DNA of 64,000 bases from Desulfofundulus salinus. Lineage in GTDB: Bacteria; Bacillota; Desulfotomaculia; Desulfotomaculales; Desulfovirgulaceae. A program made the position numbers and the translations under genes. Position 1 is the first letter of the stretch. The number at the start of each line of letters is the position of its first letter. The notes beneath the pieces were generated by a model. That model was not told the origin of the DNA. It made no database searches and saw nothing but the letters and a program-made list of their open reading frames with translations. This document shows, piece after piece, positions 1-64,000 of this stretch. The stretch covers positions 581,195 to 645,194 of the forward strand of contig NZ_RBWE01000001.1 in the NCBI RefSeq assembly GCF_003627965.1, given 5' to 3'.

Positions 1-594
1 TGGACGCAGGCCGTGCTGTTGCCGGTAGTGGGGGCCCTGATCGGGTGGCTGACCAACTGGCTGGCGGTACGGCTGATCTTTCGTCCCTACAAACCAGTTC
101 GTGTGCTTGGCTACACCATCCAGGGGGTAGTACCCAAAAGGCGTGGTGAGCTGGCCAGGGTCATCGGCAGGGTGATTGAGGAGCAACTCCTTCCCAAGGA
201 GCAACTGCTCAACTACCTTCGCTCAGAACAATTAAACGAAGATCTGATCTGTTCCGTGGATACGGCTGTCCGTGCCAGGGTGATGGACAGGCTGCCCGGT
301 TTTTTACCCCTGTCCCTGCGGCGAATGATTTCCGACGCTCTGGCCGAACAGATCAAAAGGGAACTGCCACCCCTGGTTAATGAACTGGTAGACCGCTTTG
401 GGGAAAAGCTAAAAGTAGATTTCTGTTTGTCCAGGGTAGTGGAGGAGCAGGTAAATAGTTTTTCGCTGGAACAGTTGGAAAAAGTCATTATCTCTGTTGC
501 TTCCCGGGAACTAAAACATATCGAAATCCTGGGAGGCTTGCTGGGGTTTATGATTGGTCTTTTGCAGGTGGGCATTTTGGGGCTGTATAAATAG
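1..594 (+). CDS. DUF445 family membrane protein (5' end outside window)
   Basis: The frame is open to the left edge, so the true start probably lies upstream; a GTG at 13 is the first possible internal start. The protein begins with a hydrophobic stretch (LLPVVGALIGWLTNWLAVRLIF) followed by a basic patch, and ends in a second hydrophobic segment (GGLLGFMIGLLQVGILGLY). This is the DUF445/YheB layout: an N-terminal membrane anchor with a GxxTNxxAxxxIFxP signature, a soluble helical middle and a C-terminal anchor. In the family the role is poorly defined; Bacillus members are spore or membrane associated. It is followed by the thrS promoter. Confidence 0.75.
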   Translation, partial: WTQAVLLPVVGALIGWLTNWLAVRLIFRPYKPVRVLGYTIQGVVPKRRGELARVIGRVIEEQLLPKEQLLNYLRSEQLNEDLICSVDTAVRARVMDRLPGFLPLSLRRMISDALAEQIKRELPPLVNELVDRFGEKLKVDFCLSRVVEEQVNSFSLEQLEKVIISVASRELKHIEILGGLLGFMIGLLQVGILGLYK

Positions 595-628
595 GCGTTG
601 TGCTGAAAGCCTCCGGGTCGCCTTTCAG

Positions 629-657
629 TTGACACAAGCACAGATTCCCAATATAAT
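629..657 (+). promoter_or_regulatory. Sigma-A type promoter for thrS
   Basis: TTGACA at 629-634 and TATAAT at 652-657 are separated by 17 bp, a consensus match at both hexamers. It lies directly upstream of the T-box leader, so it should start the thrS transcript near 665. Confidence 0.85.
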
Positions 658-659
658 AA

Positions 660-933
660 CGTAACGAAGCATAAAGCAATGGTGATGAAGGGGAAGAGTA
701 GGCCCTGAAATGCCCGTCCCCAGAGAGGGGGTGCCGCGGCTGGAAGCATCCCTGGATGGGAGGGGCTGAAAACCACCCCGGAGCTGCCCTGCCGAACGCC
801 GTGACACGCGGTAAATAAGCGGGGCCGGTGAGGACCGTTACCACCTTAGAGGCGGGCTGGCCTTTTTTATCTTTTGGTCGCCAAGCAGGGTGGAACCGCG
901 GATTATTTCGTCCCTGAAACAGGGACGTTTTTT
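660..933 (+). promoter_or_regulatory. T-box leader, threonine-specific
   Basis: The T-box sequence AGGGTGGAACCGCG lies at 887-900, followed by a terminator hairpin with arms CGTCCCT and AGGGACG (909-927) and a T-rich run. In the 3' side of stem I the triplet ACC (772-774) sits in the context GAAA-ACC-ACCCCGGAG. This aligns with GAAAGG-ATC-GCCCCGGAG in the ilv leader at 54508. ACC is a Thr codon and the downstream gene is thrS, so specifier and gene agree. Uncharged tRNA-Thr should favour antitermination. Confidence 0.93.
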
Positions 934-963
934 ATTTCGGTATTAAAAGAAAGGGGTTCTTCT

Positions 964-2874
964 ATGGTCAAGGTAACCTTAAAAGATGGTTCCGTGCGGG
1001 AATACGAGCCCGGTACTCCTTTGAGCCGCATAGCGCAGGACATCAGTCCCCGCCTGGGCAAGGAAGCCCTGGTGGCGGCGGTGGACGGGCGGCTGGTGGA
1101 CTTGAGCTACCCTTTACACAGGGATGCCGCCGTTGAGTTCTACACCTTTGAAGATGAGCCGGGGCGGGATGCTTTCCGCCATAGCGCCGCCCATGTCATG
1201 GCCCAGGCCGTGAAGCGACTCTTCCCGGAAGTCAAGCTGGCCATCGGCCCGGCCATTGCTGAGGGGTTTTACTACGATTTTGATGCGGAAAAGCCCTTCA
1301 CGCCTGCGGACCTGGAGAAAATTGAAAAGGAAATGCAGGCCATTGTGAAGGAAGATCTTCCCTTTAAACGGTTTGAAGTATCCCGGGAGGAGGCACTGGA
1401 GCGGTTTTCTGCCGCCGGGGAAAAGTACAAGGTGGAGCTTATCAATGAGCTGCCGGGAGATGCGGTAATTTCCTGTTACCAGCAGGGTGAATTCGTGGAC
1501 CTCTGTGCCGGTCCCCACATTCCTTCCACCGGCAGGCTGAAAGCCTTTAAGCTCACTTCCGTGGCCGGGGCTTACTGGCGAGGCGACGAGAGAAATAAGA
1601 TGCTCCAGCGCATTTACGGCACCGCTTTTCCTAAGAAATCCCAGCTTGAAGAATACCTCTTCCGTATTGAAGAGGCCAAACGCCGGGATCACCGGAAGCT
1701 GGGAGCGGAGCTGGACCTGTTCAGCATCCAGGAAGAAGGGCCGGGCTTTCCCTTTTTCCATCCCAGGGGCATGGTCCTGCGCAACCAGCTGGAACAATTC
1801 TGGCGGGAAGAGCATTACAAGAGGGGTTACCAGGAAATCCGCACGCCCATCATCTTAAACCGCTCCTTGTGGGAAAGGTCGGGGCACTGGGAACACTACC
1901 GGGAAAACATGTACTTTACCCGGATCGATGACGTGGAATACGCCATCAAGCCCATGAACTGTCCGGGGGGCATCCTGGTGTACAAGAGCCGCCTGCACAG
2001 TTACCGGGAACTGCCCATTCGCCTGGCGGAACTGGGTCTGGTGCACCGGCACGAACTTTCCGGTGTGCTCCACGGCCTCATGCGGGTGCGTTGCTTTACC
2101 CAGGACGATGCCCACATCTTCATGTTGCCCTCCCAAATCCGGGAAGAGATCATCGGGGTCATTGACCTGGTGGATTATTTCTACAGCATCTTTGGTTTCA
2201 ATTATAAAGTGGAACTCTCCACCCGTCCCGAAAAATCCATGGGCTCCGACGAGATCTGGGAGATGGCTACCACTGCCCTGGAAGAGGCCTTAAAGGCTAA
2301 AGGTATGGCGTATAAGGTAAATGAAGGGGACGGCGCCTTTTACGGGCCCAAAATTGACTTCCACCTGGAGGATTGCCTGGGGCGTACCTGGCAGTGCGGC
2401 ACCATTCAGCTGGATTTCCTCATGCCGGAGAAGTTTGATCTTACCTACGTTGGTGAGGACGGCCAGAAGCACCGTCCGGTTATGATCCACCGGGTGGTGT
2501 TTGGCAGCATTGAACGTTTTATCGGCATCCTTACCGAACATTTTGCCGGTGCCTTTCCCACCTGGCTGGCCCCGGTCCAGGTCAGGGTTCTGCCCATTGC
2601 CGACCGGCATGCCGGCTACGCCCGGCAGGTGGTGGAGCGGCTGGAAAGGGAAAATATCAGGGTAGAGCTGGACGCCCGCAATGAAAAGGTAAATTACAAA
2701 ATCCGCGAGGCCCAGGCACAAAAAATACCCTACATGCTGGTGGTGGGTGACATGGAGGCCCGGGAAGGCACTGTGGCTGTCCGCCACCGCGCCCGGGGGG
2801 ACCAGGGTGCCCTGCCCCTGGAGGAATTTATCGCCCGCATTCTGGAGGAAATCCGCACTAAAGCTATTGGTTAG
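964..2874 (+). CDS. thrS: Threonyl-tRNA synthetase
   Basis: 636 aa, the usual length. Order: TGS domain (about 1-65), the second additional/editing domain with HSAAHVMAQAVKRLFP and a CAGPH motif (about 70-235), the class II catalytic core with motif 2-like residues and a zinc site (MNCPGG about 330), and the C-terminal anticodon-binding domain (PVQVRVLPIADRHAGYA). The ATG at 964 is preceded by AAAGGGG with good spacing. The longer in-frame start at 874 would lie inside the T-box and is not used. It charges tRNA-Thr in the cytoplasm. Confidence 0.97.
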   Translation: MVKVTLKDGSVREYEPGTPLSRIAQDISPRLGKEALVAAVDGRLVDLSYPLHRDAAVEFYTFEDEPGRDAFRHSAAHVMAQAVKRLFPEVKLAIGPAIAEGFYYDFDAEKPFTPADLEKIEKEMQAIVKEDLPFKRFEVSREEALERFSAAGEKYKVELINELPGDAVISCYQQGEFVDLCAGPHIPSTGRLKAFKLTSVAGAYWRGDERNKMLQRIYGTAFPKKSQLEEYLFRIEEAKRRDHRKLGAELDLFSIQEEGPGFPFFHPRGMVLRNQLEQFWREEHYKRGYQEIRTPIILNRSLWERSGHWEHYRENMYFTRIDDVEYAIKPMNCPGGILVYKSRLHSYRELPIRLAELGLVHRHELSGVLHGLMRVRCFTQDDAHIFMLPSQIREEIIGVIDLVDYFYSIFGFNYKVELSTRPEKSMGSDEIWEMATTALEEALKAKGMAYKVNEGDGAFYGPKIDFHLEDCLGRTWQCGTIQLDFLMPEKFDLTYVGEDGQKHRPVMIHRVVFGSIERFIGILTEHFAGAFPTWLAPVQVRVLPIADRHAGYARQVVERLERENIRVELDARNEKVNYKIREAQAQKIPYMLVVGDMEAREGTVAVRHRARGDQGALPLEEFIARILEEIRTKAIG

Positions 2875-2941
2875 GAAAGTATGAAGGGGTGGGTTGTTTT
2901 GGTTGGTTTCCAGGCCTGAAGTATCCCCAGTTTTTTAAAGC

Positions 2942-3029
2942 CCCTGTTTTGGCTCGGTAGCGAGCGACTTGAGCCGAGCACTAGTTTGGCCCGCGAGGCT
3001 CACCGGAGCGAGCAGGAGCCAAAACAGGG
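2942..3029. repeat. Intergenic palindromic element, copy A
   Basis: Perfect 14-bp terminal inverted repeats, CCCTGTTTTGGCTC (2942-2955) and its complement (3016-3029), enclose a GC-rich core. The core contains AGCGAGCGACTTGAGCCGAGCA, read straight into CTAGTTTGGCCCGCGAGGC and then CGGAGCGAGC. The same core occurs at 30465-30643 with different outer arms. There is no ORF inside. It lies just downstream of thrS and could fold as a terminator-like hairpin; its origin may be a small non-autonomous mobile element. Confidence 0.75.
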
Positions 3030-3058
3030 TAGTTGGAAAGTGGGGATAACTCAGGTTT

Positions 3059-3212
3059 GAGCCAATTGCGATGTTCGGAAGTAGAGATGAATAGGCCGTT
3101 TTAGGGCAGTGGCAAAAATATTTTACCCCGGCACGCGTGCCGGGGTAAAATATTTTTGCCACTGCCCTAAAACGGCCTATTCATCTCTACTTCCGAACAT
3201 CGCAATTGGCTC
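3059..3212. repeat. 154-bp perfect palindrome
   Basis: Two 77-bp arms (3059-3135 and 3136-3212) are exact reverse complements with no spacer; the centre is GCACG|CGTGC. I checked every base of the two arms by reading. The arms contain no recognisable gene or transposon end. It lies between palindromic element A and the nifU-like gene. Perfect palindromes this long are normally unstable in bacteria, so either a recent inverted duplication or an assembly artefact has to be considered. Confidence 0.95.
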
Positions 3213-3388
3213 CTCTGAAGCGCGCCCAAAAGACCACGGTGGAGTTTGTTTTGTGTGAAAATTCTTCTTGCCAGCAGGACCAATTGCAGGTAAAATAGGG
3301 TAGGGCAAAACGCCAGAGAATAAGTTTTCAGGGGCAAACCCATACTAGGTTTAACCATCTTTAAAAATCAGGAAAGGGGGAAAGGGGA

Positions 3389-3610
3389 TTGCGGGAAAAA
3401 GTTGAGGAAGTACTCAATAAAATACGCCCTGCCCTGCAGCGGGACGGTGGCGACGTGGAACTGGTAGATGTCGGTGCCGATGGTGTGGTGAAGGTCAGGT
3501 TAAAAGGTGCCTGTGGCGGGTGACCCATGTCCACCTATACCCTGAAAATGGGGATTGAGCGGTCGCTCAAGCAGGCAATTCCGGAGGTTAAAGAAGTCAT
3601 TCAAGTTTAA
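3389..3610 (+). CDS. NifU C-terminal-domain Fe-S scaffold protein, probable selenoprotein (in-frame TGA)
   Basis: Reading through TGA at 3521-3523 gives a 73-aa protein that matches the NifU C-terminal domain from end to end: [15 protein letters not shown]-type start, then [19 protein letters not shown], ending [10 protein letters not shown]-like. The TGA falls exactly on the second Cys of the family's CxxCPMS motif, giving CGGU. The TTG start at 3389 follows the purine-rich GGAAAGGGGGAAAGGGGA. A 6-bp hairpin with a GGUC loop lies 37 nt after the TGA. In the family this domain carries a transient Fe-S cluster. I infer selenocysteine; a sequencing error or a broken gene is the alternative, but the coding frame is otherwise clean on both sides. 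Confidence 0.8.
3555..3570 (+). promoter_or_regulatory. Candidate bacterial SECIS hairpin
   Basis: TTGAGC (3555-3560) and GCTCAA (3565-3570) enclose the tetraloop GGTC. The loop starts 37 nt after the in-frame TGA and has G at its first two positions. That fits the loose bacterial SECIS rule (small apical loop with a leading G, roughly 16-37 nt from the UGA). The distance is at the upper limit, so this is a candidate only. Confidence 0.45.
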
Positions 3611-3625
3611 AAGCCGCGAAAAAAG

Positions 3626-3649
3626 CCTCTGCACCAGCAGGGGTTTTTT
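3626..3649 (+). terminator. Rho-independent terminator after the nifU-like gene
   Basis: Arms CCTCTGC (3626-3632) and GCAGGGG (3637-3643) are followed by six T. It closes the short nifU-like transcription unit before the nitrilase-family gene. Confidence 0.8.
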
Positions 3650-3667
3650 CTATAGGGGGTGGCCCAG

Positions 3668-4501
3668 GTGCAACGGTACAATGTGGCCGTATGCCAGATG
3701 ACCATAAACCAGGAAAAAGAAAAAAATCTTGTCCGCGCCCGGGAGATGATTGCCCGCGCCGCGAAACAGGGGGCCAGGCTGGTGGTTCTGCCGGAAATGT
3801 TTAACTGTCCTTATGTGGCCAGGCTCTTCCCCCAGTATGCAGAAAGTTACCCGGAGGGGCCCAGTTTACAGATGCTGTCCCGGGCAGCCCGGGAGGAGGG
3901 GGTTTACCTGGTGGGTGGCTCCCTGCCGGAGCGGGATGGCGACCGGGTTTATAACACCAGTTTTATATTTGCCCCGGACGGGCGGTTACTGGGCAAACAC
4001 AGAAAGATGCATCTTTTTGATGTGGAACTGGCCAGCGGATTAACGGTTAAAGAATCCAGCACCATTGGTGCCGGAAATCAGGTTACGGTGATTCCCTCAG
4101 AACTGGGCGGCCTGGGTGTGGCCATCTGCTATGATATCCGTTTTCCCGAGCTCATGCGGTTGATGGTGTTGAAAGGAGCCCGGGTGGTGGTGATCCCGGC
4201 GGCCTTTAACATGACCACCGGCCCGGCCCACTGGGAGCTAATTTTCCGCATGCGGGCCATTGATAACCAGGCCTATTTCATCGGGGCCTCTCCGGCCCGG
4301 GATCCCATGGCACCCTATGTGGCGTATGGCCACTCCCTGGTAGTGGATCCCTGGGGGAATGTGGTCAGCATGGCCCGGGAAGGGGAAGAGATTATCTATG
4401 CCGAGATAGATCTGGATTTGATTGAGAAGATTCGCTCGGAACTGCCTTTGTTGCGTCACCGGCGTACGGATGTCTATGCCCTGGAGTTGCTCGCCCCGTA
4501 A
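3668..4501 (+). CDS. Carbon-nitrogen hydrolase (omega-amidase / nitrilase family)
   Basis: About 277 aa. The Glu-Lys-Cys triad of the nitrilase superfamily is visible: VVLPEMFN (Glu), KHRKMHLFD (Lys) and AICYDIRFPE (Cys). Sequence style and the DIRFPELMR context are closest to Nit2-type omega-amidases, which release ammonia from alpha-ketoglutaramate or alpha-ketosuccinamate. GTG 3668 has AGGGGG eight bases upstream; the in-frame GTG at 3659 overlaps that site and is less likely. The exact substrate is not readable from sequence. Confidence 0.88.
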   Translation: MQRYNVAVCQMTINQEKEKNLVRAREMIARAAKQGARLVVLPEMFNCPYVARLFPQYAESYPEGPSLQMLSRAAREEGVYLVGGSLPERDGDRVYNTSFIFAPDGRLLGKHRKMHLFDVELASGLTVKESSTIGAGNQVTVIPSELGGLGVAICYDIRFPELMRLMVLKGARVVVIPAAFNMTTGPAHWELIFRMRAIDNQAYFIGASPARDPMAPYVAYGHSLVVDPWGNVVSMAREGEEIIYAEIDLDLIEKIRSELPLLRHRRTDVYALELLAP

Positions 4502-4537
4502 TCCCTCTGGTAGAATAGAAAAGAATGGGGTGAGCAG

Positions 4538-5629
4538 ATGTTAAGTTTTGGCATTGTGGGCCTGCCCATGGTGGGCAAGACAACCATCTTTAATCTGGTC
4601 ACCGAAAGCGGTGTACAGACTTCAAACTTTATGACCGGCAAAACCGAGACCAATGCAGGTATGGCCCGGGTGAGGGATCCCCGGGTGGATTTTCTTTCCC
4701 GCCTGTATAACCCCCGCCGCACCATTTACGCCCAGGTACAGTGCAGTGATGTGCCCGGCCTGGTGCGAGGAGCCAGTGAGGGCAAGGGATTGGGAAACCA
4801 GTTCCTGGAAGGCATCCGGGGGGTGGACCTGCTGGTTCATGTGCTCCGGGCTTTTGCCAACCCGGATGTTCCCCATGTGGATGGGGAAATTGACCCCCTG
4901 CGGGATCTGGAAACGGTTAGCTTGGAGTTGCTCCTGGCCGATATGGAATTGCTGGAAAAGCGCATCGACCGCATTAAATCCGGTAAAAAGATTAACAAAG
5001 AAGGCGCTTTGGAACTGGAAGTGTTGGAAAAGTGCCTGGCTGCCCTGGAAAACGAGTTGCCTTTGCACCAGGTGGAGCTTACCGAAAAAGAAAGGGCGGT
5101 ACTGCGCAATTATAATTTTTTAACCGAAAAACCCGTGATTTTAGTAGTCAATACCGATGAAGAGCAGTTTAAATCGCGGCGGTATGCGGGACGGGAGGCC
5201 CTGGAGGAGGCGGCGTCGGCCCGGGGTCTAAAAATGATTGAGATTTGCGGCCAGATGGAGATGGAAATCAGCCAGCTATCGCCGGAAGACCGGGAGTTGT
5301 TCCTGGCTGATCTGGGGGTTAAGGAACTTGGCTCGGACCGGTTGGTGCGGACTGCTTATGAGGAGCTGGGTTTAATTTCTTTCTTTACCGTTGGCGAGGA
5401 TGAAGTCAAGGCCTGGACCATCCGCAAGGGTACCGATGCCAAAAGAGCCGCCGGTAAAATCCATTCCGATATCGAGCGGGGGTTTATCCGGGCGGAAGTG
5501 GTGACCTTTAATGACCTGCACCAGCTGGGTTCTATGGCTAAGGTCAGGGAAAAAGGCCTTGCCCGCCTGGAAGGCAAGGACTACATTGTTCAGGATGGAG
5601 ACATCATCAACTTCAGGTTTAATGTATAA
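4538..5629 (+). CDS. ychF: YchF family GTP/ATP-binding protein
   Basis: 363 aa. N-terminal P-loop GLPMVGKTT (about residues 8-16), a switch region DVPGLVRGASEGKGLGNQFLEGIR, a VVNTDEE motif in place of NKxD (YchF proteins prefer ATP for this reason), a coiled-coil insert (about 130-200) and the C-terminal TGS domain (FFTVGEDEVKAWTIRKGT). The P-loop carries Met where most members have Asn. It is an Obg-related P-loop NTPase associated with ribosomes and stress responses in other bacteria. ATG start with a GGGGTGAG site. Confidence 0.95.
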   Translation: MLSFGIVGLPMVGKTTIFNLVTESGVQTSNFMTGKTETNAGMARVRDPRVDFLSRLYNPRRTIYAQVQCSDVPGLVRGASEGKGLGNQFLEGIRGVDLLVHVLRAFANPDVPHVDGEIDPLRDLETVSLELLLADMELLEKRIDRIKSGKKINKEGALELEVLEKCLAALENELPLHQVELTEKERAVLRNYNFLTEKPVILVVNTDEEQFKSRRYAGREALEEAASARGLKMIEICGQMEMEISQLSPEDRELFLADLGVKELGSDRLVRTAYEELGLISFFTVGEDEVKAWTIRKGTDAKRAAGKIHSDIERGFIRAEVVTFNDLHQLGSMAKVREKGLARLEGKDYIVQDGDIINFRFNV

Positions 5630-5678
5630 GGTAAAAATGTATAATAGAAGAAAATGGCAATTGGGGGCTTCTTGAGCT

Positions 5679-6572
5679 ATGGGTTACCGCGATCTTTTTC
5701 CAGACGAACTGGCGGCCCGGGTGGAAAAGGCGGTGGAGCTCCTGGCTGATTGCACTGTTTGCGCCCAGTACTGTCATGTCAACCGGTTGGAGGGGGAAAA
5801 GGGGTTCTGCCGGGGCGGGCGGCTGGCGGCGGTGAGCAGCTGGGGTCCCCATTTTGGGGAAGAGGAAGTCCTGGTGGGCCGGCACGGTTCGGGGACCATT
5901 TTTTTCGCCCATTGCAACCTGGCCTGCCGCTTTTGCCAGAACTGTGACATAAGCCAGTACGGCGAAGGCAGCGAACTGACCGCCCGGGAACTGGCCGGCG
6001 CCATGCTGGAATTGCAGGATATGGGCTGCCATAACATTAACCTGGTTTCCCCCAGCCACTATGTGCCGCAAATCCTGGAAGCCCTGTATATTGCCGCCGG
6101 TGATGGCTTAACCCTGCCCCTGGTTTACAATACCGGTGGATATGATGCCCTGCACACTTTAAAGTTATTGGACGGGGTAGTGGATATTTACATGCCCGAC
6201 ATCAAGTTTGGCGATGACGGGATTGGTGAGCGCTATACCAGGGCGGCCAATTATTTTACGGTGGCCAAACAGGCGGTTAAGGAAATGCACCGGCAGGTAG
6301 GGGATCTGGTGGTGGATGAGCGGGGTATGGCCGTCAGAGGACTGCTGGTGCGCCATCTGGTCATGCCCGGCGATCTCGCCCGTACCGGGGCGGTGATGAA
6401 ATTCCTGGCCGGGGAGATATCCCCCAACACCTTTGTAAATATTATGGATCAATATTACCCGGCCCATGAGGCCCGCCGCTATCCGGAACTATCCCGGCGG
6501 ATTACCCGTGAGGAGTTTCGCCGGGCGGTGGAAATTGCCCGGGAATGCGGTTTGCAGCGCATTTATTCGTAA
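5679..6572 (+). CDS. Radical SAM protein, PflA/PflX-like
   Basis: 297 aa. The radical-SAM cluster motif is CNLACRFCQNC (about residues 89-99). Additional Cys near the N-terminus (CTVCAQYCHVNR and GFCRGG) are typical of the PflX-like group annotated as putative pyruvate formate-lyase activating proteins. These form a glycyl-radical-activase-like family, but no glycyl radical enzyme lies nearby, so the target is unknown. A TATAAT at 5640 may drive it. It ends before a strong terminator at 6598. Confidence 0.85.
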   Translation: MGYRDLFPDELAARVEKAVELLADCTVCAQYCHVNRLEGEKGFCRGGRLAAVSSWGPHFGEEEVLVGRHGSGTIFFAHCNLACRFCQNCDISQYGEGSELTARELAGAMLELQDMGCHNINLVSPSHYVPQILEALYIAAGDGLTLPLVYNTGGYDALHTLKLLDGVVDIYMPDIKFGDDGIGERYTRAANYFTVAKQAVKEMHRQVGDLVVDERGMAVRGLLVRHLVMPGDLARTGAVMKFLAGEISPNTFVNIMDQYYPAHEARRYPELSRRITREEFRRAVEIARECGLQRIYS

Positions 6573-6597
6573 AACTTAAATATCATCTTCACCGCTT

Positions 6598-6651
6598 GGG
6601 CGGCGGTCGTTCCTGATCCGGCAAGGGGTCCGGAACGACCGCCCTTTTTTT
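6598..6651 (+). terminator. Strong hairpin terminator
   Basis: GGCGGTCGTTCC (6602-6613) pairs with GGAACGACCGCC (6632-6643), then seven T. The same stem sequence recurs as a spacer-less palindrome at 8661-8692. Confidence 0.9.
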
Positions 6652-6735
6652 ATGGGGTTTGACAACAGTGTTTTAAAAAGGTGGTATAAAATACTTTTCC
6701 TGTGAAATACTAGGCCGCGAGAGGAGGTGGAACAA

Positions 6736-6960
6736 ATGCATCACTGGCGGATGACCGAAATGGAGAAGCTTCACATTATGGAGCAGTTAAGGGCTGAGGA
6801 ACTGTGCACAAAGAAAGCCCGCTTTTACCTCACTCAGACCCGGGATCCGGCCATCCAGGGACTGCTGCAGCAGTGCATTGACAAAGGGCAGCGGCATATC
6901 AGCACCCTGAACAACCTGCTCCGGGATGCCGGGTTATCGGGCATGGCGGCGCAACACTAA
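6736..6960 (+). CDS. Small spore-coat (CotF-partner) protein
   Basis: 74 aa, helical, with MEKLHIMEQLRAEELCTKKARFYLTQTRDPAIQGLLQQC. It resembles the small ferritin-like partner proteins encoded beside CotF-type spore coat genes in clostridia. The ATG at 6736 follows GAGGAGGTGG with six-base spacing; the upstream GTG at 6727 lies in that ribosome site. It is 32 nt ahead of a CotF gene, so the two are probably co-expressed late in sporulation. Confidence 0.7.
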   Translation: MHHWRMTEMEKLHIMEQLRAEELCTKKARFYLTQTRDPAIQGLLQQCIDKGQRHISTLNNLLRDAGLSGMAAQH

Positions 6961-6992
6961 TTTCCAATTGCCACACACAGGAGGTGTTAGCA

Positions 6993-7295
6993 GTGCAGTT
7001 TTCCGACCGGGATATCCTGGCCGATATGCTCACCGGAGCCAAGATGATCTCCACGGGTTATCACATGGCCGTGCTGGAAGCGGCTAATGACCGGGTGCGG
7101 AACACCCTTATCCATATCAACAATGAAGAAATGAACACCCAAAAGCAAATCTTTGATTTGATGCACTCCCGGGGCTGGTACCCCCTCGATCCCGTTTTCA
7201 CGGGTACGCCTATGGGACCGGAAGCTACCAACATCCGTGGGCCCGAGGGGCCTATGGGGAGAATGGCTCCCGGAATGGGTCCCGCGCAAATGTAA
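6993..7295 (+). CDS. CotF-family spore coat protein
   Basis: 100 aa. The N-terminal two thirds match the CotF domain (DRDILADMLTGAKMISTGYHMAVLEAAN, then a helix with NNEEMNTQKQIFDLM and GWYPLDP). The C-terminus is a Met/Gly/Pro-rich tail (GPEGPMGRMAPGMGPAQM), usual for exposed coat proteins. GTG 6993 is eight bases behind AGGAGG. It forms a pair with the preceding small gene and is closed by a terminator. Confidence 0.85.
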   Translation: MQFSDRDILADMLTGAKMISTGYHMAVLEAANDRVRNTLIHINNEEMNTQKQIFDLMHSRGWYPLDPVFTGTPMGPEATNIRGPEGPMGRMAPGMGPAQM

Positions 7296-7377
7296 GCTGA
7301 CTCTGGACTCCCGTAAACGAATACGGCCAGAAGCCTGCCACTGGTGGGCTGCCTGTAGGGAAGAACAAGAAAGGGAA

Positions 7378-7407
7378 GACCGGGGAGGAAGAGGCCCGGT
7401 CTTTTTT
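7378..7407 (+). terminator. Terminator after the CotF pair
   Basis: GACCGGG (7378-7384) pairs with CCCGGTC (7395-7401), followed by six T. The next 320 bases contain no convincing gene. Confidence 0.85.
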
Positions 7408-7731
7408 CCTTTGTGCCCGGTCGCAAGCCTTGTGTCGTGTTCAAAAACAGTTGCCGGAAGGTTACTAAGAAGGCGGGTTTTAAGGGGGAGGGTGTAAACC
7501 GTGGGAACAATGCCCTGCCGGAAGGTCACCAGGCATAGTACGGTAAATTGCTGGTAGGCCCATTTTTCCTGCATCTGGGGAAGATTTTTTGCGTTTCAGA
7601 AGCCGAAACGCGCACCACGCAGCCCCTTTTGCATTGGCGGATCCATGATAATGGCTGTATTTGGGCCGGCCGCCCATGGCTCTGGAAGAGCCTCCCATAG
7701 AAGGACGGGATATCGCCGATATTGTACCGGC

Positions 7732-7869
7732 ATGGCGGAGTTAAAATATCCTAAAAAGGTGGTTCTGGGCGAAATCGCCGTGCGGGATGGCTTCCAGCAT
7801 GAAGAAAAGTTCATCCCCACCCTGGCCAAACTGTGGGTTCTGGAGGACCTACGGAGCATAAGTAAATGA
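7732..7869 (+). pseudogene. HMG-CoA-lyase-like gene, N-terminal remnant
   Basis: An ATG at 7732 opens 45 codons whose first 38 read like the N-terminus of a hydroxymethylglutaryl-CoA lyase / DRE-TIM metallolyase: YPKKVVLGEIAVRDGF, then QHEEKFIPTLAKLWVLEDL. Family members continue for about 300 residues; here the frame departs after the first helix and stops at 7869. There is no further homologous frame before the terminator at 7888. I read it as a truncated relic left by a deletion. Confidence 0.7.
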
Positions 7870-7887
7870 CGGGGTTTGACCATTAAA

Positions 7888-7925
7888 GGCCCCTACGCCG
7901 CACCGGGCGGAAGGGGTCTTTTTTA
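7888..7925 (+). terminator. Terminator downstream of the lyase remnant
   Basis: GGCCCCT (7888-7894) pairs with AGGGGTC (7912-7918) and is followed by a T run. It may be the original terminator of the deleted lyase operon. Confidence 0.75.
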
Positions 7926-8012
7926 TCTGGTGCATTTTATTTACGAAAGGGAACTGGTGGCCCTCCGGCGAATGTTTAAAGCACGAACATTGGAGAAGGG
8001 AGGAGTGAGAAT

Positions 8013-8642
8013 ATGGCCGAGGGTAAAAAGACCAGAAAGATTGCCATTCTTGGTGGTCCGGGTACGGGTAAAACAACGTTATGTAAACAGTTAGATGTGG
8101 ATTACAGCATGGCCGGCTATATAAGTGACGTTTGCCTGGAATTTGCCCGCTCATACATTGCCTGGTACGGGGTGCCCAGGAGCATTTTTGAACAGTTTCT
8201 GCTCTATGAGGGGCAAAAACGCCGGGAAGAGGAGCTTTCCTACTGCGACATTATTTTCTGCGACAACGCCACCATTTTGAATTACGTGTACGGCCTGTTG
8301 AGCTGCGATTTCAAAAACCCGAAGGAAGTTTACGCCTTGATGAAACTGTATGAGTGGGCCATGCGAGACCTGCCCGAGTATGACATCTTTTACGTGCCCC
8401 GGGAGTTTGATGTGGAAAAAGACGGAATAAGGTACCAGGACAGTGATTTTGCCGTGGTCGTGGATGCCAAGATAAAAAATTTCCTGGATATCATGAATGT
8501 ACCCTACACCATAGTAAGAGGGGACCTGGAAACCAGGGTAAAGACGGTTAAGGAAAAAATCGGTTTTGTAGAAAAGCGCAAGCGCTGTACTGCCATCCAC
8601 GAGGTGGCTTTACGGAACGATAATGGAAGCTGTCCGGTTTAA
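8013..8642 (+). CDS. P-loop NTPase, NadR/AAA_28-like
   Basis: 209 aa. Walker A GGPGTGKTTL (about residues 14-23), then an acidic strand CDIIFCDNAT resembling a Walker B region. The overall fold resembles the ATPase/kinase domain of NadR-type proteins (AAA_28). No partner domain is fused and the substrate is unknown. ATG 8013 sits seven bases behind GGGAGGAG. A decayed 61-bp copy of its middle is found at 14771. The gene converges on the metal ATPase at 8771. Confidence 0.65.
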   Translation: MAEGKKTRKIAILGGPGTGKTTLCKQLDVDYSMAGYISDVCLEFARSYIAWYGVPRSIFEQFLLYEGQKRREEELSYCDIIFCDNATILNYVYGLLSCDFKNPKEVYALMKLYEWAMRDLPEYDIFYVPREFDVEKDGIRYQDSDFAVVVDAKIKNFLDIMNVPYTIVRGDLETRVKTVKEKIGFVEKRKRCTAIHEVALRNDNGSCPV

Positions 8643-8660
8643 TGGCTTCTCGATGAGAAA

Positions 8661-8692
8661 GGGCGGCGGTCGTTCCGGAACGACCGCCGCCC
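8661..8692. terminator. Perfect 32-bp palindrome, bidirectional terminator
   Basis: GGGCGGCGGTCGTTCC is followed immediately by its exact complement. It lies between convergent genes, so it probably ends both transcripts. It shares its stem with the terminator at 6598. Confidence 0.7.
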
Positions 8693-8693
8693 A

Positions 8694-8717
8694 ATTATTA
8701 TTATTATTATTATTATT
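8694..8717. repeat. (ATT)8 trinucleotide tract
   Basis: Eight uninterrupted ATT units directly abut the palindrome. On the plus strand it supplies only an interrupted T tract. Such microsatellites are uncommon in GC-rich bacterial DNA and may vary in length between strains. Confidence 0.9.
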
Positions 8718-8770
8718 TATGTTCGTACAGGTCCGGTGCCCGGGCCTGGGCCTAGATGGCCTGGCCATAT

Positions 8771-10861
8771 CTACCCGGTTGTGCATTTTGTTCCACGCGT
8801 GGCATTGAGAATGGCCAGCAGGGCGACCCCCACGTCGGCAAAGACGGCCTCCCAGATGGTGGCCAGCCCCAGGGTTCCCAGGCCAAGAAAGAACGCTTTC
8901 ATGCCCAGGGCCAGGATGATGTTTTGTTTGACAATTGCCCTGGTGTGACGGGCAATTTCCATGGCCGTGGCCAGTTTGGAGGGAGCATCCTCCATGAGCA
9001 CCACGTCGGCGGCTTCAATGGCCGCATCGGAACCCAGCCCGCCCATGGCCACCCCCACATCGGCCCTGGCAATAACGGGGGCATCGTTGATACCATCACC
9101 GACAAAGGCCAGCTTTTGCCGTGGAGGCAGGTTGGCCTTTAGTTCTTCCACCCGCCGGACCTTGTCCTCCGGCAGGAGCTGGGCATAATAGTGATCTATG
9201 CCCAGCGTTTCGGCCACCCGGCGGGCAGCCCTTTCCTCATCGCCGGTCAACATGACCACTGTCTTTACCCCGAGGGCTTTCAACCTGGCAATGGCCTGGC
9301 GGGCATCGGGTTTAATTTCGTCGTTGATGACAATGTACCCGGCCAGGATGCCGTCAATGGCTACAAATACCGTATTGCCTTCTACGCAAGAGATATCGTG
9401 GGAAATCCCCTCCCGGTCCAGGAGGCGGTCCCCCCCAACCAGAACGTTTTTGCCCGCGACCCGGGCCAGGATGCCGTATCCCGGGATTTCCCGGCAGTCG
9501 CTCACACTGTCCAGGGGAATTTCCCGCCCCCAGGCCCGCCGGATGGACTGGGCTACGGGGTGGGTGGAATAAGCTTCGGCCGCCGCAGCGTAAGCCAGCA
9601 CTTCCTCCCGTTGAAAGCCGTTTTGAGCTACCACCCGGTTGACCCGGAAAACCCCCCGGGTTAGGGTTCCCGTTTTATCAAAGACCACCGTATGCAGGTT
9701 GGCTAAGGCGTCCAGGTAATTGGCTCCCTTGACCAGAATGCCCTGGCGGGAGGCCCTGCCGATGCCGCCAAAATAGGACAGGGGTATGGAAATGACCAGC
9801 GCACACGGGCAGGAAATGACCAGGAAAATCAGTGCCCGGTAGAGCCATTGGGACAAGGTGGCACCGGGAACCACCAGCGGGGGTATAAAGGCCAGCGCAA
9901 GGGCTCCCAGCACTACTGCCGGGGTATAGTAGCGGGCAAAGGTGGTAATGAACTTTTCTACGGGGGCCTTTCTGGCCGCGGCATTTTCCACCAGTTCCAG
10001 GATCCGGGCTACGGAGGAGTCCTTAAAAGGCCTGGTTACCTTTACGGTCAGAAGGCCCTGGCCGTTGATCATGCCGGCCAGGACTCTTTCTCCCCTTTCC
10101 ACCTTGCGTGGTACGGATTCTCCCGTCAGCGCCGAGGTATCTACGAAGGACACGCCTTCCAGAACCTCGCCATCCAGGGGCACCCTTTCGCCCGGGCGGA
10201 CCACAATGATCTGGCCCGTTACCACTTCCTCCGGTTTTACCTGCCTGGTTTCGCCGTTCACCAGCAAATTGGCGTAATGGGGACGGATATCCAGAAGGGC
10301 GGCTATCGAGCGGCGGGATCGATTAACGGCCCTTTCCTGGAAGTACTCCCCGATGGAATAAAAGAGCATTACTGCCACCGCTTCGGGCAACTGGTGAATG
10401 GCTATGGCCCCGAGGGTGGCCAGGCTCATGAGGAAATTCTCGTCAAAAACTTTTCCGCGCACAAGATTTTTCAAAGCGGTTCGGAGGATCTCCCTGCCCA
10501 CCAGCAGATAGGCGGTAAGCAGGACCAGGTACTCGGCCCAGGAGTAAGGGGTTTGGTGCAGGGATTCCTGGAAGAGAAAGCCAATAACCAGAAGGGCGGC
10601 CGAGATGCCGGTTACCAGAAGGTTTCTTCTACCGTTCGCATGTTCCCTTGCCTGTTTGGCCTCACGGGGTTCTACCAGCCTTACCTCGGGTTTAATGCGA
10701 TGAATAGCCTCCTGTGCCCGCCTCGCCAGCTCCGGGGGCAGCTCCAGAGTGCGGTTGGCAAAGTTGATGGTAGCATGTTCCAGTCCCTTAATCTGTTGCA
10801 ATTCGTGTTCTATTTTGGCTGCACAACTGGGGCAGTCAAGACCAACCAGGGTGTAGCGCAT
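8771..10861 (-). CDS. cadA: Heavy-metal translocating P-type ATPase (Zn/Cd/Pb type)
   Basis: 696 aa. N-terminal HMA domain with the GLDCPSCAAKIE metal-binding motif, a transmembrane block, the phosphatase TGES (ALTGESVP), the membrane metal motif CPC in SCPCALVIS, the phosphorylation motif DKTGTLTR, a hinge GDGINDAP and a closing hydrophobic pair. CPC together with the CadC-like repressor points to Zn/Cd/Pb export rather than copper. The ATG at 10861 is seven bases behind AAGGAG; the ATG two codons earlier lies against that site. It follows the repressor gene by 13 bases. Confidence 0.93.
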   Translation of the reverse strand: MRYTLVGLDCPSCAAKIEHELQQIKGLEHATINFANRTLELPPELARRAQEAIHRIKPEVRLVEPREAKQAREHANGRRNLLVTGISAALLVIGFLFQESLHQTPYSWAEYLVLLTAYLLVGREILRTALKNLVRGKVFDENFLMSLATLGAIAIHQLPEAVAVMLFYSIGEYFQERAVNRSRRSIAALLDIRPHYANLLVNGETRQVKPEEVVTGQIIVVRPGERVPLDGEVLEGVSFVDTSALTGESVPRKVERGERVLAGMINGQGLLTVKVTRPFKDSSVARILELVENAAARKAPVEKFITTFARYYTPAVVLGALALAFIPPLVVPGATLSQWLYRALIFLVISCPCALVISIPLSYFGGIGRASRQGILVKGANYLDALANLHTVVFDKTGTLTRGVFRVNRVVAQNGFQREEVLAYAAAAEAYSTHPVAQSIRRAWGREIPLDSVSDCREIPGYGILARVAGKNVLVGGDRLLDREGISHDISCVEGNTVFVAIDGILAGYIVINDEIKPDARQAIARLKALGVKTVVMLTGDEERAARRVAETLGIDHYYAQLLPEDKVRRVEELKANLPPRQKLAFVGDGINDAPVIARADVGVAMGGLGSDAAIEAADVVLMEDAPSKLATAMEIARHTRAIVKQNIILALGMKAFFLGLGTLGLATIWEAVFADVGVALLAILNATRGTKCTTG

Positions 10862-10874
10862 GGACATACTCCTT

Positions 10875-11270
10875 TCACCGCTCTTCCGCAAAGTGCGCCT
10901 GGGCTTCACGGATCAGGTTGACGATATGGTCGTCATCCAGGGAATAATAGACCATTTTCCCTTCCCGGCGGTACTTCACCAGACGCATTGCCTTCAGCAG
11001 CCGGAGGTGGTGGGAAACGGCAGGCAAACTCATTTCCAGGATTTCCGCCAGATCACATACACAAAGTTCCCTGTAGGACAGGAGGTAGAGGATCTTGGTG
11101 CGGGTTTCGTCTCCCAGCACCTTAAAAAGTTCGGACAAACCGGCTACTTCCAGCACTTTGCCCTTAAGATCTTCGATTGCAGTGGACACACAAAAGGTGT
11201 CACAGACGTCGTTATTGGGAAAATATCTGGTCGTATGAAATACCCCCCTTATCCTTAAAAGATTAAACAA
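10875..11270 (-). CDS. cadC: ArsR/CadC-family metal-responsive repressor
   Basis: Up to 131 aa. Winged-helix core with ELCVCDLAEIL followed by SLPAVSHHLRLLKAMRLVKYRREGKMVYYSL. The N-terminal CDTFCVS and the CVC of helix 3 recreate the CadC metal-thiolate site. It should repress the ATPase operon and release DNA on Cd, Pb or Zn. The start is uncertain: the TTG at 11270 lies inside a palindrome that looks like the operator, so translation may begin further in, although no standard start follows AAGGGGGG at good spacing. Confidence 0.9.
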   Translation of the reverse strand: MFNLLRIRGVFHTTRYFPNNDVCDTFCVSTAIEDLKGKVLEVAGLSELFKVLGDETRTKILYLLSYRELCVCDLAEILEMSLPAVSHHLRLLKAMRLVKYRREGKMVYYSLDDDHIVNLIREAQAHFAEER

Positions 11271-11279
11271 TTACTTAAT
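11262..11279. promoter_or_regulatory. Probable CadC/ArsR operator
   Basis: The imperfect palindrome ATTAA-N8-TTAAT lies immediately upstream of the repressor-ATPase pair. ArsR-family operators are AT-rich dyads of this kind; the assignment rests on position and symmetry. Confidence 0.4.
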
Positions 11280-11444
11280 TGAATTATATTTTTGCCAGTC
11301 ACCATTTGTCAAGCTGCTAAAATGTTATCGGCGTGAATCCTGTCCGTTGGGCCCCGGAGGGGGTATGTTTGCCGGTTGTTGCTTCCTGTGCCCGGGCTGG
11401 AGTAAAATGGAGATGTTCGGTGGAAAGGAGATGATCTAACGGAC

Positions 11445-12827
11445 ATGTTTGAAGCTTTGTACTTGCTGGCAGGGGTAGCTGCCGGGGTGCTGACCGGTTG
11501 GCTGTTGGCCGGCATCCGTATACGGGCCCTGTCGGCTGAGGTTGTGGCCGCCCGGAGCAGGGCGATGGCGGCGGAAGGCATTAATGCCGAGCTGCGCCAG
11601 CAGCTAAACCAGGTGCAGCAGGAATTAAATGATCTCCGCCTGCAGGTGGTCCGGGAACACCAGGCCCGGGTTAGGGCGGAAACTTCCCTGGAAGAGGCCA
11701 GAAATAGCCTTACCGAGCAGAAAAAACTCCTTGCCGAAGCCACCCAGCGCCTTACCGATACCTTTAAAGCCCTTTCTGCCGAAGCTTTAAAAAGCAACAA
11801 TCAGGCTTTCATTGAATTGGCCCGTCAGGTGCTGGAAGGCGTGGTTGTGGAAGCCCGGGGCGATCTCCAAAAGCGGCAGGAAGCCATCGATGCCCTTATT
11901 AAGCCCCTGAAAGAAGAGCTCATCCGGTATGAGGCCCAGGTGCGGGCCATGGAAAATGCCCGCCAGGAAGCTTATGGAAGCTTGAAAAGACAGCTGCAGG
12001 AGCTTAGCCAGACCCAGCAGTTGCTGCACAGGGAGACGAGCAACCTGGTAAACGCCTTAAAAACCCCCCAGGTGCGGGGGAGATGGGGAGAAATAACCCT
12101 GCGCCGGGTGGTGGAAGTGGCGGGCATGTCCCCGTACTGTGACTTTGTGGAACAGGTTTCGGTGGAAACGGAAGGGGGGCGGCTGCGTCCCGACCTGGTG
12201 GTAAAGCTTCCGGGGGGCAGGACGGTGGTGGTGGATGCAAAGGTCCCGTTAAAGGCCTACATGGAAGCCACCGAGTCCGCCGATGAAAACGCATGGCGCC
12301 TGGCCATGCAAAGACATGCCCAGGCCGTGCGGGCGCACATGCAGTCCCTGGGTTCCAAGGCCTACTGGAGCCAGTTTACGCCCGGCCCCGACTTCGTAGT
12401 TCTTTTCCTGCCGGGGGAATCCTTTTTCAGCGCCGCCGTGGAGCAGGACCGGCGGTTGATTGAAGATGCCCTGGCCAGCCGGGTGCTGCTGGCTACTCCC
12501 ACCACATTAATTGCCCTTTTGCGTACAGTGGCCTTGAGCTGGCAACAGCATCATATGGCCGAAAACGCCCGGCAAATTGCCGAAGCGGGCATGGAGCTCT
12601 ACGAGCGGGTGTGCAAGTTTGCCGGACACCTGGCTAAAATAAAGGATGGCCTGCAGAAGGCCACCCAGTCTTTTAACAATGCAGTCGGTTCCTGGGAGAG
12701 CCGGGTGGTGCCGGGAGCCAGGCGTTTAAAAGAACTGGGAGCTGCCATGCCGGGTAAGGAACTTTTACCCTTAAGCCAGGTGGAAATCGCGCTGCGGGAA
12801 TTGCCCCCGGAGCGGGAGCGGGAGTAG
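11445..12827 (+). CDS. rmuC: RmuC family protein
   Basis: 460 aa. N-terminal membrane helix (LYLLAGVAAGVLTGWLLAG), a long coiled coil (about 25-190) and the RmuC nuclease-like domain with RGRWGEITLRRVVE, VVVDAKVPLKAY and FLPGESFFSAA. In E. coli loss of RmuC raises inversion frequency at short repeats; it is placed near the PD-(D/E)xK nuclease fold. ATG start. It is divergent from the cadC-cadA operon. Confidence 0.93.
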   Translation: MFEALYLLAGVAAGVLTGWLLAGIRIRALSAEVVAARSRAMAAEGINAELRQQLNQVQQELNDLRLQVVREHQARVRAETSLEEARNSLTEQKKLLAEATQRLTDTFKALSAEALKSNNQAFIELARQVLEGVVVEARGDLQKRQEAIDALIKPLKEELIRYEAQVRAMENARQEAYGSLKRQLQELSQTQQLLHRETSNLVNALKTPQVRGRWGEITLRRVVEVAGMSPYCDFVEQVSVETEGGRLRPDLVVKLPGGRTVVVDAKVPLKAYMEATESADENAWRLAMQRHAQAVRAHMQSLGSKAYWSQFTPGPDFVVLFLPGESFFSAAVEQDRRLIEDALASRVLLATPTTLIALLRTVALSWQQHHMAENARQIAEAGMELYERVCKFAGHLAKIKDGLQKATQSFNNAVGSWESRVVPGARRLKELGAAMPGKELLPLSQVEIALRELPPERERE

Positions 12828-12928
12828 GGCGTGGGGGGCAGCCGTGCTTGAATTCCTGCAGGGTGCCGTCCCGCCTGTTCTGCGGGCAAAACGCGGGTGG
12901 AACACGGTGCAAGTGGGGGTGCAGCTGC

Positions 12929-13702
12929 GTGCTGCTCATCGTCAACGCCGATGACTTCGGTTACACGGTGGGAGTAAACCGGGGGATTATTAAAGCCATG
13001 GAATGCGGGGTGGTCACCAGTACCAGCCTGATGGCCAACCAGCCGGGTACCGGGGATGCCCTGGCTGTTTTATGCCGGGGTAGGCTGAAGGCTGCCGGGG
13101 TACACCTTTGCCTGACGGCGGGCAGACCCCTGTGCGACCCGGCAGCTGTACCTTCACTGGTAGATGGCCGGGGATGGTTCAAAAAAAGGGACGCCCTTCT
13201 CTCGGGGTCCTTAAACGGGGAGGAAGTGAGGCGGGAATTCCTGGCTCAGGTGGAAAAGGTCAGGGCGGCGGGAGTACGGGTAAGCCACCTGGATACACAC
13301 CATCATGTCCACACACATACCGTAATATTGGAAGCCCTGCTGGATGTGGTCCGGCGCTACGGGCTGCCTGTGCGGAGCCTGGACTCTTCCATGCGCCAGA
13401 GGCTTATCCGGCAGGGTGTACCCACCCCCGATTATTTTTGCGGCCACTGGTTTGGTGAGCAGGTCTCCGGGGAATCGTTTCGCCGGTTAGTTACTGCCGG
13501 GTTGCAGAGCGGTGCCGGGGTAATGGAGTTGATGACCCATCCCGGCATAGTGGATGAAGAACTGAGGCAGCGGAGCAGCTACACCTGGCAGCGGGAGAGG
13601 GAACTGGCCATTCTCTGTGACCCGGGCACCAGGCAGTGGCTGCTTGAGCAGGGGGTCAAACTGGCGAGTTATCTGGATCTGGCAGGTCGCCCCCCTGGTT
13701 AG
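12929..13702 (+). CDS. YdjC/ChbG-like carbohydrate deacetylase
   Basis: 257 aa. NADDFG near the N-terminus and [11 protein letters not shown] are the metal-binding motifs of the YdjC fold, which removes N-acetyl groups from diacetylchitobiose-type sugars. MTHPG near the C-terminus is also typical. GTG 12929 has GGGGGT nine bases upstream, and the protein then starts at its first strand ([10 protein letters not shown]); the longer frame from 12848 lacks homology. It ends overlapping the convergent chemoreceptor by four bases. Confidence 0.85.
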
Positions 13703-14556
13703 AGTTTGGAGGCCACTTCATGAAGGTGAGAGCCGATTTGCTGCAGTTTCTCCACCATTTCAGCTATCTTTTCCATCGTCCTGGCCTGTTCCTGGGTTAT
13801 GGCGCTGTTTTTTTCAATGCCGGCGGTAACCCTTTCAATGGAACTCTTGAACTGGTTTAAAGTCTTCTCTATCTCCCTGGCGGAGCGGCTGCTTTCTTCG
13901 GCCAGCTTGCGTACTTCCTGGGCTACCACGGCAAATCCCCGCCCCACCTGGCCGGCCCGGGCTGCTTCAATGGCGGCGTTCAATCCCAGGAGCTTGGTCT
14001 GGTCGGCCACGTTCTGGATGAAGGTCAGGATCTGGGTGGTACTCTTTACCTGTTGGGCTGCTTCCTGCGACTCCCGGACAAGGGTCTCGCCGGTGGCGGC
14101 CAGCTCCTGGGAGGAAGCGGTAAATTCATGGATGGCATGCGCCGCCTGCTGGATGGCTTCTGCCACCGCCTCGGCCTGGGCCTGTATCTGTGCCTTCATT
14201 TCCTCGTCCCTGAGCATCTTAACCACCAGGGCCGAGGCAATCCGGGCTATGGGCTGCACGATTTCCAGCTTGCCGGCAATCCCGAAGGTGCCGATTTTTT
14301 CCCCGTTTGCCTTGATGGCCAGGTTAAAACCTTCCTTCATGGTCCCGCCCGAGGCGGCGGCCTCCTCGGCGGTCACGCTGTACTCGTCCACCGGGGAATT
14401 AAGGATGGTCCGGGCACCTTGATGGGCTACTCCCATACGCGTTTGGGCGGAGTCGGCAATGATGGTGCCGGTCCGGTCGCAGACAATGGTGTGGTGTCCT
14501 GTTTCCCGGTAAATGAACTCGGTGATTTGCCTGGCCACGTCCAGCTGCAATTCCAC
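13699..14556 (-). CDS. Soluble methyl-accepting chemotaxis-like protein with diacid-recognition sensor
   Basis: 285 aa with no transmembrane segment. The first about 130 residues resemble the sugar-diacid recognition domain of CdaR-type regulators ([31 protein letters not shown]). The C-terminal half is a methyl-accepting signalling helix hairpin with the conserved tip [18 protein letters not shown], then [18 protein letters not shown]. It should signal to CheA from the cytoplasm. GTG 14556 is eight bases behind AAAGGAG; upstream codons are not conserved-looking. Confidence 0.88.
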
Positions 14557-14770
14557 TACTCTCACTCCTTTATAAAATACTTGAGCTTGCACTACGGCAG
14601 AATATCGTTCTCCCTCTAATGTTGCCTTTATGATGGTCTGGCCAATCCAGTAAATAATTCGGCAAAAATTAAACTTTCCTTACCGGGGTCCGAAAAAATT
14701 TCGTGTAACTTGAAATAACAAAGGCGGCCGGTAGTCCCGCAGCAAGGAAAACAAGGGATACCGCCGCCCG

Positions 14771-14831
14771 GTTGGGCCATACGAGACCTGCTCATATGAC
14801 ATCTTTTAAGTGTCCCGGGAGCTTGATGCGG
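14771..14831 (+). pseudogene. Decayed fragment of the P-loop NTPase gene
   Basis: These 61 bases align with 8354-8414 of the NTPase gene, including the block TATGACATCTTTTA, with scattered substitutions and a one-base loss that breaks the frame. No other part of the gene is found nearby. Just upstream (14724-14769) is a hairpin with GGCGG and CCGCC arms. The rest of 14557-14887 shows no gene. Confidence 0.7.
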
Positions 14832-14887
14832 TTGTTTCCGCTATAAAACATTCTGTGTGAGGGTACAAGCCCGGTAATGCATATGGT

Positions 14888-15118
14888 TTACGGGTTTTTC
14901 CCAAAGGAATCTTCCAATTCCGGCAACAGTGTTGCCAGGCCTTGTTCGGGTTCGGGCATGATGTTTATATTTTCAGACTTGAGAATTTCGTTCATTTCAA
15001 AGTAATCGACTCCCAGCATGTCTGCGCACTGCCGGATAGTCATCCGGCCCTCCCGATATGCTTGTACGGCCCCTACGTGGTTGCTAATGAACAGCTTATA
15101 AAGATCTTTCGCCCCCAT
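14888..15118 (-). CDS. UPF0175-like small protein, possible antitoxin
   Basis: 76 aa. The middle (VGAVQAYREGRMTIRQCADMLG, then VDYFEMNEILK) resembles the helix-turn-helix of UPF0175 proteins, often found as the DNA-binding partner of PIN-type toxins. It is the downstream member of an overlapping pair: its start lies 22 bases inside the preceding gene. ATG start behind AAGGAGG. No PIN domain is next to it, so a toxin-antitoxin role is only a suggestion. Confidence 0.55.
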   Translation of the reverse strand: MGAKDLYKLFISNHVGAVQAYREGRMTIRQCADMLGVDYFEMNEILKSENINIMPEPEQGLATLLPELEDSFGKNP

Positions 15119-15317
15119 ACAAATCCTCCTTGTACTTGCGGGAGCCAGTACCCGGTCCCTTCAACATGCCGATTAACACTGCCAGGGGGTCATCAGAGCC
15201 GCCACGCAATTCTTCGTTTTCTGGTATGGGAAGGGTGATTCCTAATTTGCGGAATAACTCTTCCTTTTGCTTTGGGGTCAATTTTTTGATTTCTTCAACC
15301 AAACGTTCAACTGCCAT
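15096..15317 (-). CDS. Hypothetical 73-aa protein paired with the UPF0175-like gene
   Basis: The start MAVERLVEEIKKLTPKQKEELFRKLG is an amphipathic helical segment common in small toxin-antitoxin-associated or regulatory proteins; the rest is Gly/Pro rich. ATG follows GAGGTG. The two genes are translationally coupled. I do not recognise a defined family and assign no function. Confidence 0.55.
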   Translation of the reverse strand: MAVERLVEEIKKLTPKQKEELFRKLGITLPIPENEELRGGSDDPLAVLIGMLKGPGTGSRKYKEDLYGGERSL

Positions 15318-15399
15318 TTGATTTCACCTCGTTATCCAGTATACCATATCCTGTAAATAAGAGCAACAATTATGCGGTGAGCTATCATGCCGGCCAATT

Positions 15400-16521
15400 C
15401 TATCCCTGTTGCCCGTTTACCTCTTCCGCCAGCTCCAGGATCCTGGCCAGCACCTTTTGCCTGCGGGCTTCGATGTCCTGGAAGTTCATGTTCGGGATGT
15501 AGCAGGCTTCCACTTCATCGTGGACCTTTTTGGCGCGGTGGATGAAGTCCACGGCTTCTTCCATGCAGCGCCGATACATCTCCCGGGCGGTATCCCTTTC
15601 GGCCTGCAAAACCGGGCCGGACACGGGCCTGACACAGGTCATGGTGTCCACAACCACGTCGCCGTTTTGGGGTTTATAATAGTGGGGCTCCACGGAATTA
15701 ACCACCGCCAGGTTCAGCCCGGGGATGACCAGGTGTTCGATCCGGGACGGATCCAGGGCACAGTGGTAGGCTTCAACGTCGTACCCGCGCATTAAAGCGG
15801 CATCCATAATCCGCCGGACCAGGGTGGTCTTGCCCGTACCGTCGTCGCCATTGATAATATAACGTTTCTTTAAATGGCCAACAATAGTGTCCAGGTAGCT
15901 TACCGTTCCGTCAGGGGTGATGGCCGTAGCAAAAAGGTGGCGGGCTTTGGGGTTGTCTGTCTGGCGCGTTTGTCCCGCAAAAATTTCGTGGGTCAAATCA
16001 AGCGCGAGCTTATCAAAGGCACCCACATTAAAGGCGCCGGTTTCCCGGTAATGGCTGCGCACCTCTTCCAGAAAGAGGTGGGCGGCGGCCAGGTAGCTGT
16101 AGGCCCGTTTAAACAGCCGCCCTATTTCCTGGTTTAAAGCCAGGATTTCCTTTTTATGTGCCCGCAGGCCTTCTTCGTTCCAGTGGTCCCCGAGGTGAAC
16201 AATTTCATCCACCGCTCCCGGGTTCTTGGGATCAACCACGTGCGGGGCGGTGCCGTCCAAGAGCGCCACCCTGATGGCCGGGATAACTACCCCGTCCAGG
16301 GACCCGTTGTCCGAAGAGCAGCAGTGGAACTCCACGTCGTAACACCGCTCCAGCATTTCTTCGCCAATCTTGCGCATAAAAGTTGACTTACCGACACCGG
16401 GTCCTCCTTTAATAACAAAAATGCGGGTGGCGTCGGGTTCAATAATGTAGTCGTAAAACGAGTAAAATCCCCGGCAGGTGTTGCCCCCCGGGAAAACCTT
16501 TTTTAGCCTGCCCTTATTCAA
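15400..16521 (-). CDS. ATPase with two P-loop domains (PRK06851-like)
   Basis: 373 aa with two Walker A motifs: GGPGVGKST in the N-terminal half (about residue 39) and GDDGTGKTT in the C-terminal half (about residue 220). Each half has a matching segment of Cys/His and acidic residues (VEFHCCSSDNGSLDG; VEAYHCALDPSRIEHL), indicating an internal duplication. Proteins of this architecture occur in spore-forming Firmicutes without an established role. It is divergently oriented from the ANTAR regulator at 16715. Confidence 0.7.
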   Translation of the reverse strand: MNKGRLKKVFPGGNTCRGFYSFYDYIIEPDATRIFVIKGGPGVGKSTFMRKIGEEMLERCYDVEFHCCSSDNGSLDGVVIPAIRVALLDGTAPHVVDPKNPGAVDEIVHLGDHWNEEGLRAHKKEILALNQEIGRLFKRAYSYLAAAHLFLEEVRSHYRETGAFNVGAFDKLALDLTHEIFAGQTRQTDNPKARHLFATAITPDGTVSYLDTIVGHLKKRYIINGDDGTGKTTLVRRIMDAALMRGYDVEAYHCALDPSRIEHLVIPGLNLAVVNSVEPHYYKPQNGDVVVDTMTCVRPVSGPVLQAERDTAREMYRRCMEEAVDFIHRAKKVHDEVEACYIPNMNFQDIEARRQKVLARILELAEEVNGQQG

Positions 16522-16714
16522 TATGCGTACCCCCCAGATTGTTTTTGGGGAAATATATGCTTATTTGCAAGTTAAAATGACACGTTGCTGCAATATTGGG
16601 ATTAAAAAACCGGCTTCAAGAGAGTATGGCACCCTGGAAAGGCAGCCCTGGCAGCGGTTCCCCGCATCAATAGCCGCATGTTATAATGTAATTCAGTGAC
16701 GAAAAAGGTGGAGT

Positions 16715-17299
16715 GTGGTCCCGGTGTACAGGACCCGCATTGTTGTTGCCGAAAGCGACAGGGATTTTCGCGCCCGGCTTAAAGAGATCCTGCGCCATGC
16801 AGGATACATGGTGATTGGGGAAACGCAGGACGGCCGGTCCTTGCTGCAGATGGTCTTTCAAACCACCCCGGAACTGGTGATTTTGGAATACCGCCTTCCG
16901 GGCAGTGAGGGCATAGATGTGGCCGGCATTATCGAAGAGCATCATGTAGCCCCGGTGGTGCTTACGGCCGACTTGCACCAGCAAAATGTGGCCGAGCTGG
17001 TTCGTTCGCCCGGGGTTTACGGGGTGCTCCCCAGGCCATTGCAGGAGGAAATGGTGGTGCCGACCATTGAAATGGCCATGGCTTCCTTTGAGCGGACCAT
17101 GCGGCTGGAAAAGGAAATTAGAGGCCTGCGCAAGACTCTGGAAGAGCGCAAGTTGACGGAGCGGGCCAAAGGTTTGCTTATGGAGAGAAAAGGAATGACG
17201 GAGCGGCAGGCCTATAAATACCTGCAAAAGATGAGTATGAATCGCTGCGTACCTTTAGCCCGGGTGGCCCGGGAAATTATTATGGCCCTGGAAAAGTAA
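16715..17299 (+). CDS. ANTAR-domain RNA-binding antiterminator regulator 1 with degenerate receiver
   Basis: 194 aa. The receiver-like domain (1-120) is joined by a coiled coil to an ANTAR domain (about 135-190) with AKGLLMERKGMTERQAYKYL. ANTAR proteins bind paired hexaloop RNA hairpins and block terminators. The position of the phospho-acceptor Asp is Glu58 (LVILEYRLPG), and the usual Lys is replaced (LPRPL), so phosphorylation by a kinase is unlikely; no kinase gene is adjacent. GTG start with GGTGGAG upstream; a TATAAT lies at 16682. It precedes glnA-like gene 1, whose leader carries ANTAR-type hairpins. Confidence 0.9.
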   Translation: MVPVYRTRIVVAESDRDFRARLKEILRHAGYMVIGETQDGRSLLQMVFQTTPELVILEYRLPGSEGIDVAGIIEEHHVAPVVLTADLHQQNVAELVRSPGVYGVLPRPLQEEMVVPTIEMAMASFERTMRLEKEIRGLRKTLEERKLTERAKGLLMERKGMTERQAYKYLQKMSMNRCVPLARVAREIIMALEK

Positions 17300-17360
17300 G
17301 GGTATTTGTAAATTTTTGCGGCGGGGCTAACTGTATACAGTATTTCTTGTTAAGAACATC

Positions 17361-17388
17361 TTGATCTCCCGGGCAATCCTGTTATAAT
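17361..17388 (+). promoter_or_regulatory. Promoter of glnA-like gene 1
   Basis: TTGATC (17361-17366) and TATAAT (17383-17388) with 16-bp spacing. A start near 17395 places the ANTAR hairpin at the very 5' end of the transcript. Confidence 0.65.
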
Positions 17389-17407
17389 CATCATTGTACG
17401 GTTTTTT

Positions 17408-17473
17408 CAGGGCAATGGCGTCCTGATTCAGGCCTGTGGAAAGTAAACGCGGGCCTGAAGCAGGGCGTTTTTT
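17408..17473 (+). promoter_or_regulatory. ANTAR-responsive leader and terminator, glnA-like gene 1
   Basis: CAGGGC and GTCCTG enclose the hexaloop AATGGC (17414-17419), with the A1 and G4 that ANTAR domains recognise. A second hairpin, GCCTGTG with CGCGGGC (17432-17454), has a nine-base loop containing AAAGTA. Its 3' side overlaps the terminator (AAACGC 17445-17450 with GCGTTT, then T). Protein binding should hold the second hairpin and prevent termination. The second loop is a looser match than in the other leaders. Confidence 0.75.
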
Positions 17474-17510
17474 GTTTTCTTGTCCCTGAGTTTTGGAAGG
17501 AGAGATCACC

Positions 17511-18830
17511 ATGCCCACCCTGACCTCCGAAGACGTCCTCCACAAAGCCCGGGAATACAATGTCAAGTTTATCCGGTTACAGTTTACCGATATTTTTGGT
17601 GTCTTGAAAAATATAGCCATCACTGTAGAGGAATTACCCCGGGCGCTGGAAGGCCGGGTGATGTTTGACAGTTCGGTGATCGAGGGTTTCGTCCAAAACC
17701 GTGAGTCGGACATTTACCTGCTCCCCGACCCGGCAACCTTTGTGATCTTTCCCTGGCGGCCCCGGGAAGGGGCAGTGGCCCGGTTGATCTGTGATGTGCT
17801 GACCCCCCAGGGTGAACCTTACGGTGCCTGTTCCCGGGCGGCTTTAAAGCGTGTGCTGGCCAGGGCGAAAGAAATGGACCTGGAGTTCCGGGTAGGAGCG
17901 CAGATCGAATTTTTCCTTTTCCATACCGATGCCCAGGGCAAACCGACCGTTATCACCCACGACCGGGCAGGGTATTGTGACCTTACGCCGGTGGATCTGG
18001 GTGAGAATGCCCGCCGGGATATGGTGCTCACCCTCCAGGAGATGGGCCTGGATGTTTCTTCTTCCCACCATGAGATTGCGCCGGGGCAGCATGAAATCTT
18101 CCTTAAAGAAGATGACGCTTTAACTGTGGCCGACAGCATTGCCACCTTTAAATTTGTGGTGCGCACCATTGCCCAGCGGCACGGCCTGCACGCCTCCTTT
18201 ATGCCTCGCCCCCTGGCCCGTTACAACGGTTCGGGAATGCATTTGCACCAGTTTCTGTGGCGGGACGGTGAAAATGCCTTTTACGATCCTGCCGGGGAGC
18301 ACCAGCTGAGCGAACTGGCCTACCGTTATATAGCCGGGTTGATTACCCATGCCGGGGCCTTAACGGCCATTACCAATCCGCTGGTCAACAGTTACAAGCG
18401 TCTTATACCCACCGACCTGGCTCCGGTACTGGCCGCCTGGTCGGAGGAAAACCGCAGCACCATGATCCGCGTGCCGGCTCAACGCCAGGAAGGCACCCGG
18501 ATAGTTTTACGCAGCCCCGACCCCACTGCCAATCCCTACCTGGCTCTGGCTGCTTCCCTGGCGGCCGGACTGGACGGTATCGAACACGGCCTGGTGCCCG
18601 GGGCACCCCTGTCGGAAAACCATGCACCGGTACGGGAGCTAATTCGCCGCATTGGCCTGCCCCGCCACCTGGCCGACGCGTTACGTGCCCTGGCCGGTGA
18701 TGCGGTGATTCAGAACGCTCTGGGACGGGAGATCACCGCTCGCTTCCTGGAAGCCAAGGAAGACGAATGGGAGCGCTATCAGGCCGAGGTACACCAGTGG
18801 GAGCTGGATGAATATTTGACTAACTTCTAG
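17511..18830 (+). CDS. Glutamine-synthetase-like protein with altered active site
   Basis: 439 aa, full length for GSI-alpha, with N-terminal beta-grasp and C-terminal catalytic domains. It keeps HHEIAPGQHE (n1 metal ligands) and GSGMH, but three key positions differ from its two neighbours: Gln131 replaces the first Glu of GPExEFF, Leu303 replaces the flap Glu of GYEAPV, and Val332 replaces Glu of RIELR. By comparison with Salmonella GS these are E129, E327 and E357: two n2 metal ligands and the catalytic flap residue. Ordinary glutamine synthesis is therefore doubtful; a regulatory pseudoenzyme or a different ligase is possible. ATG follows GGAGAG. Confidence 0.88.
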   Translation: MPTLTSEDVLHKAREYNVKFIRLQFTDIFGVLKNIAITVEELPRALEGRVMFDSSVIEGFVQNRESDIYLLPDPATFVIFPWRPREGAVARLICDVLTPQGEPYGACSRAALKRVLARAKEMDLEFRVGAQIEFFLFHTDAQGKPTVITHDRAGYCDLTPVDLGENARRDMVLTLQEMGLDVSSSHHEIAPGQHEIFLKEDDALTVADSIATFKFVVRTIAQRHGLHASFMPRPLARYNGSGMHLHQFLWRDGENAFYDPAGEHQLSELAYRYIAGLITHAGALTAITNPLVNSYKRLIPTDLAPVLAAWSEENRSTMIRVPAQRQEGTRIVLRSPDPTANPYLALAASLAAGLDGIEHGLVPGAPLSENHAPVRELIRRIGLPRHLADALRALAGDAVIQNALGREITARFLEAKEDEWERYQAEVHQWELDEYLTNF

Positions 18831-18916
18831 TTCCGGGATTTTGTTACCAGGACACTTTGTGAAAGAAACAATCCGGGGTGTTCCCGGTGGAAAAATAGAT
18901 GAGAAAGGGGGGATGG

Positions 18917-19066
18917 TTGGCAAAGAATTGGCTGGATAGAGAGAAACGGCGGATAAAAAAAGTCCGGCTTGATGTTGACCACCAGGCCGGCACTGGAGAA
19001 GAAAACATTTTTAGAAAGAACCATTACCTTAATTTTACCGTGTTTTTTAGGAGGATGGAACAATGA
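18917..19066 (+). CDS. Possible 49-aa ORF overlapping the next gene
   Basis: A TTG at 18917, close behind AAAGGGGGG, opens 49 codons rich in Lys/Arg (MAKNWLDREKRRIKKVRLDV). The frame ends in an ATGA overlap with the following gene, the usual sign of coupling. Against it: a GC-rich dyad (CCGGC at 18982 and GCCGG at 19006) crosses the frame and no family is recognised. It may simply be leader sequence. Confidence 0.25.
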   Translation: MAKNWLDREKRRIKKVRLDVDHQAGTGEENIFRKNHYLNFTVFFRRMEQ

Positions 19067-20643
19067 GTTTTAGTAAAGGTGTTAACGCTACTGCAGCTAC
19101 CCTGACCCGGCTGCGCACCGGTGAGAGCTATTGTCCCTTTAGCGGGATGTGTGTGACCTGTCTGGACGGTTGCCCCGGCCTTTGTGAAATAGGTAAATCT
19201 TCCGTGCGGGGCAAGGAAGTACTTTATCCCCAGCCCTTCGGCAAAACTACCTCTGCTTCCCAGAAGGATTACCCGGTGGATTATTCCCACTTCAACATCC
19301 TCGGTACCGCCGTGGGCGCCCACGGTATTGAAGCCGATCCCGACAGGGCCATTTTCCCGGCGGTCAGCCTGGAAACCGCCGTGGGAGCCAGCGCGGATTT
19401 AAGACTCAACCTGCCCATTGTAATCGCCGCCATGGGGTCCACCAATGTGGCTGCCAATAACTGGGATCACCTGGCCGCCGGGGCGGCTATATCCGGGGTG
19501 GGCATTGTTATTGGTGAAAACGTATGCGCCATGGACCCCAATGCGGAAATAAAGGATGGGCGCGTTGTCCATTCCCCCAACCTTGCCAGGCGGGTGAAGG
19601 ACTTCCAGGAATGGTACAACGGCAGGGGATTTATTGCCGTGCAGGCCAATGTGGAAGATACCAAGCTGGGGGTCCAGGAGTACGCCATTGAAAAGCTGGG
19701 CGTGGAGGCCGTGGAACTCAAGTGGGGCCAGGGGGCCAAGGACATCGGCGGCGAAGTGAAGCTGGACAGCCTGGAGCGGGCACTGCAGCTAAAGAGCCGC
19801 GGGTATATTGTGCTGCCCGATCCCACGGACCCCAGGGTACAGGCGGCCTACCGGGCCGGTGCTTTCAATGAGTTTGAGCGCCATTCGCGCATTGGCATGG
19901 TGGAATACGAGTCCTTTATGGCCCGGGTGGAAGAACTGCGCAAGGCCGGGGCAAAGTACGTCTTCTTGAAGACCGGCGCCTACCGTCCGGCCGACCTGGC
20001 CCGGGCAGTAAAATATGCCTCTGATGCCAGGCTCGACCTGCTGACCGTTGATGGTGCCGGCGGCGGTACCGGCATGAGCCCCTGGCGGATGATGAATGAG
20101 TGGGGCGTGCCCACCGTCTACCTGCAGGCGCTTCTGGTTAAGTACCTGGATAAACTGGCAGCCAGGGGCGCCTATGTCCCGCCGGTGGCCATTGCCGGTG
20201 GTTTCACCCTGGAGGATCACATGTTCAAGGGACTGGCTATTGGTGCTCCCTACGTGAAAGCCATCGGCATGGCCCGCTCGCCCCTGACGGCGGCCATGGT
20301 AGGTAAGACCGTGGGCGAAGCTGTAAAATCCGGCAAGGTGCCCAATGAGTACAAGAAATACGGTGAGTCCCTTGAGCAGGTCTTCATTGCTGCCAGCGAG
20401 CTGAAGGAAAAACTGGGTGCCGAAGCCTTTGAAAAACTGCCCGTGGGAGCCATCGGTGTCTACACTTACTTTGAGCGGCTGGCCCAGGGCCTGCGGCAGT
20501 TCATGTGCGGCGCCCGCAAGTTTGCCCTGTCCTACATCACCCGGGACGATGTGACCGCCCTGACCAGGGAAGCAGCTGAAATTACCGGCATCAGGTACGT
20601 CATGGATGTGGATGCCGAAGAGGTTGAAGAAATTTTAGGTTAA
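19063..20643 (+). CDS. FMN-binding glutamate-synthase-family protein
   Basis: 526 aa. The TIM-barrel FMN domain of glutamate synthase is evident: PIVIAAMGSTNVA, VEAVELKWGQGAKDIGG, LLTVDGAGGGTGMSPW, PPVAIAGGF and a Cys-containing end (RQFMCGARKFAL). The N-terminus adds a Cys-rich stretch (CPFSGMCVTCLDGCPGLC) that could hold an Fe-S cluster. It lacks the amidotransferase domain. It lies between two glnA genes, but whether it makes glutamate or acts on another substrate is unknown. ATG behind TTAGGAGG. Confidence 0.85.
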   Translation: MSFSKGVNATAATLTRLRTGESYCPFSGMCVTCLDGCPGLCEIGKSSVRGKEVLYPQPFGKTTSASQKDYPVDYSHFNILGTAVGAHGIEADPDRAIFPAVSLETAVGASADLRLNLPIVIAAMGSTNVAANNWDHLAAGAAISGVGIVIGENVCAMDPNAEIKDGRVVHSPNLARRVKDFQEWYNGRGFIAVQANVEDTKLGVQEYAIEKLGVEAVELKWGQGAKDIGGEVKLDSLERALQLKSRGYIVLPDPTDPRVQAAYRAGAFNEFERHSRIGMVEYESFMARVEELRKAGAKYVFLKTGAYRPADLARAVKYASDARLDLLTVDGAGGGTGMSPWRMMNEWGVPTVYLQALLVKYLDKLAARGAYVPPVAIAGGFTLEDHMFKGLAIGAPYVKAIGMARSPLTAAMVGKTVGEAVKSGKVPNEYKKYGESLEQVFIAASELKEKLGAEAFEKLPVGAIGVYTYFERLAQGLRQFMCGARKFALSYITRDDVTALTREAAEITGIRYVMDVDAEEVEEILG

Positions 20644-20656
20644 CACTAAAAAACTG

Positions 20657-20685
20657 TTGCCAAGGGCCGGGGTACGGATTATAAT
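20657..20685 (+). promoter_or_regulatory. Promoter of ANTAR regulator 2
   Basis: TTGCCA (20657-20662) and TATAAT (20680-20685) are 17 bp apart. The transcript would start about 20 nt before the first ANTAR hairpin. Confidence 0.75.
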
Positions 20686-20711
20686 AAAAACATGCCAAAG
20701 GTTTATTTGTA

Positions 20712-20787
20712 GGGTACAATGATGTGCCCGGCTATGAACAGGCAATGACGCCCTCGACAGGCCATACGGCCTTGAAGAGGGCATTTT
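20712..20787 (+). promoter_or_regulatory. ANTAR dual-hexaloop leader of ANTAR regulator 2
   Basis: Hairpin 1: GGGTAC and GTGCCC around the hexaloop AATGAT (20718-20723). Hairpin 2: GGC and GCC around AATGAC (20744-20749). Both loops have A1 and G4. Hairpin 2 overlaps the 5' arm of the terminator GCCCTC (20750-20755) with GAGGGC (20777-20782) and T5. The gene for an ANTAR protein therefore sits behind an ANTAR target, which implies positive autoregulation. Confidence 0.85.
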
Positions 20788-20873
20788 TCTTCCCGGGAAG
20801 GTGGTATTTTTTCCAGTAGTCCGGCAACGCCCGGCGGATTGGTTACCAGGAACAATTTGGGAGGAAAATCTCC

Positions 20874-21455
20874 ATGGCGGAACAGAGAATAGTGCTGGTA
20901 GATAGCGATGCCACCTGGAGAAAGTCCATTAAAGCCGTGCTCACCAAGCTGGGATACTGGGTCGTGGGTGAGGCATCGGATGGCCTTTCGGGCCTCAAGC
21001 TGGTGCGCAGCCGGCAGCCGGATCTGCTGATCATCGAGGCCGGGGTGCCGGGCATGGACGGGCTGGAAGTGGCACGCATTCTCCATGAGGATAAATTGGC
21101 CCCAGTGGTCGTGCTGGTTAACTCCATGAGTCCCGGCCTTTTAGAGAAAGCCAAAGAGGCGCGGGTATCGGCCCTCCTGACCAAGCCGGTGGATGAAAGT
21201 ACCCTGTTGTCCGCCGTGGAACTGGCCCTGGCCAACTACCAGGAAATCATCAAGCTGGAAAGCCAGGTCCAGGAATTAAAGGAAGCCCTGGAAACCCGTA
21301 AATTGGTAGAAAAAGCCAAGGGAATCCTGATGGAGACACTGGGACTCACGGAAGCCGAGGCATTCCGGCGCATGCAAAAAAGCAGCATGGACAAACGCAT
21401 TTCCATGCGTCAGGTTGCCGAAGCCATCATCCTGGCCCACAACTTAAAAAGTTAA
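20874..21455 (+). CDS. ANTAR-domain RNA-binding antiterminator regulator 2 with degenerate receiver
   Basis: 193 aa, paralogue of the protein at 16715. Receiver-like domain (IVLVDSDATWRKSI start; LLTKPVD keeps the Lys), coiled coil, then ANTAR domain AKGILMETLGLTEAEAFRRMQ. The phospho-acceptor position is Glu55 (LLIIEAGVPG). ATG follows GGGAGGAAAATC. The stop codon is immediately followed by another ANTAR leader controlling glnA 2, so readthrough from this gene into glnA 2 is itself gated by antitermination. Confidence 0.92.
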   Translation: MAEQRIVLVDSDATWRKSIKAVLTKLGYWVVGEASDGLSGLKLVRSRQPDLLIIEAGVPGMDGLEVARILHEDKLAPVVVLVNSMSPGLLEKAKEARVSALLTKPVDESTLLSAVELALANYQEIIKLESQVQELKEALETRKLVEKAKGILMETLGLTEAEAFRRMQKSSMDKRISMRQVAEAIILAHNLKS

Positions 21456-21537
21456 GGTATAATGACGTACCAAAAAATGGGCAAAGGCGCCCTGTGGGGA
21501 ATTAAGTCAGTATGAACTATTCCCTTGGGGCGCCTTT
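21456..21537 (+). promoter_or_regulatory. ANTAR dual-hexaloop attenuator between ANTAR regulator 2 and glnA 2
   Basis: Hairpin 1: GGTAT and GTACC around AATGAC (21461-21466). Hairpin 2: GGGC and GCCC around AAAGGC (21483-21488). The terminator pairs AAAGGCGCCC (21483-21492) with GGGGCGCCTTT (21527-21537), so hairpin 2 and the terminator exclude each other. It begins one base after the upstream stop codon. A TATAAT-like string at 21458 is part of hairpin 1 rather than a clear promoter. Confidence 0.88.
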
Positions 21538-21571
21538 CCATTTTGAAAAATTTCAAGAAGGTGGTTGTTTT

Positions 21572-22903
21572 ATGGACGAAGCAATTAAAAAAGAAGTACT
21601 GGCCAAAGCGAGGGAAATGGGCGTAAAGTTCATCCGCCTGCAGTTCACCGACATTCTCGGTGTGCTCAAGAACATGGCCATCACCGTGGAACAGCTGGAA
21701 AAGGCCCTGGACGGGGAGCTGATGTTTGACGGCTCTTCCATTCACGGATTTACCCGTATTGAAGAGTCCGATATGTACCTTCGTCCCGATCCCAAAACCT
21801 TTGCCGTATTTCCCTGGCGTCCCCGGGACGGTGCCGTGGCCCGCCTCATGTGCGATGTCTATAATCCCGACGGCACTCCTTATGCCGGCTGCCCCCGCAA
21901 CACCCTCAAGCGGGTACTGGCCCAGGCGGCGGAAATGGGCTTTACCATGAATGTGGGACCCGAGCTGGAATTCTTCCTTTTCCAGGTGGATTCCGAGGGA
22001 CGTCCCACCCTGCGCACCCACGATAAGGCCGGTTACTTCGACCTCAGCCCTGTGGATCTGGGGGAGAACGCCCGCCGGGCTATGGTGCTTACCCTGGAAG
22101 AAATGGGTTTTGAAATTGAGGCCTCCCACCACGAGGTGGCTCCCGGCCAGCATGAGATTGACTTTAAGTATTCCGATGCCCTGGATTGTGCCGATAAAAT
22201 TGTGACCTTCAAATTTGTGGTGCGGACCATTGCTCAGCGGCACGGTTTGCATGCCACGTTCATGCCCAAGCCCGTCTATGGCATTAATGGCAGCGGCATG
22301 CACACCAACCAGTCCCTCTTCCGGGGGAACGAAAATGCTTTCTATGACCCTTCCGCCCCCGACGGGTTGAGTGATATTGCCCGCTACTACATCGGCGGTC
22401 TAATGAAGCATGCCCGGGCCCTGGCCGCGGTAACCAACCCCACGGTAAACTCCTATAAACGTCTGGTGCCCGGTTATGAGGCCCCGGTTTATATTGCCTG
22501 GTCGGGGCGCAACCGCAGCCCGCTCATCCGCATCCCGGCCAAGCGGGGCATGTCCACCCGCATTGAGCTGCGCAACCCCGACCCATCCTGCAACCCCTAC
22601 CTGGCCCTGGCGGTCTGTCTGGCGGCCGGCCTGGATGGGATTAAAAACCGCATTGAGCCGCCGCCTCCCTGTGATCGCAACATTTACGAGATGACCGCTG
22701 CCGAGCGGCGGGAACTGGGTATCGAGAGCCTGCCCGCCAGCCTGGAGGAAGCCCTGCAGGAACTGGCCAGGGATGAAGTGATCAGGGGAGCTCTTGGTGA
22801 AGACATTTACACCAAGTTTGTCGAGGCCAAACAAAAGGAATGGGAAAATTACCGCGTCCAGGTTCACCCCTGGGAAATTGAAGAGTATCTAACCAGGTTT
22901 TAA
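21572..22903 (+). CDS. glnA: Glutamine synthetase, type I
   Basis: 443 aa. All hallmark residues are present: [80 protein letters not shown]. It has the GSI-alpha length, without the GSI-beta adenylylation loop. It condenses glutamate and ammonia with ATP. ATG 21572 follows AAGAAGGTGG; the upstream in-frame codons cover the leader terminator. Controlled by the ANTAR attenuator. Confidence 0.95.
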
Positions 22904-22931
22904 ACAGGTTTTGTTACCATCCTCCTAATAG

Positions 22932-22964
22932 CCCTGCCGGGGATACACCGGTAGGGTGTTTTTT
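22932..22964 (+). terminator. Terminator after glnA 2
   Basis: CCCTGCCGG (22932-22940) pairs with CCGGTAGGG (22948-22956), followed by a T-rich run. Confidence 0.8.
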
Positions 22965-22999
22965 CCAGGGCAAAAAATTTGTCAAAAAGCCCTTTTCTT

Positions 23000-23027
23000 T
23001 TGAGGTATTTATGGTATATACTATAAA
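23000..23027 (+). promoter_or_regulatory. Promoter of glnA 3
   Basis: TTGAGG (23000-23005), 16-bp spacer, TATAAA (23022-23027). A TATACT at 23017 is an alternative -10. Confidence 0.5.
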
Positions 23028-23060
23028 CTAGCTTTAAAATAATGGTGCAAGAACATAATT

Positions 23061-23143
23061 CGGGTACGATGTTGTATCCGGGAGGGGCAATGGGGCCCAC
23101 ATACAGCAGGTGAATCATAATCCTGCAGGTGTGGCCTTTTTTT
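23061..23143 (+). promoter_or_regulatory. ANTAR dual-hexaloop leader of glnA 3
   Basis: Hairpin 1: CGGGTAC and GTATCCG around the six-base loop GATGTT (23068-23073), which has G rather than A at position 1. Hairpin 2: GGGC and GCCC around AATGGG (23089-23094), a full match. Hairpin 2 overlaps the 5' arm of a terminator closing with CCTGC and GTGGCC (23131-23136) and seven T. Confidence 0.82.
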
Positions 23144-23189
23144 CGTAAATAGCCCCCGGTGTTTTTTGAAGGGAGAGGTGTAAGGGCCC

Positions 23190-24521
23190 GTGGCTCAGTT
23201 GACTAACGATGATGTAAGGCACCTGGCCAAAGAACTGGGAGTAAAATTTATCCGCCTGCAGTTTACCGATATTTTCGGAGTATTAAAAAACGTATCCATT
23301 ACCGTGGAACAGCTGGACAAGGCTTTAAACGGAGAGCTTATGTTCGACGGCTCTTCCATTGAAGGTTTTGTCCGTATCGAAGAATCGGACATGTACTTGC
23401 GTCCCGACCCGGCCACCTTTGTGGTCTTTCCCTGGCGCCCCCGGGACGGGGCGGTGGCCCGGTTGATATGTGACATTTATAACGCCGATGGGACGCCCTT
23501 TATCGGCGACCCCCGTTACGTGCTCAAGCGTGTTATAGCCGAAGCCCGGGAAATGGGTTTTACCATGAACGTGGGGCCCGAGGCGGAGTTTTTCCTCTTC
23601 CACGTAGACAGTGACGGCCGTCCCACTACCATCACCCACGACCGGGCGGGCTATTTTGACCTGACGCCCGTGGATTTGGGTGAAGATGCCCGGCGGGACA
23701 TGGTCCTCACCCTGGAGCAGATGGGTTTTGAAATCGAGGCTTCCCACCATGAGGTGGCTCCCGGGCAGCACGAAATTGATTTTAAATATGCCGATGCCCT
23801 GGATACCGCCGACAAGGTGGTCACCTTTAAGTTTGTGGTACGCACCATCGCCCAGAGGCACGGGCTGCATGCCTCCTTCATGCCCAAGCCCATATTCGGC
23901 ATAGCCGGTTCGGGAATGCACTTAAACCAGTCCCTCATGAAAAACGGGGAGAATGCCTTTTACGATCCCCAGGCACCCCTGCAGTTGAGCGATACGGCCC
24001 TGTATTACATCGGCGGCTTGATGAAGCACGCGCGGGCCATTGCCGCCATAACCAACCCGACGGTAAACTCGTACAAGCGTCTGGTTTCCGGTTACGAGGC
24101 ACCGGTGTATATCGCCTGGTCCTCCCGCAACCGCAGCCCCCTCATCCGTATTCCGGCCAAACGGGGCCAGTCAACCCGCATCGAGCTGCGCAGCCCGGAC
24201 CCGTCCTGCAACCCGTACCTGGCCCTGGCAGTGTGCCTGGCGGCGGGGCTGGACGGCATTAAAAACCGCATTTTGCCTCCGCCGCCCTGTGATTGCAACA
24301 TTTATGAAATGAGTGCCAGGGAACGGGAGGAGCGGGGCATCGGCTGCCTGCCCGAGAGTTTGAAGGAAGCCCTGGATGAGCTGGAGCGGGACGAGGTGAT
24401 CAAGGAAGCTCTCGGCCCCCACGTGTTCAGCCGTTTTATGGAGGCCAAGCGCATTGAATGGGACCGTTACCGCGTGCAGGTACATCCCTGGGAGATTGAA
24501 GAGTACCTGACCAAGTATTAA
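23190..24521 (+). CDS. glnA: Glutamine synthetase, type I (second canonical copy)
   Basis: 443 aa, closely similar to the preceding copy and to GSI-alpha enzymes: [62 protein letters not shown]. All metal ligands and the flap Glu are retained. GTG 23190 with GGGAGAGG upstream. Two intact and one altered copy within 7 kb, each with its own ANTAR leader, suggest differential rather than simple redundant use. Confidence 0.95.
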
Positions 24522-24602
24522 GCTTGCTCGCTCCAGGCCGGAGCACCGGACGACGAGGAACGCCCGCTACCCGAAGTGTGCGACATAATAAAACAAACGA
24601 AA

Positions 24603-24714
24603 CCGGCACAACGGTGTGCCGGGGCAACGAGGGCAACGAGGCCCACGTGCAGGTCACCTTTCGAGGAGGAAAATATCCATTTCCATCCCACAGGCCTGCC
24701 GTGGGCTTTTTTTT
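24603..24714 (+). promoter_or_regulatory. ANTAR dual-hexaloop leader of the split glutamate synthase operon
   Basis: The clearest copy in the window. Hairpin 1: CCGGCAC and GTGCCGG around AACGGT (24610-24615). Hairpin 2: GGGC and GCCC around AACGAG (24635-24640). Both loops have A1 and G4. The terminator pairs GCCCAC (24641-24646) and GCAGG with CCTGC and GTGGGC (24701-24706), then eight T. It precedes the ferredoxin-like subunit gene. Confidence 0.9.
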
Positions 24715-24765
24715 ACTCTTTTTAACCACCTTAGTCTATAGTCTATCGGGGAAGGAGCGACGGAA

Positions 24766-25212
24766 ATGCCTCGAGTTGTGGTCAAGCCGGAAGTCTGTAT
24801 TGGTTGCCACCTGTGTGAGGTCTGGTGCGTGGTGGCACATTCACGCAGTAAAAACATTCTCAAAGCATTTCTCCATGAAACACCACGGCCGGTACCCCGG
24901 GTGGTGGTGGAAGAAAACCTACCCTTTACCCTCCCCGTGCATTGCCGGCACTGTATCGAACCGTCCTGCGTGGAGGCATGCATCAGTGGGGCACTGTACA
25001 GGGACCCCCTCACAGGCCGGGTGGAACACGACGCCGACCGCTGTGTGGGCTGCTACAGCTGCGTTATGGCCTGTCCCTACGGGGCAGTGGTCATTGATGA
25101 AGTCAACCGCAAAATAGCCAGGTGCGATCTGTGTAAGGAAATGGGAGAACCGGCCTGCGTGAAGCAGTGTCCCAACCGGGCACTGGTTTATCAGGACTCG
25201 TTCACCAGTTAG
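24766..25212 (+). CDS. Ferredoxin-like 4Fe-4S subunit of split glutamate synthase
   Basis: 148 aa with four Cys clusters typical of HycB/DmsB-like electron-transfer subunits: CIGCHLCEVWC, CRHCIEPSCVEAC, CVGCYSCVMAC and CDLCKEMGEPACVKQC. It would pass electrons between the flavoprotein encoded next and the FMN subunit. ATG behind GGAAGGAGCG. First gene of the operon; 15 bases to the next gene. In archaeal-type glutamate synthases such a protein is separate, as here. Confidence 0.85.
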   Translation: MPRVVVKPEVCIGCHLCEVWCVVAHSRSKNILKAFLHETPRPVPRVVVEENLPFTLPVHCRHCIEPSCVEACISGALYRDPLTGRVEHDADRCVGCYSCVMACPYGAVVIDEVNRKIARCDLCKEMGEPACVKQCPNRALVYQDSFTS

Positions 25213-25227
25213 GCAAGGAGGAAGCTT

Positions 25228-26535
25228 ATGGAGAGGTTTGATTATCTGATCATTGGTAACTCGGTAGGTGCGGTGGGTTGCATTGAAACCCTGCGTTCTT
25301 TCGATAAAGGTGGTTCCATAGCTGTTATCGGGGAAGAACCTCACCATGTCTATTCCCGGGCTCTGCTGCCCTATTACCTGGATCAGGAAGTGCCCGTGGA
25401 GAAAATGCTCTACCGCCCGGTGGATTTCTATGAGCGTCTGGGAGTTACCCCTGTGCTCGGCCGGCGGGTGGTTGGCCTGGATACGGCCGGACACGTGGTA
25501 AAGCTGGATGACGGCCGGACCATCTCCTATGGAAAACTGCTGCTGGCCACCGGCGGGCGACCCATTGTACCCCCCATACCGGGACTGGATACGGAAAAGG
25601 AGAACATCTGTAACTTTGTGGCGTTGCAGGACCTGCAGCGCATCAGCCGGTTGCTCCCGTCGGCCGGGCGGGTGGTGGTGCTCGGTGGGGGGATCATCGG
25701 CCTTATGGCTGCCGAGGCACTGCATAAAAAGGGTCTGGAGGTCGGCGTGGTGGAACTGGCTCCCCGGGTGCTGGCGCCGGTGGTGGATGAGTTTACCTCC
25801 CGGTTGATTGAGGAGGCCTTCCGCCGGTCCGGCGTGGCCATATATACCGGAACCACCTTTAAAGAAGTCCAGGGCGGGGAGCGGGCCACCGGAGTGGTGC
25901 TCACCGACGGTACTTCCCTCCCCTGCGACCTGCTGGTGGTGGCCGTGGGTGTGGTCCCCCGGGTGGATCTGGCCAGGGAAGCCGGACTGGCCGTGAACCG
26001 GGGTATTCTGGTGAATCAACAGATGGAAACATCCGCTGCCGATGTTTATGCCTGTGGAGACTGCGCCGAAGTTTACGACTTCCTGATGGGTAACCGGCGC
26101 GTGCTCCCCCTGTGGCCCAATGCCTACGCCGGCGGCCGGGTGGCCGCGTACAACATGCTGGGTATGAAGCGGGAATATGACCGGGCCACCTCCATGAATG
26201 CCATGCACTTTTTCGACCTGAACATTATCACGGCCGGTCTCAACACGGCAGGTGAAAAGGATGGCTTTGAGGTTATCAGCCGTTTTGATGCCGGCTCCCG
26301 CAGCTACCGGAGGTTTGTGTTGAAGGACGACCGCATTCACGGGTTTACCCTGGTGACCGGGATTGCCCGGGCGGGCATCTTCCTTCACCTGATGCGCCGG
26401 GGTTGCGCCGTTACTTCCTTTAAAGAGAAGCTCCTGGAGGGGGAATTCGGTTACCTGACCATTCCGGAAGGCCTGAGACGGGAGCTACTGATCGATGAAG
26501 GAGTGATGAGCGAACATGCAGCCGCAAATCAGTGA
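25228..26535 (+). CDS. FAD/NAD(P)-dependent oxidoreductase of split glutamate synthase
   Basis: 435 aa. N-terminal FAD fold (YLIIGNSVGAVGCIETL), a second dinucleotide fold (VVVLGGGIIGLMAAEAL), and the FAD-closing motif DVYACGDCAE. It belongs to the nitrite-reductase/rubredoxin-reductase-like pyridine nucleotide-disulfide family. Here it probably feeds NAD(P)H electrons to the ferredoxin-like subunit. It overlaps the amidotransferase gene by 20 bases. Confidence 0.82.
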   Translation: MERFDYLIIGNSVGAVGCIETLRSFDKGGSIAVIGEEPHHVYSRALLPYYLDQEVPVEKMLYRPVDFYERLGVTPVLGRRVVGLDTAGHVVKLDDGRTISYGKLLLATGGRPIVPPIPGLDTEKENICNFVALQDLQRISRLLPSAGRVVVLGGGIIGLMAAEALHKKGLEVGVVELAPRVLAPVVDEFTSRLIEEAFRRSGVAIYTGTTFKEVQGGERATGVVLTDGTSLPCDLLVVAVGVVPRVDLAREAGLAVNRGILVNQQMETSAADVYACGDCAEVYDFLMGNRRVLPLWPNAYAGGRVAAYNMLGMKREYDRATSMNAMHFFDLNIITAGLNTAGEKDGFEVISRFDAGSRSYRRFVLKDDRIHGFTLVTGIARAGIFLHLMRRGCAVTSFKEKLLEGEFGYLTIPEGLRRELLIDEGVMSEHAAANQ

Positions 26536-27655
26536 GCGTTATCTGCCTGAAAAAGATTCCCAGGCCTGCGGTTTGTTTGGAGTAATGAACACGGCCGGGG
26601 AAAGGTTTGGCGGGGAAATGGCCATAAATGCCATGGTAAACATGAAGGTTCGGGGTAACGGCCTGGGCGGCGGTTTTGCTATTTACGGGCTTTACCCGGA
26701 GTACAGGGATTATTACGCCCTGCACATCATGTTTGAGCGTCATCAACTGGGGGCCAAAGAAATAGTGGATGAATTTCTGGCCGACCATTTCCACGTGGTC
26801 TATGATGAAGAAATCCCCACCAATAAAAAGGCAACGGTTCTGAACCCGCCGGTGGTGTGGCGTTATTTCGTATCTCCCCGGCAACAACTGGAAGAAGAAA
26901 ATAACCTGTCAGATGATGAGTTCGTGGTGGAAAAAGTGATGTACATCAACACCCGGATCGATGGTGCTTACGTCTTTTCTTCCGGGAAGGACATGGGCGT
27001 TTTTAAAGGGGTGGGTTTCCCCGAGGAGATTGCCGATTATTTCATGCTTGACCGGTTGTATAAAGGATACATCTGGACCGCCCACAGCCGTTTCCCCACC
27101 AATACGCCCGGATGGTGGGGCGGGGCACACCCTTTTTCCATCCTGGACTGGACGGTGGTGCATAACGGTGAGATTTCCTCCTACGGCACCAACCGGCGTT
27201 ATCTGGAAATGTTTGGCTACTACTGTACCCTTTATACGGATACGGAAGTGATGGCCTATGCCGTGGACCTGCTCATGCGCCGGCAGGGCCTGCCCATAGA
27301 GGTGGTGTCCAGGATCTTCGCCGCCCCCATGTGGGACATCATTGAGCATATGGAACCGGAACGCCGGGAGCTTTATAAGACCCTGCGCATGGCCTACGCC
27401 CCTCTGCTGATGAACGGCCCCTTTACGGTTATCGTCGCCCATCATAACGAAATGTTCGGCCTGACCGACCGCATCAGGCTGCGGCCAATTACAGCTGCCG
27501 CGGCGGGGGATTTTGTCTTTCTTTCTTCCGAAGAGGCGTCCATCCGGGCCGTGGCTCCCCGGCTGGACCTGGCCTGGACGCCGCCGGGGGGCGAGCCGGT
27601 AGTGGCCCGGCTGCATACCAGGGACCATCTGGCCAGCCTGGCCCGTGCAGTGTAA
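26516..27655 (+). CDS. Class II glutamine amidotransferase subunit of split glutamate synthase
   Basis: 379 aa. Ntn-type glutaminase domain: Cys18 in SQACGLFGV, TAHSRFPTNTPGWWGGAHPFS, VVHNGEIS. It releases ammonia from glutamine for the synthase. The nucleophile is not at residue 2, so a 17-residue leader would have to be removed for a canonical N-terminal Cys. The adjacent ATG at 26516 is the only clear start with GAAGGAG upstream. The next operon gene is 405 bp away because a palindromic element intervenes. Confidence 0.88.
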   Translation: MQPQISERYLPEKDSQACGLFGVMNTAGERFGGEMAINAMVNMKVRGNGLGGGFAIYGLYPEYRDYYALHIMFERHQLGAKEIVDEFLADHFHVVYDEEIPTNKKATVLNPPVVWRYFVSPRQQLEEENNLSDDEFVVEKVMYINTRIDGAYVFSSGKDMGVFKGVGFPEEIADYFMLDRLYKGYIWTAHSRFPTNTPGWWGGAHPFSILDWTVVHNGEISSYGTNRRYLEMFGYYCTLYTDTEVMAYAVDLLMRRQGLPIEVVSRIFAAPMWDIIEHMEPERRELYKTLRMAYAPLLMNGPFTVIVAHHNEMFGLTDRIRLRPITAAAAGDFVFLSSEEASIRAVAPRLDLAWTPPGGEPVVARLHTRDHLASLARAV

Positions 27656-27706
27656 AGTTAATAAGGTACCCAGGCACCTTACTAACGTTATTCAGTGAAC
27701 CCGGTT

Positions 27707-27960
27707 GGATGCGGCGCTGTCCCCGCTTACTCCAATGCTCCGCGCCGACAGCACCGCGGCTCGCTTCGGGCCGGCTCTGGCTCTCTGCGGATTGCTCGCC
27801 ACTAATCATTCTTCGTTGATACCTCTTGAAACAATATGTTTAAAAGGTCTTCTTCCGAGTAGTTCGTCGTGCGTCCTCGAGAGCCGAGCCGGCAGCCTCG
27901 CTTCACCGGGTGCTGTTACCGGCGCTTCGCAAGTCGTTCGCTCCGGACAGCGCCGCATCC
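27707..27960. repeat. Intergenic palindromic element, copy C (divergent)
   Basis: Perfect 16-bp terminal inverted repeats GGATGCGGCGCTGTCC (27707-27722) and its complement (27945-27960). Nested inside are CCGGCTCTGGCTCTC (about 27771) and a near complement (about 27880). One flank read in reverse contains GGAGCGAACGACTTGCG, similar to the core of copies A and B. No ORF. It separates the amidotransferase and FMN genes of the glutamate synthase. Confidence 0.7.
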
Positions 27961-28060
27961 TCCTCATAACGGTTTTATTGAATATTCACTTAATTAACTT
28001 ATGTTAACTTATGTGCTGACCGGCATTTAACAAGATCACACATAATGAGGGTGAGATAGC

Positions 28061-29575
28061 ATGTTTTCCCATCTGTTACCGGAGTTTCTGGTAGAACGCC
28101 GCAGTGACCGGTGTATAAAATGCCGGGTCTGTGAGCGGCAGTGTCCCAACGGGGTTCACCATTACGATACAGAACTGGACTTGATGTTCAGCGATGAAAG
28201 CCCGTGTGTGGGGTGCCAGCGTTGTGTGGTGTTCTGTCCCACCCATGCCCTGTCTGTGTATCCGCACCCCACGACCTACCGTCCCAATGCCAGCTGGACC
28301 AGGGAGAAGCTGCAGGATTTAAAGAAACAGGCCGAGACCGGAGGGGTTATTCTGACCGGCAGCGGCAATGACAAGCCCTACCGGATTTACTGGGACCACC
28401 TGGTCCTGAATGCCTCCCAGGTAACCAACCCTTCCATTGACCCGCTGCGGGAGCCCATGGAACTGCGTACTTACCTGGGGCGTAAGCCGGACACTCTGGA
28501 AGTGGAAGTATGTGGGGACAAAGTGTCCATTACATCCCGGCTTTCACCCAATGTGCCCGTGGAAACGCCCATTCTTTTCTCGGCCATGTCCTACGGTGCC
28601 ATCAGCTACCAGGCCTTTGTGTCCCTGGCCATGGCTGCTAAAGAGTTCGGCACCCTCTTCAATACCGGTGAAGGCGGTCTGCCCCGGGAAATGCGGGAAA
28701 AGTTCGGCCAAAATGCCATCGTGCAGTGTGCCAGCGGGCGCTTTGGGGTTGACCCGGAGTATTTAAACTCGGCAGCCGTGGTGGAAATCAAGATCGGCCA
28801 GGGGGCCAAACCGGGTATTGGCGGTCACCTGCCGGGAGAAAAGGTGGCGGCCAACATTGCCCTGACCCGGATGATCCCTGAAGGTACCGATGCTCTCTCC
28901 CCGGCGCCGCAGCATGACATTTATTCCATTGAAGACCTGTCCATGCTCATCTATGCCTTGAAGGAGGCCACCAACTACGAAAAGCCGGTATCCGTCAAGA
29001 TTGCAGCGGTGCACAACGTGGCGGCCATTGCCTCCGGCATAGTCAGAGCTGGAGCAGATATCGTGGCCATTGACGGCCTGCGGGGCGGTACTGGTGCCGC
29101 GCCCAAAGCCATCCGGGATAACGTGGGTATTCCCATCGAGCTGGCTTTAGCGGCAGTGGACCGGCGGCTGCGGGAAGAGGGCATCAGGCACAAGTGCTCA
29201 ATCATCGCGGCCAGCGGTATCCGTTGCAGTGCGGACGTGGTCAAAGCCATTGCCCTGGGAGCGGACGCGGTGTACATCGGCTCGGCGGCACTGGTGGCCA
29301 TGGGCTGCACCCTGTGCCAGAAATGCTATACCGGTAAATGTGCCTGGGGTATCTGCACCCAGGATCCCTACCTCACCCGCCGCCTGAACCCGGAAATCGC
29401 CAGCCAGCGGCTGGTCAACCTGCTGCGGGGCTGGAGCCATGAGATCAAGGAAATGCTGGGCGGCATGGGCATTAACGCCATTGAAAGCCTGCGGGGCAAC
29501 CGGGAACACCTGCGCGGGGTGGGCCTGGAGAGCTGGGAACTGGACGTGCTGGGAGTAAAAGGAGCGGGGGAGTGA
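28061..29575 (+). CDS. FMN synthase subunit of split glutamate synthase with N-terminal ferredoxin domain
   Basis: 504 aa. Two 4Fe-4S motifs at the N-terminus (CIKCRVCERQCP and CVGCQRCVVFCP), then the FMN TIM barrel: PILFSAMSYGAIS, NTGEGGLP, VEIKIGQGAKPGIGGHLPG, VAIDGLRGGTGAAP, ASGIRCSADVVKA. A Cys-rich tail (CTLCQKCYTGKCAWGIC) supplies the 3Fe-4S-type ligands of glutamate synthase. This is the archaeal/GltB2 form. Co-directional and four bases ahead of the GXGXG gene. Confidence 0.92.
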   Translation: MFSHLLPEFLVERRSDRCIKCRVCERQCPNGVHHYDTELDLMFSDESPCVGCQRCVVFCPTHALSVYPHPTTYRPNASWTREKLQDLKKQAETGGVILTGSGNDKPYRIYWDHLVLNASQVTNPSIDPLREPMELRTYLGRKPDTLEVEVCGDKVSITSRLSPNVPVETPILFSAMSYGAISYQAFVSLAMAAKEFGTLFNTGEGGLPREMREKFGQNAIVQCASGRFGVDPEYLNSAAVVEIKIGQGAKPGIGGHLPGEKVAANIALTRMIPEGTDALSPAPQHDIYSIEDLSMLIYALKEATNYEKPVSVKIAAVHNVAAIASGIVRAGADIVAIDGLRGGTGAAPKAIRDNVGIPIELALAAVDRRLREEGIRHKCSIIAASGIRCSADVVKAIALGADAVYIGSAALVAMGCTLCQKCYTGKCAWGICTQDPYLTRRLNPEIASQRLVNLLRGWSHEIKEMLGGMGINAIESLRGNREHLRGVGLESWELDVLGVKGAGE

Positions 29576-29579
29576 GAAC

Positions 29580-30431
29580 ATGGCGGTAAGCTGTGCCCGA
29601 TATGGTCTGCGGGAAATGTTTTTAGGTGGTGTTAGATCCCTTGATGAACTGAGGAGCCGTCTTTCAATAGATGGACAGGAGGCGGAAATAGACGCCCGGG
29701 ATCTTGTGCACAAGGAAATAAATGATCTGATTCGGGAAGCGGCCCTTTCCGGCGCCCGCAAGATCACTCTGCTAAACGTTTGCGGCCAGCGTTACATCGG
29801 GACGCGGCTCTTCCTCCCACAGCAGGAAGGCAAAATAGAAATTCATGTTTATTCCACGCCGGGCAACGACCTGGGAGCTTTCCTGGCCGGGCACCGCATC
29901 GTGGTGCACGGCAACGCCCAGGACGGGGTGGGCAATACCATGGATGACGGCGAGATTGTGGTTCACGGGCGGGCAGGGGATATCGTGGCCATGGCCATGC
30001 GCGGCGGCAGGATTTTTATCCGGGACAGCGTCGGTTACCGGGCGGCCATTCATATGAAGGAGTATACCGGCAAGGTGCCGGTACTGGTAATAGGCGGGAC
30101 GGCCCAGGACTTCTTTGGCGAGTACATGGCCGGGGGTATTGTGATCCTGCTGGGCTTAAACCTTAAGCCGGGTGAGCGGCACCACGCCCATTATATCGGC
30201 ACGGGCATGCACGGAGGGGTGATTTACCTGCGGGGAGAGGTTGCCCCCTACCAGCTGGGCAAGGAAGTGGGCGTGCTGGAGCTGGATGACAAAGACCGCC
30301 GGCTTTTACACCAGTACGTTGGTGAATTTACCCGGCACTTTAAACTCAATGCGGAAAGCATCCTGGATGACCGTTTTGTCAAACTGATGCCGGTATCCAA
30401 AAGACCTTACGGCAGGATTTACGCCTATTAG
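29580..30431 (+). CDS. GXGXG structural subunit of split glutamate synthase
   Basis: 283 aa. A right-handed beta-helix with regular Gly repeats (VVHGNAQDGVGNTMDDGEIVVHG, GDIVAMAMRGGRIFIRD, GEYMAGGIVILLG), the fold of the C-terminal glutamate synthase domain. As a separate polypeptide it is the GltB3 type seen in archaea and some anaerobic bacteria. Together with the four upstream genes it completes all glutamate synthase functions in five polypeptides. Confidence 0.92.
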   Translation: MAVSCARYGLREMFLGGVRSLDELRSRLSIDGQEAEIDARDLVHKEINDLIREAALSGARKITLLNVCGQRYIGTRLFLPQQEGKIEIHVYSTPGNDLGAFLAGHRIVVHGNAQDGVGNTMDDGEIVVHGRAGDIVAMAMRGGRIFIRDSVGYRAAIHMKEYTGKVPVLVIGGTAQDFFGEYMAGGIVILLGLNLKPGERHHAHYIGTGMHGGVIYLRGEVAPYQLGKEVGVLELDDKDRRLLHQYVGEFTRHFKLNAESILDDRFVKLMPVSKRPYGRIYAY

Positions 30432-30448
30432 ACCACAGAAGATAAATG

Positions 30449-30657
30449 GCCGCCGTTTTGCACGAAGCGAGCGACCTTGAGCCGAGCAGGTGCCAAACTT
30501 GGCGAGACCGAGGGCGGAGGCGGGGCCGAGGGCATGGATGCCCGAGGCCGGCCCCTGAGGCATGGATGCCGAATGGGCCGGGAACCCCGCCGGAGCCCGA
30601 GGTCGAGCACTAGTTTGGCCTGCGAGGCGAACGGAGCGAGCGCGTGCAAACGGCGGC
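30449..30657. repeat. Intergenic palindromic element, copy B, with internal insertion
   Basis: Outer arms GCCGCCGTTTTGCAC (30449-30463) and GTGCAAACGGCGGC (30644-30657). The core matches copy A (AGCGAGCGAC-CTTGAGCCGAGCA then CTAGTTTGGCC-TGCGAGGC and CGGAGCGAGC), but is split by 121 bp at 30489-30609. The split is flanked by CGAGCA on both sides (30483-30488 and 30604-30609), where copy A has a single CGAGCA. The insert contains GGCATGGATGCC twice. Confidence 0.82.
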
Positions 30658-30782
30658 AATTACTATTTTCAGGGTAGAGATACCTACTGGATCTTGACCA
30701 CGGACTCTTGCGTTAATCCGATATTCAATGTGCGGGTTTTATGTTAAAATAAACTTATTCCAGAAAGAACGGGGGGATAGGC

Positions 30783-31286
30783 GTGAAACATACCTTGGCG
30801 GTGCTGGTGCTGAACAAGCCGGGGGTGCTGGCCCGGATTTCCGGCCTGTTGAGCAGGAGGGTATTCAATATAGAAAGTATTGCCGCCGGTTACACCGAGG
30901 AGCCGGACATCACCCGCATTACCATTGTGGTTAACGGCGACGACCGGGAACTGGATCAAGTGGTTAAACAACTATCCAAGCTGGTGGACGTGATCAAGAT
31001 TCAGGAACTGCACAGCAGTGAATCCATTGAGCGGGAGCTGGCCCTGATCAAGGTGAAGGCTGATGCGGCCCGCCGCTCCGATATTGTCGATATTGTCGAG
31101 ATCTTCCGGGCGAACATTGTGGACGTCAACCGGGAAACAATGGTTATTGAACTGACGGGCGATGAAGAAAAGATCAACGCTCTGTGCGCGGTGCTGGAGG
31201 ATCACGGCATTGTCGAAATGGTGCGTACCGGTAAAATTGCCTTGTGCCGCGGCCCGGGAGCAGCCAAGTATTATCAGGAACAGTAA
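30783..31286 (+). CDS. ilvN: Acetolactate synthase small (regulatory) subunit, stand-alone copy
   Basis: 167 aa. ACT domain HTLAVLVLNKPGVLARISGLLSRR, then the C-terminal IlvN/IlvH half (ELALIKVKAD, MVIELTGDEEKINAL). It binds valine-type effectors and stimulates the large subunit. It is a paralogue of the operon copy at 59440 and has no catalytic subunit nearby. GTG 30783 follows GGGGGGATAGGC. Confidence 0.9.
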   Translation: MKHTLAVLVLNKPGVLARISGLLSRRVFNIESIAAGYTEEPDITRITIVVNGDDRELDQVVKQLSKLVDVIKIQELHSSESIERELALIKVKADAARRSDIVDIVEIFRANIVDVNRETMVIELTGDEEKINALCAVLEDHGIVEMVRTGKIALCRGPGAAKYYQEQ

Positions 31287-31310
31287 ATAATACCCCTTTT
31301 TAACCAGGTA

Positions 31311-31341
31311 TTGACATAACCCGCGCCCAGGTGTATATAAT
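31311..31341 (+). promoter_or_regulatory. Promoter of the ndoAI-mazF pair
   Basis: TTGACA (31311-31316) with TATATA at 31334 (17-bp spacing) or TATAAT at 31336 (19-bp). Confidence 0.65.
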
Positions 31342-31387
31342 ATGTTATACTGGTAGTTTTGCCTCGAATTTAAGGAGGGTATGGCTG

Positions 31388-31657
31388 GTGGCTCAGGTGA
31401 AAAGAATTATGGTTAGCCTTCCCGACAATCTCCTGGCCGAGGTAGACGGGATTGTGGCTGCAGAAAGATTGAACAGGAGCGAATTGATCCGGGAGGCCAT
31501 GCGCTTCTACATTGCCGAACGCAAGCGCCGGCAATTACGGGAGCAGTTGAAAAAGGGGTATCAGGAAATGGCCAAAATCAACCGGGAATTAGCCGCTGAA
31601 CACTACCGGCTGGAGGCGGAAGCGGTAAGACAATATGAGAAGGCGGAGGTAAAATAA
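31388..31657 (+). CDS. ndoAI: MazE-type antitoxin (EndoAI-like, ribbon-helix-helix)
   Basis: 89 aa. RHH DNA-binding segment [20 protein letters not shown] followed by [13 protein letters not shown]-type helix and a long charged helix (about 45-85), as in Bacillus EndoAI. GTG 31388 is nine bases behind AGGAGG. It is four bases ahead of mazF. It neutralises the endoribonuclease and probably represses the pair. Confidence 0.88.
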
Positions 31658-31661
31658 ATCA

Positions 31662-32012
31662 ATGCAGGTCCGCCGTGGCGACATCTTTTATGCCGACCTC
31701 AGCCCGGTGGTGGGTTCGGAGCAGGGTGGTACCCGCCCCGTTCTAATTCTGCAAAATGATATTGGCAACCAGTACAGTCCCACCACCATTGTGGCGGCCA
31801 TTACTTCTCAAATTGACAAGGCCAAGCTTCCCACCCATGTGGAAATGCCCGCAAGTCCGGGCGGACTGGAGAAGGATTCGGTCATTCTGCTGGAACAGAT
31901 TCGCACCATTGACAAGAGCCGCCTGATGGAAAAAGTCACCTCCTTAAGTCGCGAAACCATGCTCAAAGTGAACCATGCCGTGGAAATCAGTCTGGGCCTG
32001 GTGGACATCTAG
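31662..32012 (+). CDS. mazF: MazF/NdoA family mRNA endoribonuclease
   Basis: 116 aa. Matches the PemK/MazF fold from the first strand ([31 protein letters not shown]) through VAAITSQ and [13 protein letters not shown], the arrangement of Bacillus EndoA, which cuts UACAU-type sites. Bacterial chromosomes of this lineage carry the pair as a core module. ATG start. Confidence 0.95.
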
Positions 32013-32058
32013 AGCGCCTGCAGCAGGTGCTTTTTCTTTTTGAAGCGGGGGTGCTTTA

Positions 32059-32784
32059 ATGCTGCCGGTAATTGGCATTACCTGCGCCTGGGATGAGGAA
32101 AAAACGCGGTTTTTTTTAAGCCGTTTTTATACCGGGGCGGTGGAAGCCGCCGGTGGGTTACCGTTATTGCTGCCGTACACCAAAAGAGAGGCCGGTTTGA
32201 ATACATGGCCGGAGCTTTTAGACGGGTTAATTCTCTCCGGGGGCGGCGATGTGGATCCCGTCCATTTTGGGGAAGAACCCCTGCCGGGTTGTGGAGAAAT
32301 AAGCCCGGAGCGGGACGACTTTGAACTGAGTCTGGCCCGCCGGGCGTTATCTTTGGGCCTGCCCGTCCTGGGCATTTGCAGGGGGGCCCAGGTATTGAAT
32401 ATTGCCGCCGGGGGGGATATTTATCAGGATATTGTTGCTCAGGTTCCGGGTTGTTTGAAGCACCAGCAGCGGGCTCCCCGCTGGTGCGCCACCCACGGAA
32501 TTATGGTGGAGGAAAACACCTGCCTGGCCGATATATTTGGTGCAGGGGTTATGCGGGTGAACAGCTTTCACCACCAGGCGGTACGACGGCCTGCTCCGGG
32601 GTTTATTGTTTCTGCCCGTTCCGTGGATGGTATTATCGAAGCCATAGAAAGCACCGCCCGGGGTTTTGCCCTGGGGGTGCAGTGGCATCCCGAAACCATG
32701 TGGGAGCGGGACGGGCGCTTTTTAGGTCTTTTTGCGGCCCTGGTGGACGCCGGCCGGGAGTACAAAAGACAAAAGGGGAGATGA
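32059..32784 (+). CDS. Gamma-glutamyl-GABA hydrolase-like class I amidotransferase (peptidase C26)
   Basis: 241 aa. GLILSGGGDVDP, the nucleophile elbow GICRGAQVLN (Cys), and VQWHPE (His, Glu) complete a class-I glutamine amidotransferase triad. The arrangement matches PuuD, which hydrolyses gamma-glutamyl amides. The substrate here is not determined; no polyamine genes are adjacent. ATG start; six bases before the amidohydrolase. Confidence 0.85.
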   Translation: MLPVIGITCAWDEEKTRFFLSRFYTGAVEAAGGLPLLLPYTKREAGLNTWPELLDGLILSGGGDVDPVHFGEEPLPGCGEISPERDDFELSLARRALSLGLPVLGICRGAQVLNIAAGGDIYQDIVAQVPGCLKHQQRAPRWCATHGIMVEENTCLADIFGAGVMRVNSFHHQAVRRPAPGFIVSARSVDGIIEAIESTARGFALGVQWHPETMWERDGRFLGLFAALVDAGREYKRQKGR

Positions 32785-32790
32785 GAAAAT

Positions 32791-33948
32791 ATGCTGGCCA
32801 TAACCGGTGGAAAAGTGATTACCATGACCGGACAAATATACGAACCGGGCATGGTGCTTATAGAGCAGGGCAAAATTGTCTCCGTAGGCCCTTTAAACGG
32901 GGTTCCGGCAGGAGTTGAGGTGGACGATGCCACCGGCTGTGTGGTAATGCCCGGGTTTATCGATGCCCACTGCCATGTGGGCGTGGCCGAGGAGATTTAC
33001 CGGGAGGAGGGGGATGATACCAATGAATATACCGATCCGGTTACCCCTCACCTGCGGGCCATCGATGCCGTCTACCCTGCAGATTTGGGCTTTGAAGATG
33101 CCCGGGCCGGGGGAGTGACCACCGTGGCCACCGGTCCCGGCAGCGCCAATATCATCGGTGGGGAGATGGTGGCCCTCAAAACCGCCGGCGAGGTGGTCGA
33201 CCGGATGGTGCTCCGGGCCCCGGTGGGCTTAAAGGCTGCCCTTGGTGAGAATCCCAAGCGCACTTACGGGCGCGAGAAAAAAATGCCCGCCACCCGCATG
33301 GCTTCGGCGGCCCTCTTAAGGGAGGCGCTGGCTAAAGCCCAGGATTACCAGCGCAAGCTGGAAGCGGCAGCGGCCGGGCAGGGTGAACGTCCCGACCGGG
33401 ATCTAAAAATGGAGTCATTGGTACGGGTGTTACGGCGGGAAATTCCATTAAGGGTGCATGCTCACCGGGCTGATGACATTATGACCGCCCTGCGCATTGC
33501 CCGGGAATTCAATCTTTTGCTGGTAGTGGAGCATTGCACTGAAGGCTACCTGGTGTCGCAGGAGCTGGCGGCCCATGGGGTGATGGCCGTGGTGGGGCCG
33601 ATGATTACCAACCGGGCCAAGGTAGAGCTAAAAGGGATTTCCCTGCAAACTCCCCGGGCCCTGGCCGAGGCTGGTGTCACTTTTGCCATCATGACCGATC
33701 ACCCGGTGGTGCCCATTCAGTATCTGGCCCTATCCGCCGCCCTGGCCGTCCGGGGCGGACTGCCGGAGGAAAGGGCCCTGCGGGCCATTACCCTGGATGC
33801 AGCCAGGATACTGGGCCTGGAAAACCGGTTGGGTAGCCTGGAGCCGGGTAAGGATGCCGATATAGTCATGCTAAACGGTCATCCCTTTGATCCCCGCACC
33901 CGGGTGGTTAAAACATATATTGATGGGCGGCTGGTTTACAGGGCTTGA
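32791..33948 (+). CDS. Amidohydrolase family protein
   Basis: 385 aa. Metal motif GFIDAHCHVG in the TIM barrel, LRVHAHRADDI and VVEHCTEGY, then MTDHPVVP (catalytic Asp region) and the C-terminal LGSLEPGKDADIVMLNGHP. The overall design is that of imidazolonepropionase-like amidohydrolases. Substrate unknown. Likely co-transcribed with the preceding peptidase C26 gene. Confidence 0.87.
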   Translation: MLAITGGKVITMTGQIYEPGMVLIEQGKIVSVGPLNGVPAGVEVDDATGCVVMPGFIDAHCHVGVAEEIYREEGDDTNEYTDPVTPHLRAIDAVYPADLGFEDARAGGVTTVATGPGSANIIGGEMVALKTAGEVVDRMVLRAPVGLKAALGENPKRTYGREKKMPATRMASAALLREALAKAQDYQRKLEAAAAGQGERPDRDLKMESLVRVLRREIPLRVHAHRADDIMTALRIAREFNLLLVVEHCTEGYLVSQELAAHGVMAVVGPMITNRAKVELKGISLQTPRALAEAGVTFAIMTDHPVVPIQYLALSAALAVRGGLPEERALRAITLDAARILGLENRLGSLEPGKDADIVMLNGHPFDPRTRVVKTYIDGRLVYRA

Positions 33949-34177
33949 AATATATTAACAGTTAGTGTGCTGCTTAAAAGAAGTGAAAAATATGCTTGGT
34001 CACGAAATGAGAGTGAAATATCATGAGGAAATGATGAATTGTAATGATGAACTATATCATTAAAGTTAGTTTTTTCATAAAATAATGACAGAATTATTAA
34101 AAAATTAGATTATATCGGTGAAATTAAATATTTTTCAATGGAATTTACGGATAACCTGGCAGGATTAAATGAATTGG

Positions 34178-34184
34178 TGTCGAA
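34178..34184 (+). promoter_or_regulatory. Spo0A box upstream of the spo0F-like gene
   Basis: TGTCGAA, an exact 0A-box, lies 76 bases ahead of the response-regulator start within an AT-rich 300-bp gap (33949-34259) that holds no gene. In Bacillus spo0F is a direct Spo0A target, which makes the placement meaningful. AGGATTA at 34161 could be a sigma-H -35 element but the -10 is unclear. Confidence 0.5.
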
Positions 34185-34259
34185 CATATAAGTCAACAAA
34201 AAACGGAAAGATTAAACTTCAATGTAAATTCATGTCATGCTTTGTCGGAGGTGCGATGT

Positions 34260-34670
34260 TTGAGAAGGGAGACTTTTGATGTTCTAATAGTTGATGACCA
34301 ACCCGGGGTGCGTTATTTGCTGGAGATACTTGTCAGGGAATTTGGTCACCGGGTGCATACCGCGGAGAACGGACTGGTGGCCATTGAGAAGGTGCGCCAG
34401 ATTCACCCGCAGGTCATTTTTATGGATGTGAGGATGCCTTTAATGGACGGCCTGGAGGCGCTGCGGCGCATTAGAAGGATTGCCCCGGATACCATTGTTA
34501 TCATCATGACCGCCTATATTTCCGAGCAGACCAGAGAGCAGGCACTGAAAAACGGCGCTCTTTGCTGCATGGCCAAACCCTTTGACATTGAAAAGGTTAA
34601 GGCTTTGATCCAGGATTTGACCTGGAATCAAAAACAGAATTATTTTTGGGGTGAAAGTTATGTAATTTAA
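34260..34670 (+). CDS. spo0F: Single-domain response regulator, Spo0F-like
   Basis: 136 aa, receiver only: acidic pair DVLIVDDQPGVR, phospho-acceptor in VIFMDVRMPLMDG, Thr in IIMTAY, Lys in MAKPFD. No output domain, as in Spo0F, the phosphorelay intermediate of sporulation. TTG 34260 lies seven bases behind GGAGGTG; the ATG between them is in another frame and stops after seven codons. No kinase is adjacent, as usual for Spo0F. Confidence 0.75.
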   Translation: MRRETFDVLIVDDQPGVRYLLEILVREFGHRVHTAENGLVAIEKVRQIHPQVIFMDVRMPLMDGLEALRRIRRIAPDTIVIIMTAYISEQTREQALKNGALCCMAKPFDIEKVKALIQDLTWNQKQNYFWGESYVI

Positions 34671-34811
34671 AATTTAAAGCAGGAAAAATTTTTTTGTTAA
34701 CGAACAATTATACAATATACAAGTAAAAAGGTTTTATACCCATGGGGGTGCCCGGTACCAGTACATCGCAGCCCATTTTAAGTAGAATACGGGCCATGGT
34801 TCTCTTGTTTG

Positions 34812-34893
34812 CTTGGCGCGGTGCCGGGCTGAGAAAAGCGTTTTTTCGCTTTACCCTTTGAACCTGATCTGGATCATACCAGCGTAGGGAAAT
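34812..34893 (+). promoter_or_regulatory. TPP riboswitch (THI element)
   Basis: GGGCTGAGA followed by a hairpin of AAAGCG with CGCTTT, then ACCCTTTGAACCTGATCTGG, ATACCAGCG and TAGGGAA: the conserved TPP aptamer. It controls the thiamine operon behind it. The preceding 34671-34811 shows no gene. Confidence 0.95.
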
Positions 34894-34912
34894 GGGTGAC
34901 CGGCAGTGTATT

Positions 34913-34948
34913 ATACCCATCTCCTTATCAGGTGGATGGGTATTTTTT
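34913..34948 (+). terminator. TPP riboswitch terminator
   Basis: ATACCCATC (34913-34921) pairs with GATGGGTAT (34935-34943), then T6. A second copy of TATACCCAT occurs at 34736, before the aptamer, and could compete for the same arm. Confidence 0.85.
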
Positions 34949-34962
34949 ATGGGGGTGGTTCT

Positions 34963-36051
34963 ATGGGAGATCTTTACCGGGTCCTGGATGCCAATTTTAA
35001 CCGCGCCCGGGAAGGGTTGCGGGTGGTGGAAGAAGTGGCCCGCTTTGTTCTTGACGATGCCGGGATGACCATGCGCATAAGGGATATGCGGCACCGCCTG
35101 GGTATATTGCAGGAAAGTTTTCCCGGGCGGGGGACGGTTCTGGTGCAGGCCCGGGATGTGGAGGGTGACGTGGCCGCCCCCGCCCCCCCGGCCACGGGAG
35201 AGGAAAAGACCAATCTTATACAGCTGGTTATGGCCAACTTTAAACGGGTGCAGGAAGCTGCCCGGGTGCTGGAAGAGTATGCCCGCCTTTTGCCGGTAAC
35301 CGCTCCCTTTAAGGAGATCCGCTATGTTGCTTATTTGGTGGAAAAGGAAATGGTGAGCCGCCTGGCGCAGTTGGACGCGGGTGAAGCTCCTTCTTGTAAA
35401 CCGGGGGCCCGCAGAGTTGATTACAGCCTCTACGTAATTACGGGGGATAAGTTTAGCCGGGGCCGGTCGGTGGTGGAAGTGGCCCGGGCAGCTATTGACG
35501 GCGGGGCAACAATTTTGCAGCTGCGGGAAAAGGCTTTTACCGCCCGCCAGCTAATTGACGCCGGACACCAGCTGCGCCGCCTGACCCGGGAGAAGGGGGT
35601 AACCTTTATTGTCAACGACCGGGTAGATGTAGCCCTGGCGGTGGAGGCCGACGGTGTACACTTAGGCCAGGATGATCTGCCCATCGGCATGGCCCGGCGC
35701 ATTCTCGGCCCCGGCAAAATTATCGGCATCTCCACCCACAGTGTGGAGCAGGCCCTGGAGGCCCAGCGGCAGGGCGCCGACTATATCGGTGTAGGTCCCG
35801 TCTTTGAAACTCATACCAAAGATGATGTCCAGGCCCCGGTGGGTGTGGACCTGGTGCGGCAGGTGGCGTCGGTGGTAAGCATACCCAAAGTGGCCATCGG
35901 GGGCATCAAGGCATACAACGTAGAAGAGGTGATTGCTGCCGGGGCTGACGGGGTGGCAGTGATCACGGCAGTGGTGGCAGCAGAAGATGTATCCGGCGCT
36001 GCCCGCGAACTGCGTTCCCGGATCGAAAAAGCAAGGAGGTATTTGCCATGA
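34963..36051 (+). CDS. thiE: ThiD2-ThiE fusion: thiamine phosphate synthase
   Basis: 362 aa. The N-terminal about 140 residues ([33 protein letters not shown]) match the ThiD2 domain, proposed as an alternative HMP-phosphate kinase. The C-terminal 210 residues are Thi[65 protein letters not shown]. It joins HMP-PP and thiazole phosphate. ATG 34963 behind GGGGGTGG. It overlaps thiC by four bases. Confidence 0.93.
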
Positions 36052-37349
36052 CCCAACTTTTAGCAGCCCGGGCAGGGGAAGTAACGGCGGCCATGCGCCG
36101 GGTAGCTGACAGAGAAAGGGTGCCGGTGGAAGAAATTTTAAGGAAAGTAGCTGCCGGTACGGTGGTTATTCCGGCCAATAAAAACCACGTCAACCTGGAT
36201 CCCTGCGGCATCGGAGAGGGGTTGCGGACCAAAATCAATGCCAACCTGGGAACATCCACCGCCTTTGCCAGTATCGAGGACGAATTAATCAAACTGGAAA
36301 CCGCCTTAAAGGCCGGGGCCGATGCGGTGATGGACCTTTCCACCGGAGGAGACCTGGATGGCTGTCGCCGGGCGATTATTGCCAGGAGTTCCGTACCCGT
36401 GGGTACCGTACCCATTTACCAGGCGGCAGTGGAAGTCCGGGAAAAACGGGGTAGTATTGTGAAGATGACGGCCGACGACCTTTTTGCCGTGATTGAAAAG
36501 CAGGCCGCCGATGGGGTGGACTTCATTACCGTGCACTGCGGGGTCACCCTGGAGGCCATTGGGCGCCTGCAAAGGCAGGGGCGCGTTACCGATATTGTCA
36601 GCCGGGGCGGTTCTTTCCTGGCCGGGTGGATGCTGCACAACGGCCGGGAGAACCCCCTTTATGAACAGTTTGACCGGCTGCTGGAAATATGCCTGCGTTA
36701 CGACGTCACCTTGAGCCTGGGGGACGGCCTGCGGCCGGGATGCCTGGCCGATGCCACCGACCGGGCCCAGATCCAGGAATTAATTGTACTGGGCGAACTG
36801 GTGGACCGGGCGCGGGCCGCGGGTGTGCAGGCCATGGTGGAAGGGCCGGGACACGTCCCCCTGGATCAGGTGGCAGCCAATGTACAGGTCCAGAAGACAT
36901 TGTGTAAAGGGGCGCCCTTTTACGTTCTGGGTCCCCTGGTTACCGACGTGGCCCCCGGTTACGATCATATTACCGCCGCCATTGGGGGCGCGGTGGCCGC
37001 CATGGCCGGAGCGGACTTCCTGTGTTACGTAACCCCCTCCGAACACCTGGGGCTGCCTACCATAGATGATGTAAAGGAAGGTGTGGTGGCGTCCCGCATT
37101 GCCGCCCACGCGGCGGATCTGGTCAAGGGTGTGCCGGGAGCCCGGGAATGGGATCTGGCTATGGCCCGGGCCCGCAAGGCCCTGGACTGGGAGGCCCAGA
37201 TTAATCTGGCCATTGACCCGGAAAAAGCCCGTGCATACCGTGAGAAGCGCAACCCCGCCGGGACTAAGGCCTGCACCATGTGCGGCGACTTCTGTGCCAT
37301 GGAGATTGTGGCCAGGTACCTGGGCGCGGAAAGGGTGGAAGAGTGCTGA
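36048..37349 (+). CDS. thiC: HMP-phosphate synthase (radical SAM)
   Basis: 433 aa. ThiC barrel with [37 protein letters not shown], and the C-terminal cluster motif [10 protein letters not shown] (CxxCxxxxC). Converts aminoimidazole ribotide to HMP-P. Coupled to thiD2E by an ATGA-type overlap and regulated by the upstream TPP riboswitch. Confidence 0.97.
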
Positions 37350-37364
37350 GGGGGTGGTAGAGCC

Positions 37365-38372
37365 TTGAAGCTCAGCGATCTGGGCGAATTTGGCCTCATA
37401 GACCGTTTGTCCCGGGATTTGATCAACCGGCCGGGAGAGGTGGTGCAGGGCATAGGGGATGACGCGGCGGTTTTAAATCTGGAAGGTCCCTGGTGGCTGT
37501 TGTTCACCACCGACATGCTGGTTGAAGGGGTCCACTTTTCGCTGGATTATGCCACTCCCGCCCAGGTAGGCATCAAGACTGTGTCGGTTAATGTGAGCGA
37601 TATTGTGGCCATGGGCGGCTGGCCCGTCCACGGCGTGGTTTCCCTGGGCCTGCCTACCCGCCTGTTCGTGGAGGAAATAGAAGAACTGTACCAGGGTATC
37701 AGGCGGGCTGCCGGTGAATATGGCCTCAATATCGTGGGTGGAGACACGGTGATGAGCCCGGAGCGGCTGGTAATAAACCTGGCCCTGCTGGGGTTCGTGG
37801 AAAAAGGCCGGGCGGTCTACCGCAGCGGGGCCAGGGTGGGGGACTTGATCTACGTAACTGGCAGTCTGGGTAAATCCGCAGCCGGGCTATACCTGTGCCA
37901 GCATCCGGATTTAACTATTGACCCCGGGATGGCAGCTTTCCTTAAGCAGGCTCACCTGGAGCCCCGGGTGAAATTGCGGGCCGGGCGGATTTTATCCAGC
38001 GCCGGGGTTACGGCCATGGATGACGTCAGCGATGGCCTGGCCGCCGAACTGCGGGAAATCTGCCGGGCCAGCGGTGTGGGCTGCCGGGTGCGGGCGGGGG
38101 ATATTCCCGTGGATTACCGGGTAAGGACGGTGGCCGCCCTGGCCAATCACGACCCCCTGGATTGGGCCTTTTCCGGGGGGGAGGATTTTGAGCTGGTCTT
38201 TACCGTTCCACCGGATTTAGCCCGGGGTGTGGAGGAAAAGCTTGCGGCGGCCGGGGAAGAATACCGGTGTATTGGTGAGATTATCCCGGCGGAAAAGGGA
38301 ATGGTTTTGGAACTGGCCGGCGGCCGTTGCGTCCCCCTGGAGGCCCGCGGCTACGATCACTTTGCCCCTTAG
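37365..38372 (+). CDS. thiL: Thiamine-monophosphate kinase
   Basis: 335 aa. GIGDDAAVL, TTDMLVEGVHF, NVSDIVAMGG, GGDTVMS, DVSDGLAAEL and SGGEDFELVF are the ThiL/PurM-type ATP-binding motifs. It makes TPP from thiamine phosphate. TTG start with GGGGGTGG. Last gene of the thiamine operon. Confidence 0.95.
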   Translation: MKLSDLGEFGLIDRLSRDLINRPGEVVQGIGDDAAVLNLEGPWWLLFTTDMLVEGVHFSLDYATPAQVGIKTVSVNVSDIVAMGGWPVHGVVSLGLPTRLFVEEIEELYQGIRRAAGEYGLNIVGGDTVMSPERLVINLALLGFVEKGRAVYRSGARVGDLIYVTGSLGKSAAGLYLCQHPDLTIDPGMAAFLKQAHLEPRVKLRAGRILSSAGVTAMDDVSDGLAAELREICRASGVGCRVRAGDIPVDYRVRTVAALANHDPLDWAFSGGEDFELVFTVPPDLARGVEEKLAAAGEEYRCIGEIIPAEKGMVLELAGGRCVPLEARGYDHFAP

Positions 38373-38476
38373 CCCTGAGGTTATTCAGCTCACAAAGAGT
38401 TTTGTCCCGGCCCGCCCATGGGTTATAATACTGGCAGGCTTCTTTTTTACGTGTAGAATACGAATCAGGTGGTTTC

Positions 38477-38959
38477 ATGGCTTTGGTATGGCGAACCCGT
38501 TCTGCCGGGGAAACTGAAGAATTTGGCCGCCTTTTGGCCACCGTCTTACTTCCCGGGGATGTCCTGTGCCTGCACGGTGATCTGGGTGCGGGGAAAACGG
38601 TGCTGGCCCGGGGCATCGCCCGTGGCCTGGGGATCACCGGGCCGGTGACCAGTCCCACTTTTACTTTAATTAACGAATACTCCGGCCGGTTGCCCCTTTA
38701 CCATATGGATGTCTACCGTTTGGACGGGCCCGGGGACATGGCCGACCTGGGCTATGAAGAATACTTCTATGGTGATGGAGTGACCCTGGTGGAGTGGGCG
38801 GGGCGGATCGAAGAGGTTTTGCCTTCCGAACGGCTGGACATTTACCTCAAGGGATTCCCCGGGGAGCCGGAATTACGGGAAATTCTTTTAATCCCCCGGG
38901 GAAAGCGCTATGAAGAACTGGTAAAGGAGCTGAGCGCCCTTGCTCGTGCTGGGTATTGA
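38477..38959 (+). CDS. tsaE: tRNA t6A biosynthesis ATPase TsaE
   Basis: 160 aa. Walker A GDLGAGKTVLARGIARGLG, SPTFTLINEY, YHMDVYRLDG and LVEWAGRI. It drives the TsaB-TsaD complex in N6-threonylcarbamoyladenosine formation. It overlaps tsaB by 20 bases. ATG with CAGGTGG upstream. Confidence 0.95.
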   Translation: MALVWRTRSAGETEEFGRLLATVLLPGDVLCLHGDLGAGKTVLARGIARGLGITGPVTSPTFTLINEYSGRLPLYHMDVYRLDGPGDMADLGYEEYFYGDGVTLVEWAGRIEEVLPSERLDIYLKGFPGEPELREILLIPRGKRYEELVKELSALARAGY

Positions 38960-39644
38960 GGCCGCCACTCCGGTGGCTGCAGTGGCCGTGGTACAAGGGG
39001 AAAGGGTGCTGGCCGAGCGGATGGTTAATAACCAGCGCACCCACTCGGTGAACCTCCTGCCCATGATCAAAGCGGTACTGGAAGACGCCCGGGTTGCCCG
39101 GGAGGATCTGGGCGGTATCGCTGTTTCCTCGGGGCCCGGTTCTTTTACCGGCCTGCGCATAGGCATGGCCACGGCCAAAACCCTGGCCCAGGTCTGGGGG
39201 TTACCCATTGTGGGCATCAGCACCCTGGATGCCCTGGCGTATCCTTTAACCGGCCAGGGCGGGTTAATTTGCCCCATTCTTAACGCTCGAAAAGACGAGG
39301 TCTATGCGGCGGTATATCGAACGGTCGAGGGGAAACTGGAACGCCTGGAAGGTCCCATGGCGGTCCGGCCTGAGGAACTTGTTCGACGCTTTGAACCCCT
39401 GGAGCTTCCCGTTACCCTGCTGGGCGACGGCGTGCCTATTTATGGCGAATTCTTTAAAAAACAACTAGGTAGCCGGGTTTTTCTGGCCCCGGGCAGTGCC
39501 ATGTGGCCCCGGGGTGCCCCGGTGGCCGAACTGGGTTACCGGTTGCTGATGGCCGGGGAAGGAGAGGATCCCCTGGAACTATTGCCCAATTACATCCGGT
39601 TATCCGAAGCGGAAGTGAAATGGCTTCAAAAACAAAAAGGGTAA
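38940..39644 (+). CDS. tsaB: t6A biosynthesis protein TsaB
   Basis: 234 aa. LVLGIEAATPVAAVAV, SSGPGSFTGLRIGMATAKTLA and LDALAYPL identify the inactive ASKHA subunit that holds TsaD. TTG 38940 follows AAAGGAG inside tsaE. Operon tsaE-tsaB-rimI is the usual order; tsaD is not in the window. Confidence 0.95.
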   Translation: MLVLGIEAATPVAAVAVVQGERVLAERMVNNQRTHSVNLLPMIKAVLEDARVAREDLGGIAVSSGPGSFTGLRIGMATAKTLAQVWGLPIVGISTLDALAYPLTGQGGLICPILNARKDEVYAAVYRTVEGKLERLEGPMAVRPEELVRRFEPLELPVTLLGDGVPIYGEFFKKQLGSRVFLAPGSAMWPRGAPVAELGYRLLMAGEGEDPLELLPNYIRLSEAEVKWLQKQKG

Positions 39645-39652
39645 GCCGGTGT

Positions 39653-40129
39653 ATGTCTATGGAACTGACTTTTGCCGAAATGTCCTGCGATCATCTGGAT
39701 GAGGTACTGGCCATTGAGCAGGTCTCTTTTATCACTCCGTGGTCCCGCCATGCCTTTACATATGAATTGTTGCAAAACGAGTTTGCCGTATACATCGTCG
39801 TTCTGGCGGGTCAAAAGGTGGTCGGCTATGCCGGGATGTGGCTGGTTCTGGATGAGGCCCACGTGACCAATGTGGCCGTTCATCCCCAGTATCGCCGGCG
39901 CCATATCGGACGGAAACTGATGCAGGAACTCATGCGCCGGGCGGTCACGCTGGGAGCCAGCCGTATGACCCTTGAGGTGCGTACCTCCAACCACGTGGCC
40001 CGGCACCTTTATACATCCCTGGGTTTCGTAGAACGGGGCCGGCGCCGGGGATACTACACCGACACCAACGAGGACGCCGTGATCATGTGGAAGGACCCTC
40101 TTGATGGCTTCACAGGAGGTGAGTACTAG
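39653..40129 (+). CDS. rimI: Ribosomal protein S18 alanine N-acetyltransferase
   Basis: 158 aa. GNAT fold with the acetyl-CoA loop VHPQYRRRHIGRKLM, then LEVRTSNHVARHLYTSLGFVERGRRRGYY. The preceding context and length fit RimI. The ATG at 39653 (or two codons later, 39659) follows AAAAGGG. Confidence 0.93.
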   Translation: MSMELTFAEMSCDHLDEVLAIEQVSFITPWSRHAFTYELLQNEFAVYIVVLAGQKVVGYAGMWLVLDEAHVTNVAVHPQYRRRHIGRKLMQELMRRAVTLGASRMTLEVRTSNHVARHLYTSLGFVERGRRRGYYTDTNEDAVIMWKDPLDGFTGGEY

Positions 40130-40276
40130 ATGAACCGTAACGTGCGCTTGCTGATCCGTCTGGCCGGCCTCGGGGTGGCCATGGTAGGGTTGCTGGCCAA
40201 TTTACCCACGGGCTGGACCATTGGGCTGGTGGGTGCCGGTCTGGCCGCATTTTTACTGGCTGGGGGCGGGGGGTGA
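40130..40276 (+). CDS. Small membrane protein, YgaP-TM/DUF2892-like
   Basis: 48 aa, starting one base after rimI stops, with AGGAGGTGAG ten bases upstream. Sequence MNRNVRLLIRLAGLGVAMVG, then two short hydrophobic segments ending in a Gly run. The N-terminus and size resemble DUF2892 inner-membrane proteins. Too short for routine gene calling, but the ribosome site and coding frame are good. Function unknown. Confidence 0.6.
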   Translation: MNRNVRLLIRLAGLGVAMVGLLANLPTGWTIGLVGAGLAAFLLAGGGG

Positions 40277-40363
40277 GGTTGCTAACAGCAGCGGGTGGTC
40301 AACCCGTATGATCTGAATAGCACCTGTAAGTTCGGTAACATTGGTAAAAAGATAAGTCAAGTC

Positions 40364-40446
40364 TTGACAACTTGTGAAAAATGTGTTAATTTATACTCAA
40401 TTAATACCCTTACCGGTATTAGTATTTCCGTATACTGGTATGGGTA
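40364..40446 (+). promoter_or_regulatory. Promoter and operator-like dyad ahead of the tusA-hdr operon
   Basis: TTGACA at 40364 with TAATTT at 40387 (17 bp). Just downstream is an imperfect palindrome: TACCCTTACCGGTATTAG (about 40406) and its near complement containing ATACTGGTATGGGTA (about 40432). The dyad lies at the start of the transcript and could bind a repressor. A further structured segment follows, bounded by GGATG (40452) and CATCC (40507). Confidence 0.5.
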
Positions 40447-40538
40447 GAAAGGATGCGCGCACTAGCGGAGGGCGACGTGTACCTCAAGCAAGGTAGCTGA
40501 AAATCTCATCCTAAATTTTTAAGGAGGCGAAAGTTTTT

Positions 40539-40793
40539 ATGACCACTGAGGAGCTGAAAAACATTAAGGCCAGCAAGGTTGTGGACGCAAGGGGAGTTTC
40601 CTGCCCCGGACCGATTATGGCGGCAAAAAAGGCCATAGCGGATGTTAAGGTGGGAGAAATTATGGAAATTCTGGCCACTGACTCCGGATCTCAAAAAGAT
40701 ATTCCGGCCTGGGCCAAAAAAATGGGACACGAGTTTCTCGGTGTGATTGAAGAAGCCGGTTACTGGAAGCTCTACGTAAAGAGGATGAAGTAA
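40539..40793 (+). CDS. tusA: TusA/SirA-family sulfur carrier protein
   Basis: 84 aa. The family's CPGP motif is in DARGVSCPGPIMAAKKAI (Cys28), followed by the usual ILATDSGSQKDIPAWAKKMG. The Cys carries a persulfide between partners. ATG behind AAGGAGGCG. First gene of the Hdr-like operon, one base from the next gene, so it is likely a sulfur donor or acceptor for the complex. Confidence 0.92.
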   Translation: MTTEELKNIKASKVVDARGVSCPGPIMAAKKAIADVKVGEIMEILATDSGSQKDIPAWAKKMGHEFLGVIEEAGYWKLYVKRMK

Positions 40794-40794
40794 T

Positions 40795-41223
40795 ATGCCC
40801 GGGCAGGTTAGCACAGGCAAAGATTTTTCCCCCAGAATCCTCGTCTTTTCCACAAACAACATTTCCGACCCGGGCATTGACCTCGCCGGCAGTTCCCACA
40901 TGCACTACCCCCCTTCGGTTATGGTCATCAGCATGCCCTGCACCAGCGGCATCAAGCCCGAATGGATTTTATACGCGGTGGAAAAAGGTTTTGACGGAGT
41001 TTTTTTGGCCGCCGACGGGGAAGAATGCGCCTATCTTCCGGATTGTGCGGAAAGGACGTCTGATATCGTGCAAGAGGCACAGGAGCTTCTCGTCCGGAAG
41101 GGGTATGAGCCCCAAAGGGTGAGAATGTCGGCCATTTGCTCGGTCTGCGCCGGGCCGTTCACCAACCATATGAAAGAATTTTCCGAGTCTTTGAAGAAAC
41201 TCGGACCCGCCAGGAAGGGATAA
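40795..41223 (+). CDS. MvhD-like Fe-S subunit
   Basis: 142 aa. Resembles the hydrogenase iron-sulfur (MvhD/FrhD) family: PCTSGIKPEWILYAVEKGFDGVFLA, GEECAYLPDC, and AICSVCAGPF. The first CNWC-like pair of MvhD is missing (STNNISDPG), so the cluster may differ. In methanogens MvhD links hydrogenase to HdrA; here it probably links HdrA to another donor. ATG start, three bases from hdrA 1. Confidence 0.75.
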   Translation: MPGQVSTGKDFSPRILVFSTNNISDPGIDLAGSSHMHYPPSVMVISMPCTSGIKPEWILYAVEKGFDGVFLAADGEECAYLPDCAERTSDIVQEAQELLVRKGYEPQRVRMSAICSVCAGPFTNHMKEFSESLKKLGPARKG

Positions 41224-41226
41224 AGC

Positions 41227-43935
41227 ATGAGCTACGATGTTCTCGTGATCGGCAGCGGGATTGGGGGTATGGAGTCAGCCCTCAAACTGGGTGACATGGG
41301 CTATCACGTCCTGCTGGTGGAAAAGGAAGCCAGTGTTGGCGGTAAAATGATTCTGTTGAGCAAGGTATTCCCAACCCTTGATTGTGCCAGCTGCATCTCC
41401 ACGCCCAAAATGGCCGCCACAGTGCATCACCCCAATATTGAGGTAATGATTTATTCCGAAGTGGAGGAGATCAGGAGGCTCCAAAACGGCAAGTTTAGCG
41501 TGAAGGTCCGCCAAAAGCCCACCTTTATTAACCAGACCCTGTGCACCGGCTGCCGGCAGTGTGAAATGAACTGTAACGTAGCGGTTCCGGATCAATTCAA
41601 CTTCGATATGGTGGCCAGGAGGGCCGCTTATATCCCTTTCCCTCAGGCTGTTCCGAAAAAGGCCGTTATTGAGCGGGAGGGCACATCCCCCTGTTCCTTC
41701 ACCTGCCCGGCGGGCATAAAAGCCCATGGTTACATTGCCCTGGTCAGGGGTGGGAAATACCGGGAAGCCTTTGACCTGGTACTGGAAAACACACCCCTGG
41801 TGGGCAGCCTGGGCAGGGCCTGCTATGCACCCTGCGAAGGTGAGTGTACCAGGGGCAGCCTTGAGGGGCCCCTGCCCATCAGGAGAATTAAACGTTTTAT
41901 CGCCGACCGCTATTACCGGGAACACTCCGAGCCCGAATACAGCCCTCCAGAGGAACTTAAGGACAAAAGGGTCGCCATTGTGGGAGCGGGGCCGGCCGGC
42001 CTTACCGCCGCCTTCTTCCTGGCCAGGAAAGGCTACCGGGTGACCATTTTTGAAGCCCAGGCGCAGCCCGGCGGCATGTTGCGCACGGCCATACCTTCCT
42101 TCAGGCTCCCCAAAGACGTGGTGGACAGGGATATCAAAAATGTAACGGCCCTGGGGGTGGAGATCAAAACAGGGGTGAAGGTGGAAGACCTGGAGGAGCT
42201 GAAAAATAGCGGCTTTGACGCCATATTCGTGGCCACCGGTACGCCGGGCGCTAAAAAGATGCGGGTTGAGGGCGAAGACCTGGACGGTGTGGTCGGCTCA
42301 CTGGATTTCCTGCAGCAGGTGAACCTGGGCCAGAAGATCTCCCTCAAGGACAGGGCGGTCATCGTGGTGGGCGGCGGTAATGTGGCCATAGATGCGGCCA
42401 GGGTGGCCGTGAGGCTGGGCGCTAAAAGGGTGGTCGTGCAGTACCGGCGAAGTAGGGCCGAGATGCCCGCCCATGACTGGGAAATTACGGCGGCGGAACG
42501 GGAAGGAGTAGAATTTCAATACTTAAGCGTGCCCAAAAGGTTTATCGGCCGGGATGGAAAACTAACCGAAGTTGAAAGTATGAAGATGGAGCTGGGTGAA
42601 CCGGATGCCGGCAGGAGGAGAAAGCCGAAACCGGTTGAGGGCTCCGAATACAGAATTGCGGCCGACATGGTCATTACTGCCGTCGGGCTTGAGCCCGAGA
42701 CAAAAGCTTTTCAAAAGCTGCTGCGTATTAACGACAACCATACCATCAGCGTTGATCCGGAAACCTTACAGACCACGGTACCTTATGTCTTTGCCGGGGG
42801 AGACGTGGTCACCGGGCCCTCCATGATTGTGAACGCCGTCGCCCAGGGTAGACGGGCGGCTTTCTTCATCGACCGCTATTTAAAAGGGGAGGAGCTTAAA
42901 GGGGCAGATTTTGATTACAGGACGCCGGTTGTGGATAAGGAAAAGGTTCTGGCCAGACAGCAAAGCTACCGGACCCTTTTCCCGGTGGGGAGTGGCGAAA
43001 TCCTGCGGGAGAAACCCGGCGATTTTTCGGAAACGGAACTTCCTCTGAATGAAGAACAAGCGCGGTACAGCGCAGGAAGATGCCTTGACTGCGGGATATG
43101 CTCCGAATGCCGTCAGTGTGTGGCCACCTGTCCGGCCAATGCCGTTGACCTGTCCATGAAGGAAGAGAAAAAGGAGTTTCAAGTCAATGCCGTGATCATA
43201 GCCACCGGATTTCAACTTTTCCCCGCCCATCAAAAGCCGCAATACGGATACGGGAAATTTAAAAACGTCATTACCGGCATGCAGATGGACCGCTTGCTGG
43301 CACCCACCAGGCCATATAACGGTGTGTTGAGACCCTCCGACGGCAAGGTTCCCGAGAGCATAGCCTTTGTCCTCTGTACCGGGTCAAGGGACCAGTCCGT
43401 AAACAACCCCCTGTGTTCCAGGGTATGCTGCATGTATTCGGTCAAGCAAAATCAGCTCGTCATGGGTGCGCTGCCTCTTGCGGACGTGACGGTTTATTAC
43501 ATCGATGTGCGGGCCTTCGGCAAAGGGTATGAGGAGTTTTACGACCAGGCAAGGGCCATGGGTGCCAATTTTGTAAAGGGGAGAATTGCCAGGATCGAGG
43601 AAAAGGAAGACGGCAATCTCATTCTTTACTATGAAGACATCGATAACGGCGGGAAGCTGGCCCGGGCGGAACACGACCTGGTGGTTCTATCCGTAGGACT
43701 TCTCCCCAATCCCCAGGTACAAAATCTGTTTGCAGGCGAGAAACTGGAATTAGATGAGTACCTTTTCGTCAAGGAAGTGGATGAGGACCTGAACCCGGGC
43801 AAAACAAGTATCGATGGGGTCTTCGTGGCCGGGGCTGCTTCCGGTGCCAGGGACATACCCGACTCCATATTGCATGCCGGGGCGGCTGCAGCTCAGGCGG
43901 CAGCCTATGTGGAAAGGATAAGGGGGACAAGATGA
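41227..43935 (+). CDS. HdrA-like flavoprotein with inserted GltD/NfnB-type module
   Basis: 902 aa. HdrA N-terminus: FAD fold VLVIGSGIGGMESALKL and FPTLDCASCIST (Cys53, Cys56), then CTGCRQCEMNC. Between about 150 and 560 a GltD-like module is inserted: CSFTCPAGIKAHGYI, CYAPCEGECTRGS, then VAIVGAGPAGLTAAFFLARKG, VIVVGGGNVAIDAARVA and YVFAGGDVVTGP. HdrA resumes with CLDCGICSECRQCVATCPAN and LCTGSRDQ, CSRVCCMYSVKQ. Such fusions bring an NAD(P)H-binding flavin site to HdrA, consistent with electron bifurcation. It overlaps the second hdrA by four bases. Confidence 0.9.
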   Translation: MSYDVLVIGSGIGGMESALKLGDMGYHVLLVEKEASVGGKMILLSKVFPTLDCASCISTPKMAATVHHPNIEVMIYSEVEEIRRLQNGKFSVKVRQKPTFINQTLCTGCRQCEMNCNVAVPDQFNFDMVARRAAYIPFPQAVPKKAVIEREGTSPCSFTCPAGIKAHGYIALVRGGKYREAFDLVLENTPLVGSLGRACYAPCEGECTRGSLEGPLPIRRIKRFIADRYYREHSEPEYSPPEELKDKRVAIVGAGPAGLTAAFFLARKGYRVTIFEAQAQPGGMLRTAIPSFRLPKDVVDRDIKNVTALGVEIKTGVKVEDLEELKNSGFDAIFVATGTPGAKKMRVEGEDLDGVVGSLDFLQQVNLGQKISLKDRAVIVVGGGNVAIDAARVAVRLGAKRVVVQYRRSRAEMPAHDWEITAAEREGVEFQYLSVPKRFIGRDGKLTEVESMKMELGEPDAGRRRKPKPVEGSEYRIAADMVITAVGLEPETKAFQKLLRINDNHTISVDPETLQTTVPYVFAGGDVVTGPSMIVNAVAQGRRAAFFIDRYLKGEELKGADFDYRTPVVDKEKVLARQQSYRTLFPVGSGEILREKPGDFSETELPLNEEQARYSAGRCLDCGICSECRQCVATCPANAVDLSMKEEKKEFQVNAVIIATGFQLFPAHQKPQYGYGKFKNVITGMQMDRLLAPTRPYNGVLRPSDGKVPESIAFVLCTGSRDQSVNNPLCSRVCCMYSVKQNQLVMGALPLADVTVYYIDVRAFGKGYEEFYDQARAMGANFVKGRIARIEEKEDGNLILYYEDIDNGGKLARAEHDLVVLSVGLLPNPQVQNLFAGEKLELDEYLFVKEVDEDLNPGKTSIDGVFVAGAASGARDIPDSILHAGAAAAQAAAYVERIRGTR

Positions 43936-45665
43936 GCGACCGGAGAATAGGCGTGTACATTTGCCATTGTGGCGGGAACATTTCCGATTATGTGGATGTG
44001 GACAGGGTAGTGAAGGCCGTTTGTGACGAGCCGGGAGTTGTGGTGGCCAGGACGGCCGTGTTCACCTGTTCCGATGCCACCCAGCAGGAAATGATTCAGG
44101 ATATTAAAGAGCAAAACTTGGACGGCCTGGTGGTGGCGTCCTGTTCCCCAAAACTGCACCTTTACACCTTCAGGGACGTGGCGAAAAGGGCGGGGCTCAA
44201 CCCGTACCAGTATACCCAGGTTAATATCAGGGAGCAGTGCTCCTGGGCCCATACCGGTGACAGGGAAGGAGCCACCAAAAAGGCCATCAGACTGGTAAGG
44301 GCGGGGATTGCCAGAACCAATTTAACCGAGCCGCTTCAACCCGTTAAAATCGACACAGTCCCCGGGGTGTTGATTATTGGCGCCGGAATAGCGGGCCTGC
44401 GGGCAGCCATTGGGCTGGCGGACATCGGCATCTGTGTTTACCTGGTAGAGCGGGCACCGGCCGTGGGCGGATGGGTTGCCCGGTTTGGAAAGATGTACCC
44501 CCACGGGAAGAAGGGCAGGGAGTTAATCGACCAGCTGGTTGACGAGGTTAAAAAGAGAGAAAACATTACTCTTTTCACCAATGCCGGGGTGGTGGAAAAA
44601 TCGGGAAGCATTGGGGACTTCCACGTAAAGATAAGGATAAAAGAGCCTGCGGAAAGCGATGTTGGTGTGCGGGTGGGAGCAATCATTGTGGCCACGGGTT
44701 TTGATCCTTATCAACCGCGGGAAGGTGAGTACGGTTACGGGCTGGAGGGCGTAATAACCCTTGCCGCATTCCAGGAGCTCCTGGACAGTTCCGACGGCAG
44801 GCTGGTTTACAACGGCAGGGAAATAAAGGACGTGGTCTACATTTACTGCGTCGGAAGCAGGCAGGGTGCGGACATGGAAAACGCCAACCGTTATTGCTCC
44901 CGTTACTGCTGTAATGCGACCATTCACGCTGCCAATCTGGCCTTTGAAAAGAACCCCAAAATCCATCAATTTCATCTTTTCAGGGATATACGGACCTACG
45001 GCAAGTTTGAGTTGCTTTACCAGGAGGCCTTAAAGCGGGGGGCAGCTTTTCTTAAGTTTGACGAAAACGAGCCTCCCAGGGTTGAACAAGGTGGGAACGG
45101 GAAATTAAAGGTAACTGTGAAGGATTTGCTTACCTTTGGGGAAGAGTTTGAGATCCGGGCCGACCTTGTGGTTCTGGCCACCGGCATGGTCCCCAAAAAG
45201 AACGGGAAGCTGGTGGATACCTTGAAGCTGCCCGTGGGAAGAGACGGGTTTTTCAACGAGATACACCCCAAACTGCGTCCGGTTGAAACGGTGGTGGACG
45301 GCGTGTTCATCTGCGGTGCCTGCCAGGGGCCCAAGAACTCTTCCGAAAGCGTGGCCTCCGCCCTGGCGGCGGTTACCCAGAGCGCTTCCATCCTCAAAAA
45401 AGGCTATGTTGAGCTTGATCCGCTCATTGCCAACGTGGATCCCCAGCTGTGTACCTGGTGCGGGGTATGTGCACAGGCCTGTCCTTACTCCGCCATTGAA
45501 CAAGAGCAATACCAGGGCAGGGAAGTGGCCAGGGTAAACGAAGCGGTCTGCAAGGGCTGCGGCGGCTGCGTTCCAACCTGTTCCCGGGATGCCCTCAATC
45601 TCAGGGGTTATACAGACGCACAGATCAAGTCCATGATTGATGGCCTGATAAAGGAGATATGCTGA
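43932..45665 (+). CDS. HdrA-like flavoprotein (second copy)
   Basis: 577 aa. N-terminal HdrA segment GVYICHCGGNISDYVDV, VASCSPKLHLYTFRDV, then the FAD fold VLIIGAGIAGLRAAIGLADIG, CVGSRQGAD and CSRYCCNATIHAA. Two C-terminal 4Fe-4S motifs: CTWCGVCAQACPY and CKGCGGCVPTCSR. It probably forms a dimer or heterodimer with HdrA 1, as in QmoAB or HdrA dimers. Confidence 0.92.
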   Translation: MSDRRIGVYICHCGGNISDYVDVDRVVKAVCDEPGVVVARTAVFTCSDATQQEMIQDIKEQNLDGLVVASCSPKLHLYTFRDVAKRAGLNPYQYTQVNIREQCSWAHTGDREGATKKAIRLVRAGIARTNLTEPLQPVKIDTVPGVLIIGAGIAGLRAAIGLADIGICVYLVERAPAVGGWVARFGKMYPHGKKGRELIDQLVDEVKKRENITLFTNAGVVEKSGSIGDFHVKIRIKEPAESDVGVRVGAIIVATGFDPYQPREGEYGYGLEGVITLAAFQELLDSSDGRLVYNGREIKDVVYIYCVGSRQGADMENANRYCSRYCCNATIHAANLAFEKNPKIHQFHLFRDIRTYGKFELLYQEALKRGAAFLKFDENEPPRVEQGGNGKLKVTVKDLLTFGEEFEIRADLVVLATGMVPKKNGKLVDTLKLPVGRDGFFNEIHPKLRPVETVVDGVFICGACQGPKNSSESVASALAAVTQSASILKKGYVELDPLIANVDPQLCTWCGVCAQACPYSAIEQEQYQGREVARVNEAVCKGCGGCVPTCSRDALNLRGYTDAQIKSMIDGLIKEIC

Positions 45666-45910
45666 TGAACGGCAGGGTGAGAGACGTCAGGGAAGTCGTC
45701 AGGGAAGAAATGCTGATGAGGGATAAGATCCTCGATGTCCTGAAGGACGGTCCCCAAACCGTTCCGGAAATAGCGGAAGCAGTGGGTTATCCTTGCCATG
45801 AAGTCATGTTCTGGGTCATGGGCATGCGCAAGTACGGCCATTTATGTGAGGACGAGTTAACTGACGAGGGCTATTACAAGTACAGAGCGGTAATCAAGGA
45901 GGAGAGCTGA
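45665..45910 (+). CDS. Small winged-helix-like protein in the hdr operon
   Basis: 81 aa. Helical and basic: RDKILDVLKDGPQTVPEIAEAVGYPCHEVMFWVMGMRKYG followed by a short wing. ATG 45665 overlaps the upstream stop (TGATG) and is eight bases behind AAGGAG; the ATG two codons earlier is too close. Small proteins of this kind recur between hdrA and hdrC genes; the role is unknown and a DNA-binding function is unproven. Confidence 0.75.
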   Translation: MNGRVRDVREVVREEMLMRDKILDVLKDGPQTVPEIAEAVGYPCHEVMFWVMGMRKYGHLCEDELTDEGYYKYRAVIKEES

Positions 45911-46212
45911 TGGCACTGGTAAATCCCGACTTTGTTGAGGAGGTTAAAAGGTCTGACCGGTTTGATGCCTCTGCCTGTATGAACTGCGGGGTATGCAGTG
46001 CGGTATGCCCCATGGGCATTGAACTCCTCCCCCGGAAGCTGTTCCGCTACGTGTTATTGGGCGTGAAGGACAAGGTGCTGGAGAATGTAGAGACCATTTA
46101 TTCCTGCTTTTTGTGTAAACTGTGCGAAGTTAATTGCCCGGCACAGGTGCATATAGCGGAAAATGTGCGTTTTCTCCGCTACTATATGAATAAGAAAGTT
46201 TTCAAAATTTAA
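45910..46212 (+). CDS. HdrC-like 4Fe-4S protein
   Basis: 100 aa with two motifs CMNCGVCSAVCPMG and CFLCKLCEVNCPAQ, the HdrC ferredoxin core. Start overlaps the preceding stop. It passes electrons between HdrA and the HdrB-like subunit. Confidence 0.9.
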   Translation: MALVNPDFVEEVKRSDRFDASACMNCGVCSAVCPMGIELLPRKLFRYVLLGVKDKVLENVETIYSCFLCKLCEVNCPAQVHIAENVRFLRYYMNKKVFKI

Positions 46213-46225
46213 GGAGAATGGGAAT

Positions 46226-47188
46226 ATGCCATTACCGATTGGCGATACCGTGGGCATTCTGGCGGATAACCTGCGGATTAGAAAATCCGTGCTGCCCGTT
46301 TCGGCTGAAAGCGTAAGCGCGTGGGCAAAGGGTCTGGGGCTGCCCAGGGGTGGGGAAACCATCCTTTATACCGGCAGGATGTATCAGCTCATCCCCTACA
46401 TCGAGGCGCTGAATAAGGTCCAGGAAAAGATTGAGGATTCATGGATCGCTGACTTTGTAAAGGTAGGAAGGGTCGTCAACAGGTTTATCAACGTATCGGG
46501 TCTTTTGGCCGTACCGCCCAAAAGCATGCGGGAGTCCTGTAGCAGAATACTGGCCAATATCGCACGACTTTTAGGGCAGGCGGGAATTGAGTTTGGCTAT
46601 TTATACGAAGAAGACCTGTATTCGGGGGCGCTTGTTTATGACCTGGGAGTGGACGATGTCCTGGAGGCCCACGCCCGTAGAGTAGTGGATGTTTTTAAAA
46701 AATACCGGGTCAGAAATATCATTACCGTCGACCCCCATACCACCCATATGCTTCGTTCCGTGTACCCTGCCTTGATCAAAGGATATAACCTGCAGGTAAA
46801 AAGTTACCTGGAAATACTGGCGGAGCGGGACCTGAAGCCCCGAAAGGAGCTCCGCCTGGAAGCGGCCATCCACGACTCATGTTTATATGCCAGGCACGAG
46901 AACGTGCTACAGGAGCAGAGAACTTTGCTGGAGAAAGCGGGTATTGACGTGAGGGAACCTGCGGAGTCCGGAAAGTTCACCTTTTGCTGCGGCGGGCCTG
47001 CCGAGTCCCTGTTCCCCAGGAAGGCAAAAGAATATGCTAAAAAAAGGGTGGATCAAATCAAGAAGGTTTCCTTCAGGGCGGTGACCATGTGCCCGATCTG
47101 CCTGGTGAATTTGCAAAAGGCCGCCGGTGGAGAAATACAGCTGGAGGACATATCCAGCTACCTGGTACAGGCCTACTGCGGAGGATAG
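46226..47188 (+). CDS. HdrB-like CCG-domain protein
   Basis: 320 aa. One CCG cluster motif in the C-terminal half: HDSCLYARHE, FCCGGPAESLF, MCPICL. The N-terminal CCG domain of true HdrB is absent, so only one noncubane-type cluster site is evident. Reaction unknown; in Hdr this subunit cleaves disulfides. ATG with AAGGAGAATGGG. Confidence 0.85.
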   Translation: MPLPIGDTVGILADNLRIRKSVLPVSAESVSAWAKGLGLPRGGETILYTGRMYQLIPYIEALNKVQEKIEDSWIADFVKVGRVVNRFINVSGLLAVPPKSMRESCSRILANIARLLGQAGIEFGYLYEEDLYSGALVYDLGVDDVLEAHARRVVDVFKKYRVRNIITVDPHTTHMLRSVYPALIKGYNLQVKSYLEILAERDLKPRKELRLEAAIHDSCLYARHENVLQEQRTLLEKAGIDVREPAESGKFTFCCGGPAESLFPRKAKEYAKKRVDQIKKVSFRAVTMCPICLVNLQKAAGGEIQLEDISSYLVQAYCGG

Positions 47189-47287
47189 TATGAAGGCCCT
47201 CTTTATGCTGGAAGAAAAGCACCGGTCCCACATCTTTGTCCTCAACTTGCCGGTTAACTAAAATAACTTGTACGGGGGTGCAGGCAC

Positions 47288-47755
47288 ATGAAAAAAACCA
47301 TCATCGTCTTCAGCGGTGATCTTGACCGGGTTATGGCCGCCTTTATCATAGCCAATGGCGCTGCCGCCATGGGTGACGAGGTTACCATGTTTTTCACCTT
47401 CTGGGGATTGAACACCCTGAGAAGGCCGGAGAAGGTTAAGGTAAAGAAGAGCTTTTTGCAGGCGCTGTTCGGCTGGATGATGCCCAGGGGTGCCAACAAG
47501 CTGGGGATATCGAAGATGAATTTCGGCGGCCTGGGTGCAAAAATGATGAAGATCGTAATGAGGCAGCAAAATGTTACCCCCCTTCCGAAACTTATCGAAT
47601 CTGCCAGGGAGCAGGGTATAAGGATGATTGCCTGTACCATGTCCATGGACGTAATGGGCATAAGAAAAGAAGAACTCATCGACGGTCTGGAGTTTGCCGG
47701 GGTGGCCACTTACCTGGCCGAAGCCGACGAGGCCAATGTAAACCTTTTCATTTAG
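47288..47755 (+). CDS. DsrE2-like sulfur-transfer family protein
   Basis: 155 aa. Rossmann-like DsrE/DsrF fold (TIIVFSGDLDRVMAAFIIANGAAAMG; EVTMFFTFWGLN) with the DsrE2 Cys in IRMIACTMSMDVMG and a central hydrophobic insert. DsrE2 proteins exchange persulfide with TusA. Its place at the end of a tusA-hdr operon supports a sulfur-relay function. A short ORF at 47189-47260 before it has no support. Confidence 0.88.
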   Translation: MKKTIIVFSGDLDRVMAAFIIANGAAAMGDEVTMFFTFWGLNTLRRPEKVKVKKSFLQALFGWMMPRGANKLGISKMNFGGLGAKMMKIVMRQQNVTPLPKLIESAREQGIRMIACTMSMDVMGIRKEELIDGLEFAGVATYLAEADEANVNLFI

Positions 47756-47935
47756 CCTTTTAAAGAGCTGCGCTAAAGGGACAGGTCTTTAAAATTTTTT
47801 GGCGTGGAGGCAATGCCGTTTTTACCAGCAATTTTACGACGGGGTTCTGGGACTAAGGTTTGGGAAGTTTGTGAGCGGGAAAATTTCTGGACAGGGTATA
47901 CCTGTTGTGCTATAATTTAGGCAATTGAATAAAGT

Positions 47936-48193
47936 GGACGGGTGCTCCCTGCCGGTAAAGACAGGGATAGAGGGAAGTCAGTGAAAATCTGACGCGGTGC
48001 CGCCACTGTGAATGGGGAGTCCGCCACACAAAGCCACTGGCCCAGCACTCAGTTAATTTGATTCTGCTGTGACAGAGATTAGCTGATGATAAAGATTAAA
48101 GTAGCAATGAACGGAAATAAGCATGGCTGAGTGCTGGGCTGGGAAGGCGTGGTGGGGCAGTGATCCATGAGCCAGGAAACCTGCCCGTTCCTT
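47936..48193 (+). promoter_or_regulatory. Cobalamin riboswitch
   Basis: Core GCCGCCACTGTGA (about 48000) and the 3' B12 box GAGCCAGGAAACCTGCC (48169-48185). A peripheral arm is enlarged: CCCAGCACTCAG (about 48041) pairs with CTGAGTGCTGGG (about 48128), with about 70 nt inside. Outer pairing uses GGACGGG and CCCGTTCC. It controls cobalt uptake by cbiMNQO. A TATAAT lies at 47911. Confidence 0.95.
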
Positions 48194-48253
48194 TTCACCG
48201 TTTGTACCTACGGTCCATGGGGAGGTGAAAGAGGTTAGAGTATGGATGCTTTT

Positions 48254-48291
48254 ACCCCTGCACCCGGACACGCAGGGGTTGTTAGTTTTTT
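48254..48291 (+). terminator. Cobalamin riboswitch terminator
   Basis: ACCCCTGC (48254-48261) pairs with GCAGGGGT (48272-48279), then a T run. Confidence 0.8.
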
Positions 48292-48308
48292 AAAAATGTC
48301 AGATTGCA

Positions 48309-48496
48309 GGAATAGGTGCTTTATCCCGAGGGATAAGGCTTAAAGGGTGATGTGGTCCACTGTCCGGGGAGCCCCTTCAACTTTTTTAAGGAAACTTTGG
48401 GTGACTTGAGGGGGCCATGACCTGAGGGCAGCAGAGGACATGCCTATTCCACTCCTCAGTATCTGTACCGGGGGAGCGGTGGAGCATGTCCTTTTT
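48309..48496 (+). ncRNA. Structured leader RNA of unknown class with terminator
   Basis: GGAATAGG (48309-48316) pairs with CCTATTCC (48443-48450) as an enclosing stem. Inside are a hairpin TTATCCC / GGGATAA (about 48321) and a ten-pair stem GCCCCTTCAA / TTGAGGGGGC (about 48379 and 48402). The 3' arm of the outer stem is shared with a terminator: GGACATGC (48436-48443) pairs with GCATGTCC (48484-48491), then T5. This is riboswitch-like architecture. I do not recognise the class; the gene behind is cbiM. Confidence 0.55.
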
Positions 48497-48515
48497 GTGT
48501 TCACACGGTTACATT

Positions 48516-48544
48516 ACCCCCCGGCACCAGGTCGGGGGGTTTTC
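48516..48544 (+). terminator. Third hairpin terminator before cbiM
   Basis: ACCCCCC (48516-48522) pairs with GGGGGGT (48534-48540), followed by TTTTCTTT. Confidence 0.7.
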
Positions 48545-48603
48545 TTTGTGATGGTTGGGCGGGCCGCTTGCCGGGTGACCTTATTTATAAGGGAGGTCTT
48601 TTT

Positions 48604-49350
48604 ATGAGGAAGAATACGGGGATCCTTTTATCCATTCTCTTTCTTCTTTTCCTGTTCTTTCCCCAGCAAAATGCCTGGGCCATGCACATAATGGAGGGGT
48701 TTCTTCCCTTAAAGTGGTGTCTTTTCTGGTATGCTCTGACCTTACCGTTTCTCGTTGCAGGTATCCTGTCCATTCAAAAGGCCGTAAAGGTTGACCCGGG
48801 TGTGAAAATGCTCCTGGGGCTGGCTGGTGCCTTTGCCTTTGTCCTTTCGGCTTTGAAACTTCCTTCCGTTACCGGCAGCTGTTCTCATCCCACCGGCGTC
48901 GGGCTGGGGGCCATACTTTTCGGGCCGTGGGCCATGAGCGTATTGGGCTGCATCGTGCTGCTCTTTCAGGCGGTTCTGCTGGCTCACGGCGGCTTAACCA
49001 CGCTGGGGGCCAACACCTTTTCCATGGCGGTGGTGGGCCCCCTGGTGGCCTACGTTATTTACCGGTTGGGTGAAAGGTTGGCCCTGCCCCGGTGGCTTTC
49101 GGTATTTTTGGCTGCCTTTTTAGGTGACCTGTTGACCTATGTTACCACGTCCATACAATTGGCGCTGGCCTTTCCCGCTTCCCATGGCGGGGTGGTAGCG
49201 GCCATGATCAAGTTCATGGGTATCTTTGCGGTAACCCAGGTGCCGCTGGCCATCAGCGAGGGTATTCTGACCATTATTGTTTTTAACTTCCTGGTTGCTC
49301 ACAACCGCCATGAACTGGAACAACTGCGAGTCTTATCCCGGGGGGTATGA
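48604..49350 (+). CDS. cbiM: Cobalt ECF transporter S component CbiM
   Basis: 248 aa. After a hydrophobic leader the mature sequence begins [10 protein letters not shown], the CbiM N-terminus whose His coordinates cobalt; about seven membrane helices follow. ATG 48604 with GGGAGG upstream; the longer frame from 48568 adds nothing conserved. Start of cbiMNQO, behind a cobalamin riboswitch. Confidence 0.95.
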
Positions 49351-49685
49351 GAATGAGAACCGGTGTAAAAAACCTGTTATTGATTTTCATTGTCCTGGTA
49401 CTGGCTGTCTTTCCTCTGTTGATGAATAAAAATGCTGAATTTGGGGGGGCCGATGAACAGGCAGAGAAAATGATTGGAGAATTACAGCCGGATTACCAGC
49501 CGTGGTTTGAATCCGTGTGGGAGCCTCCCAGCGGGGAGATCGAAAGCTTGCTCTTTGCCCTGCAGGCAGCACTGGGTGCTGGATTTATCGGCTATTTCAT
49601 AGGGTTCTACCGCGGCTGCAGGGGGAACCACGTCAAGCGAAATCAACCCGGGGAGTTGTTAGGGGAGAGAGATACTGGTGTTTAA
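49347..49685 (+). CDS. cbiN: Cobalt transport protein CbiN
   Basis: 112 aa. N-terminal membrane helix, periplasmic part with [12 protein letters not shown] and [35 protein letters not shown], the CbiN layout with two helices. It overlaps cbiM and cbiQ by a few bases. The first two Met codons (49347, 49353) are both possible starts. Confidence 0.92.
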
Positions 49686-50460
49686 AATTGACCAGTATGC
49701 ATATACCAGCAGCCTGCGCCATGTTCATCCCGGAGAAAAATTCGCCTTTGCCATGCTTACCATGAGTATATGCCTGGCGGCTTCAAGCGTCCTGGTACCT
49801 GCCCTGGTCACCTGTTTGACGGCGGCGGCCATAATCCTGGTCGCCCGCGTACCGGCACGCTTTTACTTCAGACTTTTGTTGCTGCCTCTGGGTTTTCTGG
49901 TGGCCGGGCTGCTGGCCATCACCCTGACCATCTCCCGGGAACCCGACCCGGCGGTTTGCGGGTTCGCTATCCGGGGGATTACCCTGGGTGTAACCATACC
50001 GGGCCTTTATCATGCGGCCCTGCTTTTTACAAAGTCCCTGGGGGCCGTTTCCTGTCTTTACTTTTTATCTCTGACCACTCCCATGGTGGAGATTATTTCT
50101 GTCCTGCGCCGGTTAAAGGTGCCTGCCCTGCTCATTGAATTGATGGGCCTGGTCTACCGTTTTATCTTCGTAATCATGGAAACAGCCGGTAGAATGTACA
50201 TTTCCCAGACCTCACGCTGTGGCTATGCCGGTCTGAAGGCGTCCTATCGATCCCTGGCTCAGCTGGTATCCAACCTTTTTGTCAAGTCATGTTACCGCTC
50301 CCAGGCCCTTTTCACCGCCCTCTTGGCCAGGGGTTATACGGGAGAGATACGGATGTGGGAAGACCCCCGTCCGGTATCCAGGAAAAATCTGGCCCTTATT
50401 GCCCTTGTAGATTTTATCCTGCTGGTTCTGGTTCTGGTGAGCTGGAGGTGGCCTGTTTGA
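49678..50460 (+). CDS. cbiQ: Cobalt ECF transporter T component CbiQ
   Basis: 260 aa, membrane protein with the two coupling motifs ending in Ala-Arg-Gly: SQTSRCGYAGLKASYRSL and ALFTALLARGYTG. GTG 49678 overlaps cbiN. It couples ATP hydrolysis by CbiO to CbiM. Confidence 0.93.
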   Translation: MFKIDQYAYTSSLRHVHPGEKFAFAMLTMSICLAASSVLVPALVTCLTAAAIILVARVPARFYFRLLLLPLGFLVAGLLAITLTISREPDPAVCGFAIRGITLGVTIPGLYHAALLFTKSLGAVSCLYFLSLTTPMVEIISVLRRLKVPALLIELMGLVYRFIFVIMETAGRMYISQTSRCGYAGLKASYRSLAQLVSNLFVKSCYRSQALFTALLARGYTGEIRMWEDPRPVSRKNLALIALVDFILLVLVLVSWRWPV

Positions 50461-51380
50461 AGGAATTTATCCTGGAAGCCCGTGATATTCATTTTGTCTA
50501 TTCCGATGGCACGACCGCCCTGCGGGGAGCCACTATGGCCATTGAAAAAGGAAGAAAGGTGGCGGTGCTGGGCTCCAACGGGGCCGGCAAGACCACTATT
50601 TTCCTTCACTTTAACGGTATCCTGCGCCCGGGGCGGGGCCGGGTGTTGTTTGCCGGCCGGGAAGTACGGTACGATCACCGTTCGCTGATGCAGTTGCGCA
50701 AAAATGTGGGCATTGTTTTTCAAGACCCCGATACCCAGCTTTTTTCGGCCAGCGTGATCCAGGAAATTTCTTTTGGCCCTTTAAATTTGGGGCTGCCCGA
50801 GGGGGAGGTGGCCCGCCGCGTGGAAAACGCCATGGCAGCCACGGAAATTGCCGACCTCAGGGACAGGCCCACCCACCTTTTAAGCTACGGCCAGAAAAAG
50901 AGAGTCTGCCTGGCCGGTGTTCTGGCCATGGAGCCCAGTGTGCTGATCTGCGATGAACCTACCGCCGGCCTGGACCCCGTACATGCTGCCCAGGTAATGA
51001 AACTATTTGACCGCATCAACCAGCAGGGTACTACCGTTATCCTGGCCACCCACGATGTGGACCTGGCCTATTCCTGGGCCGATTATGTGTTTGTGATGAG
51101 CCGCGGTACCGTGGTGGGGGAAGGCTTGCCCGAAGAAGTTTTTCACGATGAGCGGCTTTTGAAACAGAGTGATTTAACCCGCCCCTGGCTGGTGGAGATC
51201 CATGAGCAGCTGAGCCGCAGGGGATGGCTGCCTGACGGTTTACCCTTGCCCCGCACGAAAGAACAGCTTTTTGACTGTATTCAAAGGGTTTCCGGTTCAG
51301 GAAAACCGTCTTTAGTACATGTTTTCCCCCGGGAAAAAATGCGCTCGGAATGTGCATCATGCAGTGTGGGGAGAAAATGA
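50457..51380 (+). CDS. cbiO: Cobalt ECF transporter ATPase CbiO
   Basis: 307 aa. Walker A GSNGAGKTT, Q loop FQDPDTQLF, signature LLSYGQKKRVCLAGV, Walker B VLICDEPTAGLDP, and His switch. TTG 50457 overlaps the cbiQ stop and lies behind GGAGGTGG; the frame upstream is cbiQ shadow. A Cys-containing tail follows the ABC domain. Confidence 0.95.
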   Translation: MKEFILEARDIHFVYSDGTTALRGATMAIEKGRKVAVLGSNGAGKTTIFLHFNGILRPGRGRVLFAGREVRYDHRSLMQLRKNVGIVFQDPDTQLFSASVIQEISFGPLNLGLPEGEVARRVENAMAATEIADLRDRPTHLLSYGQKKRVCLAGVLAMEPSVLICDEPTAGLDPVHAAQVMKLFDRINQQGTTVILATHDVDLAYSWADYVFVMSRGTVVGEGLPEEVFHDERLLKQSDLTRPWLVEIHEQLSRRGWLPDGLPLPRTKEQLFDCIQRVSGSGKPSLVHVFPREKMRSECASCSVGRK

Positions 51381-51500
51381 AGGTCGGCCTTGACCTTGCA
51401 ACAATAGGCTAAAACCGGGTGGCTTACATACGCCCAAAAAAAGAAGTTGGGATAATTTTTTTTTCTGGAAGGGGGGAGAATAAGGGGGGAGGGGAAGCGG

Positions 51501-52448
51501 ATGCCCGTAAATGATAAGCGCAAAATAGCAGTGGTGGGAGTTGGTGCGGTCGGGTCCGCCACCGCCTACGCGGTGATGATGAGCGGCCTGGTCAGCGAAC
51601 TGGTACTGGTGGATATCAACCGGGAGCGGGCCGAGGGAGAGGCCATGGACCTGGCCCACGGTGCTTCGTTCATCAAACCCATTCGCATTTACGCCGGCGA
51701 ATATGAGGACTGCCGCGATGCCGATATCGTAATCTTTTGCGCCGGGGTCAATCAGAAGCCCGGCGAAACGCGCCTGGATCTGGTGCAACGGAATTATGCC
51801 GTTCTGAAAGAAGTTCTTGTTCGCCTCATGCCCCTGGAGGAGAACGGGGTGTTTTTAATGGTAACCAATCCGGTGGACATCCTTACCTACGCAGCGTTGC
51901 GCTTGACCAACCTGCCTCCCAACCGGGTTATCGGTTCCGGCACGGTCCTGGACAGCTCCCGTTTCCGCTATTTGCTCAGTCAATACTGCCAGGTGGAACC
52001 CCGGAACATTCACGCCTACGTGGTAGGCGAACATGGGGACACGGAAGTACCCCTGTGGAGCCTGGCCAACATAGCCGGCATGCCGGTGCAGGAATTCTGC
52101 TGCTGGCGTGGGGTGCCCTGCCTCAATCCCGAGGAAATCACCCGGCGGGTAAGGGAGGCCGCCTACGAGGTTATCGCCCGCAAGGGGGCCACTTATTATG
52201 CCATTGGCCTGGCGGTGAAACGGATTTGTGAAAGCATCTTAAGGGACGAAAACTCCATCCTGACGGTGTCCGGCCTGGTGGATGGCGAATATGGGATCAC
52301 TGACGTTTGTCTCAGCCTTCCTTCCATTGTAAACCGGACGGGCCGGGTCCGGGTGCTGGCCGTACCCATTGCCTCCGGGGAAGAAGAGGCTTTACATCAT
52401 TCCGCCCGGACGCTAAAATCAATTATAGCGCAGCTGGATTTACCGTAA
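51501..52448 (+). CDS. ldh: L-lactate dehydrogenase
   Basis: 315 aa. NAD motif VVGVGAVGSATAY, AGVNQKPGETRLDLV with the Gln and Arg that favour pyruvate over oxaloacetate, TNPVDILTY, GSGTVLDSSRFRY and the active-site GEHGDTEVPLW. Reduces pyruvate to L-lactate with NADH. ATG with GGGGGGAGG upstream. Confidence 0.92.
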   Translation: MPVNDKRKIAVVGVGAVGSATAYAVMMSGLVSELVLVDINRERAEGEAMDLAHGASFIKPIRIYAGEYEDCRDADIVIFCAGVNQKPGETRLDLVQRNYAVLKEVLVRLMPLEENGVFLMVTNPVDILTYAALRLTNLPPNRVIGSGTVLDSSRFRYLLSQYCQVEPRNIHAYVVGEHGDTEVPLWSLANIAGMPVQEFCCWRGVPCLNPEEITRRVREAAYEVIARKGATYYAIGLAVKRICESILRDENSILTVSGLVDGEYGITDVCLSLPSIVNRTGRVRVLAVPIASGEEEALHHSARTLKSIIAQLDLP

Positions 52449-52537
52449 AGGGTGCCGTATGGCCTATATTATGTAAAAGAATTTACTATTGCTTTTTTTC
52501 GTGGTTTTGATATAATAACATATGCAGTTGCTTAGAT

Positions 52538-52615
52538 GCGCCTGTAGCTCAGCGGATAGAGCGCCGGCCTCCGGAGCCGGGTCTTGCGCAGGTTCGATTC
52601 CTGCCAGGCGCACCA
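52538..52615 (+). tRNA. tRNA-Arg(CCG)
   Basis: Acceptor arms GCGCCTG and CAGGCGC, D arm GCTC...GAGC, anticodon stem CCGGC / GCCGG around CTCCGGA (anticodon CCG), T arm with GGTTCGATTCC, discriminator A and encoded CCA. Confidence 0.95.
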
Positions 52616-52618
52616 GGA

Positions 52619-52661
52619 TAAAACCCGCAAGCCCGATTAGATCAAGGGTTTGCGGGTTTTT
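52619..52661 (+). terminator. Terminator after tRNA-Arg
   Basis: AAACCCGCA (52621-52629) pairs with TGCGGGTTT (52651-52659), followed by a short T run. Confidence 0.85.
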
Positions 52662-52965
52662 GATTTCCTTGATACTACCTCGGAATTTTACAGCTTGTCA
52701 GCAGTCGTTAAGGGCAAGAACTCCTAAACCGCTTCTCAGACCTTTAACTGCTGCTTTTGTTGCTATGTGAAACTTGCCATTCTCGGCGAGCTGTTTTATA
52801 AATGGTTGTTAAGTGGTCCAATTGGGGGAAGAATTGAATTCGGGTGGAATCCCAAAAGACGTTTATGGGGCTTGAATTACCCGCCGCGGGAATGCTAAAA
52901 TCAACAAGAATCGTTGCAAACAGGCTGGTGCCGCTAACAATCTCTTGCCGTAGGGAGTGTTTTCA
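52662..52965. other. Intergenic stretch with a weak minus-strand relic
   Basis: No gene is supported. On the minus strand about 52690-52800 reads FIKQLAENGKFHIATKAAVK, then GLRSGLGVLALNDC, protein-like in composition but with stops at both ends and no recognisable family. It may be a decayed gene next to the tRNA. Confidence 0.3.
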
Positions 52966-54342
52966 GTGACCAAACTGTGGGGAGGACGCTTTCAAAAGGC
53001 TACGGATCACCTGGTGGACGACTTTCATTCTTCCATTTCCTTTGACCAGCGGTTGTACCGTTATGATATACGGGGCAGCATGGCCCATGCCCGTATGCTG
53101 GCCAAACAGGGGATTATTGCTCCGGAAGAGGCGCAGGCAATCATAAAGGGTCTGGAAGAAATCCTGGCCGACATTGAGGCCGGACGGGTGGAGTTTTCGG
53201 TGGCTGCCGAGGACATTCACATGAATATAGAACAACTGCTTACCGAACGCATCGGTCCGGTGGGAAAAAAGCTCCACACCGCCCGCAGCCGCAACGACCA
53301 GGTGGCCCTGGACGTGCGCATGTATCTTAAGGACGAAATTGACGCCATTATCGCTCTCCTCAGGCAGTTGCAGGAAACTTTACTGGATCTGGCCGAAAAA
53401 CACCTGGATACGGTCATGCCCGGCTATACCCACCTGCAGCGGGCCCAGCCAATCACCCTGGCCCACCATTTAATGGCTTATGTGCAAATGTTTGGACGGG
53501 ATTTGGACAGGCTGCAGGACTGCCGGCGGCGTACGGATGTCCTGCCCCTGGGTGCGGGGGCCCTGGCCGGCACCACCTTTCCCATAGATCCGGCCTGCGT
53601 GGCCGAACAGCTGGGTTTTGCCGCCGTGGCGGAAAATAGCCTGGATGCAGTCAGTGACCGGGACTTTGCTGTGGAATTTACGGCTGCCGCAGCTTTGATC
53701 ATGGTGCACTTGAGCCGCTTTTGTGAGGAGATTATCCTCTGGTCTTCTGCAGAGTTTGCCTTTGTGGAGCTGGATGATGCCTACAGCACCGGCAGCAGCA
53801 TGATGCCCCAGAAAAAGAACCCCGATGTGGCGGAGTTGACCCGGGGCAAAGCCGGCCGGGTGTTTGGCGATTTGATGACCCTTTTGACCATGCTTAAAGG
53901 TTTACCCCTGGCTTACAATAAAGACATGCAGGAAGATAAAGAAGCCCTTTTTGATGCCGTGGACACGGTCAAAAAGTGCCTGAGGGTTTTCACGCCCATG
54001 GTGGCCAGTTTAAAGGTGCGCCCGGAAAATATGGCCGGGGCGGCAAGGGGGGGCTTCACCAACGCCACCGACCTGGCGGACTACCTGGTGAAAAAAGGCG
54101 TACCCTTCCGGGAAGCCCATGAACAGGTAGGCAAACTGGTTTATTACTGCCTGTCCCGGGGTAAATCCCTGGAGGAACTGTCCCTGGAGGAGTTCAGGCA
54201 TTTTGCCCCCCAGGTTGAAGAAGATGTCTACCGGGCCATTGATATCAGGCAGTGCGTGGCTGCCCGGCGAGTGCTGGGGGGGCCGGCACCGGAGTCTGTC
54301 CGGGAGGCTATTTCCCGGGCAAGGGAGAGGTTGGGCCGGTAA
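52966..54342 (+). CDS. argH: Argininosuccinate lyase
   Basis: 458 aa. KLWGGRF at the start, [28 protein letters not shown]-like [12 protein letters not shown], and the lyase signature [12 protein letters not shown]. Produces arginine and fumarate. GTG 52966 lies eight bases behind TAGGGAG and matches the usual start; the GTG at 52957 sits on that site. argG is not in the window. Confidence 0.96.
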
Positions 54343-54372
54343 AAACTAAACAAATTCTTAACTAAAAATTGC

Positions 54373-54401
54373 TTGACACCCGTACCCTGAAACTGTATAC
54401 T
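54373..54401 (+). promoter_or_regulatory. Promoter of the ilv operon
   Basis: TTGACA (54373-54378) and TATACT (54396-54401) with 17-bp spacing. Confidence 0.85.
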
Positions 54402-54409
54402 GGATAACA

Positions 54410-54725
54410 AGTTCACGGATAAAGACTATGAAGGGGAGCGAGTAACCTGTCTTCCAGGCTGCAGAGAGCCGGGGTAGCTGCGAACCGGCGCCGGAGCAGG
54501 TGAAAGGATCGCCCCGGAGTCGCCAGCTGAAAGGCGTCTCTTGTAGTAACGCCGATTAAGCCGGGCCGGGTTGGTCACCCGTTACCAAAGCCGTGTCCTG
54601 GTGGGGACACATAAGGGGTCCTTGCCGTGAGGCAAGGGCAAGCAGGGTGGTACCGCGCGAGGATTTACCTCTCGTCCCTGGCAGTTTTCTTTGGGCTGCC
54701 GGGGCGGGAGGTTTTTAATTTTTAT
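54410..54725 (+). promoter_or_regulatory. T-box leader, isoleucine-specific
   Basis: T-box AGGGTGGTACCGCG at 54644-54657. Stem I apical AGAGAGCCGG and GAACCGGC, and the specifier ATC at 54508-54510 in the context GAAAGG-ATC-GCCCCGGAG, aligned to the Thr leader. A terminator pairs CTCGTCCC (from 54671) and GGCAG with CTGCC and GGGGCGGGAG, then T-rich. Ile as specifier suits the ilv operon. Confidence 0.92.
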
Positions 54726-54754
54726 CCCACAAAACAAGTACATAGGGTTTGTAC

Positions 54755-54914
54755 GGAGGGAAGTGTACCTAGGGTTCCGCCCCGCTTGGGCGGGGGACTG
54801 GACCAAGCGGTACAGGCCGCCGGTGAAAAATCGCGGCGGTTACACCGTGGGGATAAAAGACCCGAGCGGATAGGTTCCACTCTGTGGGAAATATCGTATC
54901 GGGTCTTATTTTTT
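54755..54914 (+). promoter_or_regulatory. ykkC-family riboswitch, probably ppGpp class, with terminator
   Basis: Conserved ykkC blocks are present in order: CTAGGGTTCCG (about 54769), GGACTGGACCAAG (about 54795), ACACCGTGGGGATAAAAGAC (about 54842), CCCGAGCGGATAGG. Non-guanidine ykkC RNAs (subtype 2) in front of branched-chain genes are ppGpp sensors. The terminator pairs AAGACCCGA (54857-54865), inside the aptamer, with TCGGGTCTT (54899-54907) and T6, so ligand binding should turn expression on. It sits in tandem with the T-box. Confidence 0.85.
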
Positions 54915-55036
54915 ACCGGTTTGAAGCGGGGGTGAACATCGGTGTTACTTGTAGTTATCCCCCGGATGGGGGAGGGGAGATGTTTTAATGGAACAGGAGA
55001 GAAGGGATTTGCAAGAAAGAAGAGAGGTGTGTTTTG

Positions 55037-55945
55037 ATGGGACTGATTATTTATCTTGACGGCAAGTTTGTACCGGAAGAGCAGGCAGTGGTATCCGTTT
55101 TTGATCACGGCCTTCTATATGGGGACGGCGTTTTTGAAGGCATCCGGGCCTACCATAACCGGGTTTTCAAGCTTAGGGAGCATATTATACGCCTGTACGA
55201 GTCGGCGCGCACCATAGGCCTTGATATTCCCATCACCATGCCTGAAATGGAAGAAGTGGTACTGGAAACCTGCCGGCGCAACGGCCTGCGGGACGGCTAC
55301 ATTCGCCTGGTGGTCACCCGGGGCCGGGGGGATCTGGGCCTTGATCCCCGCAAGTGCCCCAATCCGACCATCTTCTGCATAGCCGCTTCCATCCAGCTCT
55401 ACCCCGAAGAATTATATGAAAAGGGGTTGGAACTGGTTACCGTGGCCACCCGGCGGAACCTGCCCGAGGCCTGCAACCCGCGGGTCAAATCTTTAAACTA
55501 CCTTAACAACATCTATGCCAAGATGGAGGCCAACCTGGTGGGTGCCCCCGAGGCGGTAATGCTCAACCAGGAAGGCTATGTGGCCGAGGCCACCGGGGAC
55601 AACATTTTCATTGTAAAAAACGGCGTGCTCATTACCCCGCCGCCCTATGCGGGCATTCTGGAGGGGATTACCCGCAACACCGTGATGGAGATAGCCCGTC
55701 AAAAGGGCATCCCGGTGGAGGAGAAACTCTTTACCAGACATGATATTTACACCGCTGACGAGTGCTTCCTTACCGGCACGGCGGCGGAAGTTATCCCGGC
55801 GGTTAAGCTGGACGGGCGGGTCATTGGCGACGGCCGTCCCGGGAAAATGACCTGGGAGTTGATCCACGCCTACCGCGAACTGACCAGGGTTGACGGGCCG
55901 GTAATCTTCCGGGAAGATGAGCGTAGCATGAACTGTGCCGGCTAG
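55037..55945 (+). CDS. ilvE: Branched-chain amino acid aminotransferase
   Basis: 302 aa, PLP fold type IV. FDHGLLYGDGVFEGIRAY, the PLP Lys in RVKSLNYLNN, EATGDNIFIV and ECFLTGTAAEV. Transfers amino groups to form Ile, Val and Leu. ATG 55037 with AGAGAGG upstream. First structural gene of the operon. Confidence 0.95.
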   Translation: MGLIIYLDGKFVPEEQAVVSVFDHGLLYGDGVFEGIRAYHNRVFKLREHIIRLYESARTIGLDIPITMPEMEEVVLETCRRNGLRDGYIRLVVTRGRGDLGLDPRKCPNPTIFCIAASIQLYPEELYEKGLELVTVATRRNLPEACNPRVKSLNYLNNIYAKMEANLVGAPEAVMLNQEGYVAEATGDNIFIVKNGVLITPPPYAGILEGITRNTVMEIARQKGIPVEEKLFTRHDIYTADECFLTGTAAEVIPAVKLDGRVIGDGRPGKMTWELIHAYRELTRVDGPVIFREDERSMNCAG

Positions 55946-56011
55946 AATTGGTAGCGAACACTCGCCGGACACTGGAGGATTGCAGTCCGGATATCTAATG
56001 CACATACTTTT

Positions 56012-56045
56012 TTCCGACTTCCGACTTCCGACGACTGACGACTGA
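56012..56045 (+). repeat. Short heptamer repeat array
   Basis: Three copies of TTCCGAC followed by GACTGAC and GACTGA, in the ilvE-ilvD gap. Too short for function to be inferred; a slippage-prone spot. Confidence 0.85.
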
Positions 56046-56062
56046 ATAAGGAGGGCTTGACC

Positions 56063-57721
56063 GTGCGCAGCGACGCCATAAAAAAGGGTCTGGAAAAGGC
56101 CCCGCACCGTTCCCTTTTAAAGGCCCTGGGTTTCGTGGACCAGGAACTGGAGCGGCCCATGATCGGGGTGGTGAATTCCTTCAATGAAATCGTGCCGGGG
56201 CACATGCATTTAAACGAGATTACCGCCGCGGTCAAGGCCGGTGTGCGGATGGCCGGCGGCACGCCGGTGGAGTTTCCCTGCATTGCGGTTTGTGACGGCA
56301 TTGCCATGAACCACAGCGGCATGAAGTATTCCCTGGCCAGCCGCGAGCTGATTGCCGATTCCATAGAGGTTATGGTCCAGGCCCACCAGTTTGACGGCCT
56401 GGTCCTGGTAACCGCCTGCGACAAGATCGTGCCGGGCATGCTCATGGCCGCCGCCAGGCTGGACATTCCAGCCATAGTGATCAGCGGAGGCCCCATGCTG
56501 GCCGGCCGCTACCAGGGCCGGGATTTGTCCTTGAGCAACATGTTCGAGGCCGTGGGAGCCGTGCGGGCGGGCCGGATGACGGAAGAGGAACTGGCCGCCC
56601 TGGAGGAGGAGGCCTGCCCGGGCTGCGGTTCCTGCGCCGGCATGTTCACCGCCAACTCCATGAACTGCCTTACCGAGGCCATCGGCATGGCCCTGCCCGG
56701 CAACGGCACCATCCCTGCCGTTTCGGCGGCCCGGCGCCGGCTGGCCAAGTTGACGGGTATGCGCGCCGTGGAACTGGTGAAAGAGGATGTGCGGCCGTCA
56801 AGCATCCTGACCGCCAGGGCCTTTGAGAACGCCCTGGCTGTGGATATGGCCCTGGGCTGCTCCACCAACACGGTACTGCACCTGCCGGCCATTGCCCGGG
56901 AGGCCGGGGTGGAAATCAGCCTGGACAAGATTAATGAAATCAGTGCCCGCACACCAAATTTGTGCAAGCTCAGCCCCATGGGGCCCTACTTCATGCAGGA
57001 CCTCCATGAGGCGGGTGGTATTCCGGCGGTTATGGCCCAGCTGGCCAAGAAGGATCTGCTCCACCTGGATTTGCCCACGGTTTCCGGGCAAACTGTTGGC
57101 GAACTGATCCGGGACCGCCGGGTGAGCCGGCCGGAGGTGATCCGGGACATTGAGAATCCCCACAGCCCCACCGGCGGCATAGCCATCCTGCGGGGCAATC
57201 TGGCCCCTGGCGGGGCGGTGGTGAAAAAGGCCGGCGTGGCCCCGGAGATGATGGTGCACCGCGGGCCGGCCCGCGTCTTCGATTCCGAGGAAGAGGCCCT
57301 TAAAGCCATCCTGGGCGGCACGATAAACAAGGGGGATGTGATTGTCATTCGTTATGAAGGTCCCCGGGGCGGTCCCGGCATGCGGGAAATGCTGGCCCCC
57401 ACGGCGGCGGTGGCGGGCATGGGGCTCGACAGGGATGTGGCCCTTTTGACCGATGGGCGTTTTTCTGGCGCCACCCGGGGTGCCTCCATCGGCCATATTT
57501 CCCCCGAGGCGGCTGCAGGCGGCCCCCTGGCCGTGGTCAGGGACGGGGATATGATTGTCATTGATATTCCCAATTATCGTCTCGACGTGGAACTTAGCCC
57601 TGAAGAAATCCAGGACCGGCTGGCCCGGTGGACTCCCCCTGCCCCCCGGGTGACCGGAGGTTACCTGGCCCGCTATGCCCGGCAGGTGAGTTCGGCCAGC
57701 ACGGGAGCAGTTCTCGAATAG
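56063..57721 (+). CDS. ilvD: Dihydroxy-acid dehydratase
   Basis: 552 aa. [69 protein letters not shown] and [11 protein letters not shown]. Fe-S enzyme dehydrating dihydroxy acids. GTG 56063 is eight bases behind AGGAGG; the TTG at 56057 is too close. Confidence 0.96.
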
Positions 57722-57740
57722 ATGGTGGAGGTGAGGGGGC

Positions 57741-59399
57741 ATGAAAAAATCCGGGGCACAAATCCTGGTCGACAGTTTGCTGGAGCAGGGAGTGGATACC
57801 ATCTTCGGTTATCCCGGAGGCGCGGTATTGCCCATCTATGATGCCCTCTACGATGCAGATATCCGGCACATTTTAACCAGGCACGAGCAGGGTGCTGCCC
57901 ACGCGGCGGACGGCTATGCCCGGGCTTCCGGCCGGCCGGGGGTATGTCTGGCCACCTCCGGCCCCGGCGCCACCAACCTGGTCACGGGCATTGCCAATGC
58001 CTACATGGATTCCATACCCCTGGTGGCCTTTACCGGGCAGGTGGTTACCTCCCAGCTGGGGAAGGACTCCTTCCAGGAAGCGGATATTACCGGGATCACC
58101 CTGCCCATTACCAAGCACAATTATCTGGTGAAGGACGTGCGGGACCTGGCCCGGGTCATCAAGGAGGCCTTTTACATCGCCACCACCGGCAGGCCCGGCC
58201 CGGTACTGGTGGATATTCCCAAGGACGTCTCCAGCGCCCAAACCGAGTACGAGGACCCCGGCCCGGTGAACCTGCCCGGGTACCGTCCGGTGCTGGAGCC
58301 GCCGGCGGAACAGCTCAACCGGGCGGCGGAGGCCATTGCCCGGGCCGAGCGGCCGGTCATTTACGCCGGGGGCGGCGTGGTTTATTCCGGCGCCCACCGG
58401 GAGCTGCGCCGCTTTGCCGAGCTGATCCTGGCCCCGGTGGCCACCACCCTTATGGGTCTGGGGGGCTTCCCCGGGGATCATCCACTGGCTCTGGGCATGC
58501 TGGGCATGCACGGCAGCAAGTACGCCAACTTTGCTGTCTGCGAGTGCGACCTGCTGATTGCCGTGGGCGTGCGGTTTGACGACCGGGTTACCGGCAAGCT
58601 GGAGAGTTTTGCTCCCCAGGCCAGGATCATGCACATTGACATTGACCCGGCGGAAATAGGGAAGAATGTACGGGTAGACATTCCCCTGGTGGGGGATGTC
58701 AAGCGGGTGTTGTCCGCCCTCATTGAGCGTCTTGAAGCCAAGTTGCCGGGTGCCTGGCAGGAGAAGATCCAGACCTGGAAAAAGGAATATCCCATTACCT
58801 ACGAGGAAAACGGCCACCTCAAGCCCCAGCATGTCATCCGGGAGATTTACCGGGTGACCAAAGGCCAGGCCAGGATTACTACCGAGGTGGGCCAGCACCA
58901 GATGTGGGCGGCCCATTATTACACTTATACCCGCCCCCGGACCTTTATCTCTTCCGGCGGGCTGGGTACCATGGGCTTTGGCCTGCCGGCGGCCATCGGC
59001 GTGCAGGTGGCCTGCCCCGATGAGATTGTCTTTGATATCGCCGGCGACGGCAGCATTCAGATGAACATCCAGGAGCTGGCCACGGCGGTAAACTACGACC
59101 TGCCGGTAAAGGTGGCCATCCTGGATAACGGATACCTGGGCATGGTGCGCCAGTGGCAGGAACTCTTTTACAACCGCCGTTATTCTTACAGCGAACTGGT
59201 CAACCCCGATTTTGTCAAGCTGGCCGAGGCATACGGCGCGGTGGGCATGCGGGTGGAAAAACCTGCGGACGTCAGGCCTGCCCTGGAGCAGGCCCTGGCC
59301 ACATCCAGGCCGGTGCTCATCGATTTCATCATTGAGCGGGAAGAAAATGTGCTGCCCTTTGTTCCTCCGGGCGAGTCCCTGGACCGCATGTTAGGTTAA
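57741..59399 (+). CDS. ilvB: Acetolactate synthase large subunit (Trp form)
   Basis: 552 aa, ThDP enzyme. [15 protein letters not shown], catalytic Glu in [18 protein letters not shown]-domain FDDRVTGK, and the ThDP motif [15 protein letters not shown]. Trp472 in GMVRQWQ corresponds to Trp464 of E. coli AHAS II, which confers preference for 2-ketobutyrate. ATG with GGAGGTGAGG. Followed by its small subunit. Confidence 0.96.
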
Positions 59400-59439
59400 G
59401 CCGTGCTGGCTGTTACCGTCTGCATGGGGAGGTGGGATT

Positions 59440-60955
<1,516 letters not shown>

Positions 60956-61033
60956 ATACCGGGTTCAGGGTGGGGCCCGCCGGCGGCCCCCCGGTAACTC
61001 CCGGAAAAACGGCTGGAAAAGGGGGGAGTTGCC

Positions 61034-62698
61034 TTGAAGATTACCGCTGCCCAGGCCCTCGTCCGCTGCCTGGAGCTGGAAAAGGTGGATATTGTTTTCG
61101 GATATCCGGGAGGCGCCATGCTCCCCGTATACGACGCCCTCTATCATTCCTCCATCAAGCATGTGCTGGTCCGCCACGAGCAGGGGGCTGTGCATGCCGC
61201 CGATGGTTACGCCCGGGTCACCGGCCGGGTGGGAGTATGCATGGCTACCTCCGGACCGGGAGCCACCAACCTGGTGACCGGGATAGCCAACGCCTACATG
61301 GACTCGGTTCCCCTGGTGGTTTTTACCGGCCAGGTACCCACCAGCCAGGTGGGCACCGATGCCTTTCAGGAAGTGGATATCACGGGGATTACCATTCCCA
61401 TTACCAAGCATAATTACCTGGTAAAAGACCCGGCCGCCCTGCCCCAGATCATCAAGAACGCCTTTCATATCGCTTCCACCGGCCGGCCGGGGCCGGTACT
61501 CATTGACCTGCCCAGGGATGTGGCCGGGGCGACCATTGACTTTCACTATCCTGAAACGGTGAAGCTGCGGGGGTATAAGCCCACCTACCGGGGGCATCCG
61601 ACCAAAATCAGCCAGGCTGCGGAATTGATCAACCAATCACAGCGCCCGGTGATTTACGCCGGCGGCGGTATACTCAATTCCGGGGCCAGCGAAGAGCTTC
61701 TGGAGCTGGCCGAGTTAATTTCCGCCCCGGTTACCAATACCTTCATGGGGCTTTCCAGCTTTCCCGGGGATCACCCGCTGTTTTTGGGGATGCTCGGCCT
61801 GCACGGGACCCGTTACGCCAACCTGGCCGTAACGGAGTGCGATTTGCTCATTGCCCTGGGGGCCAGATTTGACGACCGGGTAACGGGCAAGCTGGCCAGA
61901 TTTGCTCCCCACGCGGCGGTGATCCACGTGGACATCGACCCGGCCGAAATTGGCAAGAACGTGCCGGTGCATGTACCCATCGTGGGGGACGTGAAGCTGG
62001 TGCTGCAGGCCCTCCTGCCCCTGCTCAAGAAAACCGACCGTTCCCCCTGGCTGGCCCGCGTCCAGGAACTGCGGGAACTTTACCCTTTGCGCTACAACCG
62101 GGAAGGCGGCTTGAAACCCCAGTACATCATTGAAGAATTGTACCGCCACACCAGAGGCTGCGCCACCATCGCCACCGATGTGGGCCAGCACCAGATGTGG
62201 GTGGCCCAGTACTACCGGTTTAAGCACCCGCGCGGCCTGATATCTTCGGGCGGTTTGGGTACCATGGGATTTGGCCTGCCCGCCGCCATTGGCGCCCAGC
62301 TGGGACTGCCCGACCAGCAGGTTATCCTGGTTACCGGCGACGGCAGTTTCCAGATGACCATGCAGGAGCTGGCTACGGTGCGGGAGCAGGAGCTGCCCAT
62401 AAAAATATTCATGATCAATAACCAGACCCTGGGCATGGTGCGCCAGCTCCAGGAATATTACTGCGAGGGCCGCTACATGGCCGTGGATTTCAAGTTCCAT
62501 CCCGATTTCGTCACCCTGGCCAGGGCCTATGGCATCAAGGGCTATACCGTAGAGACTGAAGAAGAGGCGCAAAGGGTCATCCCCGAGGCGCTCGGCACGA
62601 CCGGCCCGGTGCTGGTCAATTGCCTGGTAAGTCCACAGGAGAAAGTTTTGCCCATGGTTCCCAGCGGACGTGGAATTGACGAAACCTTTGAAGGTTGA
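61034..62698 (+). CDS. ilvB: Acetolactate synthase large subunit, second copy (Leu form)
   Basis: 554 aa, with [39 protein letters not shown] and [15 protein letters not shown]. At codon 472 the otherwise conserved Trp is Leu (GMVRQLQ, CTC at 62447). In E. coli AHAS II, changing this Trp to Leu reduces 2-ketobutyrate specificity, so this copy may prefer pyruvate condensation (valine/leucine branch). TTG start behind GGGGGGAG. It has no small subunit beside it. Confidence 0.93.
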
Positions 62699-62720
62699 TT
62701 CCACTCAAAGGAGGACTTTT

Positions 62721-64000
62721 ATGACCCGGCGTATTTACATCTTTGATACTACCTTAAGGGACGGGGAACAATCCCCGGGGGTAAGCCTCAACGTGATGGA
62801 GAAATTGCAGATCGCCAGGCAGCTGGCCAGGCTGGGAGTAGACGTGATTGAAGCCGGTTTTCCCATCACTTCCCCCGGGGATTACGAGGCGGTTAAGACC
62901 ATTGCCCGGGAAGTGCGGGGCGTGACCGTGGCGGCCCTGGCCCGGGCCAATTTCCAGGATATCGACCAGGCCTGGGAGGCCGTTAAGGGGGCGGAGCAGC
63001 CCCGGATTCACACCTTTATTGCCACCTCGCCCATTCACATGCGCCACAAGCTGCGCATGACCGAAGAACAGGTAATAGAAGCTGCCGTGGCGGCGGTCAA
63101 GCGTGCCAGGAGTTATGTTTCCGACGTGGAGTTTTCCGCCGAGGACGCCTCCCGGTCGGAGCTGGATTTCCTGTGCCGGGTGCTGGAGGCGGCTATTGCG
63201 GCCGGGGCCACGGTGGTGAACATCCCGGACACGGTGGGTTACGCCACGCCCGAGGAATTCGCCCGCTTCATCCGGGACATCCGCCAGCGGGTGCCGGGCA
63301 TTGAGAAGGTGGTGCTGAGCGTGCACTGCCACGACGACCTGGGGCTGGCGGTGGCCAATTCCCTGGCGGCGGTGGCGGCCGGGGCCAACCAGGTGGAAGG
63401 GGCCATCAACGGCATCGGCGAGCGGGCCGGAAACGCCGCCCTGGAAGAGGTGGTCATGGCCCTTTATACCCGGCGGGACCAGTTCGGCTGTGAGACCAGC
63501 ATCCGCACGGAAGAAATTTACCGCACCAGCCGCCTGGTGTCCAGCCTCACCGGCATGCCCGTGCAGCCCAACAAGGCGGTGGTGGGTAAAAACGCCTTTG
63601 CCCACGAATCGGGCATTCACCAGGACGGGGTGCTCAAGGAGCGTACCACCTACGAGATCATGAACCCGGTGATGGTGGGGATCAGCCAGAGCAACCTGGT
63701 TCTGGGGAAGCACTCGGGGCGGCACGCCTTCCGGCAGAGACTTTTAGAGCTGGGGTACGAGCTCGGCGAGGAGGAGCTCAACAAGGCCTTTCAGCAGTTC
63801 AAGGTCCTGGCCGATAAGAAAAAGGAAATTACCGACGCGGACCTGGAGGCCATTGTGGAGGAAGAACTGCGCCCGGTGCCGGTAACCTATACCCTGGAGT
63901 ACCTGCACATTTCCACGGGTACGACCATAGTGCCCACGGCCACCGTCGGGTTGAAGAAGGGCGACGAGGTCTTTGAGGAGGCGGCCTGCGGCAACGGCCC
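62721..64000 (+). CDS. leuA: 2-isopropylmalate synthase (3' end outside window)
   Basis: At least 426 aa, open to the right edge. DRE-TIM motif [51 protein letters not shown] and [13 protein letters not shown], continuing into the C-terminal regulatory domain. First committed step of leucine synthesis. ATG behind AAAGGAGG, 22 bases after ilvB 2, so part of the same operon. Confidence 0.96.

Follow-up and report, generated by a model that had tools for sequence, protein, structure and literature searches.

Known corrinoid riboswitches and riboswitch tandems

Cobalamin riboswitches (Rfam family RF00174, clan CL00101) contact B12 through P5/L5, the L5-L13 kissing loop and J6/3, as in the TteAdoCbl and env8 structures. 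The kissing loop is needed by published corrinoid riboswitches, repressing as well as activating, among the latter the cobT riboswitch of Alkalihalobacillus halodurans (PMC10653944). In TPP/HMP-PP tandems, an OFF switch for the end product is followed by an ON switch for a precursor, whose aptamer shares sequence with the terminator (PMC6478431). A review of tandems counted 131 TPP/HMP-PP cases and 26 AdoCbl doublets; a tandem of AdoCbl riboswitch and cobalt sensor might be expected according to the same source, but was not found (PMC9481103). Our literature search on tandem cobalamin riboswitches upstream of cbiM returned no description of the element presented here, an older passing mention of degenerate tandem B12 elements being possible.

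Organisation of the locus

The window, i.e. the whole stretch of DNA analysed here, comprises 64,000 nucleotides from Desulfofundulus salinus. The features of the locus are as follows.

47923-48202, + strand: canonical cobalamin riboswitch aptamer (RF00174), first member of the tandem; cmscan 107.3 bits, E 6.8e-26
48220-48278, + strand: expression platform of the first switch; the 3' arm of P13, GGTGAAAG, is complementary to CTTTTACC, which precedes T1
48254-48278, + strand: stem-loop T1, CCCCTGC..GCAGGGG (from sequence)
48309-48450, + strand: second element, an RNA derived from a cobalamin aptamer and devoid of P5/L5; covariance models R1 (173 bits) and R2 (95.6 bits), covariation
48309-48316, + strand: P1 (closing stem), 5' strand GGAATAGG; fold, covariation
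48443-48450, + strand: P1, 3' strand CCTATTCC, common to the closing stem and the 5' arm of T2; sequence, fold
48318-48339, + strand: P2 hairpin with a CGAG tetraloop; both-side changes in 7 of 9 pairs over 18 relatives
48340-48354, + strand: J2/3, whose 5' end is the conserved UUAAA also present in canonical cobalamin aptamers
48355-48358 and 48436-48439, + strand: short predicted P3 (GTCC/GGAC), which encloses the P6/P7 hairpin
about 48360-48431, + strand: long P6/P7 hairpin; P6 CTGTCC/GGGCAG, internal loop GGGGA/CATGA
48371-48380 and 48406-48415, + strand: P7; both-side changes in 8 of 10 pairs (18 relatives)
48381-48405, + strand: apical loop of P7; 3' end GAC, then UUG
48436-48496, + strand: terminator T2, an extended P13-like hairpin from GGACATGC (48436) to GCATGTCC (48491), with T5 at 48492-48496
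48516-48547, + strand: third terminator T3; stem 48516-48539 plus TTTTCTTT (terminator scan)
48604-49350, + strand: cbiM, S component of a cobalt ECF transporter; ATG at 48604, PF01891 (7e-57), TIGR00123
49347-49685, + strand: cbiN, after cbiM (PF02553)
49678-50460, + strand: cbiQ, after cbiN (PF02361)

In the first switch, the GGTGAAAG/CTTTTACC duplex amounted to -14.3 kcal/mol. Pairing of the P13 3' arm ahead of a terminator is the customary antiterminator of B12 OFF switches and, by analogy, the first switch presumably follows the OFF mechanism of known corrinoid riboswitches.

A first-pass annotation of this DNA had proposed an unassigned riboswitch-like RNA in tandem with the cobalamin riboswitch, displaying a closing stem, two internal hairpins, a terminator arm overlapping that stem and a further terminator ahead of cbiM. 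This description was borne out throughout: P1 and both hairpins were recovered in sequence and fold, the 5' arm of T2 includes the 3' strand of P1, and T3 lies between T2 and the cbiM start codon. No plus-strand ORF of at least 60 aa was found across 48309-48496. According to cbiM and its leader, the closest named genomes were a MAG labelled Desulfovirgula, D. thermosubterraneus, D. australicus and D. thermobenzoicus.

Elsewhere in the window, positions 54419-54870 held a T-box (RF00230) and, 75 nt further on, a match to RF00442 (ykkC/guanidine-I), with ilvE-ilvD-ilvB-type genes downstream. This pair looks to us like the T-box/ppGpp (ykkC subtype 2a) AND arrangement that is already known, rather than a guanidine switch. 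Two more pairs of cobalamin aptamers were encountered in the same genome, at C1:1170895-1171539 and C1:2233872-2234297 (L183, L185, L190 and L191); in the pair at C1:2233872-2234297, the second aptamer scored 30 bits, just under the Rfam cut-off.

Relationship to the cobalamin riboswitch

The element belonged to no family of Rfam 15, and only terminator-like chance matches appeared at E < 10. RF00174 (cut-off 31.5 bits) gave no match in 48200-48620 even at E < 10, nor did the element match AdoCbl RF01482, AdoCbl-variant RF01689 or NiCo RF02683. Model R1, built from nine Desulfofundulus-type elements only, nevertheless matched canonical cobalamin aptamers end to end (E 1.7e-8 to 2e-5), which identifies the element as a cobalamin-riboswitch derivative, a descent that the first-pass annotation had overlooked. 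In the R1 alignment to canonical aptamers, the element displayed P1, P2 with the RF00174 signature AGGUGC...GCUUAAA, and J2/3; UUAA followed P2 in nearly all variants. Also retained were a P6-like helix at the position of P6, the NAUGA strand after P7 (AUGA internal loop), a P13-like hairpin (CACC...GGGAGGUG) and, in some members (L020, L022, L126, L133 and L145), P4. The regulon is likewise common to both.

In contrast to RF00174, the element lacks P5/L5, the kissing loop, the AGGAGACC motif of J6/3 and the GCCACU/GGGAAGGC peripheral domain. The P5/L5 signature (CCGCnACUGU) was present in none of the 85 variants and the region was missing from the alignments, so that an L5-L13 kissing loop is impossible. 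None of these variants displayed the AGGAGACC motif either; instead of the J6/3 core AGCCAGGAGACCUGCC, the window has GGGCAGCAGAGGACATGCC, and the core was replaced in the relatives too. The P13-like stem, unlike its canonical counterpart, is extended by a P1 strand into a terminator. Another departure from the canonical aptamer was found at the tip of P7, where a closing A-U pair was present in 85 of 87 rows and the loop ended in AAC, UAC, GAC or CAC (NAC before UU) in 80 of 85 variants, whatever its length (5-26 nt), while the remaining P7 pairs covaried freely. Elements fell below the Rfam cut-off except L123/L044 (32.7 bits) and L126 (59 bits), which exceeded that of RF00174 yet were already devoid of P5; judged by their sequences, these are intermediates between canonical aptamer and element. 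Altogether, the element is a cobalamin-riboswitch derivative that has lost its pocket and probably has a new ligand.

Stability and covariation of the fold

Compared with dinucleotide shuffles, the fold displayed a z of about -3, with equally good shuffles in 2 of 200 and 1 of 200 cases; this and the covariation ruled out a chance fold. Among nine relatives, 98.3% of pair cells were retained and five pairs had changed on both sides. Over 18 diverse relatives, both-side changes affected 18 of the 27 pairs of P1, P2 and P7, and the covariation score reached 0.589, versus 0.275 when shuffled and at most 0.21 with partners slid. The alignment of 87 rows displayed 91.5% of cells paired (71% when shuffled) and 575 double-change cells (at most 213 in shuffles), pairing figures which are biased upward because the rows are related and had been aligned to the structure. 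The slid control and a MAFFT alignment were free of this structure-fitting bias. By these comparisons of sequences, the relatives of 48309-48450 are genuine structured RNAs.

Distribution of the relatives

BLAST with the element uncovered relatives in each of the five further genomes of the genus covered by the search, as well as in related genera, some genomes carrying two copies; a BLAST against plasmids gave no match. Weaker R1 matches within the order were of two kinds, either canonical cobalamin aptamers or second elements downstream of one, and these second elements were invisible to Rfam. A scan anchored on cbiM in named genomes added examples from Thermincola, HGW-Firmicutes-8, Peptococcaceae and Desulfotruncus. 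Model R2, constructed from 18 diverse members, had matches in 39 of the 113 genomes of the class and in 36 of 398 genomes sampled from the phylum, canonical aptamers being counted in. Removal of duplicates, canonical aptamers and two doubtful matches left 85 distinct variants, spread over many Firmicutes families. The excluded R2 matches (L157 and L158) had no canonical neighbour, unrelated genes and E values above 0.003. A lack of homologous structures, which would have told against the first-pass annotation, is contradicted by these 85 homologues; relatives, too, have the element upstream of cbiM.

A canonical cobalamin aptamer lay directly upstream of 84 of the 85 variants (68 according to Rfam, 16 according to a sequence signature), which thus displayed the conserved arrangement of a two-input tandem, a second structured element, equipped with a terminator of its own, after a complete riboswitch. 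The sole singlet, L145 (1501-1632; identical in L173), occurred in two genomes of one genus; it bears P4, is preceded by a promoter-like sequence in place of a canonical aptamer, and has cbiM downstream.

Genes downstream of most variants were cbiM (the commonest class, cbiN and cbiQ being present or not), cbiJ (precorrin-6A reductase, about 30), surface proteins (12) or btuF-type corrinoid uptake (4); cbiK, a corrin methylase and the predicted transporter DUF2162 were also found behind some variants. Since variants precede cbiJ, btuF-type, surface-protein, cbiK and methylase genes, the element tracks the B12 regulon, which is wider than cobalt transport.

Several loci departed from the simple tandem. 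L121 displayed a row of one canonical aptamer and two variants (1301-1434 and 1501-1640, minus strand) with a DUF2162 gene downstream. DUF2162 recurred behind the element in L148, and L156 had a similar gene there, which suggests that DUF2162 is a corrinoid or cobalt transporter. In L023 (1226-1911), a triple array in the order canonical-variant-canonical preceded a surface-protein gene. Second copies in two Desulfofundulus genomes (L012 in G003 and L015 in G005) formed a canonical-plus-variant leader whose downstream gene was not cbiM but one with an HDIGKI motif (HD-GYP-like).

Predicted switching mechanism

P1 and P3 are mutually exclusive with T2, the strand 48436-48450 being common to them. 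T2 folded at -30.9 kcal/mol. The unconstrained fold, which corresponds to the T2 state, reached -81.8 kcal/mol versus -66.7 kcal/mol with P1 forced; given this advantage of about 15 kcal/mol for the T2 state, termination would be the default and stabilisation of the aptamer would lead to readthrough. For complementarity of the P1 3' strand to downstream sequence, 24 of 85 loci ranked within the best 5% of their shuffles, where 4.2 would be expected. This duplex test is the basis of the claim for P1-strand pairing; an earlier local-folding test, which separated loci from shuffles weakly (5.6 versus 4.0 of 8 nt), was set aside. The 5' arm of T3 is complementary to 48464-48485 within the P13-like hairpin (-20.5 kcal/mol), so that this hairpin, once freed, could block T3 as well. 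A good U-tract was present at T2 in 39 of 75 loci; where it is lacking, termination may take place at T3 instead.

The following course of events is proposed. A duplicated cobalamin riboswitch would have lost P5/L5 and with it the kissing-loop pocket for B12, and been reshaped toward another molecule (X), while its P13-like hairpin, lengthened by the P1 3' strand, would have become T2. Transcription would pass the canonical B12 OFF switch with T1 before the second aptamer is made. With ligand bound, P1 (and P3) would keep the strand needed by T2, T2 would be blocked, and the freed P13-like hairpin would pair with the 5' arm of T3 and block it too, turning cbiM ON. In the absence of ligand, T2, being the more stable, would form and transcription would stop. 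The resulting logic would be 'NOT B12 AND X'.

The second element is thereby predicted to be an ON switch placed after a B12 OFF switch, a NOT-A-AND-B gate. The ON logic is predicted from equilibrium folding, whereas co-transcriptional folding makes P1 first. The HMP-PP riboswitch (thiS motif) behind TPP is alike in its OFF switch in first position, in sequence common to aptamer and terminator and in its predicted NOT-A-AND-B gate. The element is unrelated to it in sequence and structure, however, and its aptamer derives from the class of the first aptamer itself. With the activating cobT riboswitch of A. halodurans (PMC10653944) it has in common the corrinoid lineage, the ON logic (predicted for the element) and an aptamer-side helix that excludes the terminator. 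The cobT riboswitch keeps L5, needs the kissing loop and uses P13 as antiterminator, whereas in the element P1 competes with the terminator.

Nature of the signal

As the B12 core is lost and at least 85 relatives lie nearly all behind a B12 sensor, a different signal is probably sensed. We regard 48309-48496 as the probable second riboswitch of the tandem, with an aptamer that arose from a duplicated cobalamin riboswitch, without P5/L5, and was reshaped for another molecule. From the analogy with TPP/HMP-PP tandems, X would most likely be a metabolite of the corrin pathway, such as a precursor, or else a related corrinoid signal, our best guess being a corrin-pathway intermediate. Of 59 carriers of the element, 53 had CbiD, compared with 82 of the 199 genomes sampled, although ancestry confounds this comparison. 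Genus g48 (4 of 4 genomes) and genome G012 bear the element and displayed no CbiD, which weakens the case for an intermediate as ligand. Only tentatively might these RNAs constitute an undescribed riboswitch class, with 85 or more members, that arose from the cobalamin riboswitch through loss of the ligand core. As ON switches, they would sense a new ligand, for instance a cobalt-free or late corrin precursor, and form a natural NOT-B12-AND-precursor gate controlling both cobalt uptake and the synthesis of corrins.

Descent from a cobalamin aptamer and membership of the same regulon would also fit an element that still binds cobalamin in a diminished pocket and does no more than sharpen the response to B12, as in a pseudo-cooperative doublet of the kind of the 26 AdoCbl doublets (PMC9481103); true canonical doublets do exist (e.g. 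L061, and two in the genome of the window). This seems unlikely, since none of the 85 variants has P5/L5, the kissing loop or the AGGAGACC motif, the kissing loop being required for repression and activation alike in published corrinoid riboswitches (PMC10653944), and the P1/T2 arrangement predicts ON, contrary to the first switch. Somewhat less probable still is a conserved regulatory leader that is recognised by a protein or by some other RNA and not by a small molecule. The NAC motif tips a hairpin of variable length and would suit a docking site too, but the origin of the element is a riboswitch aptamer, no regulator gene was linked to it, and its distribution tracks the B12 regulon in many lineages.

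Cobalt (or nickel) ions as the signal appear quite improbable. The first-pass annotation had suggested that the signal was perhaps the metal, and cbiM is indeed the downstream gene both in the window and in the largest gene class, while a NiCo/AdoCbl tandem had been considered plausible, none being found (PMC9481103). The likeness to the NiCo riboswitch is confined to a location near cobalt genes and a proposed response to Co2+; its fold is another one and the element displayed no Rfam similarity to it. Moreover, relatives also precede cbiJ, btuF-type, surface-protein, cbiK and corrin methylase genes, and a predicted ON response would have the wrong sign, with the importer on at high cobalt. 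A functionless, decaying duplicate of the upstream riboswitch is hardly credible: conserved parts of RF00174 are missing and an intact copy adjoins, but the strong covariation over many families, by which a decayed copy was rejected, is accompanied by a new loop motif and a kept P1/terminator overlap, and the singlet L145 has a promoter-like sequence of its own before cbiM.

Significance

Ligand changes in the variant riboswitches known so far came about mostly through point changes in the pocket. Here the whole sub-domain holding the B12 pocket is gone, and the RNA is still kept beside its intact parent in many Firmicutes lineages. Members of the class, the singlet included, are diverse enough for direct testing. 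If another molecule is sensed, this would be an instance of a new aptamer built out of one half of its predecessor, and the element would supply the missing second input for cobalt genes that was expected, though not found, in the review of tandems (PMC9481103).
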